Assembly (NCBI GenBank): GCA_944358405.1
Contig: CALVQX010000025.1
Span: forward strand, 1-43,952
DNA length: 43,952 bases
Reading direction: 5' to 3'
Source of the DNA: an uncultured Bacilli bacterium
GTDB lineage: Bacteria; Bacillota_I; Bacilli_A; RF39; UBA660
Shown here: one piece after another, positions 1-43,952 of the stretch
How the letters are laid out: the number at the start of each line of letters is the position of its first letter
Numbering within the stretch: position 1 is the first letter of the stretch
The notes under the pieces: generated by a model
Seen by the model: only the letters and a program-made list of their open reading frames with translations
What the model was told of the DNA's origin: nothing
The model's database searches: none
Translations under genes and position numbers: made by a program

Positions 1-22
1 GAAAACGATAAGATCTATACAT
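1..22 (-). CDS. 5' end of an unidentified gene running off the window
   Basis: On the minus strand an AGGAGG ribosome binding site (about 29-34) lies six bases before an ATG whose first base is position 22. The reading frame begins MYRSYRF and leaves the window. Only seven codons are visible, so no family can be named. The 200 bases between it and the GAPDH terminator are AT-rich and would contain its promoter. Confidence 0.45.
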
Positions 23-123
23 AGAGAACCTCCTGATGAGAACACTATATAATACATTTGTTCGTATGTTAAATATTTTTTATCAAGTTTTCAAATTTGC
101 ATTTTAATAAAGCAAATTCCTTA

Positions 124-171
124 TTAACAAAAAAATGTAGACTGTGTCTTTTTTAGACTGTCTACATTTAT
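124..171 (-). terminator. Rho-independent terminator of gap
   Basis: AAATGTAGAC at 133-142 pairs with GTCTACATTT at 160-169, with an additional inner GTCT/AGAC pairing. On the minus strand the stem is followed by a run of T. It lies just downstream of the gap stop codon. Confidence 0.8.
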
Positions 172-235
172 TGTGTCACTTCATTTTTGTGTCTACTTCT
201 ATCTTATAGATTCAATTAGCTAAGTTCTTTTCTTT

Positions 236-1240
236 TTATTTTTCCATTAAGCATTTTACAGTTCTAACCATTTGTGCGGTATAGCTCATTTCATTATCAT
301 ACCATGCTACTACTTTTACTAATTGTTTTCCATCGACTTCTAGTATCTTAGTAGATAATCCATCTACTAATGCTCCACAATGTCTTCCAATAACATCGCT
401 TGATACAATTGGATCATCTGTGTATTGTAGAGTTTCATTTTGTGCATCTTTTAAGGCTTGGTTAATCTCTTTTTCGGTCGTATTTCTTCCTAGTTCTAAT
501 ACCAAATCAATAACTGAACCTGTTGGTACTGGAACACGCATTGCTGTTCCGTCCAATTTTCCATCTAGATTAGGGCAAACTTTTCCTATTGCTGATGCTG
601 CTCCGGTAGAAGCCGGAACAATATTTGCTGCGCAAGCTCTTCCACGACGTGCCTTAATTCCCTTTTTATGTGGTACATCTAGGGTTGCTTGATCATTAGT
701 ATAGGCATGAACTGTTGTCATATATCCTTTTGTAATACCAAATACTTTATCTAGCACATCTACTACTGGTGCTAAACAGTTCGTAGTACAACTAGCAGCG
801 GAAATAATTTGTTCTTCTCCTGTTAATGTTTCATGATTGACATTATAAACGATTGTTTTCACATCGCCTTTTGCTGGTGCTGAAATGATTACTTTTTTCG
901 CTCCAGCATTGATATGAGCCATCGCTTTTTCTTCTGATGTAAATTTACCTGTACATTCTAATACTACATCAATATCTAATTCTTTCCATGGTAAATTAGA
1001 TGGATCAGTTTCAGCATAAACTTTTACCTTTCTATCTCCTACGACAATATAGTCTTCCTCACTATGAATTTCATCAATCCGATAGTTTCTATGATTGGTA
1101 TCATATTTTAATAAATAGGCAAGTTGTTCTGCATCAGTTAAATCGTTAATAGCAACAATTTCATAATTTTTATCTTCTTCCATTAGACGAAAAGCAAGTC
1201 TTCCGATTCTTCCGAATCCATTAATTGCTACTCTTATCAT
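236..1240 (-). CDS. gap: Glyceraldehyde-3-phosphate dehydrogenase
   Basis: This enzyme of glycolysis converts glyceraldehyde 3-phosphate to 1,3-bisphosphoglycerate with reduction of NAD. The 334 residues are the usual full length. The N-terminal Rossmann motif GFGRIGR is at residues 8-14, and an Asp near residue 33 is typical of NAD preference. The catalytic cysteine is in SCTTNC (Cys151). The C-terminal WYDNEMSYT motif is intact. The start follows a GGAGGG ribosome binding site. It is transcribed alone, with a good promoter upstream and its own terminator downstream, as expected of a highly expressed glycolytic gene. Confidence 0.98.
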   Translation of the reverse strand: MIRVAINGFGRIGRLAFRLMEEDKNYEIVAINDLTDAEQLAYLLKYDTNHRNYRIDEIHSEEDYIVVGDRKVKVYAETDPSNLPWKELDIDVVLECTGKFTSEEKAMAHINAGAKKVIISAPAKGDVKTIVYNVNHETLTGEEQIISAASCTTNCLAPVVDVLDKVFGITKGYMTTVHAYTNDQATLDVPHKKGIKARRGRACAANIVPASTGAASAIGKVCPNLDGKLDGTAMRVPVPTGSVIDLVLELGRNTTEKEINQALKDAQNETLQYTDDPIVSSDVIGRHCGALVDGLSTKILEVDGKQLVKVVAWYDNEMSYTAQMVRTVKCLMEK

Positions 1241-1261
1241 AATAATCCCTCCTTTATTTTC

Positions 1262-1290
1262 ATTATATAGTTTTCTATATTTTCTTTCAA
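1262..1290 (-). promoter_or_regulatory. Promoter of gap
   Basis: Minus-strand TTGAAA (1285-1290) and TATAAT (1262-1267) are separated by 17 bases, about 20 bases before the gap ribosome binding site. It is one of the best sigma-A type promoters in the window. Confidence 0.75.
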
Positions 1291-1321
1291 TATATTCTAA
1301 ATTTTTTTACACTTTTTTGTC

Positions 1322-1350
1322 GCAAAAAAATATCCACAGTTTTTGTGGAT
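1322..1350 (-). terminator. Rho-independent terminator after the HAD phosphatase gene
   Basis: ATCCACA (1332-1338) pairs with TGTGGAT (1344-1350). On the minus strand the stem is followed by seven T residues, just beyond the end of the HAD gene. Confidence 0.85.
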
Positions 1351-1368
1351 AATGGTTTCTAATTTTAT

Positions 1369-2196
1369 TTAATCCTTTAGTATCTGCTGATTAATAAATT
1401 TTGTTACCCCATCTTCTTCATTGGATAGGGTAATATAATCTGCCTGTGCTTTTAATTCCTCCATAGCATTGTCAACAGCACAGCGAATTCCACAGGATTT
1501 GAACACGCTAAAATCATTTATATGATCTCCAAAGCAAATGATCTCTTCTTTTTTTATACCAAGATAATCTCTTAATTTGGTAATGGCATTTCCTTTAGAA
1601 TTATTACTTTTTACAATATCTACCCAATATAGGTCATCGTCTTTCCTATGATTTCTTACTAGACTAAAGGATTTGTTTTCAATACTATATTTTCCGCTAG
1701 CTTTAATTTCTTCTATAAATTTTTGCATTGTTTCATAGTTTTTAGTACCAGCATACACTTGAACAATTTTTTCTTGTTTTTCTTTTAATTTTTCTAAACT
1801 TAGACTATCTTCTTGTTCTTCTTTTGGAGTGTTTTCATTATAGTATCTCTTAGTTATAGCATTTAATTTACAGTTTATTTGAAACCTTTTAACTAGATAT
1901 AGTATTTTTTCTATGTCTTCTTCTTTTAATTCATCTATATAGATACTTTCTTCTCTTTCATAGTTATAAACTAATGATCCATTATTCGAGATAACAATTG
2001 GAGTAATTTTTAAACTTTTGCTTTTGTCGACTACATAACTATTTGTTCTCCCAGAACATAGTATTACATAAATTCCCTTTTTTACTGCCTTTTGTAGGAC
2101 TTTTTTCGTATATTCTGTTATTTCATTCTTGTTATTTGCAATTGTCTTATCAATATCTAATACTATTAATTTTATATTATTCAGATTCTTATTCAT
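1369..2196 (-). CDS. HAD-superfamily (Cof-type) phosphatase
   Basis: This is a predicted cytosolic haloacid dehalogenase-type phosphatase of the Cof/IIB group, which act on sugar phosphates, flavin phosphates or similar metabolites; the substrate cannot be told. Motif I, VLDIDKT with the nucleophilic Asp, is near residue 11. The C-terminal motif IV, FGDHINDFSVF, supplies the acidic Mg-binding residues. I place the start at ATG 2196, giving 275 residues, because a GGTGGAAG ribosome binding site precedes it; a TTG 18 bases upstream is open but less likely. The start overlaps the stop of the upstream kinase gene by 8 bases, suggesting translational coupling. Confidence 0.9.
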   Translation of the reverse strand: MNKNLNNIKLIVLDIDKTIANNKNEITEYTKKVLQKAVKKGIYVILCSGRTNSYVVDKSKSLKITPIVISNNGSLVYNYEREESIYIDELKEEDIEKILYLVKRFQINCKLNAITKRYYNENTPKEEQEDSLSLEKLKEKQEKIVQVYAGTKNYETMQKFIEEIKASGKYSIENKSFSLVRNHRKDDDLYWVDIVKSNNSKGNAITKLRDYLGIKKEEIICFGDHINDFSVFKSCGIRCAVDNAMEELKAQADYITLSNEEDGVTKFINQQILKD

Positions 2197-3844
2197 GAAA
2201 ACAACTTCCACCAATAAATTCTCTTAAAATAGAATCTTGAGGAATCGCATCGGCTGGAATTGGTAAAAATAAGCGAAGAAAGTTGATTAATCTTTTTGAT
2301 TCTTCATAGTATGGAGAATCACTTGGTACCGAATATAGTAATGGTTCTACATAGGTTTTTAATACTCCGATTTCATAAATTAGCGCAGAGTTAATTGTAA
2401 AATCTGCATCATCTTGAAATGGAAAGATGTATTTTTCTTCTCCCCGGCGTACACTATCCCATATTTTTAGGGTATGTTCAACATTGTAGCCTCTTGTTCT
2501 ATTATCACGAATTATTCTTCTTAGTAGACGGTTATCTGTCGTTGAAATTCTATTATGATCATCCATATTTAGTTCTGTTAAAGCAGAGATATAAATCTTA
2601 TACTTTTGATCTCTAGAAATATTAGTTAAGATTTTATTGTCTAGGGCATGGATTCCTTCAATTACTAAGATATCTTTTTCTTCTAGTTGCATCTCCTGTT
2701 TAAACTCTTTTTCTCCTAGAGAGAAATTATATGTTGGAATCTTTACTTTTTCCCCTTTTAATAAACTAGCAATTTGTTTATCAAATAATTTTAGATCAAT
2801 TGCTTCAAGACATTCATAATCTGGTTTCCCATTTTCATCTAATGGATTATCTTTTCTTTCTACAAAATAATCATCCATAGATAATACTTTTGGATTTAGA
2901 CCAGAACTTTTTAAATACATACATAGTTTTCTTGAAGTTGTTGTTTTTCCAGAAGAAGATGGTCCTGCCATTAAAACTATTTTAATTTTATTTCTTTTAC
3001 TATTAATTTCTTTGGCTAGAGTTAATAATTTATTGCTTTGTAGCGTTTCGTCTATACGAATTAAATCATTTATCTTACCTGTAGAAACAATTTTATTTAA
3101 ATCTACGGAGTTTTCTATATGCATGATTTTAGCCCAATCTCTATATTCTTTAAATACTTCAAACATATGAGGATGATGTTCATATTTTTTTATTTTGTCT
3201 TTAATGTATACTGTTGGAAACTGTAAGATAAAACCATTATCTTTGATATAAGTTAAATCAAAAGCACCTAGTTTTCCAGTAGAATCAGGCATATAATTAT
3301 AAAAATAATTGTAGTAGTTTCCCAAGCGATATAAATTTACGTAAGTATTGGTATTATAAAGCATTACACCTGCTTTGGCATAATCTTTCATCTCTTCAAA
3401 ATATTTCATTGCCTCTATTCGATCGATTGTTATTTTGTTTATTGGCATATCAGCTTCTACTAAAGATTTCATCATTGCTTTTATTTCTTCTACTTTAGAT
3501 TCATTTAATTTAAAATTTGCTTCTATATAGATTCCTTTATCTAAAGAATGTTGCACAACAATATTGGCTTTTTTTCCATAAAGTCTTTTTACTGCATAGA
3601 TTAAAATATAGGTTAATCCACTAATGTGAGAACGGTTTCCTTCTCTTGATGTTAGATCTAAAAATTCAATATTTGCTTTATCCTCTACTGGTTCAAATAG
3701 CTCTTTTAATTGATTATTCACTCTTGCTAGAAGAATCGGGTAAGCAAACTCTTTTTGGAATTCTTTAGCAATTTCTTGTAAAGTTACTCCTTTACTTAAT
3801 TGATATTTTTGTTTATTTATTGTTATTTCAATCGTTTCAATCAT
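2189..3844 (-). CDS. Uridine kinase-like nucleoside kinase with TGS domain
   Basis: This large nucleoside kinase has an N-terminal TGS-like domain (about residues 1-65), a middle region resembling the second additional domain of threonyl-tRNA synthetase, and a C-terminal P-loop uridine/phosphoribulokinase domain. The Walker A motif GPSSSGKTT is clear, followed by the VLSMDDYF motif of uridine kinases and VIEGIHALD. Related fused proteins in Clostridia and Thermotoga are annotated as nucleoside kinase; the physiological substrate here is not certain. The start at ATG 3844 (551 residues) is chosen because AAGGGTGAT lies just before it. A longer frame upstream has no ribosome binding site. It forms a unit with the HAD gene. 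Confidence 0.88.
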   Translation of the reverse strand: MIETIEITINKQKYQLSKGVTLQEIAKEFQKEFAYPILLARVNNQLKELFEPVEDKANIEFLDLTSREGNRSHISGLTYILIYAVKRLYGKKANIVVQHSLDKGIYIEANFKLNESKVEEIKAMMKSLVEADMPINKITIDRIEAMKYFEEMKDYAKAGVMLYNTNTYVNLYRLGNYYNYFYNYMPDSTGKLGAFDLTYIKDNGFILQFPTVYIKDKIKKYEHHPHMFEVFKEYRDWAKIMHIENSVDLNKIVSTGKINDLIRIDETLQSNKLLTLAKEINSKRNKIKIVLMAGPSSSGKTTTSRKLCMYLKSSGLNPKVLSMDDYFVERKDNPLDENGKPDYECLEAIDLKLFDKQIASLLKGEKVKIPTYNFSLGEKEFKQEMQLEEKDILVIEGIHALDNKILTNISRDQKYKIYISALTELNMDDHNRISTTDNRLLRRIIRDNRTRGYNVEHTLKIWDSVRRGEEKYIFPFQDDADFTINSALIYEIGVLKTYVEPLLYSVPSDSPYYEESKRLINFLRLFLPIPADAIPQDSILREFIGGSCFHE

Positions 3845-3927
3845 ATATTTATCACCCTTTTTATTTTCTGATATTATTGTATCATATTTTGTCATATTCT
3901 CCTATGAATATTTTTTATTATTTACAC

Positions 3928-3933
3928 TATAAT
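3928..3933 (+). promoter_or_regulatory. -10 element of clpP
   Basis: TATAAT lies 17 bases before the clpP start codon's GTG-containing ribosome binding site region. No convincing -35 box, CtsR box or CIRCE element is visible upstream, so the leader is very short and heat-shock control is not evident. Confidence 0.45.
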
Positions 3934-3950
3934 AGAAATGGGTGATCAAA

Positions 3951-4535
3951 ATGAACTTAGTACCGGTAGTCGTAGAAAAAGAATTAGATGGAGAAAGAAG
4001 TTATGATATTTTCTCTAGATTGTTAAAAGAGAGAATTATTTTTATTAGTGGAGAAATTAATGATGCCCTAGCCAATAGTGTTATGGCTGAACTTTTATAT
4101 TTAGATTCTATGAATCATGAAGATATATCTATTTATATTAATTCTCCAGGGGGATCTGTATCGGCGGGTATGGCTATTTATGATACGATGAATTTTGTTC
4201 AAAGCGATGTTTGTACGATTTGTTGTGGAATTGCAGCTAGCATGGGGGCATTTTTACTTTCGTCTGGTGCTTTAGGGAAAAGATCTATTTTACCTAATGC
4301 AGATGTTATGATTCATCAGCCATTAGGAGGAGCAGAAGGACAAGCGACAGATATTAAAATAGCATCTGATCGTATTATCGATTTACGAAAAAGATTAAAT
4401 CGTATTTTAGCAAAAAACACACAGCAATCTTTAAAAAAAATAGAACGGGATACGGAACGTGACAACTATTTAAATGCTGAAGAGGCGATTCAGTATGGTC
4501 TTGTTGATCAAGTAATTCATAAGATCAAAAAATAA
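3951..4535 (+). CDS. clpP: ATP-dependent Clp protease proteolytic subunit
   Basis: The peptidase subunit forms a two-ring barrel that degrades proteins delivered by ClpX or ClpC. The catalytic Ser is in GIAASMGAF and the catalytic His in MIHQPLGG; the Asp is near IDLRKR. At 194 residues it is the normal size with no long propeptide. The start is ATG 3951; a GTG nine bases upstream lies inside the GGTGATC ribosome binding site and cannot be the start. The gene stands alone on the plus strand, converging on whiA. Their shared terminator is split by a small repeat element. Confidence 0.97.
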
Positions 4536-4554
4536 AGTTCAACTATGTTGAACT
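4534..4554 (+). terminator. Terminator hairpin of clpP, left copy
   Basis: The palindrome AGTTCAAC-TAT-GTTGAACT begins directly at the clpP stop codon. In the uninterrupted state it would be followed by TTTT (now after 4764), giving a bidirectional terminator. The inserted element has moved the T-run about 200 bases away from this copy. Confidence 0.55.
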
Positions 4555-4764
4555 CAGGCTGTTGACAAAGTCGGTTTTTCAAACCGGCTTTGTCATACAG
4601 CCTTTTATATTTCCCACAAAAATATAAAAAAAAGAGCAATTTTAGGAAATTTCTATCTAAAATTACTCATATTTTGACATTTTTCTACCACTTTAAACCA
4701 ACTAAAATATTAATTTTTTAAAATAGGTAGTTTGTCAACACTCTGAGTTCAACTATGTTGAACT
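4536..4764. mobile_element. MITE-like element inserted in the clpP/whiA terminator
   Basis: Two identical copies of AGTTCAACTATGTTGAACT, in the same orientation, lie at 4536-4554 and 4746-4764 and look like a target-site duplication. Between them is a 191-base core (4555-4745) with terminal inverted repeats CAGGCTGTTGACAAA and TTTGTCAACACTCTG, which match at 13 of 15 positions once one is reverse-complemented. The core has no coding frame. It folds into two hairpins: 4557-4602, with GGCTG and GACAAAG arms, and 4634-4668. The termini resemble those of IS1182-family elements, and the IS1182 remnant at the other end of the window finishes with TTCGTCAATAGTCTG. A non-autonomous relative mobilised by such a transposase is the best reading. 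Confidence 0.65.
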
Positions 4765-4767
4765 TTT
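4746..4767 (-). terminator. Terminator palindrome, right copy, overlapping the whiA stop
   Basis: This is the second copy of the 19-base palindrome. The last codons of whiA (AGT TCA ACA TAG) lie within it. It retains TTTT on its right side. The inserted element removes the A-rich clpP end that would have supplied the T-run for minus-strand transcripts. Confidence 0.5.
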
Positions 4768-5685
4768 AATTTTTTCTGCTAATTCTTTGATCTTTCTAAG
4801 GCGATGATTTAGTCCTGATTTTGTCAGTGGCTTTCCAGTTTCTAGTGTGATAATTTCACTTAATTCTTTTAATGAAGCTTCTGGATATTTTTTTCGATAT
4901 TCTAGAGCTTCTTTTGTTTTTTCATCTAATAATTCTATGCTAGCACTATCTTCAATTAATTTGATTTGTTCTAATTGATTTGATGCTGTTGTAATTACTT
5001 TATCCATATTTGCTTGTTCACAATTATTTAAGCGATTGGTTTCATTTTTTTTCTCTCGATATATTCTAACATTTTCAAAATATAATACAGCTTTGTTAGC
5101 TCCTAAAATTTTAATATAATCACTGATTTTTTCTGCTTCTTTAATATAAATCATAAAGCCTTTTTCTCGACTTAAAATTTTGGCATTTAGATCAAATACA
5201 TTTAGTAGCTTTTGAATAAAAACTGCTTCTTTAGGTTGAGTAATTAATAATTCCATATGATATCTAGAAGTTTTTGGATCATTGATGCTTCCTGATGCTA
5301 AAAAAACACCTCTTAAATAAGCTCTAATTTCTTCGTTTGCTCCTACAATATAAGTAGGAGGAACCTCTAGATACTGATTCTTTTGATCTATTAATCCTAA
5401 ATCCTGTAGAATAAAATCTACCTTAGAATCTAATATTAGCGAATATAATCTTTTTTTACTAAGGTTTGTACTATCTTTGGTCTGGATTTTTAATTTTACT
5501 TCATAAATCATCTCAAAAAAAGATGTTAATCTTTCTACGGTTAATGGATTTTCTGTTGTTAGATAAAACAAGTCATGTTGATATTCTCCATTATTTCTGA
5601 TAAACCCTGATAATTCAGCAATAGTTTCTGATTTTGTATTTTTTAATGTTGATATTTCTTCTTTAATTTCTACTGTGTATGACAT
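4753..5685 (-). CDS. whiA: DNA-binding protein WhiA
   Basis: WhiA is a conserved Gram-positive protein with a LAGLIDADG-like N-terminal fold without nuclease activity, and a C-terminal helix-turn-helix. It influences cell division and chromosome segregation in Bacillus and sporulation in Streptomyces. The 310 residues are full length. The characteristic region [24 protein letters not shown]-like is at about residues 122-146, and the C-terminal HTH around [15 protein letters not shown] is intact. It starts two bases after yvcK, the order conserved in Bacillus (yvcK-whiA). Its stop lies in the duplicated terminator palindrome. Confidence 0.96.
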   Translation of the reverse strand: [310 protein letters not shown]

Positions 5686-5687
5686 GA

Positions 5688-6644
5688 TTATTCCTTTCTC
5701 ATCAGATAAGAAAAAATTAGCGAACTTAATTTAAAACTGTTGTGTCTTAATGTATTATCTTCAATTGTACTTAAATTGTCCTCGATCAATTCTACTTCCA
5801 TCTTATTAAGCTCTTCATAGTCTAGTTTTACTGGATCCTTTCGTTCCGCTGTTGCGTATTTTTCAGCTATTTTTTTATCTATTTTACTGTTGCTAGCTAT
5901 TACGACATCTATTTTTCTATCTTCTAAATACTTATTCAGTAATTTTATATGATCGCTTACTGTAAAATTATCTGTTTCTCCTGGTTGCGTTACGATATTG
6001 CATAAATACATTAATGGTGCTTCACATTCTTTTATTGTTGCTTGTATTTCCTTGCAAATAATACTTGGTAAAATACTGGTATAGAGACTTCCCATACTAA
6101 AAATAATTAAATCTGCTTCTTGAATGGCAGTTAATACTTCAGGTAACACTTTTGGCTCATCTTTATAATAAATTTTTTGGAATTTGTGATGAGCTTTAGT
6201 AATTTGTTCTTCACCTTCGATAACATTCCCATCTTGATCTAATCCCATCAAAGTTAAAGAAGAATCTTCTGAAATAGGTAATACTTTATGCTTCACATCA
6301 AACAATTTACTTAGTGATGCAATTGCCTCTTTCAGAGATCCTGTAATATCTAACATAGATGTTAAAATTAAATTTCCCATGGCATGGCCATCTAAATCAC
6401 TAGATGTGTGGAAGCGATATTCCATCATCTTTTTGATTGGCTCATCTATATCTGATAAGGCTGTAATTACTTTTCTTATATCACCTACTGCTGGAGTATT
6501 GAATTCTTTTCTTAACTTACCTGTAGAGCAGCCATTATCTGATACTGTAATTATCGCTGTAATTTCTACAGGGAATTTTTTCAGTCCTTTTAATACTCCG
6601 GATATTCCGGTTCCCCCTCCAAATACTACTACTTTTTTATACAT
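5688..6644 (-). CDS. yvcK: YvcK/CofD-like gluconeogenesis factor
   Basis: YvcK proteins are CofD-like nucleotide-sugar-binding proteins needed for growth on gluconeogenic carbon and for normal cell shape in Bacillus. The N-terminal VVFGGGTGISGVLKGLK motif is at residues 6-22. The conserved TVSDNGCSTGKLR motif follows, and NLILTSML lies near residue 91. The 318 residues are the normal length. It sits four bases after lgt and two before whiA, so it is surely cotranscribed with them. The companion rapZ (yvcJ), usually just upstream, is absent here. Confidence 0.95.
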   Translation of the reverse strand: MYKKVVVFGGGTGISGVLKGLKKFPVEITAIITVSDNGCSTGKLRKEFNTPAVGDIRKVITALSDIDEPIKKMMEYRFHTSSDLDGHAMGNLILTSMLDITGSLKEAIASLSKLFDVKHKVLPISEDSSLTLMGLDQDGNVIEGEEQITKAHHKFQKIYYKDEPKVLPEVLTAIQEADLIIFSMGSLYTSILPSIICKEIQATIKECEAPLMYLCNIVTQPGETDNFTVSDHIKLLNKYLEDRKIDVVIASNSKIDKKIAEKYATAERKDPVKLDYEELNKMEVELIEDNLSTIEDNTLRHNSFKLSSLIFSYLMRKE

Positions 6645-6648
6645 CTTT

Positions 6649-7491
6649 TCACCTCTTTTTTATATAATTAATTCCCTCTACTTTTGCTGGCTCTACCTCT
6701 TTACTGTATAATCTAGGATCTTGTGGGGTGCTTTTTTTGATGTTATAGAAGAAAAGAATAAATCCTGCAATGATTCCTATGATGGATACTAATTGCGCTA
6801 CTCTTATTGGTCCTAACATTAAGGAATCCATTCTTGCTCCTTCTATTAATGTTCTTCCAATTCCGTACCATATTAAATAAAATCCAGTTAGTTGACCTTT
6901 TTTTAAGTATTTATATTTACGAATAATTAATAATGATATAAATCCTGCCAAACACCAAGTAGATTCATAGAAAAAGGTTGGTTCTCTGTATTCTCCTAAA
7001 ATATACATTCCACCAATGATGAAATCAGGGATTCCTTGTGATTGCAGTTCTTGATAAGAAGTGATGCCACCATAAGCTTCTCCATTAAAGAAGTTTCCCC
7101 ATCTACCAATTGCTTGGCCAATGATCAAACCTACTACAATAATATCTAACATTTTTAAAATATTTACATCATGTTTTTTACAATAATAAACAATGAATAT
7201 TAAGGCTGCTATAATTCCACCGTGAATTGCTAAACCACCATTCCAAATTTCTGAAATTTCTATAGGATTTTCTAAATAGTAACCTAAATTAAACAATACA
7301 AAGTACAATCTTGCTCCAATAAATCCAAATATAATGGAATTGAAAATTAAATTAATTAAAAAATCTTCATCAATTTCTCTTTGCTTTGCTTCTTGAAATA
7401 TGACCAAACATCCTACGATTAAGCCTATAAAAATAAATATTGAATACCAATATATTTGAATTGGCCCAAGATCAATTGCTACTCTATCCAT
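6649..7491 (-). CDS. lgt: Prolipoprotein diacylglyceryl transferase
   Basis: Lgt transfers diacylglycerol from phosphatidylglycerol to the lipobox cysteine of prolipoproteins in the cytoplasmic membrane. It is polytopic with about seven membrane segments. The signature GRWGNFFNGEAYGG is near residue 129, HGG (in GGLAIHGGIIAAL) near residue 90, and YGIGRTLIEGARMDS near residue 208. The 280 residues are typical. The start overlaps the end of the upstream small membrane protein gene by 8 bases, and yvcK follows after four bases. Lipoproteins are therefore expected in this organism. Confidence 0.96.
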   Translation of the reverse strand: MDRVAIDLGPIQIYWYSIFIFIGLIVGCLVIFQEAKQREIDEDFLINLIFNSIIFGFIGARLYFVLFNLGYYLENPIEISEIWNGGLAIHGGIIAALIFIVYYCKKHDVNILKMLDIIVVGLIIGQAIGRWGNFFNGEAYGGITSYQELQSQGIPDFIIGGMYILGEYREPTFFYESTWCLAGFISLLIIRKYKYLKKGQLTGFYLIWYGIGRTLIEGARMDSLMLGPIRVAQLVSIIGIIAGFILFFYNIKKSTPQDPRLYSKEVEPAKVEGINYIKKR

Positions 7492-7909
7492 GCTTTTTTA
7501 CCCTCTTTATTATTTTTCTAATAATTTCTTCCATTATAAAATTCATTACTGATAGTAATATTGCTATAAATAATGCTATATAAATACTCTTTAATTGAAA
7601 ATGGTCTTGTAGTATCCAGTCTGCTAGTTTTAATATAAATAAGTTAATGAATGGATAAAATAATCCTAAGGTAATTCCAGTGATTGGAATCGTTAGCGTT
7701 ACTAAAATTGGTTTGATTGTTTTATTCAAAATATAAATAATTAGTACAATTAGTGTAGAGTAAAGAAAATAGTGATTTTTATCAATATGAACACTATCAA
7801 ATAAACTAGTTACAGCAATAAAAACTAATGTGTATCCTAACATATATATCAACCAGTCTAAAATCCTATTGATTCGAAACTTTCCTTTTTCTTTAATTAC
7901 TAAATGCAT
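7484..7909 (-). CDS. YvlD-like membrane protein (PF04020 holin-like)
   Basis: This 141-residue protein has four predicted membrane segments. The NKTIKPILVTLTIPITGITLG stretch resembles the conserved core of the PF04020 phage-holin-4-like family, of which B. subtilis YvlD is a member. YvlD contributes to resistance against membrane-active peptides in Bacillus; whether this one does is unknown. It begins 11 bases after the uvrA stop and overlaps the start of lgt by 8 bases, so it is part of the uvrA-lgt-yvcK-whiA unit. It is not evidence of a prophage. Confidence 0.8.
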   Translation of the reverse strand: MHLVIKEKGKFRINRILDWLIYMLGYTLVFIAVTSLFDSVHIDKNHYFLYSTLIVLIIYILNKTIKPILVTLTIPITGITLGLFYPFINLFILKLADWILQDHFQLKSIYIALFIAILLSVMNFIMEEIIRKIIKRVKKHG

Positions 7910-7919
7910 TATCTCACCT

Positions 7920-10733
7920 CTAAAGCATCTTTTTCAAAAATTGTCCTGTATAGGATTTTTTTACTTCAGCAACTTCTTCTGGGGTACCTGTTGCTACAAT
8001 GGTTCCTCCTCCATCTCCGCCTTCAGGTCCTAAATCAATAATATAATCTGCTACTTTTATTACATCTAAATTATGTTCAATTACTACCACTGTATCTTTA
8101 TTATCTACTATTTTCTGCAAAATTGCAAGCAAGCGTTTGATGTCATCGGTATGAAGACCTGTGGTTGGTTCATCTAGAACAAATAATGTTTTTCCGGTGG
8201 CCTTTTTTTGCAATTCTTTTGCTAATTTTACACGTTCTGCTTCTCCTCCTGATAGTGTTGGCGCACTTTGTCCTAGTTTTATATATCCTAAGCCTACATC
8301 TTCTAATACTTGTAATTTGTGTTTAATTTTTGGGACGTTATCAAAAAATTCTAATGCTTCGGTTACTCTCATATCTAAAACTTGGGCTATGTTTTTTCCC
8401 TTATATTTTATGTTTAGAGTCTCTCTATTATACCTAGTACCGTGACACACTTCACAAGGTACATATACATCTGGTAAAAAGTGCATTTCGATTTTTTTTA
8501 CTCCGTCGCCTCTGCATGCTTCGCATCTTCCACCTTTTACATTGAAAGAAAATCTGTTTTTTTCAAAACCATACATTTTAGCTTCTTTTGTTGTTGTAAA
8601 TAGAGTCCTAATATCATCGAAAACACTGGTGTAAGTTGCTGGATTAGATCTTGGTGTTCTTCCTATTGGATTTTGAGAAATCGCGACTATTTTATCTAGA
8701 TTTTCTATGCCTAAAATCTTTTTAAATTTTCCAGGCTTTTCTTTTGATTTGTAAAGTTTGTTGGCAATTTCTTTACATAGAATTTCATTAATCAAGCTAC
8801 TTTTTCCGCTTCCTGATACTCCAGTAATACATGTAAATGTACCAAGCGGAATGTCGACATCAATATTTTTTAAGTTATGCTCACTTGCTCCTTTAATTTT
8901 TATGAACTTTCCGTTACCTTTTCTTCTCGTTTTAGGTATTTCAATACACTTTTTTCCACTCAAATATTGACCTGTAATACTATTTTCATTTTTCATCACT
9001 TCTTCTGGAGTTCCTGCTGCCACTACTCTTCCACCGGCATCTCCGGCACCTGGTCCAATATCTACTAGATAATCACAGGCTAGCATCGTATCGGTATCAT
9101 GTTCTACCACGATTAGTGTATTTCCTAAATCACGCATTTCTAGCATCGAATTAATTAATTTTTCATTATCTCTTTGATGAAGTCCAATGCTTGGTTCATC
9201 TAATACATATAATACTCCTGTTAGATGAGAACCTATTTGAGTTGCTAAACGAATTCTTTGAGCCTCTCCTCCTGATAATGTTCCAGCGCTTCTACTTAAA
9301 GTTAAATACTCTAATCCTACGTTTGATAGGAATGTTAATCTTTCATTGATTTCTTTTAATACAAGATTGGCAATCTGTTTTTGTTCTTCGGTTAATTTTA
9401 GACTTTTGTATGACTTTAACAATTCCTTAATACTCATACATGTTACTTCATAAATATTTTTTCCGTCAATTTTTACAGATAATACTTCTTCTTTCAGTCT
9501 AGCCCCGTGGCATGTATCACATTCATACTCTACCATATAATTTTCTAACCATTCACGAATCCAAGTAGAACTTGTTTCCATATATCTACGTTCTAAATTA
9601 TCAATAATTCCTTCATAATAATCTAGAGAATTCATGATATTTCCGCCTTTTGTGGTGTAATTAAATTTGATCATTTCATCAGAACCGTGAAGAATGATTT
9701 GTTGTTGCTTTTTTGTTAGTTTATTAAATGGTTTGTCCATATCTATTTTATAGTGTTTACATACGCATTCCAATTTTTTATAATAAATTCCTTCTTGATC
9801 ATCGCTCAGTGTTTTAATACAACCTTCATTAAGGCTCAAACTTTTATCAGGGATTACTAAGTCTTCGTCAATTTGTAATTTTACCCCCAATCCTTTACAA
9901 TCTGGACAAGCACCATATGGAGCATTAAAACTAAAAATACGAGGCTCTAATTCTGGAAGAGAAAACTCACAATAAGGACATGCAAATTGCTCTGAAAAAG
10001 TTAATTCCTTTTTATTTTCTCCCAATATTTGTACAATGACCTTCCCATTAGATAATTTCGTTGCTGCTTCTATTGCTTCAAATAATCTACTTCGAACTTC
10101 TTCTTTTAGTACAAGTCGATCAATTACTACATCTATTTTGTCTTTTTTATTTTTATCTAGAGTAATATCCTCACTTAAATCCAACATTTCTCCATTAACA
10201 CGAACTCTTACATAACCGTCTTTTCTTAGTTTTTCTAACGTGTCTTTATGAGTTCCTTTCTCTCCATCGACTACTGGAGATAAAATAATTAGCTTTGTTC
10301 CTATAGGATATTCTAATACTTTATTTGTCATTTCTTCTACACTTTGTGAAGTAATTGGAATATGATGTGTTGGACAATATGGTATTCCACATCTGGCAAA
10401 TAAAAGTCTTAAGTAATCATAAATTTCTGTCACAGTTCCTACCGTAGAACGTGGGTTATTGGAGGTTGTCTTTTGATCAATGCTAATTGCTGGAGATAGT
10501 CCTTCTATACTATCTACATCTGGTTTTTCTGAACCACCTAAAAATTGTCTTGCATAAGCAGAGAGACTTTCTACATATCTTCGTTGTCCTTCCGCATAAA
10601 TGGTATCAAATGCTAAAGAACTTTTCCCACTTCCTGACAATCCCGTCATTACGATCAATTTATTTTTAGGAAGTTCTATATTTATGTTTTTTAAATTGTT
10701 TTCTCTTGCACCTTTTACTATTATTTTATCCAT
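7920..10733 (-). CDS. uvrA: Excinuclease ABC subunit A
   Basis: UvrA is the damage-sensing ATPase of nucleotide excision repair and loads UvrB at lesions. It has two ABC modules: the first Walker [21 protein letters not shown] is near residue 32 and the second [15 protein letters not shown] near residue 640. Two [16 protein letters not shown] signatures are present. The zinc-binding cysteine pairs CPYC...CPDC and CEAC...CEVC are intact. I start it at ATG 10733 (937 residues): GCAGGTGAT ends four bases before it, and an upstream GTG is within that ribosome binding site. An extended -10 (TGCTATAAT, about 10755-10763) lies just upstream. uvrB is the next gene cluster upstream. Confidence 0.97.
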
Positions 10734-10809
10734 ATACATCACCTGCTACATATTATAGCATACTTTTCAAAAAAAAATTTAAAAACTGAGCTATTTGCTC
10801 TAGATAGAA

Positions 10810-10848
10810 AAATAAAAATTAAGAATCAAATACCCTTAATTTTTATTT
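10810..10848 (-). terminator. Terminator after the SUKH-like gene
   Basis: AAATAAAAATTAAG (10810-10823) pairs with CTTAATTTTTATTT (10835-10848), a 14-base stem with an 11-base loop. On the minus strand it ends in a T-rich tract. It lies about 30 bases after the 172-residue gene and before uvrA's promoter. Confidence 0.7.
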
Positions 10849-10877
10849 GTATTTATTTTTTATAAGATTAATTAATT

Positions 10878-11396
10878 CTATATTGTCTTTCCTGATAGAA
10901 ATGATTCTAACATTTCTTCTATTGAATCAAATTCATAGTCTTTTCCGTACGAAGGATTGGAGGCATCACCTATAGCAAATTTATTTATAGAACCTATATA
11001 TCTAAATGTAGTATCATCTCTTTGACCTAACCATAGCTCTTTGTGTACATCATTATACCATTCAAATAACAATAGATCATTACATGTTGTATAGTTAAAA
11101 AAATTATTATTCATTTTATAATATTCTACTAATTTTTTTACTCCATCTTCTGGCACATTATATTTTTTACAATTCTTTATAAATTCTTGGATTTCATTTT
11201 CAGTAGCTGGTATTATTTTTATTCGATAACATAATTTCTCTTTATATTTATAAAATAAATTATAAATTCTATTTTCCTCTGCTTTGCCAGAGCCTTTGTA
11301 AGTAACTTTTTCATAGGTAATTGGCTCTAAAATTGTATGATCTCCTTCTTTGATATTCCTCTCTAAATTTGAATCTGGATAGTTTGTTTCTAGCAT
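10878..11396 (-). CDS. SUKH (SMI1/KNR4)-like protein
   Basis: This 172-residue acidic soluble protein has no signal peptide. The C-terminal half (ELWLGQRDDTTFRYIG... AIGDASNPSYG... FDSIEEMLESFL) has the look of SMI1/KNR4 (SUKH) proteins: a Trp/Phe-rich strand core, then a short motif ending in a helix. SUKH proteins often act as immunity proteins for contact-dependent or polymorphic toxins, but many are orphans. No toxin gene lies beside it. The start follows AGAAAGG by nine bases. It has its own terminator, and a 100-base gap separates it from the uvrB unit. The family assignment rests on visual resemblance only. Confidence 0.55.
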   Translation of the reverse strand: MLETNYPDSNLERNIKEGDHTILEPITYEKVTYKGSGKAEENRIYNLFYKYKEKLCYRIKIIPATENEIQEFIKNCKKYNVPEDGVKKLVEYYKMNNNFFNYTTCNDLLLFEWYNDVHKELWLGQRDDTTFRYIGSINKFAIGDASNPSYGKDYEFDSIEEMLESFLSGKTI

Positions 11397-11495
11397 ATTC
11401 TTATACCTTTCTAATTTTTATATTGTAGATCCTTGCCTAGTTCAAAGATGTATTTATTTTAATTATTTTCAAATTATCAATTGGTTTTTATTTTA

Positions 11496-12677
11496 TTAAT
11501 GTTTTTTTGATTCTTTTATCTCTTCTGATACAGATACTGGTATCTGATAGCCAGTTCCTTGTTCTAATATCTTGTAATAAGTTTCTAAATTGGTATTTTG
11601 CTTTACTGCATCTTCCAAACCTTGATATTTTTCTTTTGATCTAGATAGATCTGTTTTTAGCGTTTGATTTTGTTTATCTACTTTTTGCTTTTCTTTACAT
11701 AATATATCTATTTCATTCAAAAGAGATATTTCTTCTTTTGAAAACTTCTTAGCATCTACATAATTCAACTGATTATCAAATCTTTTTAATTGTTCTTCTT
11801 GAGTTATTTCTTCTTCACTTAATACTTCAGAATCTATTATGTTTTCTACATCAGAATACATTAATGGCATAAAATCCGCTGCTTTTTGATTATATATTCC
11901 GTTATTTAAACTAGAACAAATAAGAATACTAATCGGCAACTTTGCTAAGCAATCATTTTCAAAATATTCTCGCAATGCATGATTACCAGAACCAGAGAAA
12001 CAGAAAATAGCACTATTTTCTGTAATAGAAATTAAAGCTTTCTTTTGATTGGTCTCTTCTAACCACTTTTGCAATCTTTGTGATATTGGTGTCATAACTT
12101 CTTCATCCATTGTGTCCATAAAGTTAATACAGGTTGCTTTTATTTCACTTGTATTTTGCATTGTTCCTATGGTAGTAAGTGAAATTTGTGATAATATCTC
12201 TTTTTGCTCTTGTTCAGTATATCCTAATGCAGTCATTTTTTTCTGTAACTTTTCTTCTGCTATTAAGTACGTTTCTGTTCCATTACAATAAGTCATAATA
12301 TTTATATTTCTCATTTTTTTCTTTGCTTCTTCTATTGATATTCTGTTACCGTCTTCTTCTATTATCGGTTCTAAATAACGTTCTGCTAATTCTATTCCAG
12401 AATTTTCATATCGGTCATCTTTTTGAAATGTCATTCCTAAAAAACTGGCAGGAAAATCTTTTATGTCATATCCTGGTCCGTCTTCCTGAGTCGTTCGTAG
12501 ACGTGCTGCTTGCATACCTTCTCTTATTATTCCAAAAACTGACTTCATATGCATATCTTGTGCAGAAATACATAATAAACATGGTCTTTCTATAAAAGGA
12601 TTCTCTGTAGAGGCTATTTGATTCACTCCATAAAGATTTTGATTATCCTTTTTTGTTCTTTCATACATCGTAATCAT
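11496..12677 (-). CDS. Uncharacterised protein linked to a radical SAM enzyme
   Basis: I do not recognise this 393-residue protein. It has no signal peptide or membrane segment. Its first ~270 residues alternate short hydrophobic strands and helices (CLLCISAQDMHMKSVFGI, NINIMTYCNGTETYLI, KALISITENSAIFCFSGSG), like an alpha/beta enzyme or ligand-binding fold. Residues about 290-370 are charged and predicted coiled coil. The start at ATG 12677 has AAGGAG eight bases upstream; a longer frame lacks one. It begins two bases after the radical SAM gene stop, so the two should be translated together. It is the last gene of the uvrB unit. Function unknown. Confidence 0.75.
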   Translation of the reverse strand: MITMYERTKKDNQNLYGVNQIASTENPFIERPCLLCISAQDMHMKSVFGIIREGMQAARLRTTQEDGPGYDIKDFPASFLGMTFQKDDRYENSGIELAERYLEPIIEEDGNRISIEEAKKKMRNINIMTYCNGTETYLIAEEKLQKKMTALGYTEQEQKEILSQISLTTIGTMQNTSEIKATCINFMDTMDEEVMTPISQRLQKWLEETNQKKALISITENSAIFCFSGSGNHALREYFENDCLAKLPISILICSSLNNGIYNQKAADFMPLMYSDVENIIDSEVLSEEEITQEEQLKRFDNQLNYVDAKKFSKEEISLLNEIDILCKEKQKVDKQNQTLKTDLSRSKEKYQGLEDAVKQNTNLETYYKILEQGTGYQIPVSVSEEIKESKKH

Positions 12678-12679
12678 AT

Positions 12680-13516
12680 CTATTTCTCCTTTTTTACTTT
12701 GTAAGTACATGACCTACATAATTCTTCTATCGGTTTTCTATCTTGAAAAGACTTTTTTAGTTTTTGATATCTTTCTTTATTTTGTATGTCTTCTATTGAT
12801 TCTTTGTAAATATTCCCTAAATTGATAATGCCGTTGCTATCTAGACAACATGGTACTACTGTTCCATCTACTAAAATCGCAATTTGTGTTTTTAGTGCAT
12901 AACAATATCCACAACTTTTGTGATTTGTTATTTCTGGCCAATCGAACTTTTGATCTTTATCCACATAAATTGTGGAAGAAATTTTTATATTATTTTCATT
13001 CTGTAGTTTTTCCACTATTTCTGTGGATAAATTATAATAATTTTTAAGTTTTTCCACTATTTTTGTTGAATTTTTATCTAATATATTGTTTTTTAATGTC
13101 CATAAGCGATAGATAATCACAGTTCCTGGGGATAACTTTTCAACATTTTTGAATATTTCTTTTTCATAGTTTTCATTCCTTTGTTCACAGTGAAGAGAAA
13201 AATTTATTTTGTGAAGTGCTTTGCAGTCTTTTAATTTGTCTACTACCTTTGGAAATATTGTTCCGTTAGTTGTTAAATTTACATTAATGTTGTACTTTTC
13301 TGCTAAATCTAGAAATTCGATTATTTTGGGATGAAGTAAAGGTTCACCTTTGACATGAAGATAGATAACTTTTGTAACTTTAGATACTTCTTTTAGAATA
13401 TGTTCAAATTCTGTTTCTGTCATAAAGCGTTTTTCTTTGGCAACAGGAGAACAAAAAGAACAATTCAGATTGCAACAATTTGTTATTTCTATATAGACTT
13501 TTTTATACTTATCCAT
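12680..13516 (-). CDS. Radical SAM/SPASM-type enzyme
   Basis: The 278-residue protein carries the radical SAM cluster motif CNLNCSFC (Cys15, Cys19, Cys22), which binds a 4Fe-4S cluster and S-adenosylmethionine. VKGEPLLHP near residue 56 corresponds to the usual GGEP SAM-contact motif. The C-terminal third has several cysteines (SCGYC, VPCCLD, ELCRSC) like a short SPASM domain with auxiliary iron-sulfur clusters. SPASM proteins often modify peptides or enzymes. No precursor peptide gene is apparent next to it, so the substrate is unknown. Its start overlaps the 239-residue protein's stop by 8 bases, and the 393-residue protein follows after two. Confidence 0.85.
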   Translation of the reverse strand: MDKYKKVYIEITNCCNLNCSFCSPVAKEKRFMTETEFEHILKEVSKVTKVIYLHVKGEPLLHPKIIEFLDLAEKYNINVNLTTNGTIFPKVVDKLKDCKALHKINFSLHCEQRNENYEKEIFKNVEKLSPGTVIIYRLWTLKNNILDKNSTKIVEKLKNYYNLSTEIVEKLQNENNIKISSTIYVDKDQKFDWPEITNHKSCGYCYALKTQIAILVDGTVVPCCLDSNGIINLGNIYKESIEDIQNKERYQKLKKSFQDRKPIEELCRSCTYKVKKEK

Positions 13517-14222
13517 TTTTCTTTTGACCTACTTTTTTAGTTTTTTGATGATATGGCTTAGGTTGAAACCCTTCGTTATCTCTATCAAAAATCATATAAT
13601 CATATGCATCCCATAAAAATACAGAATTTCCATTTCGTTTTATTGTTGCAGTATAAAAGCCATTCGGTGATAAGTATATTCTAGTTGCAAACGTTGTTGT
13701 ATTATCAAGATAGTTGCTAAGAGTATCGCATAATTGGTTACTCTTTATTCCATTTACTATAAAATGGATTCTAGCAGGTGAACTTTCATCTAATGTTAGA
13801 ATTTCTTTTACGTAGTCACTGTTTGGCATTTTGTTTTGAAAGATTTCGTAAGCTACCCAGTCCCCTCTTTGAAATATATTTAGTCTAACTCTATCAAAAC
13901 ACAACTTTAAAGGTGTATTTTTGATAGATAAGTCTTCTAATACTTTTAAAGCAATGTACTGATCTATAATCTTTTCAGACTTTTGTTGTACTAAAGCAGA
14001 GTTCTTTTTTTCTCCGTAACGATAGATTTCTGTTTCTCTTGATATTATAGTTTCTACTTTTTCCCAGTATTCATTAGGGTCAAAACTTACTAATAAATCA
14101 TTGGGATAGTCTCTTTTAATTATTTTTGTTAATTCATTTAAGTCTCCTGAAGTTTGATGCTCAAATATTTCATGTATTTTTTCTTTATTTTCTAATTCTC
14201 TTAATAAAAATTTATTTTCCAT
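13509..14222 (-). CDS. Uncharacterised protein between uvrB and the radical SAM gene
   Basis: I do not recognise this 237-residue soluble protein. The N-terminal ~100 residues are helical and charged; the C-terminal half is strand-rich ([38 protein letters not shown]). The C-terminus is basic ([16 protein letters not shown]), as in nucleic-acid-binding tails. I choose ATG 14222 because AGGA lies seven bases before it; the alternative ATG six bases upstream is too close. It overlaps the end of uvrB by 11 bases and the radical SAM gene by 8, so all are surely one transcript. Confidence 0.75.
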
Positions 14223-16179
14223 ATCCATTTCCTGCTTTCATCTCAAATAGGATATCACGTAACTCCATTGCACGCTCGAAGTCTAATGCTTTTGCTGCTT
14301 CTTTCATTTCTTGTTCTATTGCCTCAACAGTTTTTGCTAGTTCTTTTTTAGTCATCTTCTTTTGCTTTTTATCTTTTGAGGTTGTATCCGCATTGCTAAT
14401 TACTTCTCTTATTTCTTTTTGTATTGTCTGAGGAACAATATGATGATCTTGATTATATTTTTCTTGAATTTTTCTTCTTCTGGCAGTTTCCTCTATTGCT
14501 TGCTGCATAGAATCTGTTATTTTATCTCCATACATGATGACATGTCCGTTGGCATTTCGAGCACATCTTCCTATTGTTTGAATCAAACTTCTAGAACTAC
14601 GTAAAAATCCTTCTTTATCCGCATCTAGTATTGCAATTAAAGAAACTTCAGGAATATCAATGCCTTCTCTTAATAAGTTAATCCCTACTACTACGTCATA
14701 CTTTCCTATTCTCAAATCATGGATAATTTGTAATCTTTCTAACGTCTTAATTTCTGAATGTAAGTAGGCTACTTTAATATCTAGCTCTTTTAAGTAATTT
14801 GTTAATTCTTCTGACATTCTAATAGTTAGAGTAGTTACCAAAATACGTTCATTTTTTTCTATTCTATCTTTAATTTCCCCTACTAAATCATCGATTTGTC
14901 CTTCTGTTTTCCTTACTTCAATTGTTGGATCTAGTAGACCCGTTGGTCTTATAATTTGTTCTACATATTTACCGTTAGTATATCCTAATTCTATATCTCC
15001 AGGAGTTGCAGAAACAAAAATTGCTTGGTTAATCTTTTTTTCAAATTCTTCGTATTTTAAAGGCCTGTTATCTAGGGCACTTGGTAGACGAAAACCATAT
15101 TCTACTAAATTCATTTTTCTAGCTCGATCTCCGTTATACATTCCACGCACTTGAGGAAGGGTTACATGTGATTCGTCTACTACTAATAGATAATCTTTAG
15201 GAAAGAAATCCATTAACGTAGTAGGAGTTTCTCCTTTTTTTCTCCCGGCCATTGGTGCTGAATAGTTTTCAATTCCAGAACAAAATCCAGTTTCTTGAAG
15301 CATCTCTAGATCATACTTTGTTCTTTGTTCTAGCCGTTCTGCTGCTACTAATTTATTTTCTGCTTTTAATTCTTCTAATCTTTCTTTTAGCTCTTCTTTT
15401 ATTCTAACAATGGCATCCTGTAATTTTTGATCACTTACTACAAAGTGACTGGCAGGAAAAATACTGACATTTTTGACATTATTTGTTACAACACCTGTTA
15501 ATGTATCAATCTCGCAAATTCGATCAATTTCATCATCAAAAAACTCAATTCGATATCCTGTTGTATTTTGATTTGCCGGAATAATTTCTAGAACATCTCC
15601 TCTGACTCTAAATGTTCCACGCTTAAAATCAAAATCATTTCTTTCGTATAACATTTCTACTAACTTAGCTAGCACTTGATTTCTTTCTACTTGTTCTCCT
15701 ACTGTTAGTGTTAACATTTTATTTTTATATTCTTCAACTTCTCCAATTCCATAGATACAAGAAACACTAGCAACTACGATAACATCCCTTCTGGATAACA
15801 AAGCTGACGTCGCCGCATGACGTAATTCATCAATTTCATCATTGATAGAAGAATCTTTTTCAATATAAGTCTCCGTTGAAGGGACATAAGCCTCTGGTTG
15901 ATAATAATCATAATATGATACAAAGTATTCCACACGATTTTCAGGGAATAGTTCACGGAGCTCTGAATATAGTTGCCCTGCTAGGGTTTTATTATGAGCT
16001 AAAACTAACGTAGGTTTATTCACTTCTTTTATCACATTTGCAATCGTAAATGTCTTTCCAGTCCCTGTTGCACCTAGTAAAACTTGCCCTTTTTTACCTT
16101 CTTTAATACCTTCTACTAATTGTTTAATAGCAACTGGTTGATCTCCTGATGGCTTGAATTTTGATTCTAATTTAAACAT
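14212..16179 (-). CDS. uvrB: Excinuclease ABC subunit B
   Basis: UvrB is the helicase-like subunit that verifies damage and recruits UvrC in nucleotide excision repair. Walker [17 protein letters not shown] is near residue 40. The damage-probing beta-hairpin [21 protein letters not shown] is intact, as is the DEAH-like VVDESH motif. The C-terminal UVR domain ([22 protein letters not shown]) binds UvrC. The start at ATG 16179 (655 residues) follows AAAGGTGAT by four bases. It heads a unit with three downstream genes. The leader has three TTCGTG repeats (see 16214-16250). Confidence 0.97.
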
Positions 16180-16213
16180 ATATATCACCTTTTTTAGTTT
16201 TTTTATAAAATTT

Positions 16214-16250
16214 TTCGTGTAATATTCGTGTTATTTTTTTATTGTTCGTG
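16214..16250 (-). promoter_or_regulatory. Three helically phased CACGAA repeats in the uvrB leader
   Basis: CACGAA (minus strand) occurs three times with start spacings of 11 and 20 bases, close to one and two helical turns, 30-70 bases upstream of the uvrB start. A TATAAA -10 candidate lies between the repeats and the ribosome binding site. They are not a canonical Firmicute LexA box (CGAAC-N4-GTTCG), although CGAAC appears once. Confidence 0.3.
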
Positions 16251-16470
16251 CAATCATTCCTTAAAAAAATAGCTTAAGAGCATACCTATACGAATTTACA
16301 CGGCTATAAGTCACAAACTTTAATTTTGAGACTAAAAATTACTAAGTAATACTAAACGTTAATTTCATAAAATATTCTATCATTTTTTTACTTAATTAAC
16401 AATAGAACAGCATTATACTTTATATTTTAAAAAAACTTTTTTGAGCTAATTTAATAAAATTTTCATCAAT

Positions 16471-16505
16471 AAAAAATAGTCAATATCTAATAATATTGGC
16501 TATCT
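16471..16505 (-). terminator. Terminator of the histidine kinase gene
   Basis: ATAGTCAATAT (16476-16486) pairs with ATATTGGCTAT (16493-16503) with one mismatch. On the minus strand it is followed by TTTTT. It lies about 50 bases after the kinase stop. Confidence 0.75.
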
Positions 16506-16554
16506 ATTACTTATTATTTTTTGGTAATTTACTTTGAATAAAAATTATTTTTAG

Positions 16555-18399
16555 TTATATAATATCTTTTTCGTCGTTAAAAATCGTCTTCAAATGTTTT
16601 TCCACTTGTTCTTTTGTGAAGGGTTTTGCTAAATAGTCACTAAATCCTTCTGATAAATACTTCTCTTTTGATCCTTCCATAGCGTCGGCGGTTAAAGCAA
16701 TCACAGGAATATTAAAATCCGGGTTTTCTTTTAGTTTTGTTAATGTAATTTCTCCAGACATTTCAGGCATCATAATATCCATAAAAATTAAATCATACTT
16801 TTTTCCAGAATGGATTTTTTCTAAACATTCTTTTCCACTCCTACATTCATCGATATCAAAATTAAAACTAGATAAAACTTTATTAGCTACCTTTAAATTC
16901 AAATTGTTATCATCGACTATTAGTATAGATTTTTTGCTTGTTTTATCTAAGGTTAGTTCTTCTATCTTTTGTGTATTTTGAGAAATCAATGCAGAAGTAT
17001 TCGTCATTCTATTTATTTTTTGGGGTATGGTAACCATAAATGTAGAGCCTTCGCCGAAGTGACTTTGAACAGTAATTTTTCCATTCATTAATTCTACTAA
17101 TGATTTTGTAATTGCTAATCCTAATCCTGTACCTTCAATCGTTGTATTGCGGTCTTCATCAAGGCGATTAAATTTTGTGAATAGTTTATCAATATTTTCT
17201 GCTTTTATCCCTCTTCCTGTATCTTTTACAGAAATTATAAGATTACAAATATCATTTTTATTTATACATTTTATATTTAACTCTACGCTTCCTTCTTCAG
17301 TATATTTCATTGCATTGGTAAGTAAATTATTTATGATTGTTCTGATTTGTGATTTTGACCCTATCAATTCTTCTGGAATATCTTCTGCCATATTAATCTT
17401 AAATGTAATTGGCTTTTTGTCAATTCTTGGAATGATTAATTTAGTTATTTTATTTATTTCTTCTCTTAAATTATATGGTTTTTCAATAATCTCTACTTTT
17501 TCGCTTTCAATTTTACTAATATCTAAAATATTTCCAACAATTTCTAATAATGTCTGAGAAGCACTTTGAATATCATCAATATCTTCTATCACTTCTTTAG
17601 GAACTTGTTCCTTATAACTTGCAATATCCTCAGAAAAACCAACTATAGCATTCAGTGGAGTTCTAATCTCGTGACTCATACTTGATAAAAATTCACTTTT
17701 TGCATTATTTGCTTTCTCTGCTTGATTTTTGGCTAAATTCAATTGATTTATCATTTTAACATCTGGATTTTCAATCGTATGATACATAATTAGTAAAATA
17801 TAAGAATAAAAAAATCCTTCAAATATTAGTTCGTGATAGGCATCTCTTAAAATAAATCCAACCAGATATAGTAAAATTAAAATTAAAAATGGAGTTATTT
17901 TAGTAATATTATTTTTTTTAAATAATAGATAAATTGTTAATCCCAAGAAAATTAAAAAACTAAATATTGAATAAGCAATAGCTACATTGTAAGATAGGTC
18001 TTCACCATCCAATACATTATCATAATAAATTACATTTAGAGGTAATATTAAAATTAATGCTATAGCGATGCAAGTTGCTAAATTTAGTATTATATTAACT
18101 ACTTTTGCTTTTTGAATATTTACATCAAAAATCAAAAGGCAATATTTTATCGAATAATAATTTAATATTATCAAAACACTCATATATATCTTTTGAAAAA
18201 TTTCTATTAATAAAAAATTAGCAGTTGTTTTTGCTATTATAAAAGCAATTAATCCGATTATGATAAAAATTGTATTTAATATTAGAAGTTTGGAGTATAT
18301 ATTAACCTCGTTATTGTTCATATGTTTTTTGGAATAAAATAATATCATCAACGTAGACGTTATCAATAAGCCAACCGCTGGCAACAATACTGCTCCCAT
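16555..18399 (-). CDS. Membrane hybrid sensor histidine kinase with receiver domain
   Basis: This protein of 614 residues senses a signal at the membrane and autophosphorylates on His. The first ~215 residues contain about seven hydrophobic segments. The H-box SHEIRTPLNAIVGF has the phospho-acceptor His near residue 242. The ATPase domain shows the N-box (NNLLTNAMKYTEEG), DTGRGI and GTGLGLAI. A C-terminal receiver domain begins ILIVDDNNLNLK and carries its Asp in DLIFMDIMMPEMSG, about residue 541. No separate DNA-binding regulator lies nearby, so output may go through a phosphotransfer protein elsewhere. Start at ATG 18399 after AGAGGTGAT. It follows the PlsC-like gene by 26 bases. Confidence 0.93.
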   Translation of the reverse strand: MGAVLLPAVGLLITSTLMILFYSKKHMNNNEVNIYSKLLILNTIFIIIGLIAFIIAKTTANFLLIEIFQKIYMSVLIILNYYSIKYCLLIFDVNIQKAKVVNIILNLATCIAIALILILPLNVIYYDNVLDGEDLSYNVAIAYSIFSFLIFLGLTIYLLFKKNNITKITPFLILILLYLVGFILRDAYHELIFEGFFYSYILLIMYHTIENPDVKMINQLNLAKNQAEKANNAKSEFLSSMSHEIRTPLNAIVGFSEDIASYKEQVPKEVIEDIDDIQSASQTLLEIVGNILDISKIESEKVEIIEKPYNLREEINKITKLIIPRIDKKPITFKINMAEDIPEELIGSKSQIRTIINNLLTNAMKYTEEGSVELNIKCINKNDICNLIISVKDTGRGIKAENIDKLFTKFNRLDEDRNTTIEGTGLGLAITKSLVELMNGKITVQSHFGEGSTFMVTIPQKINRMTNTSALISQNTQKIEELTLDKTSKKSILIVDDNNLNLKVANKVLSSFNFDIDECRSGKECLEKIHSGKKYDLIFMDIMMPEMSGEITLTKLKENPDFNIPVIALTADAMEGSKEKYLSEGFSDYLAKPFTKEQVEKHLKTIFNDEKDII

Positions 18400-18425
18400 T
18401 TTTATCACCTCTTTATCCTACCAAA

Positions 18426-19400
18426 CTATCTATTTAATCTTTTCTTCAGTACATAGCTCATTTTATCTTTCATTAGAAATGCAGTATCTTTATTTACTTC
18501 CAAATTATTCAAAAATGAGAATACCTCTTCTTCTGTTGCTATGGTTTTGTCATGAAAGCTCTCTCTTAATGCATCTTCTAATGAAAAACCATAACCATAA
18601 TTACATCTTCCAACAATATCTTTTTGAAATTGGTGTAAGTAGTCATTGGGAATTTCTTGGCGTTTTAATTTTGGTTGTGATTGCATAATATCCCATTTTA
18701 ATGTGACTAATTTATCACGCAAATCATTCGTTAGTTCTTGCACACTTTTTTCTGAATTTTTAGAAATTGTATAGTTTTGACCAATATTAAAATAAAATGT
18801 TTTTCCGTATTGTTCTACTGCTATAGGTATTATTTCTGCCCCTGTTTCCTGAGCCATACGAACTGTTCCGTTAAAAATTTTCATTACAACCAAATTTGGA
18901 GAAACATTCCAAGCTCCTTCAGGATAAATTAGTAAATTTCCTCCTTTTTGTAAAAGTTCTACAGAGCGGTTATAAGCAATTTTTCTATCTTCTTTATCGG
19001 TAGTCTCCAAAGGAATAACTCCATTCATCTTCAGACCTTGATAAATTAGTTTTTTATAAAGTATTCCTGGATCTCCCAACATTAAATATGCAGGTTCTTT
19101 TATCACTTGAAATGTTCTTTGAATATCATTTCCTCCAATATGTGTACAGGCATAAATTCTAGGATTATCAGTGGCAGTATTATGTAAATCCTCTAATACA
19201 ATTATGTTTTCTTTCGATAATAGTTGATCTGCTTTCAAAATTAGCGATATTAAAAAATGAATTTTCTTCCTAAATTCAATAAATTCTAATTGCTTTCCTT
19301 GATGATAATCATATTTTCTTAGTTGTGAATAATATTTTACCAAATCCTCAATAGCAGTATTTCTTATTTCTAATAAATTTAGCTTTTTAAAGTCACTCAT
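18426..19400 (-). CDS. Lysophospholipid acyltransferase-like (PlsC superfamily) protein
   Basis: The protein of 324 residues carries the acyltransferase motif HIGGND (HX4D) in ACTHIGGNDIQRTF, about residue 95, and the block III glycerophosphate-binding motif LLIYPEGAWN near residue 170. Members transfer acyl chains to lysophospholipids, or to other acceptors in some branches. It has no clear membrane helix but may be peripheral. The start at ATG 19400 follows GGGTGAGG; an upstream ATG at 19451 lies inside the promoter. It is cotranscribed with the sensor kinase, which could hint at envelope stress sensing (inference). Confidence 0.85.
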   Translation of the reverse strand: MSDFKKLNLLEIRNTAIEDLVKYYSQLRKYDYHQGKQLEFIEFRKKIHFLISLILKADQLLSKENIIVLEDLHNTATDNPRIYACTHIGGNDIQRTFQVIKEPAYLMLGDPGILYKKLIYQGLKMNGVIPLETTDKEDRKIAYNRSVELLQKGGNLLIYPEGAWNVSPNLVVMKIFNGTVRMAQETGAEIIPIAVEQYGKTFYFNIGQNYTISKNSEKSVQELTNDLRDKLVTLKWDIMQSQPKLKRQEIPNDYLHQFQKDIVGRCNYGYGFSLEDALRESFHDKTIATEEEVFSFLNNLEVNKDTAFLMKDKMSYVLKKRLNR

Positions 19401-19434
19401 ATTTCCCTCACCCCAACTACTAAATATTTTGATT

Positions 19435-19464
19435 ATTATATCATACTTCATAATTATTGTACAT
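19435..19464 (-). promoter_or_regulatory. Promoter of the acyltransferase/kinase unit
   Basis: Minus-strand TGATATAAT (19435-19443) is an extended -10. TGTACA (19459-19464) lies 18 bases upstream of it as a -35. The same TGATATAAT string precedes mgtA and the 537-residue gene. Confidence 0.6.
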
Positions 19465-19809
19465 TTTTCGTTTGGTCATTCTATTTATTTCTTCTTAAAT
19501 AATTATCCTTTAATCGTATTATTTTATACGTTATTGGTAATTTTTTTGATTTTGGAAAATTTTACTTGTATCAAAACACTTATGTTAACTTTCCATGAAA
19601 TGTAATATGTTATATTACAAATATTTTAAGCAATAACAAAAACAATTCTTGTTTATCTAATTGTTGCTTCTATACTAAGTTTTTTCTTTCTTTAAGATTT
19701 TTGGAAATTATATTTTCTAACATAAAAAGGGAAGTTCCTTTCCCTAAATTACTTTATTAATGATTCCTATAATATTGGCGTTAATATTTTAATTAGTATT
19801 AAAATCATC
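19465..19809. other. Intergenic region between prepilin-like gene and acyltransferase
   Basis: The gap contains the terminator of the prepilin-like gene at 19724-19746 and a perfect 8-base inverted repeat, TGTAATAT-gtt-ATATTACA, at 19601-19619, which could be an operator. Nothing coding is supported. Confidence 0.5.
19724..19746 (-). terminator. Terminator of the prepilin-like gene
   Basis: AGGGAA (19728-19733) pairs with TTCCCT (19740-19745). On the minus strand it ends with TTTTT. It lies 65 bases after the stop of the large surface-protein gene. Confidence 0.7.
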
Positions 19810-22626
19810 TTAGAAATATGTATCAGCACATGCACGATTTATTGTTGATGTATTTGAAGTCTTGCCAGCATTTTTTGCTGAAATAGCGACACTATCATTT
19901 TGATAGTAAAGATGGTTGTCATTTTGGCCATTTAAGCAGCTTCTAATATTGGTGCATGATAATGAAACTCTGCCACTGATACAGACATGAGAAGTTTGAT
20001 CATTCCATACACCATAACTTGCTTCTTTTTTATTACCATTAGATACAGTTAACCTAATCATACTATTACCATGCACACGTACACGACTTTGATCATTTGC
20101 ACAAATAATACATCTATCATCAGTTGCTTTACTTATAGAAATCGAACCACCGGTCATATGAAATCTCGCTTTATTTCCTGAAAGAACTACTCCGCTTCCT
20201 CCTAAATCACCAGTTGAAGTAGAACTAATAGTTCCTCCCGTCATATTAAATCTTCCTTGATAAACACTGACTCCTCTGGAATATTTTGATCCGTTAGATC
20301 CTGAACGAAGTGTTCCACCACTCATATTAAACCTTCCATCTTCTCTTACATATACTGCTGAATTATAGTTACGTGCACCATTTTGGGATGTATACAGTGC
20401 CGAATGAACTATAGTGCCCTGGGATAGATTTAAAGTTCCGTCTACTATTATGGTATTCGTTGGTCCAGAATTGGCAGTAGAAGTCGTTTGAATTGTACCA
20501 TTAGAATTAATATTTAAGGTGCTATTTTTCTCGACATAAATACGCCTAGAACTTAACGTAAGTGTATGTCCTTGCAAATTTAATGTAACATTTTTATTTT
20601 TGAGTTCTGGGTTGCTGCCATCAGTCAAATTTGCTGTAAGATATATGGTTCCACTAGATGTATTATTAAATGCATCTTCTAATGTTTTATAGTATCCACC
20701 ATAGTCATTTTTATAATAAGCCTCATACAGTTTTGAAGATGTTGTATTGCAAGTTGCTCTATTTCCAGCATTATCATATACTTCGGTTACCGTTGATTTT
20801 AGCTCGCCAAATTCTGTCAGTTTATCGTCTTGATATGTTGTTTTGACACAACCACTTCTTCCATCACTACATGTTACTTTCCGATTTACTGATTTTGTAC
20901 TACTTCCTGCCGGATAGTAAACAGTATAGGAAGACACATTGCAAGTAGGGTTGGTTTTATCAATTTTTACTGTTTGATTGTCAGGGCAAGTAGTGCAATG
21001 TCCAACATTGTCACAAACCGTTCCTGGAGAAACATTTGTAGAATTTGTTTCCCATGTAATTGTATAAGAAGCATTATCCTTACATCCACTACCGCTATCA
21101 CTACATTTTCCTGTTAATGTTCTACTACCATTTGTCCAGGCATTATTTCCTCCGCTCGATGTACACGTTGGTGCATTTTTATCCACTTTTACTGTTTGAG
21201 TTGCGCATGATGTTGTATTTCCAGCATTATCTTGGATAGTACCTGGACTAATAGCATCATTTGTGGTTTTATTTATTTTTTTACTAACTTCTGTAGTTTT
21301 ACATCCACTACCGCTATCACTACATTTTCCTATGATTGTTACGTCATTGGCCGTCCAATTATTACTACCACCAGAAACATTACAGGTAGGCTTCGTTTTA
21401 TCAATTTTGAATATAGAAGCGTTGGACCAACCACTTGCTGTTCCTGCTTTATTTACAGCTCTAAGGCAATAACTTTTTTTCATATCGTTTTGATAAGATG
21501 TACCGCTAATAATATTTCCAGTCTTCTTTTTGCAGTCTTCTGAGTATTCATAATGGTCGATCCCAGAATAAGAACTAGATGAAAAATTTCCCCACCATAA
21601 AGTTTTATTCGTCCAATTTGTATCAGTCTTTATGTTTCCTGAACTAGAATCATACCGAATTTTTGAAGTTGGTATACTTGGTGTATCTTTATCGATATAT
21701 ACATCCACTTTACATTCCGTAGAATTTCCTGATTTGTCTTTAATCGTTATAGTTCCTTCTTTTGTATTTGTTTTAAATGTTTTAGAGTAACTTTCTCTTT
21801 CACATCCGACTCCATCATCAGAACAAGAAACGGTAATTTTTCTTTCCCCTGTAGTCCATTTTTTACTGCTACCTATAATGTCTTTGCACAATGGTGGAAT
21901 AGTATCTTTTAATTCTTTCGTCTGTGATTTTTTTGAAACATTTCCATAAATATCTGTAGCAACAACAGTAATTTTTATTTTCGATGGAACATATTTTTTC
22001 AAAGATATCGTGACCTTAACTTCTCTTTTTAATTTTGCCGAAACGGTTCCTGTATTCTTCACTTCTACTCCATCTTTATAAACGATATAACTATAACTAA
22101 TAATTTTGTCCGGATCGGTCATTGTTACTTCTGCTTTTGCTACATTAACGTCATTATTAAAGTCTATTTCTATTTCTGGACCATTTGCATAAGTTTCTTT
22201 TTTGCTTGTATAATTTGGACAAACTAAGTAGGTCATGTAACTATAATCGTTTTCTGAGTATTTGAAAATTCTGACATAGCTTTCATCCAAGTCACATGCT
22301 TTTTTACCATAATCTACCACTTCGCTAGTCAAATATTTTTTATCCTTTAATCTTTTCAAAGGAATCTTGGTACTCCTACCGATCACTTTTGGTAATGCAT
22401 TTCTATTATCTTGAACATAACTTTGCCCAACTAATACTATATTTTTATTTAAAGAACTATAGTAATCCTTTTCCAACTTATCTAACCATCTAGTAGCGGC
22501 AAGAATAGCGATAGACATTAACATTCCTAAAATCGCTATTGCCACTATTAATTCTACTAAACTAAACCCATTTCTTTTTTTACCAAACAGCATAACACTC
22601 TCGAATGTCAATATACTTTTTGACAT
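19810..22626 (-). CDS. Giant prepilin-like surface protein with Ig-like and beta-helix regions
   Basis: The 938-residue protein starts with a type IV prepilin signal: a basic leader ending KKRNG, then FSLVELIVAIAILGML (about residues 21-36), the expected prepilin-peptidase site with Glu at +5. About residues 150-245 resemble an Ig-like/bacterial cadherin-like domain. Residues about 250-640 hold repeated cysteine-bearing modules, with CSDSGSGC twice and DKTxPTC or DKNAPTC linkers, probably disulfide-linked. From about 640 to the end, recurring NMSGGT/NMTGGT turns suggest a right-handed beta-helix. Ordinary pseudopilins are 100-250 residues. The start has GAGGAG eight bases upstream. No pilus assembly genes are in the window. 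Role unknown, probably adhesive (inference). Confidence 0.85.
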   Translation of the reverse strand: MSKSILTFESVMLFGKKRNGFSLVELIVAIAILGMLMSIAILAATRWLDKLEKDYYSSLNKNIVLVGQSYVQDNRNALPKVIGRSTKIPLKRLKDKKYLTSEVVDYGKKACDLDESYVRIFKYSENDYSYMTYLVCPNYTSKKETYANGPEIEIDFNNDVNVAKAEVTMTDPDKIISYSYIVYKDGVEVKNTGTVSAKLKREVKVTISLKKYVPSKIKITVVATDIYGNVSKKSQTKELKDTIPPLCKDIIGSSKKWTTGERKITVSCSDDGVGCERESYSKTFKTNTKEGTITIKDKSGNSTECKVDVYIDKDTPSIPTSKIRYDSSSGNIKTDTNWTNKTLWWGNFSSSSYSGIDHYEYSEDCKKKTGNIISGTSYQNDMKKSYCLRAVNKAGTASGWSNASIFKIDKTKPTCNVSGGSNNWTANDVTIIGKCSDSGSGCKTTEVSKKINKTTNDAISPGTIQDNAGNTTSCATQTVKVDKNAPTCTSSGGNNAWTNGSRTLTGKCSDSGSGCKDNASYTITWETNSTNVSPGTVCDNVGHCTTCPDNQTVKIDKTNPTCNVSSYTVYYPAGSSTKSVNRKVTCSDGRSGCVKTTYQDDKLTEFGELKSTVTEVYDNAGNRATCNTTSSKLYEAYYKNDYGGYYKTLEDAFNNTSSGTIYLTANLTDGSNPELKNKNVTLNLQGHTLTLSSRRIYVEKNSTLNINSNGTIQTTSTANSGPTNTIIVDGTLNLSQGTIVHSALYTSQNGARNYNSAVYVREDGRFNMSGGTLRSGSNGSKYSRGVSVYQGRFNMTGGTISSTSTGDLGGSGVVLSGNKARFHMTGGSISISKATDDRCIICANDQSRVRVHGNSMIRLTVSNGNKKEASYGVWNDQTSHVCISGRVSLSCTNIRSCLNGQNDNHLYYQNDSVAISAKNAGKTSNTSTINRACADTYF
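21080..21331. repeat. 33-base direct repeat inside the prepilin-like gene
   Basis: The sequence at 21080-21112 is repeated exactly at 21299-21331, 219 bases (73 codons) apart. It encodes the GKCSDSGSGCK motif. Identity at the DNA level in the middle of more diverged modules suggests recent duplication or recombination between modules. Confidence 0.85.
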
Positions 22627-23026
22627 TTTCTTTCTCCTCTCAAATTATATTTCTACTACACAACTACGTAAGCTCTTATCTTAGAATAAGATTAACATTT
22701 CTTTTGTCAGAATGCAAGGAAAAATTTTTTTACTATACAAATTATTATTGTTTCATTTTTGATTGATAACTTTATATACTTATCTTACATTCTTCGTGAT
22801 AAAACAATTATTATATATTTTGAAAAGATTGTTTTTTAATTATGTTCTTAGATTTTACTTTATAAATTATTAAATCACTCATAAAACAATTAAAAGATAT
22901 TTCCTATTTGATTTTCGTATATTTCTTACTACTAGCATACATTGGAAATTTTTTGTTTTAGTTTGACATATTGTTTTTGGTCTTTTTTTAGCAATCTATG
23001 TTAGAATATTAATAAACGGTGATAAT
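22627..23026. other. Divergent promoter region between prepilin-like and phosphoesterase genes
   Basis: This 400-base gap separates two divergently transcribed genes. On the minus side TATAAT lies at about 22643-22648, and a CTTATCTTAGAATAAG palindrome is near 22678-22692. On the plus side TATGTTAGAAT (22998-23008) looks like an extended -10. No gene is visible in the middle. Confidence 0.5.
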
Positions 23027-23896
23027 ATGACAAATGATGCTTTATATTTAACGATCGCAAAAAAATTGAATTCTAATAATTTCTTTGATTTTATGGAACG
23101 GTATAATTTAACGTATAATGAGATGTTAGGAATTATTCAGTTTGGTATTTCTTCTAATATTTCTTTAGTTCAATGTTGCTATTTAAAAGAACTTTTAAAA
23201 AAAATGCAATGTTTGTTTAAAATTGAGGACGAGAAGATTGGAATTGTTGCTGATACACATATTGGTAGTCCCTTTATGAACTGGGATTATATTCATAGAG
23301 CGTATCAATTATTTGAAGAACAAAATATTAATACAGTCTTGCATCTAGGAGATATGTTTGACGGATACTGTGGAAATACTATTCCTAAAAATTCTAAAAA
23401 ACGAAATCAACTAGTTTTTACATGCTATGAACAAATATTGGATTTTGCGAAGAATTATCCTAATGGTTTTGATACTTTTGTTATTTTAGGGAATCATGAT
23501 GTACGACTTCATTTTCTTGGCATTGATGTTTGGGATTATCTCTTAGAAAAAAGAACCGATGTTTTTCCTTTAGGATATGGGAGTTGTTTATTGCAATTTG
23601 GTGACTTCCCATTGTTTTTGGAGCATCCTACAGACAGTAATATTTTGTCACTTGCTAGTTCTTCTGATCAAATAGTTTTGCGAGGACATTCTCATATCTT
23701 TCGATTAGATAAGAACATTGTTAATATTTCTTCTTGTAGTAATTTAGGCTTTTCTTATTCTTATTCTGATGCGATCGGTACTCCTGGATGTGCAATTCTT
23801 TCTAGAGATAAACACAAATTATTTGTAGATGGTTATATTTTCAGAAAAGATAGTACCACCAAAGAAATTCAGTACACTTTAAAAAAGAAAAATTGA
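23027..23896 (+). CDS. Calcineurin-like metallophosphoesterase
   Basis: The protein of 289 residues has the ordered metal-binding motifs of the family: GIVADTHIG (about residue 76), LHLGDMFDGY (about 106), VILGNHDVR (about 152) and RGHSHIF near residue 223. These bind two metal ions and hydrolyse phosphoesters; the substrate (nucleotide, nucleic acid or other) is not predictable. About 70 residues of helical sequence precede the catalytic domain and may be a small DNA-binding-like or regulatory domain. The start has GGTGAT three bases upstream. The gene ends in TGA, which shows TGA is a stop in this genome. Confidence 0.85.
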   Translation: MTNDALYLTIAKKLNSNNFFDFMERYNLTYNEMLGIIQFGISSNISLVQCCYLKELLKKMQCLFKIEDEKIGIVADTHIGSPFMNWDYIHRAYQLFEEQNINTVLHLGDMFDGYCGNTIPKNSKKRNQLVFTCYEQILDFAKNYPNGFDTFVILGNHDVRLHFLGIDVWDYLLEKRTDVFPLGYGSCLLQFGDFPLFLEHPTDSNILSLASSSDQIVLRGHSHIFRLDKNIVNISSCSNLGFSYSYSDAIGTPGCAILSRDKHKLFVDGYIFRKDSTTKEIQYTLKKKN

Positions 23897-23925
23897 AATA
23901 TTATTTAATATATTTCAATTTTTTG
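23887..23925. terminator. Bidirectional terminator between the phosphoesterase and the TrbC/amidase gene
   Basis: AAAATTGAAATA pairs with TATTTCAATTTT around a short AT loop, with A-runs on the left and T-runs on the right. It can serve both convergent genes. Confidence 0.75.
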
Positions 23926-23932
23926 TGTATTT

Positions 23933-24913
23933 TTATTTTATTCTCAATATTTGCCATACTCTAGCATTCATCAAACTAGATATTTCTACCGGTCCTAAAG
24001 TTGTAAATTTGAAGTTGTCATTCGGTCCACTGCCATTACTTCCACTTTGTCTTCCTGCATCATACCATTTTCCATTTCCTGCATATACATTTGTATGTTG
24101 CTGATTATACCATAAAACAACATCTCCTGCTTGTAGGTCTCCACTGCTAATTAAACTAGATGCTGTTTTATTTTCCCCATCTATATAATACATTTTTTCT
24201 TGCATTTTTTCTTTTGCATCGTTTCTGTAACTGATAAAATTATTGCTGTTTCTATAGGCTTTATAGAAACGATCTCCACTATCTAAAACTCCTACATCGA
24301 TTAATCCCCATACAATATATAATGCACAGTTTGTAGACTTTGTAGAGGAATCTGCTTGCGAAAATGTATTTCTAGTATTGCTATTACTATAAGTCCATTT
24401 ATTTCCGTTATTTTTATCTTGTATTACTTTGTGAGACATCGTGCTTAAAGAGTTTAAAAAAGCCTCTACTGTTGCAGTACCACCAATAGTTTCATTAGAA
24501 CCATCTTCAGTATCCCCAGCCGATCCTTCATCATAATCATCAGGATTCGTTAAAAAATCCTTTTTTTGATCTTCGTTTTGCTCAATATAATTTGAATGTT
24601 CTAGTGCTACATTTTCTAGATTATTCCAACAATTTGCTAAAGAAAAATTATCATTTACTAAAAGCATGGTCAGGTTTATAATCACAGGAAGAATAAATAA
24701 GATAACAGCAGCAATTAAGCAATTCTTAATTTTAGCTTTTATTTTTTTATCTTCTGGATTCATCATGGCTTTGGTAAAATGTAAAACGAGACTTATAATT
24801 AATAATATTGGAGCTATTATCTGCATTATGGTAAGTGCAGATTTACAAATTCTTAATATATTAATTATTCCAGGATCAGAACATGTTTCTGAAATATCTA
24901 ATAAGTAAATTAT
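23933..24913 (-). CDS. TrbC/VirB2-like membrane N-terminus fused to CHAP/NlpC-type amidase
   Basis: The N-terminal part has two hydrophobic segments preceded by CSDPGIINILRI, a pattern typical of TrbC/VirB2-like pilin domains. An acidic Ser/Gly-rich linker follows. Next comes a cysteine peptidase/amidase domain with TNCALYIVWGLIDVG (nucleophile Cys), LQAGDVVLWY, and QHTNVYAGNGKWYDAG (catalytic His), as in CHAP or NlpC/P60 wall hydrolases. The first ATG (24826) cuts off CSDPGII and has no ribosome binding site. An AAAGGAGATGA site at 24920-24930 points instead to ATA 24913 or ATT 24910, giving about 326 residues, unless one T of TTTT was gained. No other conjugation gene is present. Confidence 0.75.
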   Translation of the reverse strand: MIYLLDISETCSDPGIINILRICKSALTIMQIIAPILLIISLVLHFTKAMMNPEDKKIKAKIKNCLIAAVILFILPVIINLTMLLVNDNFSLANCWNNLENVALEHSNYIEQNEDQKKDFLTNPDDYDEGSAGDTEDGSNETIGGTATVEAFLNSLSTMSHKVIQDKNNGNKWTYSNSNTRNTFSQADSSTKSTNCALYIVWGLIDVGVLDSGDRFYKAYRNSNNFISYRNDAKEKMQEKMYYIDGENKTASSLISSGDLQAGDVVLWYNQQHTNVYAGNGKWYDAGRQSGSNGSGPNDNFKFTTLGPVEISSLMNARVWQILRIK

Positions 24914-25202
24914 ATAAAATCATCTCCTTTACAATTAGTTACCAAGTAATATTATTATAACTTTATTCAGATATCTTTTCAACAATAAAGCTAATAATAT
25001 TGATATACTCTCAACCTTCTACTCTTTTTTACTTTGCTTTTATTTTGACAATTTATGCAATTGTTGGTTTATTATTAGTACCAATAATAGTTTTTTTAAT
25101 ACATTTTTTATTGTGTTTTTATTTATATCATTCCCTCAACTTTTTATTTATTTTTTTCTATTCTTCGTTATAATATTATTAAGATTAATATAGGAGGAGA
25201 AA
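24914..25202. other. Region upstream of metK
   Basis: This stretch of 289 bases carries the ribosome binding site of the TrbC-like gene (24920-24930, minus strand), a TTGACA (25045-25050), a near-perfect palindrome ATTATTAGTACCAATAAT (25071-25088) where the matching -10 would be, and a second -10, TATAAT, at 25169-25174 near metK. I see no SAM riboswitch fold. Confidence 0.45.
25071..25088 (+). promoter_or_regulatory. Palindromic operator candidate upstream of metK
   Basis: ATTATTAGTACCAATAAT is an inverted repeat with one mismatch, 20 bases after a TTGACA. A protein bound there would cover the -10 of that promoter. Confidence 0.35.
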
Positions 25203-26291
25203 ATGAAAAAATATTTTACAAGTGAAAGTGTTACTGAAGGTCATCCTGATAAAATTTGCGATAAAATTAGTGATAAAATTTTGGATGAAGCTTTATTGCA
25301 AGATCCTGATAGTCATATGGCTATCGAAGCTACTATCAAAAATCGAACGGTCTTTCTTTATGGAGAGGCAATGACAAAGGCTAATTTAGATTACGAAAAA
25401 ATTGTTCATTGGGTTTTAAAAGATATTGGTTATGGTGAAAATTTTGAAGTGATTCAAAGAATTTCTAAACAGTCTTTTGAAATTGGCTCTGCGGTAAAAA
25501 AAGAAAATACTTGTGCAGGAGATCAAGGAATTATGTTTGGATTTGCTTGCTCTGATACTAAAGAATATATGCCCTTACCTATTATGCTTGCTAATCAATT
25601 GGCAAAGAAACTTACGGAGATAAGGAAATCTAATCCAAATAGCTTTTTACTTCCAGATGGAAAAACTCAAGTAACTGTAGAATATGAAGATAACTTTCCT
25701 ACTAGGGTTGATACTGTTATTATTGCTGCTCATCACAAACCTGATATTTCTCAGGAAGAGCTAACAGAATATATTATTTCTAATGTCATACTAGAAGTGA
25801 TCGAGACAAAATTTATTGATTCTAATACAAAATTTTTAATTAATACAGGAGGTCCTTTTACGATCGGTGGTCCTGATGCTGACAGTGGTACTACTGGGAG
25901 AAAGATTGTTGCTGATACGTATGGAGGCATGGGACGAGTTGGTGGAGGTTGCTTTAGCAGCAAAGATCCTAGTAAAGTTGATAGGAGTGCCGCATATTAT
26001 GCACGTTATGTTGCTAAAAACCTTGTATTACATCATTTGGCCGATAAAGTTGAAATTGGTTTAGCTTATGCTATTGGTCAAGAATTTCCACTTCATGTTT
26101 CTATTGAAACATTCGGAACAGAAAATGTTTCTCTTGCAGAAATTCAACAATATATTCAAGATCATTTTTGCTTTTCCGTCTCTCATATTATTGAAGAATT
26201 AGATTTAAAAAAACCAATTTATTATTCTTTAAGCGCCTATGGACATTTTGGAAGAGCAGAATTTTCCTGGGAGCAAGAAAAATCAAACTAG
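25203..26291 (+). CDS. metK: S-adenosylmethionine synthetase
   Basis: MetK joins methionine and ATP to make SAM, here also the cofactor of the radical SAM enzyme. The motifs are GHPDKICDKISD (residues 14-25), CAGDQGIMFGFA (about residue 103), and GGPDADSGTTGRKIVADTYGG with GGGCFSSKDPSKVDRSAAY (about residues 218-262). The protein is 362 residues, a little shorter than the usual 380-400, and differs from typical enzymes at several motif positions (GGPDADSG for GGPQGDAG, GGGCFS for GGGAFS). Essential residues appear kept. AGGAGGAG lies before the start. It is monocistronic or reads into the kinase-like gene 40 bases downstream. Confidence 0.95.
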   Translation: MKKYFTSESVTEGHPDKICDKISDKILDEALLQDPDSHMAIEATIKNRTVFLYGEAMTKANLDYEKIVHWVLKDIGYGENFEVIQRISKQSFEIGSAVKKENTCAGDQGIMFGFACSDTKEYMPLPIMLANQLAKKLTEIRKSNPNSFLLPDGKTQVTVEYEDNFPTRVDTVIIAAHHKPDISQEELTEYIISNVILEVIETKFIDSNTKFLINTGGPFTIGGPDADSGTTGRKIVADTYGGMGRVGGGCFSSKDPSKVDRSAAYYARYVAKNLVLHHLADKVEIGLAYAIGQEFPLHVSIETFGTENVSLAEIQQYIQDHFCFSVSHIIEELDLKKPIYYSLSAYGHFGRAEFSWEQEKSN

Positions 26292-26326
26292 ATTTTTTCT
26301 TTTTTTATGTTAATATATAGCTCCTT

Positions 26327-26343
26327 AAGGAGTGATTCTTATT
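26327..26343 (+). promoter_or_regulatory. Ribosome binding site pointing to an ATT start
   Basis: AAGGAG at 26327-26332 lies eight bases before ATT 26341. The only in-frame GTG (26332) overlaps the last base of AAGGAG, leaving no room for initiation. No ATG follows for many codons. AUU initiation at 26341 is therefore the best fit. Confidence 0.5.
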
Positions 26344-27066
26344 AAAAGAAATGTAATTATTCATGAAAAACTATACACGTTACCAGAATTCCCTATTGCT
26401 GATAGTGGATTTAGTGGCTCTGTTTATCATTTAAAAACAGAGAATGTAGATTTTTCAGTTAAGCTATATCATTCTACACCGCTTTATCAAGACATTGAAA
26501 AGTGGTATCCAACGATAGAGGAACTCAATATTTTTATAGAAGCATCTTCTATGTTACTCCCTATTCTTGTTAGTCAATTTGCTGTTTATAGTGAAAATAA
26601 TGATTATATAGGATGTGCTACTCCTTTTCTTTATTCTTCTAGAGGAAAAGTAGAAGACTTATTTTTTCAACTGCCTAGAGAACTTGTATTGAATCAAATT
26701 CTTTCCTTTTTTCAAGTGATTCCTATAGTTAATTCCTATGGGATTGTTTTAGAAGATGTTAATATTCCTAATTCTATTTGGGGATTTTCGCAAAATTTAA
26801 AAGAAGGTCTTTATATATTTGATGATAGTAGTTATTCTATTGGTGCTGACATTAACGAGAATGATCAAATTCCTAATTTATTCTGTGAAGATATTTTTTC
26901 TTATTATGATTTTTCTTCTTTTGATAAACGGATCCCTATTGAGATGTTTCGCGATATGAGAAAAAGAACTGATTATATTGACTTCTTTATAGAAAAAAGT
27001 AATGGTTATTCTACTTTGGGAGATTTTTTTGAGGATTATGCTAAAACATTAAAAAAGAAATTCTAA
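26332..27066 (+). CDS. Protein-kinase-like protein, probably degenerate
   Basis: This soluble protein of about 241-244 residues resembles a eukaryotic-type kinase fold. A Gly-rich loop, SGFSGSVYHL (about residues 22-31), precedes a strand with Lys (FSVKLYH). NSYGIVLEDVNIPNSIWGF sits where the catalytic loop HRDLKPxN would be, and GLYIFDDSSYS resembles the DFG strand. The catalytic His-Arg-Asp is replaced by VLEDVNIPN, so it may bind nucleotide without phosphorylating, or act on an unusual substrate. Coordinates start at an open GTG, but the ribosome binding site favours ATT 26341. The gene follows metK by 40 bases on the same strand. Confidence 0.6.
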   Translation: MILIKRNVIIHEKLYTLPEFPIADSGFSGSVYHLKTENVDFSVKLYHSTPLYQDIEKWYPTIEELNIFIEASSMLLPILVSQFAVYSENNDYIGCATPFLYSSRGKVEDLFFQLPRELVLNQILSFFQVIPIVNSYGIVLEDVNIPNSIWGFSQNLKEGLYIFDDSSYSIGADINENDQIPNLFCEDIFSYYDFSSFDKRIPIEMFRDMRKRTDYIDFFIEKSNGYSTLGDFFEDYAKTLKKKF

Positions 27067-27089
27067 TCTAATAGAGTTTCTTTTTTATT
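27051..27089. terminator. Bidirectional terminator
   Basis: AAAAAAGAAATTCTA pairs with TAGAGTTTCTTTTTT across the one-base gap between the convergent kinase-like and HExxH genes. The stem overlaps both stop codons. Confidence 0.7.
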
Positions 27090-27829
27090 AAAGCATTCAT
27101 TCTGTAATTTTCTTCTTCTTCTCTAGCTCTTTGTTCATAATCCATCTCTGGATAAGATTTTCCTAAATAAGGATATAGATCAATTCCATGCTTATATTCG
27201 TGGACATTAATTTTCATACTTTCTAAATTTGTAATTGGAGGAACACATATTTTTATTTCCATTAGAAGATTTTTTTCTATTTGTGGGTAACATCCAAAAT
27301 ATGACTTAGTATCTTCTAATTTACCAGGTAGTATTTTTGTTTGTCCTTTTAAATATTCCCAAGCTACTTCGCTTTGATAATAAGCTTCTAAATCTTTTTC
27401 TGTCAAGGTTAAACCTAATATTCGCTCTAAATAGTCAGTTCTCTCTAATAAAGTCTCAAAATTTTTATTAGGAATAATCTCTCTTGTTATTTGATCATTA
27501 TAAAGTGTTTCTTCATATTGTTCTAAGATATTATCATAGTGAGTATAGGTTAATTCATTTAAAATATCCAATTCTTTTACTATCTGACATGCTTCTTCCC
27601 AATCTCTAATTTTTTTATGATTTTTAATCATGTAATCTAAATATCTATTTTCCTCTTTTATTATTTTCTGATACTCTTTTAATTTTTGCAATAGTTTTTT
27701 TCTTTGATTTTTTCCTTTTGGATCTGATATTACAGATAATAAATATACACCTAAATATTCTTTCGCTTGTAAAAATAGTTCTTCTTGATTTAATTTCATC
27801 AGTTCTCTTAATTCTTTAGTGTCAATCAT
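27068..27829 (-). CDS. Putative zincin metalloprotease (HExxH), otherwise unknown
   Basis: The 253-residue protein is mostly charged helix (about residues 1-190) and lacks a signal peptide. Near the C-terminus, VHEYKHGIDL places an HExxH motif at about residues 210-214. YEQRAREEE puts a Glu at about residue 232, 18 residues beyond the second His, where gluzincins have their third zinc ligand; the EQRAR sequence is common after the motif in small zincins. A catalytic role is inferred from that pattern only. The long helical N-terminus could hold a partner. It is transcribed alone; the start has GGAAG upstream. Confidence 0.6.
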   Translation of the reverse strand: MIDTKELRELMKLNQEELFLQAKEYLGVYLLSVISDPKGKNQRKKLLQKLKEYQKIIKEENRYLDYMIKNHKKIRDWEEACQIVKELDILNELTYTHYDNILEQYEETLYNDQITREIIPNKNFETLLERTDYLERILGLTLTEKDLEAYYQSEVAWEYLKGQTKILPGKLEDTKSYFGCYPQIEKNLLMEIKICVPPITNLESMKINVHEYKHGIDLYPYLGKSYPEMDYEQRAREEEENYRMNALIKKKLY

Positions 27830-27904
27830 TTTATCTCTTCCTTTAGGAAGATATTATAACTTATTTTACTTTAGAAGACAAGAAAAAGTCATGAAATCAT
27901 GACT

Positions 27905-29122
27905 TTAACGGTTCGTCCATCTTGATGGAAAAGTGACATAATTAGCGGGGTTTATAATTCTACTTACATAGGCACTATAAGACAGACATCCTCCACCTTT
28001 ATGCCAACTACAGGTAGACATTTCTAAATGAAGATGTGGTCCTGTAGAGTTTCCAGTTGAACCCATATTACCAAGTGGTGTTGTATATGGTATAATTGGT
28101 CCATTTGCAATACTATCACTTGTTCCTGGATCATCATTTACATATGGTGCAATTACGGAACTAAAGCTTCTCATATGTGCGTAGGTTGCATAGACATATC
28201 TTCCTCCTATATTATGTCTTAACACTACAATATAAGCACCAGCATTATCGTAACCAGCAAAAAATAATTGTCCTGTTGCAATTGGATATACTGGAATAGA
28301 TTTATTACTACTTGAGACATCAAATCCGATATGGCTACTATTAAGTCCACGAACTACATATCCATATTCTATTGGTCTGTAAAACCCATTAGCACTTGGA
28401 ATAGAGCCTCCGCCACTTCCAGATCCTTGCTGAACTCTATATTGGCATGCTTGTATATCTTCGGTCGCTCCACAGCCTAGGTTTTTATAATAGTTAACAT
28501 TTGCTTTCGCTGCTTTGATTTGCTCTTCAATTGTCGGCATGCCGACTCTAATTTTAGCACTCTCATCTTCTATTCTTTCTTGCTCTGATTCTAATTCTTT
28601 TTGTAAATTATTTAATGATACTTTTTTTTCAGACAAATCTTTTTGCTGATTCTTATTTTTTTCTATTAACTCTTCTAACTCCTTCATTATTTTATCATTG
28701 TATTCTGTCAATTGTTCTACCACAGACATTCTATAAATCATATCTGTGATACTAGTAGCTCCGAAAGCATATTCTAAATAAGCATTCTCTCCATTTGCTA
28801 TTTGATAATACTCTAATATTTTTTTGCTTTCTTCACTTTTTTCTTTAATTTCTTGGTTACTTCGTTCTATTTCCTCTTCTAACGTTTTTATTTCTTCTTC
28901 TGTTGTTTTTATTTGTGTTTCTATATTTGCTATTTTCTTTTTAATTTCAGCTACTTCTGCGTCGTTTTTAGCCAATTTACTTTTCTTCTCTTCTAATTCC
29001 TTAGTTAATTTTTCAGCTTCTGCTTCAAATTCGCTAATTGTTTTTGCTTTCGTTTCTATTGGTAGTGTTAGTAAAGAAAGCAACACGATAGGAATCATGG
29101 CTATAATAAATGCTTTTTTCAT
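27905..29122 (-). CDS. PcsB/EnvC-type peptidoglycan hydrolase: coiled coil plus M23 domain
   Basis: A signal peptide (about residues 1-27, ending ETKA) leads into a long coiled coil (about 28-210). A Gly/Ser linker then joins a C-terminal LytM/M23 peptidase domain. The zinc ligands are visible as HIGFD (HxxxD) and GPHLHLE (HxH). PcsB and EnvC proteins are driven by FtsEX through the coiled coil to cut septal wall. ftsX lies directly upstream, with its stop and this start sharing one base, which supports that pairing. Many streptococcal PcsB proteins end in CHAP instead; an M23 ending is closer to the EnvC type. Confidence 0.9.
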   Translation of the reverse strand: MKKAFIIAMIPIVLLSLLTLPIETKAKTISEFEAEAEKLTKELEEKKSKLAKNDAEVAEIKKKIANIETQIKTTEEEIKTLEEEIERSNQEIKEKSEESKKILEYYQIANGENAYLEYAFGATSITDMIYRMSVVEQLTEYNDKIMKELEELIEKNKNQQKDLSEKKVSLNNLQKELESEQERIEDESAKIRVGMPTIEEQIKAAKANVNYYKNLGCGATEDIQACQYRVQQGSGSGGGSIPSANGFYRPIEYGYVVRGLNSSHIGFDVSSSNKSIPVYPIATGQLFFAGYDNAGAYIVVLRHNIGGRYVYATYAHMRSFSSVIAPYVNDDPGTSDSIANGPIIPYTTPLGNMGSTGNSTGPHLHLEMSTCSWHKGGGCLSYSAYVSRIINPANYVTFPSRWTNR

Positions 29123-30027
29123 TATATTTTCAAATACTTCTTAACGGCACTTGCACTACCAATCATACCGACTAAGATCCCAATTCCTATGATAATTAAA
29201 GAAGTAGTATAGATAAACGGTTCTGGTTGAATTAATCTAATTAGTTCTGAAAATAAATAACCATCAAAATGTCTATAGAAAGCTAAATAGCCATATGTTG
29301 TAAACAATACCGGAATAATGGAACCAAGTAATCCTAAAATCATTCCTTCAATAATAAATGGCATTTTGATAGTAAAGTTGCTGGCACCTACTAAACGCAT
29401 AATTCCAATCTCTCTACGTCTTGCAGAAATAGTTAATTTAATTGTATTGATAATTAAAAATATTGTGACTAAAATTAAGGCGATAACTACGGCATATGTT
29501 ACATTCTTAATCGAGGTGAATGCACTGATCATTTGATCTACCATACCTTCTCCATATCTTACTACTGATACATTATCAAATTTTTCTATTTTTTCAGCAG
29601 TATTTTTAATTTGTTCTATTTCTTTTACTTTCACCTGAAATGTGTCTTTCAAGGGACTTTCATCGTCTTCCCATTCATTAAGTACCGTATTAAAAACTTC
29701 TGATTCTGACTGCATCTCTTCTTTTACTTCTTGTTTTGATTTAAAAGTAATTTTATCTACGTTAGACATTTTTTTTAATTCTTGCCTTACATCTGCTATT
29801 TCTTCTTCATTTACATCGTTTTCTAAAAATATAACTATTGTTAAATCTTTTTCAATTTCTTCCGTAAAATTATTTACATTAAAAGAGGCAATAATCGCTA
29901 TCGCTACAATAATTAGTGTAATAGTAATACAAGAGATTGAAGCTAATGACAAGCTAAAATTTCTAATTACACTTTTAAAGGCATCTCGGATGCTTCTTCC
30001 TAACATTCTAAACAGCTTCATTATCAT
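29122..30027 (-). CDS. ftsX: Cell division ABC transporter permease FtsX
   Basis: FtsX spans the membrane four times. The first segment (about residues 25-47) is followed by an extracellular domain of about 125 residues that contacts the hydrolase, and three C-terminal segments. ISARRREIGIMRLVGASNFTIKMPFIIEG is the typical FtsX coupling region. The 301 residues are normal. The start at 30027 follows AAGGG and overlaps the 3' end of ftsE by 20 bases, so the two are translationally coupled. It turns ATP hydrolysis in FtsE into activation of the downstream M23 protein. Confidence 0.95.
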   Translation of the reverse strand: MIMKLFRMLGRSIRDAFKSVIRNFSLSLASISCITITLIIVAIAIIASFNVNNFTEEIEKDLTIVIFLENDVNEEEIADVRQELKKMSNVDKITFKSKQEVKEEMQSESEVFNTVLNEWEDDESPLKDTFQVKVKEIEQIKNTAEKIEKFDNVSVVRYGEGMVDQMISAFTSIKNVTYAVVIALILVTIFLIINTIKLTISARRREIGIMRLVGASNFTIKMPFIIEGMILGLLGSIIPVLFTTYGYLAFYRHFDGYLFSELIRLIQPEPFIYTTSLIIIGIGILVGMIGSASAVKKYLKI

Positions 30028-30706
30028 ATGTTCCCTTCTGTTTAAAGTTTACTAAATGACCATCTTTTAAAGTAATTACTTGTTTTTTCATGGCATTAAC
30101 AATATCTTTGTCATGAGTAGCCATAATAATAGTGGTACCTCTTGTTTTATTGATATCATCTAGTACTTTCATAATTTCCATACTCTTTTCAGGATCTAAA
30201 TTCCCTGTTGGCTCATCACAAAGAAGCAACTTTGGATTATTTACAATTGCTCTAGCAATTGCTACTCTTTGCTGTTCTCCTCCAGATAATTGATCCGGGT
30301 AATTATGTACTTTGTTTTTTAATCCTACTTCTTCTAGTGCCTTTAATACATTTATTCTAATTTCGTTTTTTTTGGCACCAATTACTTCCATCGCAAATGC
30401 GACATTCTCATATACTGTTAATTTTGGTAAAAGACGATAATCTTGAAATACAATTCCTAGTTTTCTTCGTAGTTTATATACCTTTTTATTTCTAAGTTTG
30501 GCAACATTTAAGCCTCCTACTATAATTTGACCCTTGGTTGGTTTTTCTTCTCGGTATAGCATTTTAATTAAGGTACTCTTTCCACTTCCGCTGCCACCAA
30601 TTACAAAGATAAAAGCACCTTTTTCAATGGATAAATTTAAATCATAAATTGCAGTCACACCATTTTTGTATTTTTTTTCGACGTTTTTTATTTTTATTAA
30701 ATCCAC
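30008..30706 (-). CDS. ftsE: Cell division ATP-binding protein FtsE
   Basis: This ABC ATPase pairs with FtsX. The Walker A motif is GGSGSGKST, about residues 37-45. The signature LSGGEQQRVAIARA and Walker B LLCDEPTGNLD are intact, with a switch His in TIIMATHDKD. The 232 residues are the family length. The unit ftsE-ftsX-hydrolase follows prfB and two yitT genes, close to the prfB-ftsEX order seen in many Firmicutes. Confidence 0.96.
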   Translation of the reverse strand: MDLIKIKNVEKKYKNGVTAIYDLNLSIEKGAFIFVIGGSGSGKSTLIKMLYREEKPTKGQIIVGGLNVAKLRNKKVYKLRRKLGIVFQDYRLLPKLTVYENVAFAMEVIGAKKNEIRINVLKALEEVGLKNKVHNYPDQLSGGEQQRVAIARAIVNNPKLLLCDEPTGNLDPEKSMEIMKVLDDINKTRGTTIIMATHDKDIVNAMKKQVITLKDGHLVNFKQKGTYDNEAV

Positions 30707-30755
30707 TCTTTATTCACCACCTTAGTTAAATCATTATACCATAAATTTCGACATA

Positions 30756-30791
30756 ACAAAAGAGGAGAATTATGGTATTTTCCTCTTTTGT
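30756..30791 (-). terminator. Terminator after the second YitT gene
   Basis: ACAAAAGAGGA (30756-30766) pairs perfectly with TCCTCTTTTGT (30781-30791). It separates the prfB-yitT-yitT unit from ftsE. Confidence 0.7.
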
Positions 30792-30801
30792 CACTTTCTT
30801 T

Positions 30802-31659
30802 TTATTTTCCACCTACTACTTCATAAGAATCCGTAGCCATAAAAAACACCTTATCATCTAACATTTTGATGCCTTCTGTTACTCGATAGTATTCTCTAGT
30901 AGGGATTACTGTCAATAGCATTTTTCTTTTTTTCTCTAAGAATCCACCTTTGACATCAAAAACAGTTACACTATGACCTAATGTCTTTATTATATAGTCT
31001 TTGATCTGTTGATCTTCACTAGTAATAATATAAAATGCTTTATTATTTGATACTCCTAGTAGTACTTTATCAATCATTATACTATTTATATATAATAGAA
31101 TAATTGCATATATTGCTTTTGTCCAACCAAAGAAAATCGAACCAACAAATACGATAATTAAATTTATTATTAGACTTGATTTTGCTATAGGAATTTTAAA
31201 ATATTTTTCTAAAATTTGACTAATTATTGGTAATCCACCATTACTATATCCTGTTTTGTACATTAAACCATTGGCAAGACCACTTAGGACACCTACGAAA
31301 ATTACAATTATAAATATGTCTGTATAATCGATGATAATAATGCTTGTTATTGGTCTAGTTAAAGCAACCAATATTGGATAGGCAAAACTTGCTACTATAC
31401 TTCCCATCGTTCTTTCTATTCCTAAATACATCAAACTTAAAATTACACAGGCAATGGAAAGAAATAAAAGCATAAGTGCTGGATCTATTCCATAAACATA
31501 GTTGGTAATTGTTGCTATCCCATTTGTTCCACCAGATACTAAATTGATGGGTAAAAGAAACAGATTATATACTAGTGCATTGAGTAGAAGTGATACTAAC
31601 ATAATTATACTTTTATATCCAAAATTTTTTTTCCTTATCTTATTGATTATGTCATTCAT
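30802..31659 (-). CDS. YitT-family membrane protein (copy 2)
   Basis: The protein of 285 residues has five to six membrane segments (DUF161, about residues 15-195), then a cytoplasmic DUF2179 ferredoxin-like domain (about 205-285) ending in MATDSYEVVGGK. The function of the family is not established. The start ATG 31659 has GGAGGTGA upstream, and the stop of the paralogue lies one base before it. Together with copy 1 it forms a tandem pair that shares the architecture but differs widely in sequence, so it is an old duplication. Confidence 0.88.
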   Translation of the reverse strand: MNDIINKIRKKNFGYKSIIMLVSLLLNALVYNLFLLPINLVSGGTNGIATITNYVYGIDPALMLLFLSIACVILSLMYLGIERTMGSIVASFAYPILVALTRPITSIIIIDYTDIFIIVIFVGVLSGLANGLMYKTGYSNGGLPIISQILEKYFKIPIAKSSLIINLIIVFVGSIFFGWTKAIYAIILLYINSIMIDKVLLGVSNNKAFYIITSEDQQIKDYIIKTLGHSVTVFDVKGGFLEKKRKMLLTVIPTREYYRVTEGIKMLDDKVFFMATDSYEVVGGK

Positions 31660-31660
31660 A

Positions 31661-32542
31661 TTATTCACCTCCGAACACTTCGTAGGCATCTGTCACAACA
31701 AAGAATGCATGAGGATCAATTTCTTCAATTCCTGCTTTTAAACGATAATAATCCTTCGTTGGCAATACACACATTAAAACATTTTGCTTTTCCTTGGCAA
31801 AGCCACCTTTTGCATTAAATACGGTAACTCCGTGATTCAAATATTTTAAAATATATTCTTTAATCGCCACCTCTTCATTTGTAATAATATAGAATGCTTT
31901 ACTATCGGAAATTCCTAAAATCACACGATCTGACATCAGACTTATAATATATAAAATAATAATAGAATACATTAATTTTGTTGGACCAAATACAATTCCT
32001 GAGCATAATACAATTAATCCATCACTACATAGCATGCTTTTTCCTATACTTATTTTTAAATACTCTGATAGAATTTGATTTATAATATCTGTTCCTCCTG
32101 TTGTAAATCCTGCTTTAAAAATCATTCCAGCACCAAAACCATATATTACTCCGCCGAATACTGCTGATAATAACAATTGTGAAGTATCAATATCAATCCA
32201 TAGATTAATATTTTTAGTTAATCTAACAAATAATGGGTATAATAATGTTCCTAATATAGAAGCTTTTGTCTTTTCTTTTCCTAATAAAAAATAACTTAAA
32301 ATGATTAATATGATACCAAATCCTAAAATTACTGTAGAGTTATCTATCCCAAATAAATGATTTAGAATAATTGCTAAACCACCTATTCCACCAGCAACAA
32401 TATCATTTGAGGCTAAAAATAAATTATAAGAGATTGCTATTAATAAACAACCTATACAAAATTGAATATGTCTTTTTATACTCGATTTGCGATTGATTTC
32501 TTCTAGAATCTTTAGAGTCTTAGCTCTGGAAAAAAAATTCAT
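31661..32542 (-). CDS. YitT-family membrane protein (copy 1)
   Basis: The 293-residue protein has the same layout as its neighbour: DUF161 membrane region with ASNDIVAGGIGGLAIILNHLFG and FKAGFTTGGTDIINQIL, then DUF2179 ending VVTDAYEVFGGE. The GG(T/I)xG-rich loops may line a transport path, but no substrate is known. It lies one base after prfB and is cotranscribed with it. AAAGGGGC precedes the start. Confidence 0.9.
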   Translation of the reverse strand: MNFFSRAKTLKILEEINRKSSIKRHIQFCIGCLLIAISYNLFLASNDIVAGGIGGLAIILNHLFGIDNSTVILGFGIILIILSYFLLGKEKTKASILGTLLYPLFVRLTKNINLWIDIDTSQLLLSAVFGGVIYGFGAGMIFKAGFTTGGTDIINQILSEYLKISIGKSMLCSDGLIVLCSGIVFGPTKLMYSIIILYIISLMSDRVILGISDSKAFYIITNEEVAIKEYILKYLNHGVTVFNAKGGFAKEKQNVLMCVLPTKDYYRLKAGIEEIDPHAFFVVTDAYEVFGGE

Positions 32543-32543
32543 A

Positions 32544-33636
32544 TTATGCCCCTTTCTTTAAATTATTTTCAATAAATATATCTATATCTCCATCTAATAC
32601 TTTTGTTACATTACTTGTCTCAGTATTTGTACGGTGATCTTTTACCATAGAATAGGGATGTAAAACATAACTTCTAATTTGAGAACCAAATTCAATATTC
32701 ATTTGTGTTCCTTTTAACTTATTCATTTCTTGCTCTTGCTCTTCCATTTTTCTTAATAATAATTTGTTTTTTAAAACTTTTAGGGCTTGTTCTTTATTTT
32801 GGATTTGACTACGTTCATTTTGACATGTTACAACTATTTTTGTTGGTAAATGTGTAATTCTTACTGCTGAATCTGTAGTATTGACTCCTTGGCCACCACA
32901 TCCGCTAGAACGATAAACATCAATTTTTAAATCTTTCTCATCTATTTCTATTGAATTGTCTTGCTCTATTTCTGGAATTACTTCTACAGAAGCAAAAGAA
33001 GTATGCCTCCTGTTATTTGCATCAAAAGGGGATAATCTAACTAATCTGTGTACTCCTTTTTCATTTTTTAAATATCCATAAGCATTTCGTCCTTTTACTA
33101 GCATAGAAACATTTTTGATTCCTGCTTCGTCCCCTTCTTGATAATCTAGTAGTTCTATTTTATAGTTTTTCTTTTCACACCATCTAGTATACATTCTATA
33201 TAGCATCATTGCCCAATCACAAGCTTCTGTTCCTCCTGCTCCAGAATGAATTTCTAAAATACAATTGTTTTTGTCATATGGTCCATTTAACAACAATAAT
33301 AAACTTAACTTCTCTATCTCTTTTGGCAAGTTCTCTGTAAATGCCATTATTTGTTTTTCTATTTCTGGCTCTTCTTCTATTTCTAATAGTTCTATTAAAT
33401 CTATATTTTCTTTTATTTTATTTTTCCATGACTGAATCGTATTTGTTATTTCTTTTTTTTCAGAAATAGATTTTAGAATTTCTTCTGCTTTTTCACGATT
33501 ATTCCAAAAATCAGGCTCTTCTGTTTTTTTAGTTAATGCTTTGATTTCTTCTAACTCCTTATCTAAGTCAAAGCATCCTCCATAAATTTTCAATTATCTC
33601 TTGATTTGCTTCTAATATTTTTTTCTGTTCTTTCAT
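32544..33636 (-). CDS. prfB: Peptide chain release factor 2, with programmed +1 frameshift
   Basis: RF2 ends translation at UAA and UGA. The SPF stop-recognition tripeptide (RLSPFDANNRRHTSF) and the GGQ motif (SGCGGQGVNTTDSAV) are intact. The 5' part is in another frame. ATG 33636 begins MKEQKKILEANQ, runs 22 codons to CTT, then meets TGA at 33568-33570. Slipping one base (CTT T GAC) enters the long frame at DLDKELEE, giving 363 residues. A GGAGG three bases before CTT stimulates the shift, just as in other bacteria. RF2 thus controls its own level. The apparent ATG at 33593 is an artefact. Confidence 0.96.
33567..33581 (-). promoter_or_regulatory. Programmed frameshift site of prfB
   Basis: Minus-strand GGAGG-ATG-CTTTGAC: an internal Shine-Dalgarno three bases before the CUU UGA C slippery stop. 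It is the classic autoregulatory RF2 signal. Confidence 0.93.
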
Positions 33637-33741
33637 TTCTATCTAATCCCTCTTTTCTTATTGTAAACAAAATTATTTTCATTATACAAAAATTATTATT
33701 ATATTTTGTATATTTTTTTTATTGTTGCATATATTATTAGT

Positions 33742-33837
33742 GAGGAAGGTTCACTGTAACGTGTGAAGATCCTCTGTAAATAGATTAGGAGTAATATACT
33801 CCATAAAATGGGCAAACAGGTTAATTGCTTGTTTGTC
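33742..33837 (-). other. Cluster of three hairpins upstream of prfB
   Basis: Three inverted repeats lie in a row. The first, 33742-33774, has arms GAGGA/TCCTC and TTCAC/GTGAA. The second, 33788-33802, is GGAGT-aatat-ACTCC. The third, 33811-33837, has arms GACAAACA/TGTTTGCC and overlaps the end of the 265-residue gene, for which it can act as terminator. The first two have no T-run and may form a small structured RNA or protein site. Confidence 0.4.
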
Positions 33838-34618
33838 TTTTTTGCATCTCTTCTTGATTAGCAAAAGTAACGCACGATCTACATTTTCCATCTTGTGTTG
33901 TTGATTCATATATTGCAAAAGTAGCTGGATAGGGGAATTTTTCTGTTCCGTCGCTGAGTGTAACCAAAGAAATTGTTACTAGTTTTCCATTCATTTCTAA
34001 ATCATTAAATAGAGTCTCTGTTATTATTTTTGTTTCTGCTTGTTCTTGTGTTGTATTAGGTGAAGATATATCAGACGATAAATCTATTTCAAATAGGTCT
34101 TCTATCATTGCTCTTTTTTGATTCAAACTCATAAATCTTATATCTTTTTCTACTCCGTATTTTTCTTTAAAATCGATTATCTCCGGGTCTAGTTGTAGGG
34201 AATCTTCTATGTCCCCTGTTACTTCTTGATATTTGTCTCGTAATGATAATTTTAAATTTTCAAATTGAGCTATTGTATCATTTGTAATTGTTTGGTTTTG
34301 ATCATATAATTTGGTAATTTCAAAATGATATTTTTTATCTTTTGAATCAATTATGATTCTGCTATCTTTTTCTTGAACTGTATAATTTTTGTTAATTAAC
34401 CCATAATTTACTTTTAATCCATAATTATCATAGAATATCAGATGTTGAGAGTCTTTTTCTACCTTTCCATTTGTTGTACTTTCTACTTCTTCTTTGATGA
34501 GTTCTATCTTATCACTTAATACAGTTACACTAGGATCTTGTTTTAATAATAAAAATAGGCCAATTATAATAATAGCAGAACCCACTCCCATTAATATTAT
34601 TCCCATTTTTTTCAGCAT
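33821..34618 (-). CDS. Uncharacterised membrane-anchored protein
   Basis: This 265-residue protein has one N-terminal hydrophobic segment (about residues 5-25, IILMGVGSAIIIIGLFLLL) without a clear cleavage site or lipobox, so it is probably anchored with the rest outside. The outer part has alternating strands (HLIFYDNYGLKVNYGLINK, YHFEITKLYD) and a C-terminal CRSC pair that could form a disulfide. No family is recognised. The start ATG 34618 follows AAAAGGGG by seven bases; frames further upstream lack a site. It stands alone, with a hairpin overlapping its stop. Confidence 0.7.
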   Translation of the reverse strand: MLKKMGIILMGVGSAIIIIGLFLLLKQDPSVTVLSDKIELIKEEVESTTNGKVEKDSQHLIFYDNYGLKVNYGLINKNYTVQEKDSRIIIDSKDKKYHFEITKLYDQNQTITNDTIAQFENLKLSLRDKYQEVTGDIEDSLQLDPEIIDFKEKYGVEKDIRFMSLNQKRAMIEDLFEIDLSSDISSPNTTQEQAETKIITETLFNDLEMNGKLVTISLVTLSDGTEKFPYPATFAIYESTTQDGKCRSCVTFANQEEMQKRQTSN

Positions 34619-34660
34619 ACAATATCCCCTTTTCATTTTTCTTGTATACAAGTATAACAT

Positions 34661-34960
34661 ATTTTTTTAGTTTGTAAAAGTTGTATTCATTTTTGTTTTG
34701 ATATATTGCTTTGCAGTTTATAAATAATTTTAGAAAGAGATTTTTTGTACATGCTGATTGGAAAAATTTTTATTCTATTAAAACATATTTTTTTACCAAA
34801 TATTTTTGTAATTTTATCTCTTCCGGTATATTAAATATCATATTTTCAATCTACGTAGAAGTATTATAATATATTTATAAACTAAAAGACTATAAGCAAA
34901 ATTTACTTTGTTTACTGGCTATAATTTTATGTCTATGGTTATAAAACTTATTTTCCCTAT
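34661..34960. other. AT-rich gap without a recognised feature
   Basis: About 300 bases between the anchored protein and the PF06541 protein. It must hold the former's promoter, but no strong box stands out, and I see no gene, RNA or repeat in it. Confidence 0.5.
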
Positions 34961-35461
34961 TTATTTTAAGAAAAAGCTAAAAATGAAATCAACAATTATT
35001 AAAATTAAAAGAATGATTGATACGAATTTTGGAATTTTCTTTACAAACTTATCTGTTAAAGGTTTTACTATATATAAGAAAATTAGGCAGGCAGTTCCCC
35101 ATACTAAGCTTATTTCTAAAGCAATATATTTGCCAAAATTAAATTTTAAGTCTGTATAGTCCCAAAAACTTTTATGAAAAATAAATTCTGTTAAGTGTCC
35201 TCCTGCTAATTCTAATATAGTTAAAATCAGAGTAACGATTATAAACAGAATGATTATTTTTAGGGGTCTATTTAGTTTTAATCTATTGAAAATTAATCTT
35301 GTTAAAAAAATCATTATAATAATACCAAAACCATAAATTGGCATCCATGGTCCATAAAAGGGATTATTAGTAAACTCACCTGTTGTTATAAAATGTAAGA
35401 TGTTTTCAAAAAGAAAACTAAAAAAGGAAAATAAAAGAAAATTGTTTAAATAATAGTACAT
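34961..35461 (-). CDS. PF06541 (ABC-trans_CmpB-like) membrane protein
   Basis: The protein of 166 residues has about five membrane segments. The sequence NPFYGPWMPIYGFG, then LELAGGHLTEFIFHKSFWDYTDLKFNFGKYIALEISLVWG, matches the conserved signature of the putative ABC transporter permease family PF06541. No ATPase partner is nearby and the family's transport role is unproven. I start at ATG 35461, with GGTGGAG upstream, rather than 12 codons earlier. It stands as a single gene. Confidence 0.8.
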   Translation of the reverse strand: MYYYLNNFLLFSFFSFLFENILHFITTGEFTNNPFYGPWMPIYGFGIIIMIFLTRLIFNRLKLNRPLKIIILFIIVTLILTILELAGGHLTEFIFHKSFWDYTDLKFNFGKYIALEISLVWGTACLIFLYIVKPLTDKFVKKIPKFVSIILLILIIVDFIFSFFLK

Positions 35462-35586
35462 AAAGTTCTCCACCTTTTCTATATTATTATTAACCAATTT
35501 CTTTTAAGTTATTTATAAATTTTGATATTCCTATGATTTTATGTACTAAGTATTCCTTGACTTACTTCTTTTTCTTATTTCTTCTT

Positions 35587-35620
35587 AAAAAAGCATTGAT
35601 TACTATTGATCAATGCTTTT
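35587..35620 (-). terminator. Terminator of the dehydrogenase gene
   Basis: AAAAAAGCATTGAT (35587-35600) pairs with ATCAATGCTTTT (35609-35620). The stop codon of the gene is in the loop. On the minus strand the stem runs into a T tract. Confidence 0.8.
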
Positions 35621-36661
35621 ATATTTTAACTCTCCCATACGTGATGTTGGAATAAATCCAGGCTCTGATGCGATTACATCTGGAATTCTATTGACTACTG
35701 ATGCACAAGTAAGTTCTACTGTTTTTGGTTTTTCTATGACAAGAGTTGTATCTGGTTCACCATAGATTGTCCATTCATTTCTATCGAATTCATCTTTATT
35801 ATATACTTTTCCAATACATTCTGTTTCTAAAGTAATACCTTCTTTTGTCGTTGTTGTTACAACAGCACTCATACCTGTTGCCATTCCTTTTTTTACGGTC
35901 ATTCCTAATGTACTAGATTCAATATCATAATCATTGAATTGTGGTACACATTTTTGTCTTTGACTTGTTACGGTTAATCCTAGCTTATCACATAGCCATC
36001 CATTTACATTCCACATATATGATGGAGCATAATCACCACTTTCAATTACTTTTTGTCGTTCTTCATCAGAAATCTCATCCGCTGATGCCACTTCACGTTC
36101 AAATTCTTCTTTAGTTAATCCAGCTCCATGAGCTTTTGCTAAAGCAATTCCATAGTCTTCTACATTATAAGAAGAACTACCTTTTATTTTAGTTACATTA
36201 TGGCTTGCTCCTACTAAAGTGGTAATCAAATTACCCCAGAAAGCATCTTGATATCCACTACCAGTAATGGTACAGTTATTTTCTTTGGCAAGTTTGTCTA
36301 TTTTTTCTGTTAAGGTTGGATTAGAATTCATTGGGAAGAATGCTTCTTCACAAGTAGTAATTGCATTCACTCCACATTTTGCACAAGTCATTAAAGCATC
36401 TTCTAGATCTGCAAGTAGACTCATCGTTGTGACGATTGCACAATCTGGTTTTAACTCTGTTAGCAGTTTTTCTGCACTGCTTACATCTTCTACAATAATA
36501 CCTACTTTTTCTGTTCCTATAATGTCACCAATGTCTTTCCCTATTATCTCAGGATTGATATCTATAGCTCCAACAATTTCTCCACCATTTTCTATTACAT
36601 AGCGCATGGTGTAAACGCTCATTTTTCCACATCCGTACTGGAATATTTTTAATCCTTTCAT
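35603..36661 (-). CDS. Diaminopentanoate-dehydrogenase/dihydrodipicolinate-reductase-like NAD(P) enzyme
   Basis: The protein of 352 residues has an N-terminal Rossmann fold (IFQYGCGKMSVYTMRYVIE, about residues 5-23; VGAIDINPEIIGKDIGDIIG) as in dihydrodipicolinate reductase. The body resembles the COG3804 group that includes 2,4-diaminopentanoate dehydrogenase of ornithine fermentation (CEEAFFPM, GSGYQDAFWGNLITTL). Other ornithine-degradation genes are not in the window, so the exact substrate is open; an amino-acid-derived substrate is likely. AAAGGTAGGG precedes the start; an extended -10 (TGCTATACT) lies upstream. It is transcribed alone. Confidence 0.72.
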   Translation of the reverse strand: MKGLKIFQYGCGKMSVYTMRYVIENGGEIVGAIDINPEIIGKDIGDIIGTEKVGIIVEDVSSAEKLLTELKPDCAIVTTMSLLADLEDALMTCAKCGVNAITTCEEAFFPMNSNPTLTEKIDKLAKENNCTITGSGYQDAFWGNLITTLVGASHNVTKIKGSSSYNVEDYGIALAKAHGAGLTKEEFEREVASADEISDEERQKVIESGDYAPSYMWNVNGWLCDKLGLTVTSQRQKCVPQFNDYDIESSTLGMTVKKGMATGMSAVVTTTTKEGITLETECIGKVYNKDEFDRNEWTIYGEPDTTLVIEKPKTVELTCASVVNRIPDVIASEPGFIPTSRMGELKYKSIDQ

Positions 36662-37071
36662 TTTTCCCTACCTTTCTTTATTTAGTATAGCATTTTAATT
36701 TCTAAAATTGTCTAAAGAAATAAAAAAATCACACTTTTCTAATGTAACTTTACATTTCTTATTATTGCCTTTTTTCATTGATATATACCTTTATTAAATC
36801 AAGAATACTCTGCTTTTTGATGAATTATCTAAAGTATCCTTTGATCTTATCATAAGATAAACCCAATATTTAGTGTTCTATATTAGCATGATGTTGTTTC
36901 TTTCAACATTTTCATTTGGATATTTTTCTGAGCAGTTCTGATATAATATTTATGATTATAAGTTTCTTCTCTTCCATCTAGAATGCTTTTTTCCTTTGTT
37001 CTTTTTCGTTTTAATAAAACTATTTTCAATAAAATCATTGTGTCAAAAAAAGCAAATTCAGAGAAATTGTG

Positions 37072-37100
37072 TAGACAAAATGCATCTATTGGTGCATAAT
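37072..37100 (+). promoter_or_regulatory. Promoter with inverted repeat between -35 and -10
   Basis: TAGACA (37072-37077), 17 bases, CATAAT (37095-37100). The spacer contains ATGCAT-ctattg-GTGCAT, an inverted repeat (one mismatch) that overlaps the -10, as expected of a repressor operator. Confidence 0.45.
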
Positions 37101-37124
37101 TGATAATAGAAAGGAGTGGAGTGG

Positions 37125-37184
37125 ATGAATAACAAAAGGGCCGTAAAGAGACTATTGATAATTTTAGGAGAATTGACTTATTAA
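37125..37184 (+). CDS. Possible 19-residue peptide or front end of a decayed gene
   Basis: ATG 37125 follows GGAGTGGAG at close range and encodes MNNKRAVKRLLIILGELTY before TAA. The peptide is basic then hydrophobic. Directly after the stop, frame fragments in other frames read LLIICLLLVS and SSKKYENDTIIKG, which would extend it into a small membrane protein if two indels were reversed. So it may be either a true leader peptide or the first piece of a pseudogene. Confidence 0.35.
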   Translation: MNNKRAVKRLLIILGELTY

Positions 37185-37432
37185 TAATTTGTTTGTTGCT
37201 TGTATCTTAATTTTTAGAAGTTCTAAAAAATATGAAAACGATACTATAATAAAAGGTATGACAATCATAAGGGATCAATAATTATTTTTAGAAACGAATT
37301 TATCAAAAATCAATATATATGTTTATTATAATCTTTCAAATAAGAGAATATTAAAAATAACTCAATAGTTATCTATGATTATGAAAGTTTAAAACATAAT
37401 CATTACAATCCATATTAATAAGAGAAGTAATT

Positions 37433-39046
37433 TTATATTTTAAGATTTATTTTTCTTATGTTTTCATCAAATAACGTACCAGAAAGGTATCTTTTAATAG
37501 CAATGTTATAAATTTTAGAATCAATTGTACCATTTTTAGAAATTAAATGATTATCTCTTAAATATTCGATCGTTGCTAATTTTTCTTCCTCTGTAATCTC
37601 ATGTTCCTTATCAGTTCCATATCCAATTATAGTTTTAGATTCGAGTATTGAACTAATGCTAATATTTCTACTATTCTTACGTTTTCCTACAAACTTACCA
37701 ACTACTCTTGCAGTCTCAGGGCTAGCATTTTTACCTACAATTTTTCTAAAATCATCAAGTTCTAAGTTGGTCATTATTTTATAGTCTAAATAATCAAATT
37801 CACGAGTTTCTTTATCATCTATAGGAACACCATGGATCATATAATCAACAATTCTATCGGCTTTACTATTTATAATTGCAAAACGAGTGCTAGATAACTC
37901 CTGTTTCTTTTCTTCTATTTTTCTTAACATATTTTCATCATTCAAATAACTTAATGCTTTTTTAAATACAGCAGTATCTATTCCTTTTCTTTCACAATAA
38001 TCCTTAATACTTCTGCAGTCACTTTCCACAAAACTATGGAAATCCACCTTATCAATTATAGCTTGAATCATAGAATTTTTATCTTCTTCCATAATCGCTT
38101 TATATTTTAAAACGACTTGTTTAAAGTCTTTTGTAAATGACTTATTAACTTTATCAAATAATTCTTCTAATTTGTTCTTATAATTTCTATTACCAAAAAC
38201 TCCTAACGATAAATCATAAGTGTTACCATATATATTCAAATAGGAAGAAGCAACTGTTCTTTTTAAATTTAAGAAGTCATCTAAATTGCTATTTTCACAA
38301 ATTGTAATTAAATATTTGCCACCAGAGGGTTGAAAGAGTTCTTTCGTTTTTTCATCTCCATATGTCTTTAAAGAGTAAGTGTAGGCACGATGATAAATTT
38401 CATAGCGATTACATCTATCCTCATTATAACCAAAGAAACCCAATTTATTTCTCTTTGAACCATCTTCTTTATATTCTTTAGAAATATAGTATTCAAATGC
38501 TTTTTTTAATTGTTCTTCATCTACGTCTTTATATTGATCGAGAAAAGCTTTTTTTCTTTTATTAAATTCCACGTCATTTCGATACATAATTAATTGAGTT
38601 TTTAATTCGGTGGATAATTTTAAATCACTGTGAGATTCTGTATCTTTAACATCAGATATTATATCCGTGATAATTGAAAAATAACGTTTCATATTTTCTT
38701 TTGTATCTATATTAGAAAAAAGAAATTTTCTATGCCAAAAGCGGGCAGTTATAGATTCAACTAATTCATCAAACTGTACTAGCAAGAAAAAAGGGTCATC
38801 ATATAAATAATAAATAACAAACATTAGATCTTGCATAGTATTATTAGGAAACTCTCTTGCCTCTAATCCTTTCTTTATATAAATAGCAAATTTATCTAAA
38901 AAAGCATTTTTTATGACCTCATCATTACAATTTAAAAAGTATTCAATTGCAGCTGTTTCATCCATTCTTTTAAAATTACTATTTTCATCAAATGAAATTA
39001 TTTCATTAAATGAGGAAGTTACATTATTAAGTTTTATATTTTCCAT
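37433..39046 (-). CDS. Uncharacterised 537-residue protein of the accessory region
   Basis: I do not recognise this protein. It is soluble, acidic-to-neutral and almost wholly helical, without signal peptide or membrane segment. About residues 335-375 (SIKDYCERKGIDTAVFKKALSYL) has the look of a helix-turn-helix, and the C-terminal region has lysine-rich patches (GKFVGKRKNSRN). DNA or protein binding is therefore possible but not shown. AAGGAG lies eight bases before the start and an extended -10 (TGATATAAT, 39073-39081) upstream. It lies among insertion-sequence remnants, so it may be horizontally acquired, though the frame is intact. Confidence 0.75.
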   Translation of the reverse strand: MENIKLNNVTSSFNEIISFDENSNFKRMDETAAIEYFLNCNDEVIKNAFLDKFAIYIKKGLEAREFPNNTMQDLMFVIYYLYDDPFFLLVQFDELVESITARFWHRKFLFSNIDTKENMKRYFSIITDIISDVKDTESHSDLKLSTELKTQLIMYRNDVEFNKRKKAFLDQYKDVDEEQLKKAFEYYISKEYKEDGSKRNKLGFFGYNEDRCNRYEIYHRAYTYSLKTYGDEKTKELFQPSGGKYLITICENSNLDDFLNLKRTVASSYLNIYGNTYDLSLGVFGNRNYKNKLEELFDKVNKSFTKDFKQVVLKYKAIMEEDKNSMIQAIIDKVDFHSFVESDCRSIKDYCERKGIDTAVFKKALSYLNDENMLRKIEEKKQELSSTRFAIINSKADRIVDYMIHGVPIDDKETREFDYLDYKIMTNLELDDFRKIVGKNASPETARVVGKFVGKRKNSRNISISSILESKTIIGYGTDKEHEITEEEKLATIEYLRDNHLISKNGTIDSKIYNIAIKRYLSGTLFDENIRKINLKI

Positions 39047-39072
39047 AATCCATTCTCCTTAAAAGTGTGCTT

Positions 39073-39081
39073 ATTATATCA
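39073..39081 (-). promoter_or_regulatory. Extended -10 of the 537-residue gene
   Basis: Minus-strand TGATATAAT, with a TTGTTT about 16-17 bases upstream as a weak -35, lies 27 bases before the start codon. Confidence 0.55.
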
Positions 39082-39637
39082 TAAACCTTTAAAAAAAACA
39101 ATCTCTTCTTTATGATTTGTACTTATCATCAATTTCTTTTGGAAGCGCGTTTTTAAAAAAATGCGGAAATAAGTTTGAAAAACGAACTTTTGCCTGTTAT
39201 TTTTGATGTGGAAAATTTTGCTTTTTATTGCGTAATTAAAAGACTTAAGTTCCTTTTTAATAATTAAATCAGGAATTAAGTCTGATAAATCAATTTTTTA
39301 GTAAAAACGGACTTTACTCTAAAAATTTGTGCAACTTTTTCATAAATAACAGATGCAAAAAATGACCAAAGGCTTCTATATGATTTCTGGCACTATTTGG
39401 TAATATATCACATTTTCTGTTAATTATCAAATTTAAAATATTTTTGATGTCTTGCACTATAATTGACAAAACTCTCTGTTTTAGTATTATATAACAAGGG
39501 ATGAAAGAATAGGATGACTTTCATATTCACTCTATTTATTCTATCGGTAGTGACTATCATAGTGATATATTTAATAGGAATAACATTTTAGGTATAGATA
39601 CCAAACGTTTTGACTATGATAAACGTTATCTAAAAAT
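39082..39637. other. Gap with no intact gene
   Basis: AT-rich sequence between the 537-residue gene and the IS3 remnant. Two short frames can be read: a 37-codon one on the minus strand (about 39330-39440, with NHIEAFGHFLHLLF) and a 25-codon, strongly hydrophobic one on the plus strand at 39514-39591. Neither has a convincing ribosome binding site. Both may be debris. Confidence 0.4.
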
Positions 39638-39892
39638 AGTAAGACAAAGAGAAGAAATAGCATGGATAATGGCATAATGGAAAACTTTTTTGCTATACTT
39701 AAGACAGAGATTTTTTATGATCAAGAAGATAAATATAAATAAATTGATTCTGGCGATAGATGAGTATATTAACTATTCTAATTATGATAGAATTAAAGGA
39801 AAATTAAAAGGACTGTTTCCTATAAATTACAGGTTACAATCCTCTAATTAGAACCTATTTATAAACTGCCCAACGTTTGGGGCCTCAGTTCA
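39638..39892 (+). pseudogene. 3' end of a decayed IS3-family (IS150-like) transposase
   Basis: The plus strand encodes pieces of the IS3 OrfB C-terminus: SMDNGIMENFFAILKTEIFY, then after a stop and frame change DEYINYSNYDRIKGKLKG and NYRLQSSN followed by TAG (39849-39851). The order is that of the DDE domain end (catalytic Glu in MENFF). About 25 bases later TTGGGGCCTCAGTTCA (39877-39892) is a typical IS3 right terminal repeat. The front of the element is missing. The element abuts the 3' end of mgtA. Confidence 0.75.
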
Positions 39893-39915
39893 TTTCTTTA
39901 TATTTTTTAATGTAA

Positions 39916-42526
39916 CTATAACCATCTATGATGTTTTTTAATATAAATTCGTTTGACGATTTCTGTTAATACTGCATATATTATCATTAATATAATGACA
40001 TACATATAAAAAGCAAATGGTAATGTAGTAAAATGAAAATCTTTAATATTCATAAGAAGAGGTGGTAATATCATAGAGGCAATTATACATAATGAGGTTG
40101 ATAGTAATAACCATTTATTAACGGTGGATTCAATAAATGGTATTTTTTCTGTTCTAATGAAATGAACAATCATTGTTTGAGATATTACACCTTCAATAAA
40201 CCAAGCTGTTTGGAATAATATTTGGTCATTGACACTATTAAATCCTAAAGCAAACCAGAATATTACAAAGGCAATTAAGTCAATTACTGAAGCAGCAACA
40301 CCCATAACATTTATAAACGTTCTTAAATCACTTGTATCCCATTTATGTGGTTTAGCTAAGAAATTTTCATCTACATCATCAAATGGAATAGCTATTTGTG
40401 ATAAGTCATAAAGTAAGTCTTGAAGTAAAAATTGTATTGGTACCATTAGTAAGAATGGTAAACAAATACTGGCTAGGAAGACGCTAAAGACGTCTCCAAA
40501 TGAAGCTGATAAAGCCATTTTCATATATTTCATAATGTTACCATAGACTTTTCTTCCTTCTATAACACCGTCATAAATCACTTTTAAACTTTTTTCTAAT
40601 AATAAGATATCACTGGATTCTTTGGCAATGTCAGTGGCTGAATTAACACTGATACCGACATCGGCTTCTGATAATGATGGAGCATCGTTAACACCATCAC
40701 CTATGTAACCTACAACATGTCTATTTTTCTTTAAAATTAAAACTATTCTTTCTTTTTGAATTGGCGTTAATCTAGCAAATACATCGACAGTCTCTACTTT
40801 TTTAGATAACTCTTCGTCAGTGAGTTTTTCAATGTCTTCACCAACTAAGATTTCATCGGTTTTAAGGCCACCTTCTAAACAAATTGTTTTAGTGGCTGCA
40901 GGATTATCACCAGTTAAAATTTTTGTTGTTACTCCAACTTCTTTTAGTTTTTTTAGTATTGTTTTAACTTCTTTTTTAGGAGGGTCTAAGAAAGCTATAT
41001 AACCTAGTAAAACTAATTCTTTTTCATCTTGAGTGTTAAATTTATTTTGACCTGTATATTCTGTTTTACCAGCTAATGCGATAACTTGCATTCCTTTATT
41101 TATTAACTGTTCAACATCGTGTTTAACTTTATTTTTTTGTCCTCTGTTAAATCAGATATTTTATTTTGATATTTAACTTTAGTACATTTATTCAATATTT
41201 CAGTAACAGCTCCTTTTGTTAAGATGCGGATGTTTTCACCATTTTTAACGACAACACTAGTCATACGGCGATTGTAGTCAAACGGTATTTCGTCGATTTT
41301 TTTATAATTTTTTACTTTATTTTGAATATCGTGGTTTGTAGCATAATTCAATATAGCTCTATCAATAACGTTTTTAATCCCCGTACTATAATAGCTGTTT
41401 AAATAAGCATATTTTAAAATCATTTCATCTTCATTACCAGCAATATTACGATAATATTGTAAGGTTATTTGATTTTGAGTTAAGGTTCCTGTTTTATCAG
41501 TACATAAAATATCAATAGCACCTAAGTTTTCGACTGCTTCTATATGTTTAACTAATGTCCTTTTTTTAGCAAGTGTTTTAGTACCTTTCGATAGGTTAAC
41601 ATTCACAATCATTGGAAGCATTCCTGGAGTTATACCGACAGTTACTGATATAGCAAAAAATAAGGCATCCATAATGTTATGATGTAATAAAGAATTTAAA
41701 ATAAATACAGCAATGGTGATTACGACCATATAAGTGATTAAAGTTTTACTAACAGCTTGCATACCAATTTGGAAATTAGATAAAGGTGGTGTTTGCTGCA
41801 TAGTTTGGGACATTTGGCCAATATAAGTTTTTTTTCCTGTGAAAATGACTACAGCTTTCGCACTTCCACTAATAACACTAGAATTCATAAGGCAAATATT
41901 CGGCATATTTAAAACACTATCTGAAGATTGATATTGAGCCTTTTTTCTACAGGAACACTTTCACCAGTAAAAACAGATTGATTGACAAATAAGTCGTTTG
42001 TTTCTAATAAAAGAACATCTGCTGGAATCATGGCACTCGCATTTAGTTCGACAATATCACCAATAACAACGTTTTTTGTTTTTATTTCTTTAGTTTGATT
42101 ACTTCTCAAAATATTGGCGACAGTATATATTTTACTTTTTAATTTTTGGTCGAACTTATAAGCTGAGTAATCTTGAACTAATCTAATCGTGGTACTGATG
42201 AAAGCTAAAATGGCAATAATAAGTGCACCTAAAGCATCACCCAAACAGAGATTTATAATGGCTAAAACAGATAAAATGTATATGAATGGATCTTTGCACG
42301 ATTCGATTAGAAAATTATACCATTTTTTTATTTTTTCTTCTTTAATCACGTTATAACCATATTTATTTAATCTATTTGTGGCTTCCTCTTCAGTTAAACC
42401 GTTAATATTAGTATTCAATTTTTTTAATAACTCGTGACTAGTTAATTCAGATAGAGATTTATATTCAGTTAAAATTTCTTTATCAGAAAAACTTTTGACA
42501 GCTTCCTTTAAGTTTCTAACTTTCAT
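39916..42526 (-). pseudogene. mgtA: Magnesium-transporting P-type ATPase, split by two one-base shifts
   Basis: Three consecutive frames (42526-41909, 41906-41103, 41091-39916) together make a P3B ATPase of about 870 residues. Visible are FTGESVPVEK, the phosphorylation motif CTDKTGTLTQ, YIGDGVNDAP, and ten membrane segments. The first break is at an A6 run (GAAAAAAGG); one more A gives EKKAQYQSSDSVLNMPN, continuous with the second piece. The second is at an A7 run (GACAAAAAAATAAAG); one more A gives DKKNKVKHDVEQLINKGMQV, continuous with the third. So both breaks are single missing A bases in homopolymers: true mutations, slippage sites or sequencing errors. AGAGATGAT precedes the start. Confidence 0.88.
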
Positions 42527-42546
42527 ATAATCATCTCTTATTTTTA

Positions 42547-42555
42547 ATTATATCA
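42547..42555 (-). promoter_or_regulatory. Extended -10 of mgtA
   Basis: Minus-strand TGATATAAT lies 20 bases before the mgtA start. The transcript leader would be too short for a magnesium-sensing M-box or mgtA-type riboswitch. Confidence 0.55.
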
Positions 42556-42611
42556 CAATTAATATATTGGATTTATTGAAATGGGTATTTTTGGTTAAAT
42601 TATGTCAATGA

Positions 42612-43156
42612 CTAAAAGATCTAAAATATAAAATAGTTAATTTAGAAGATATGGGTTCCAAAGATTATTTCTTGCAAATAATAGAAAAATATTTTGATTG
42701 GAACTTTATTTATGATGAAGTAGAAAAACTATATTCTAAATCTGAAAGAAAAAGTATAAATCCTGTAGTTTTGATAAAGATTCATATATTAAAGTTCCTT
42801 TTTCATGAAGTTAGTTTAAAACTACTTATAAAAATCTAAAATACAATAACTTATACCGGTATTTGTGACCCTTCTACCTAGTCTAAAAATTATAAAAGAA
42901 ATATATATGTGATGCTCATAACATATAGAGAGAGTTTTTTCCGATGGAAAATGAATCATGGACTGAGGTACACCTACTTCGGAGGGCAGGAAAGAGTTCA
43001 TCGAGAATTAACTACTCTTTATGCAGAGATGAATCTGAATCAATTTTCCTTACATCATTATGTATAGTACATATATTTCATTTCATTTAAAACTGTCTAC
43101 ATTTACAAAAGAAAAGACAAATAAGTCAAAATATTTACCTATTCGTCAATAGTCTG
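42612..43156 (+). pseudogene. Internally deleted IS1182-family transposase remnant
   Basis: The front (42612-42839) reads KIVNLEDMGSKDYFLQIIEK, then DWNFIYDEVEKLYS and SINPVVLIKIHILKFLF, the N-terminal domain of IS1182 transposases. After a stop, SKNYKRN (about 42885) still matches. The sequence then jumps to the C-terminus: TYRESFFRWKMNHGLRYTYF and ELTTLYAEMNLNQF, ending TAG at 43065-43067. The catalytic middle is missing, so it cannot transpose. TTCGTCAATAGTCTG (43142-43156) matches the right terminal repeat of the MITE at 4555-4745 at 12 of 15 positions, and probably marks the element's right end. Confidence 0.78.
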
Positions 43157-43180
43157 TAATACATTATATAATTTTCTTTC

Positions 43181-43219
43181 AAAGAAAAAAGATGTCAATA
43201 AATTTATTTTGCTGACATC
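43181..43219 (-). terminator. Terminator hairpin
   Basis: GATGTCA (43191-43197) pairs with TGACATC (43213-43219). On the minus strand six T residues follow. It lies about 80 bases after the SEC-C remnant, whose transcript it probably once ended. Confidence 0.6.
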
Positions 43220-43300
43220 CTTTATTTTCAATGTTTTTTGTCCACCTCTTTATTTATTTGGTGACAAACAATAAATTTGCTAGCTTTTTCTAATTTTATT

Positions 43301-43405
43301 TTATGCGTTCTTTCCACAGCATTGTTTATATTTTTTTCCCGAACCACAAGTTATCTCGATTAAGAGATTATGGGTATTTACAATATTTATAATCTTATGT
43401 GTTCA
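43301..43405 (-). pseudogene. C-terminal remnant with a SEC-C zinc motif
   Basis: The minus strand encodes CGSGKKYKQCCGKNA before TAA at 43301-43303, the end of a SEC-C zinc-binding motif as found at the C-terminus of SecA and of various other proteins. The first cysteine pair (usually NDPCPCGSGKK) is degraded to EITCGSGKK, and the frame closes within about 35 codons upstream. Only the tail of a once longer gene is left. Parent not identifiable. Confidence 0.45.
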
Positions 43406-43554
43406 TGTTGAAATATAAGGTCAAGTTGCTTTTTATATTTATAGTATTTATTGTATTAATAATATTATAAAGATTGCTGTTTTGTGAACAAATTGTGGAT
43501 AATGTCTACATTCCGTTTACTAAATTTAAATATATTATAATTAAATATTATTAT

Positions 43555-43653
43555 TTATTCAATGGTTTCTACCAGTTTTCGTGCAATTTCATTTCGCAAA
43601 AAATTTTCTATTTGCCTAGCATTACTAAATTTATTTGCTAATTGTATAGGCAT
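43555..43653 (-). CDS. Possible 32-residue remnant frame
   Basis: ATG 43653 to TAA 43555 encodes a basic helical peptide starting MPIQLANKFSNARQIENFLR. No ribosome binding site precedes it. It lies 25 bases downstream of the ISAzo13-like transposase end and may be part of the same mobile debris rather than a gene. Confidence 0.2.
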   Translation of the reverse strand: MPIQLANKFSNARQIENFLRNEIARKLVETIE

Positions 43654-43678
43654 TGTCCAAAAATAAAAGTTACAAATT

Positions 43679-43951
43679 TTAAATTAATGTGGTGATGATT
43701 ATACTCCATTTTTTTAATGACTCATCTCTATGAATATTGGTACCTTCATAATTACTCATGACTTCTTTTGTATATTTGATCCCTTTTGGATATTCTTTGG
43801 TAATATATTTTACTTTTGCTTTTACGTTTTTCCAAGTAAGCGAGGACATTACTTTATTACATATATTGTTGCTTAATAGTAACATCCCATTCCACATTCT
43901 TTCTAATCTTGCCCATAATCTTTCTATAGGGTTATATTTAGAATGATATGG
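43679..43951 (-). CDS. C-terminal part of an ISAzo13-family-like transposase (runs off the window)
   Basis: The minus strand reads HSKYNPIERLWARLERMWNG at the window edge, then SLTWKNVKAKVKYITKEYPKGIKYTKEVM and SLKKWSIII before the stop at 43679. The order (YNPIER-W...L...WNG, then TWK, then KGxKxTKxxM, then LxKW) is that of ISAzo13/Rhodopirellula-type DDE transposases, whose final Glu is in NPIER. The frame is open to the edge, so the rest lies beyond it, and whether the element is intact cannot be judged here. Confidence 0.72.
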   Translation of the reverse strand, partial: PYHSKYNPIERLWARLERMWNGMLLLSNNICNKVMSSLTWKNVKAKVKYITKEYPKGIKYTKEVMSNYEGTNIHRDESLKKWSIIITTLI

Positions 43952-43952
43952 T

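Follow-up and report, generated by a model that had tools for sequence, protein, structure and literature searches.

A giant prepilin-like protein with a cysteine-braced Ig-like stalk and a predicted C-terminal β-helix: a probable modular type IV pilin in an uncultured Bacilli bacterium

We describe a 938-residue prepilin-like protein encoded in a 43,952-nucleotide stretch of DNA (the window) from an uncultured Bacilli bacterium, and propose that it is likely to be a modular type IV pilin, that is, a pilin carrier bearing an adhesive module, probably at the tip of a filament. In hand for this reading are the prepilin motif, a pilin helix and head seen in a structural model, the chain of modules that follows them, pilus machinery in the same genome, an expansion of such proteins in the family, and a pattern among paralogues in which the head is kept and the modules are changed; from these we infer cleavage, polymerization, the tip position, a wall-spanning stalk, and a ligand. 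Modular pilins are already known as a kind (PMC8179133). What is new is the size and composition of this one, a Cys-braced Ig-like stalk with a C-terminal β-helix, and, above all, the family-wide occurrence of giant prepilins in genomes of about 1 Mb, for which a search of the open-access literature found no account in this lineage.

The open reading frame is real and complete; its length and extent are those given in the preliminary description, with the correction that the gene lies on the minus strand, running from 22626 to 19810 (Table 1). The N-terminus reads MSKSILTFESVMLFGKKRNG/FSLVELIVAIAILG, where the slash marks the predicted cleavage site, and the motif G/FSLVE occupies residues 20-25. 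This signal had been called clean, and the profile searches agreed: the scores exceeded the cut-off both for Pfam N_methyl (32.7 bits, cut-off 21.2; E 4.9e-8) and for NCBIfam TIGR02532 (28.3 bits, cut-off 16.3; E 1e-6), and the segment has the Gly ending the leader, Phe at +1, Glu at +5, and about 20 hydrophobic residues expected of a class III signal. Judged from its sequence, the signal is no chance match. The start codon is slightly uncertain because translation could also begin at a further in-frame ATG (22593), in which case the leader would have 9 residues, nearer to the 5-10 residues of relatives, whose leader lengths were taken by a nearest-ATG rule. The downstream neighbor encodes a PlsC-type acyltransferase and the upstream, divergent neighbor a metallophosphoesterase; among the neighbors read in the window there were no adjoining pilus genes. 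Nor were there Tad genes or partner minor pilins beside the gene, as would be expected of a KilN/TadG-type tip protein; the Tad-like locus of this genome is on contig C13. Also near the gene in the window (23933-24826, minus strand) is a 297-aa protein with a weak ICE/conjugation transmembrane match and a weakly NlpC/P60-like end.

Table 1. Features of the giant prepilin-like gene and its product (window coordinates)
Feature	Position	Strand	Basis
Giant prepilin-like gene, 938 codons + stop	19810..22626	-	N_methyl E 4.9e-8
Ribosome-binding site GAGGAG, 7 nt 5' of ATG 22626	22634..22639	-	Read from sequence
Predicted leader peptide, residues 1-20, ending ...KKRNG (9 residues with in-frame ATG 22593)	22567..22626	-	
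Predicted mature N-terminus FSLVE... and long pilin α1 helix, residues 21-73	22408..22566	-	AlphaFold2; PDB profile matches PilE1, geopilin
Pilin head, residues 74-145, Cys pair 111/136	22192..22407	-	pLDDT mostly 75-89; free-standing 129-164 aa homologues in relatives
First Ig-like domain, residues 150-243, no Cys	21898..22179	-	Strand pattern, low-confidence part of model; paralogue alignment
Ig-like unit 1, residues 244-315, four Cys	21682..21897	-	Unit alignment
Ig-like unit 2, residues 316-412, WTNKTLWWGNF type, two Cys	21391..21681	-	Alignments and model
Ig-like unit 3, residues 413-485, four Cys (PTC..CSDSGSGC..C)	21172..21390	-	Unit alignment, AlphaFold2
Ig-like unit 4, residues 486-559, four signature Cys + two extra	20950..21171	-	Unit alignment, AlphaFold2
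Ig-like unit 5, residues 560-633, four Cys	20728..20949	-	Unit alignment
Predicted right-handed β-helix, residues 634-888, rungs LNIN, NLSQGT, NMSGGT, NMTGGT, HMTGGS	19963..20727	-	AlphaFold2 pTM 0.77; Foldseek
C-terminal tail, residues 889-938, three Cys, fold not predicted	19813..19962	-	pLDDT below 50
Terminator-like hairpin, 65 nt past stop codon	19728..19745	-	Barely above shuffled expectation

When the full-length protein was modeled with AlphaFold2, a single 51-residue α1 helix (residues 23-73) was followed by a small β head extending to about residue 145, the helix-plus-head shape of a prepilin, predicted at a pLDDT of mostly 67-89. The run used a repeat-rich alignment of 14 sequences, and its overall pTM was low (0.34) because the C-terminus was left out of the confident part of the model. 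A family profile searched against the PDB matched major pilins, Streptococcus sanguinis PilE1 among them, along the N-terminal helix, and the head matched stand-alone small pilins of relatives, including a frame of 139 aa in which one stop codon was read through (E 4.5e-20) and one of 129 aa (E 1.3e-12).

After the first Ig-like domain come five Cys-bearing Ig-like units of 70-97 residues, each closing with the motif D-K-x-x-P or a variant; four of the five carry the signature P-x-C..C-S-D-x-x-S/V-G-C..C, which recurs in paralogues and in other genera. Despite a total of 28 Cys in the protein, no DsbA was found when it was sought as a source of disulfide formation. AlphaFold2 gave a pLDDT of mostly 80-94 across residues ~360-560, and a Foldseek search with the model retrieved fragments of the adhesin GhpA that contain Ig repeats (lowest E 1.8e-7). 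By sequence, the stalk had no match in the PDB, and the Pfam Ig-like matches fell under cut-off (Big_3_2, E 0.0026; HYR, E 0.011). Together, the confident model, the fold match, the Cys content, and the four-Cys signature bear out the Ig-like domain and cysteine repeats first noticed in the sequence.

Residues 634-938, folded separately with AlphaFold2, gave a pTM of 0.77, with regular strands up to about residue 888. The best Foldseek matches to this model were nearly all right-handed β-solenoids, none of them individually significant (best E 0.03), and the weak matches included the Gram-positive adhesins PfbA and Lactobacillus reuteri SRRP (E 0.15-0.2). These results support the β-helix that had been proposed from the NMSGGT repeat. 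Like the Ig-like units, it is a module grafted onto a pilin and has Pfam matches below cut-off. When its origin was sought in 193 genomes of the family and 296 of the class, only a surface protein that is not a prepilin (L077) and a weak match (L107) emerged. As far as these sequences tell, the β-helix is thus almost private to the genome of the giant prepilin, and because it is nearly absent elsewhere in the family, the role we assign to it rests on a single protein.

We searched the host genome (1.32 Mb, 72 contigs, 90% complete) for pilus machinery, family by family. PilB was found on contig C20 (E 7e-120), and PilC (T2SSF, E 7e-47) adjoins a prepilin peptidase, PilD, on contig C19; the peptidase has both A24_N and A24 domains, i.e., methylase and peptidase. 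Two small minor pilins, with sites G/FVLVE and G/MTAVE, are divergent from pilB, an order of minor pilins and pilB that recurs in five relatives (G013, G045, G063, G041, and G004). In the relatives whose pilB surroundings were read, no PilM, PilN, or PilO was noticed next to it. With PilB, PilC, PilD, and at least eight prepilins, the genome has the components of a type 4 filament system. The peptidase, PilB, PilC, and further long prepilins that the preliminary description had named as things to look for were all found, supporting its core reading of a surface adhesin that uses the prepilin route; the absence of a peptidase, which it had taken as fatal to that reading, does not apply since a full one is present. 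Its remark that no pilus genes adjoin the gene was correct locally but is not significant: pilus genes are dispersed in this genome, with the core set located elsewhere. PilT was not found in this 90% complete genome, in which the only ATPases of this kind were PilB and a CpaF-like protein, and retraction is therefore doubtful; a PilT-like ATPase was present in four of ten relatives. The CpaF-like ATPase lies in contig C13 at ~30000-49900 (L026, L058), together with Tad-like membrane proteins, apparent conjugation-type proteins, and a sortase. In that Tad-like/sortase locus there is also a 605-aa Ig-like protein that has part of the pilin head and an ordinary transmembrane start.

Seven N_methyl frames were found in the host genome, the giants among them being of 938, 783, and 691 aa. 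Contig C47 ends in a 327-aa frame with the same Ig units as the 938-residue protein; from its sequence, this is probably the remnant of a truncated fourth giant. Directly upstream of the 691-aa giant, at 11150-13093 of contig C3 (L022:6151-8094, plus strand), is a 647-aa protein that starts MRKRNNRGFAISTILYG..., with a G/F site without Glu at +5, and combines glycine-rich, F5/8 type C, and ricin-type lectin domains. This neighbor is possibly a partner protein or else an atypical pilin. Another prepilin is flanked by apparent uvrC and mutL genes in two genomes, as a 137-aa protein on contig C9 of the host genome G000 (L023:6097-6510, plus strand) and as a 377-aa protein on contig C37 of G009 (L072:4476-5609, minus strand), so that the place is shared and the module length differs.

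Prepilins were present in 115 of 117 genomes of the same family, with a maximum of 59 in one genome of ~1.2 Mb. Fourteen family genomes held 145 prepilins, of which 59 were frames of at least 300 aa, 31 of at least 500, and seven of at least 900 (frame lengths, here and below, are counted between stop codons and are slightly longer than the proteins); 12 of the 14 carried at least one frame of 500 aa or more, and the longest giants of relatives reached 1374 aa. By comparison, none of 26 prepilins from 15 genomes of other families of the class was that long, the longest being 320 aa. The protein had been judged unusual for a low-GC Gram-positive; this holds against the rest of the class and fails within the family, where prepilins of at least 500 aa are common. 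The modules of 44 giants included Ig-like domains (in 9 of the 44), DUF6273, DUF285, Listeria-Bacteroides repeats, glycine-rich regions, LRR, thrombospondin type 1, fn3, and GLUG. Two paralogues, on C39 and C3, were 79% identical over the first 100 residues and ~25% beyond residue 300, and for L108 and L109 the head was 98% identical, dropping to 23% distally; L112 and L114 were alike along their whole length. From these alignments, a kept head with changed modules describes some paralogues within a single genome and is not universal.

Several further loci came to light in relatives. Four genomes of ~1.0-1.4 Mb (G121, G131, G087, and G110) have 38 to 59 prepilin motifs each. In an uncultured Tenericutes MAG, a giant prepilin (L075:2466-4607, plus strand) has, after its Ig-like units, a YSSWSSCSVKCGSGGTKTRTK stretch that resembles a thrombospondin type 1 repeat. 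On contig C11 of G007 (L068:492-3698, plus strand) are four tandem proteins of 258-277 aa, three with near-identical starts (LLLTVIAIATLLVAVVGATFAYFAS), which are possibly a TasA/camelysin-like set. In G041, giant prepilins at L154:1-2446 (815 aa) and 15295-17574 (759 aa), both on the minus strand and with similar starts, flank pilB and the minor pilins.

We propose that the giant prepilin is inserted into the membrane, that the prepilin peptidase of the same genome then cleaves off the leader after Gly20, as the motif and the peptidase together suggest, and that the α1 helix would join a type IV filament, short or long, assembled by PilB and PilC. Its place there would most likely be the tip, as in the published model for S. 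sanguinis PilB, since the grafted part appears too bulky for the shaft. The Cys-braced Ig-like units could form a stiff spacer across the cell wall and the C-terminal β-helix the contact surface, probably for host or microbial glycans or proteins; the remaining giants of the genome would be alternative heads for one machine.

The main rival, which we consider unlikely although it merits serious attention, is that the protein is cleaved yet forms no filament: the α1 helix would stay in the membrane as an anchor, the Ig stalk by itself, which at five or six Ig-like units and a helix would measure roughly 20-30 nm, would span the wall to show the β-helix, and the prepilin route would be a general anchoring route. 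The very long stalk, the several giants per genome, which exceed the need of one tip, and the lack of a detected PilT in the host genome are consistent with it. A plain anchor, however, needs no pilin head, and this head aligns with stand-alone small pilins. Nor does it need Glu at +5, yet this residue, like Gly at −1, was found in 48 of 48 giants examined. This invariance is in part circular, since the selection of 44 of these giants used a pattern requiring both; the other four missed the pattern, yet have both. An uncleaved adhesin, its N-terminal segment a plain signal anchor whose prepilin look is incidental, is unlikely, and in our estimate very much so: the 605-aa protein of contig C13 offers a precedent, sharing part of the head (37% over 62 aa) behind an ordinary transmembrane start with no G/F site, but the strength of the N_methyl match, the retention of the site in giants of many genera, and a full prepilin peptidase in the genome argue against it. 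Equally improbable is a DNA-uptake minor pilin of a competence-type pseudopilus, with added domains that bind DNA as proposed for the ComZ β-solenoid (PMC8179133); the minimal PilB/PilC/PilD set does resemble that of Com pili, but the ComZ solenoid sits inside the pilin sheet and not, as here, after a long Ig stalk, and the diversity of modules across the family suits varied ligands more than DNA.

The modular pilin we propose has well-described counterparts. Raynaud et al. (2021) set out the principle that a pilin can carry a grafted functional module and display it, most likely at the filament tip, and their survey tallied over 1,200 modular pilins, with 264 architectures among them, the extreme being 860 aa (PMC8179133); pilins with grafted adhesive modules are a published class, a second count on which the protein is less unusual than first described. 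S. sanguinis PilB and PilC share with it a canonical prepilin start, a small pilin module, a large binding graft, a monoderm host, and a minor-pilin role (PMC8179133; PMC9934059). Processed PilB, however, has 454 residues and one vWA module, whereas the giant prepilin, known from sequence and models, has 938 residues, bears a β-helix on a Cys-rich Ig stalk, and gave no vWA or lectin Pfam match. The 860-aa pilin of Candidatus Falkowbacteria likewise joins a prepilin start to many copies of a repeat domain (PMC8179133), but the repeat family and the phylum are different and it is shorter than the giant prepilin and several of its relatives. KilN/TadG of Tad pili are also large tip pilins with a variable distal domain and several alternative tips per genome, but there the Tad machinery and tip sets are co-encoded, whereas the giant prepilin is a single gene without adjoining pilins (PMC12075869). 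ComZ of Thermus is a pilin with a β-solenoid; in it, the solenoid lies within the pilin head, there is no Ig stalk, and the host is diderm (PMC8179133). Of the proteins that resemble single modules, the grappling-hook protein GhpA of Aureispira (PDB 9flw and related entries) also has Ig-like domains in tandem, with a fold similar to that predicted here (E 1.8e-7), but is not a pilin and showed no sequence similarity to the stalk in the PDB search; PfbA and L. reuteri SRRP (PDB 3zpp, 5nxk) have a right-handed β-helix as the adhesive part of Gram-positive surface proteins, but are anchored in other ways, and the fold match is not significant.

For the family as a whole, we suggest tentatively, as a possibility that falls short of being probable, that in these reduced-genome Bacilli the type IV pilin route has become a main display path for large surface proteins. 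One minimal PilB/PilC/PilD machine would serve an enlarged repertoire of giant prepilins whose modules (Ig, LRR, thrombospondin type 1, glycine-rich, and β-helix) can be exchanged, and these would act as interchangeable hooks for host tissue or other cells. Modular pilins studied at the bench are few, S. sanguinis PilB and PilC among them, and we know of no cultured model for this family. If the proposal is true, the giant prepilins would be candidate attachment factors for the family, and an uncultured family with genomes of ~1 Mb would provide a natural series for how type IV pili gain new binding functions, one in which the carrier is kept and the cargo changed.

Follow-up and report, generated by a model that had tools for sequence, protein, structure and literature searches.

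A gene for a pilin-like/NlpC-P60-like protein, on the minus strand of the stretch of Bacilli DNA that we analysed (43,952 nucleotides, hereafter the window), probably begins at the near-cognate codon AUA at position 24913, to which a strong Shine-Dalgarno (SD) sequence would direct the ribosome. Its translation is expected to be weak and IF3-sensitive. We consider this the best explanation overall and give it a probability of about 0.6.

Start signals of the gene

The gene occupies 23933-24913 on the minus strand and is flanked by genes of the opposite strand (Table 1). Its frame is open over 328 codons without an internal stop, ends at 23933, and is closed upstream by an in-frame TGA at 24922-24920, three codons before ATA 24913. 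On the minus strand, the start region reads ...GTAAAGGAGATGA TTT TAT ATA(24913) ATT(24910) TAC TTA TTA GAT ATT TCA GAA ACA TGT TCT GAT CCT GGA. As the sequence-only reading had stated, direct reading of this strand finds no ATG, GTG or TTG in the gene frame between that TGA and the ATG at 24826, and ATA 24913 and ATT 24910 are the only near-cognates in frame behind the SD. A further ATG, at 24923, is one base off the gene frame, and its own frame, read by eye, stops at 24876.

Table 1. Features of the gene and its surroundings (positions in the window)
Feature	Position	Strand	Remarks
S-adenosylmethionine synthetase gene	25203-26291	+	divergent neighbour
Promoter-like TTGAAA-17-TATAAT	24954..24982	-	11/12 consensus matches
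Shine-Dalgarno AAAGGAGATGAT	24919..24930	-	one mismatch to AAAGGAGGTGAT; duplex with AUCACCUCCUUU -11.3 kcal/mol
Out-of-frame ATG, 15-codon frame, overlaps SD	24876..24923	-	direct reading; sole SD abuts ATG
ATA, likeliest start codon	24911..24913	-	9 nt from AGGAGG register; aligned with ATG of L108 MIYLLD; spacing statistics
ATT, alternative start codon	24908..24910	-	12 nt from AGGAGG register; 9 residues to conserved Cys
Internal ATG, rejected start	24824..24826	-	no SD; shortens hairpin common to paralogues
Coding sequence, pilin-like/NlpC-P60-like protein	23933..24913	-	326 residues counted from ATA; Pfam matches
T4SS-pilin-like transmembrane hairpin, residues 25-80	24674..24841	-	PF18895 E 0.0024
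NlpC/P60-like cysteine hydrolase domain core, residues 236-287	24053..24208	-	PF00877 E 0.0067
Metallophosphoesterase gene	23027-23896	+	convergent neighbour

The strong SD that had been noticed at 24920-24930 is borne out by pairing statistics. The motif AAAGGAGATGA is located at 24930-24920 (minus strand), and the longer AAAGGAGATGAT is complementary to the whole 16S tail but for one base, the tail presumed for pairing being AUCACCUCCUUU rather than one taken from the source genome's own 16S. With this tail, the leader forms a duplex of -11.3 kcal/mol, versus +0.8 kcal/mol for the 20 nt before ATG 24826, as expected from the earlier claim that this first ATG has no ribosome binding site. Pairing at least as strong as that of the leader was found at 16/6400 random positions and upstream of 8/2000 random ATGs; of the 97 sampled genes, 19 reach it at their best start. 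Two observations count against the proposed start. Predicted folding of the leader covers part of the SD. The strict extended-SD patterns AGGNAT, AGGNGT, GGGNAT and GGGNGT of PMC13009471 are absent from the 20 nt before the start, as direct reading of TGTAAAGGAGATGATTTTAT shows; pairing with the 16S tail resumes at TGAT following one mismatch.

The promoter-like site upstream of the SD is also uncommon for its position. When the 282-nt intergenic stretch is shuffled with its dinucleotides preserved, a match of 11/12 appears in 8/1000 cases, and in 2/1000 within the last 80 nt. This position-specific test of the single 11/12 site constitutes the promoter evidence and is the only informative test, promoter-like sites showing no excess across the whole region (9 found versus 9.8 expected). 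The promoter and the SD, two independent signals, both indicate a start near 24913.

Homology leads to the same place. Over its first 98 residues the protein is similar to three paralogues, two from contig C28 (E 5e-32 and 7e-29) and a third from contig C24 (E 4e-23). Counted from ATA, these matches begin at residue 2 or 7, and therefore the stretch upstream of ATG 24826 is part of the protein. The C28 and C24 paralogues themselves start at an ATG behind an SD. The sequence-only reading had held that the N-terminus cut off by ATG 24826 is conserved, and it is indeed common to the paralogues. Its central proposal, an AUA or AUU start, is supported by the promoter, the SD, the missing canonical start and the N-terminal homology, all of which place the start at 24913/24910. 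Translation from ATG 24826 itself, the first in-frame ATG, which would leave 297 codons, is the least probable of the explanations we weighed: besides the poor duplex energy, the 29 codons preceding it are homologous to paralogue N-termini, and the protein would lack the beginning of its hairpin.

Choice of codon and rival explanations

The two near-cognate codons are distinguished by SD spacing and by alignment. Measured from the AGGAGG register, ATA lies at 9 nt and ATT at 12 nt. In a sample of 80 genes with an SD of at least 5 nt, the modal spacing is 7, with 9 nt in five and 12 nt in none; among 60 homologues with an SD of at least 5, a spacing of 9 nt occurs in seven and 12 nt again in none. 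The paralogue L003 also has a spacing of 9. Furthermore, the ATG ATT TAT TTA TTA GAT of the homologue L108 aligns with ATA ATT TAC TTA TTA GAT in the gene. A start at AUU 24910, the next codon behind the same SD, is unlikely on these spacings, and yet it has points in its favour. ATT 24910 falls in the alignment column of the ATG in the paralogues L002 and L003 and in L008, and with it the conserved Cys would be preceded by 9 residues, a number more frequent than any other in the 70 homologues (out of 116) that we chose by hand for matches reaching near the N-terminus (21/70, versus 7/70 with the 10 residues that correspond to ATA). AUU is moreover a known start codon, named for infC of Escherichia coli (PMC5472188) and cvfC1 of Staphylococcus aureus (PMC13009471). 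In short, SD spacing favours ATA and distance to the conserved Cys mildly favours ATT; in our judgement the odds are perhaps three or four to one for ATA.

The proposed start codon is an exception both among its homologues and within the 129 kb of the genome that were sampled. A canonical start behind an SD of at least 4 nt is present at 116/116 homologous loci (112 ATG, 2 GTG and 2 TTG, as chosen by the script), under a lenient rule that accepts any canonical codon with an SD of at least 4 nt lying in the frame no further than 25 codons inside the match. This census left out the window gene and duplicate loci (L001, L007, L045-L047), the weak own-genome matches L005 and L006, the further loci L028 and L096, and some listed places. 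The gene's non-AUG codon is common to none of the 116 homologues, so its codon class is not conserved and there is no conservation to indicate selection for the codon. When 129 kb of the 1.32 Mb genome was scanned for a near-cognate behind an SD of at least 6 nt with no canonical start bearing an SD, one of 116 frames of at least 120 codons qualified, the gene itself; the list from this strict scan also held four genes in which ATA/ATT merely precedes an SD-bearing ATG. A loose scan returned many SD-like sites followed by ATA, ATT or ATC, mostly within genes. The genus is represented by one genome only, the source genome. The search of genome contigs gave eight loci whose similarity lies mainly in the C-terminal hydrolase domain and whose N-termini differ, and no homologue was found in the search of viral contigs.

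This rarity bears on another explanation, namely that the start codon was recently lost, leaving the gene silent or decaying, or that the base at this codon is wrong in the draft contig through faulty assembly or consensus calling. The canonical start kept in all homologues would fit such a loss or error, as would the single genome available for the genus and the state of the assembly (72 contigs, 90% complete). Against it, the frame runs for 326 codons without a stop or frameshift and the promoter and SD are intact, which would still be compatible with a very recent loss. We hold loss, strain polymorphism or base error to be unlikely, if the foremost among the alternatives to an AUA start. 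The sequence-only reading had offered a different alternative, an extra T in the TTTT run; on this view error or slippage has put one T too many at 24919-24916, and ATG 24923 is the true start. Direct reading confirms that with one T fewer this ATG is in frame. However, the SD abuts it (the base after AAAGGAG is its A) and there is no other SD upstream, whereas nearly all the sampled genes and homologues keep 3-11 nt between SD and start; the product would also carry 14 residues before the conserved Cys, compared with 13 or fewer in 66 of the 70 homologues. A run of four T is short for slippage. This alternative thus proved weak, and we consider it very unlikely.

A pilin-like hairpin joined to a putative hydrolase

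The product appears to be a membrane protein in which a pilin-like hairpin carries an NlpC/P60-like peptidoglycan hydrolase, with enzymatic activity inferred. It resembles T4SS_pilin (PF18895) and NLPC_P60 (PF00877) through weak matches to both and differs from their recognised members in lying below both curated cut-offs (18.4 bits against 26.6, and 16.8 bits against 23, respectively); the paralogue L004 reaches 33.1 bits against PF18895. The designation "TrbC-like/amidase" in the sequence-only reading is consequently better replaced by T4SS-pilin-like and NlpC/P60-like, with the same reservation about cut-offs for both domains. Residues C196 and H273, the putative catalytic pair going by the NLPC_P60 family, are invariant together with other columns across six aligned sequences, in an alignment where the row of L037 starts one codon past its ATG. 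There is also a sequence match to the NlpC/P60 structure 8er5 (E 0.0069). A structure model with a moderate mean pLDDT of 61 shows two long helices (14-51 and 56-86), and we relied on it for the helical hairpin only. Foldseek with this model returned a phage baseplate protein as the best hit (E 0.002) and a weak match to NlpC/P60 8er5 (E 0.84).

In the paralogues, the same PF18895 hairpin is followed up not by the NlpC/P60-like domain of the gene's protein but by a GDSL-lipase, C39-peptidase-like or CHAP domain. The one genome thus encodes four or more proteins that share this transmembrane hairpin and differ in the hydrolase fused to it (the window gene, L002 and L003 on C28, and L004 on C24), the hydrolases being NlpC/P60-like, GDSL lipase, C39-like peptidase and CHAP. 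Many relatives in the order give matches with frames of similar length. The pilin-like hairpin looks like a reusable membrane-anchor module. One narrow literature search found no paper on pilin/NlpC fusions, and we make no claim of absence from it.

Two of the fusions lie in a cluster on C28 (L049:4029-16754) with glycosyltransferases, Alg14- and GtrA-like proteins, two phosphodiester glycosidases (NAGPA) and one polysaccharide deacetylase. This gene content points to an envelope-glycan locus, rather than to an evident conjugative element. Elsewhere in the window, at 19810-22626 on the minus strand, the list of open reading frames includes a protein of 938 residues whose N-terminus, GFSLVELIVAIAILGMLMSIAIL, is prepilin-like and which contains a long region of Cys-rich repeats.

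Relation to known near-cognate starts

Near-cognate start codons are known for IF3 genes, according to PMC5472188, and AUU is named there as the start of infC in E. coli. As a positive control, we read infC at 30 loci (L055-L084) in the same bacterial family, from 58 genomes searched and 55 with an IF3_N match. At all 30, the codon with the best SD is a near-cognate (ATC in 14, ATA in 9 and ATT in 7), the predicted start behind GGAGGTG, and no canonical codon there has an SD longer than 6 nt. In the source genome, the predicted infC start is ATC, 8 nt from the AGGAGG register and behind GGAGGTG. Judging from these predictions, AUH codons behind a strong SD would be an established start type in the family. 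The pilin-like gene is similar to infC in this combination of codon and SD. In contrast to infC, which has a near-cognate at every locus read and feeds back on IF3, the gene has homologues that use AUG and a product without evident link to translation.

Other precedents lie outside infC. In S. aureus, PMC13009471 reports from ribosome profiling that infC, ccpN and citZ start at AUA and cvfC1 at AUU; reporters of ccpN, citZ and cvfC1 gave about 10% of AUG, with ccpN reaching up to 30% in rich medium, and the AUA of citZ is limited to one strain lineage. As in ccpN, citZ and cvfC1, the start proposed here is an AUA or AUU directed by a strong SD, and just as the citZ codon belongs to one strain lineage, the codon of our gene is seen in one genome. 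The S. aureus starts are backed by ribosome profiling and reporters, whereas the present gene is known from sequence and departs from the strict extended-SD pattern described in that paper. In Streptomyces, a GTC start places sigR under IF3 repression (PMC5472188). Like sigR, the gene would have a non-canonical start outside the translation machinery; unlike in sigR, where the codon is another (GTC) and IF3 control is experimental, such control is inferred for the gene. Near-cognate starts being already known in infC, ccpN, cvfC1, citZ and sigR, the pilin-amidase gene is probably an added member.

The AUA start can be pictured as follows. A sigma-A-type promoter at 24982-24954 would yield an mRNA whose leader is about 30 nt long and on which the strong SD would position the 30S subunit with AUA in the P site, and the initiator tRNA would read this codon with a third-position mismatch. 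By analogy with the S. aureus starts and sigR, translation is expected to be weak, perhaps about 10-30% of that from AUG, and IF3-sensitive. IF3 would reject such complexes, making the gene responsive to the IF3 level, as may be the case for infC in the family. The codon probably originated in an AUG-to-AUA change specific to the lineage. An adaptive role for AUA is distinctly unlikely: in that case the pairing of strong promoter and SD signals with a weak codon checked by IF3 would let the hydrolase, and with it wall cutting, follow the state of the translation machinery via free IF3, related enzymes having kept canonical starts.

For annotation, gene finders limited to ATG, GTG and TTG would start the gene at 24826, so that its membrane hairpin loses the N-terminal part, and in this family they are likely to misplace the predicted AUC, AUA or AUU start of infC. 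If the AUA start is real, a surface hydrolase joins the short list of bacterial AUH-start genes outside infC, and a simple screen suggests itself for others: a strong SD, no canonical start, and homologues that extend further upstream.
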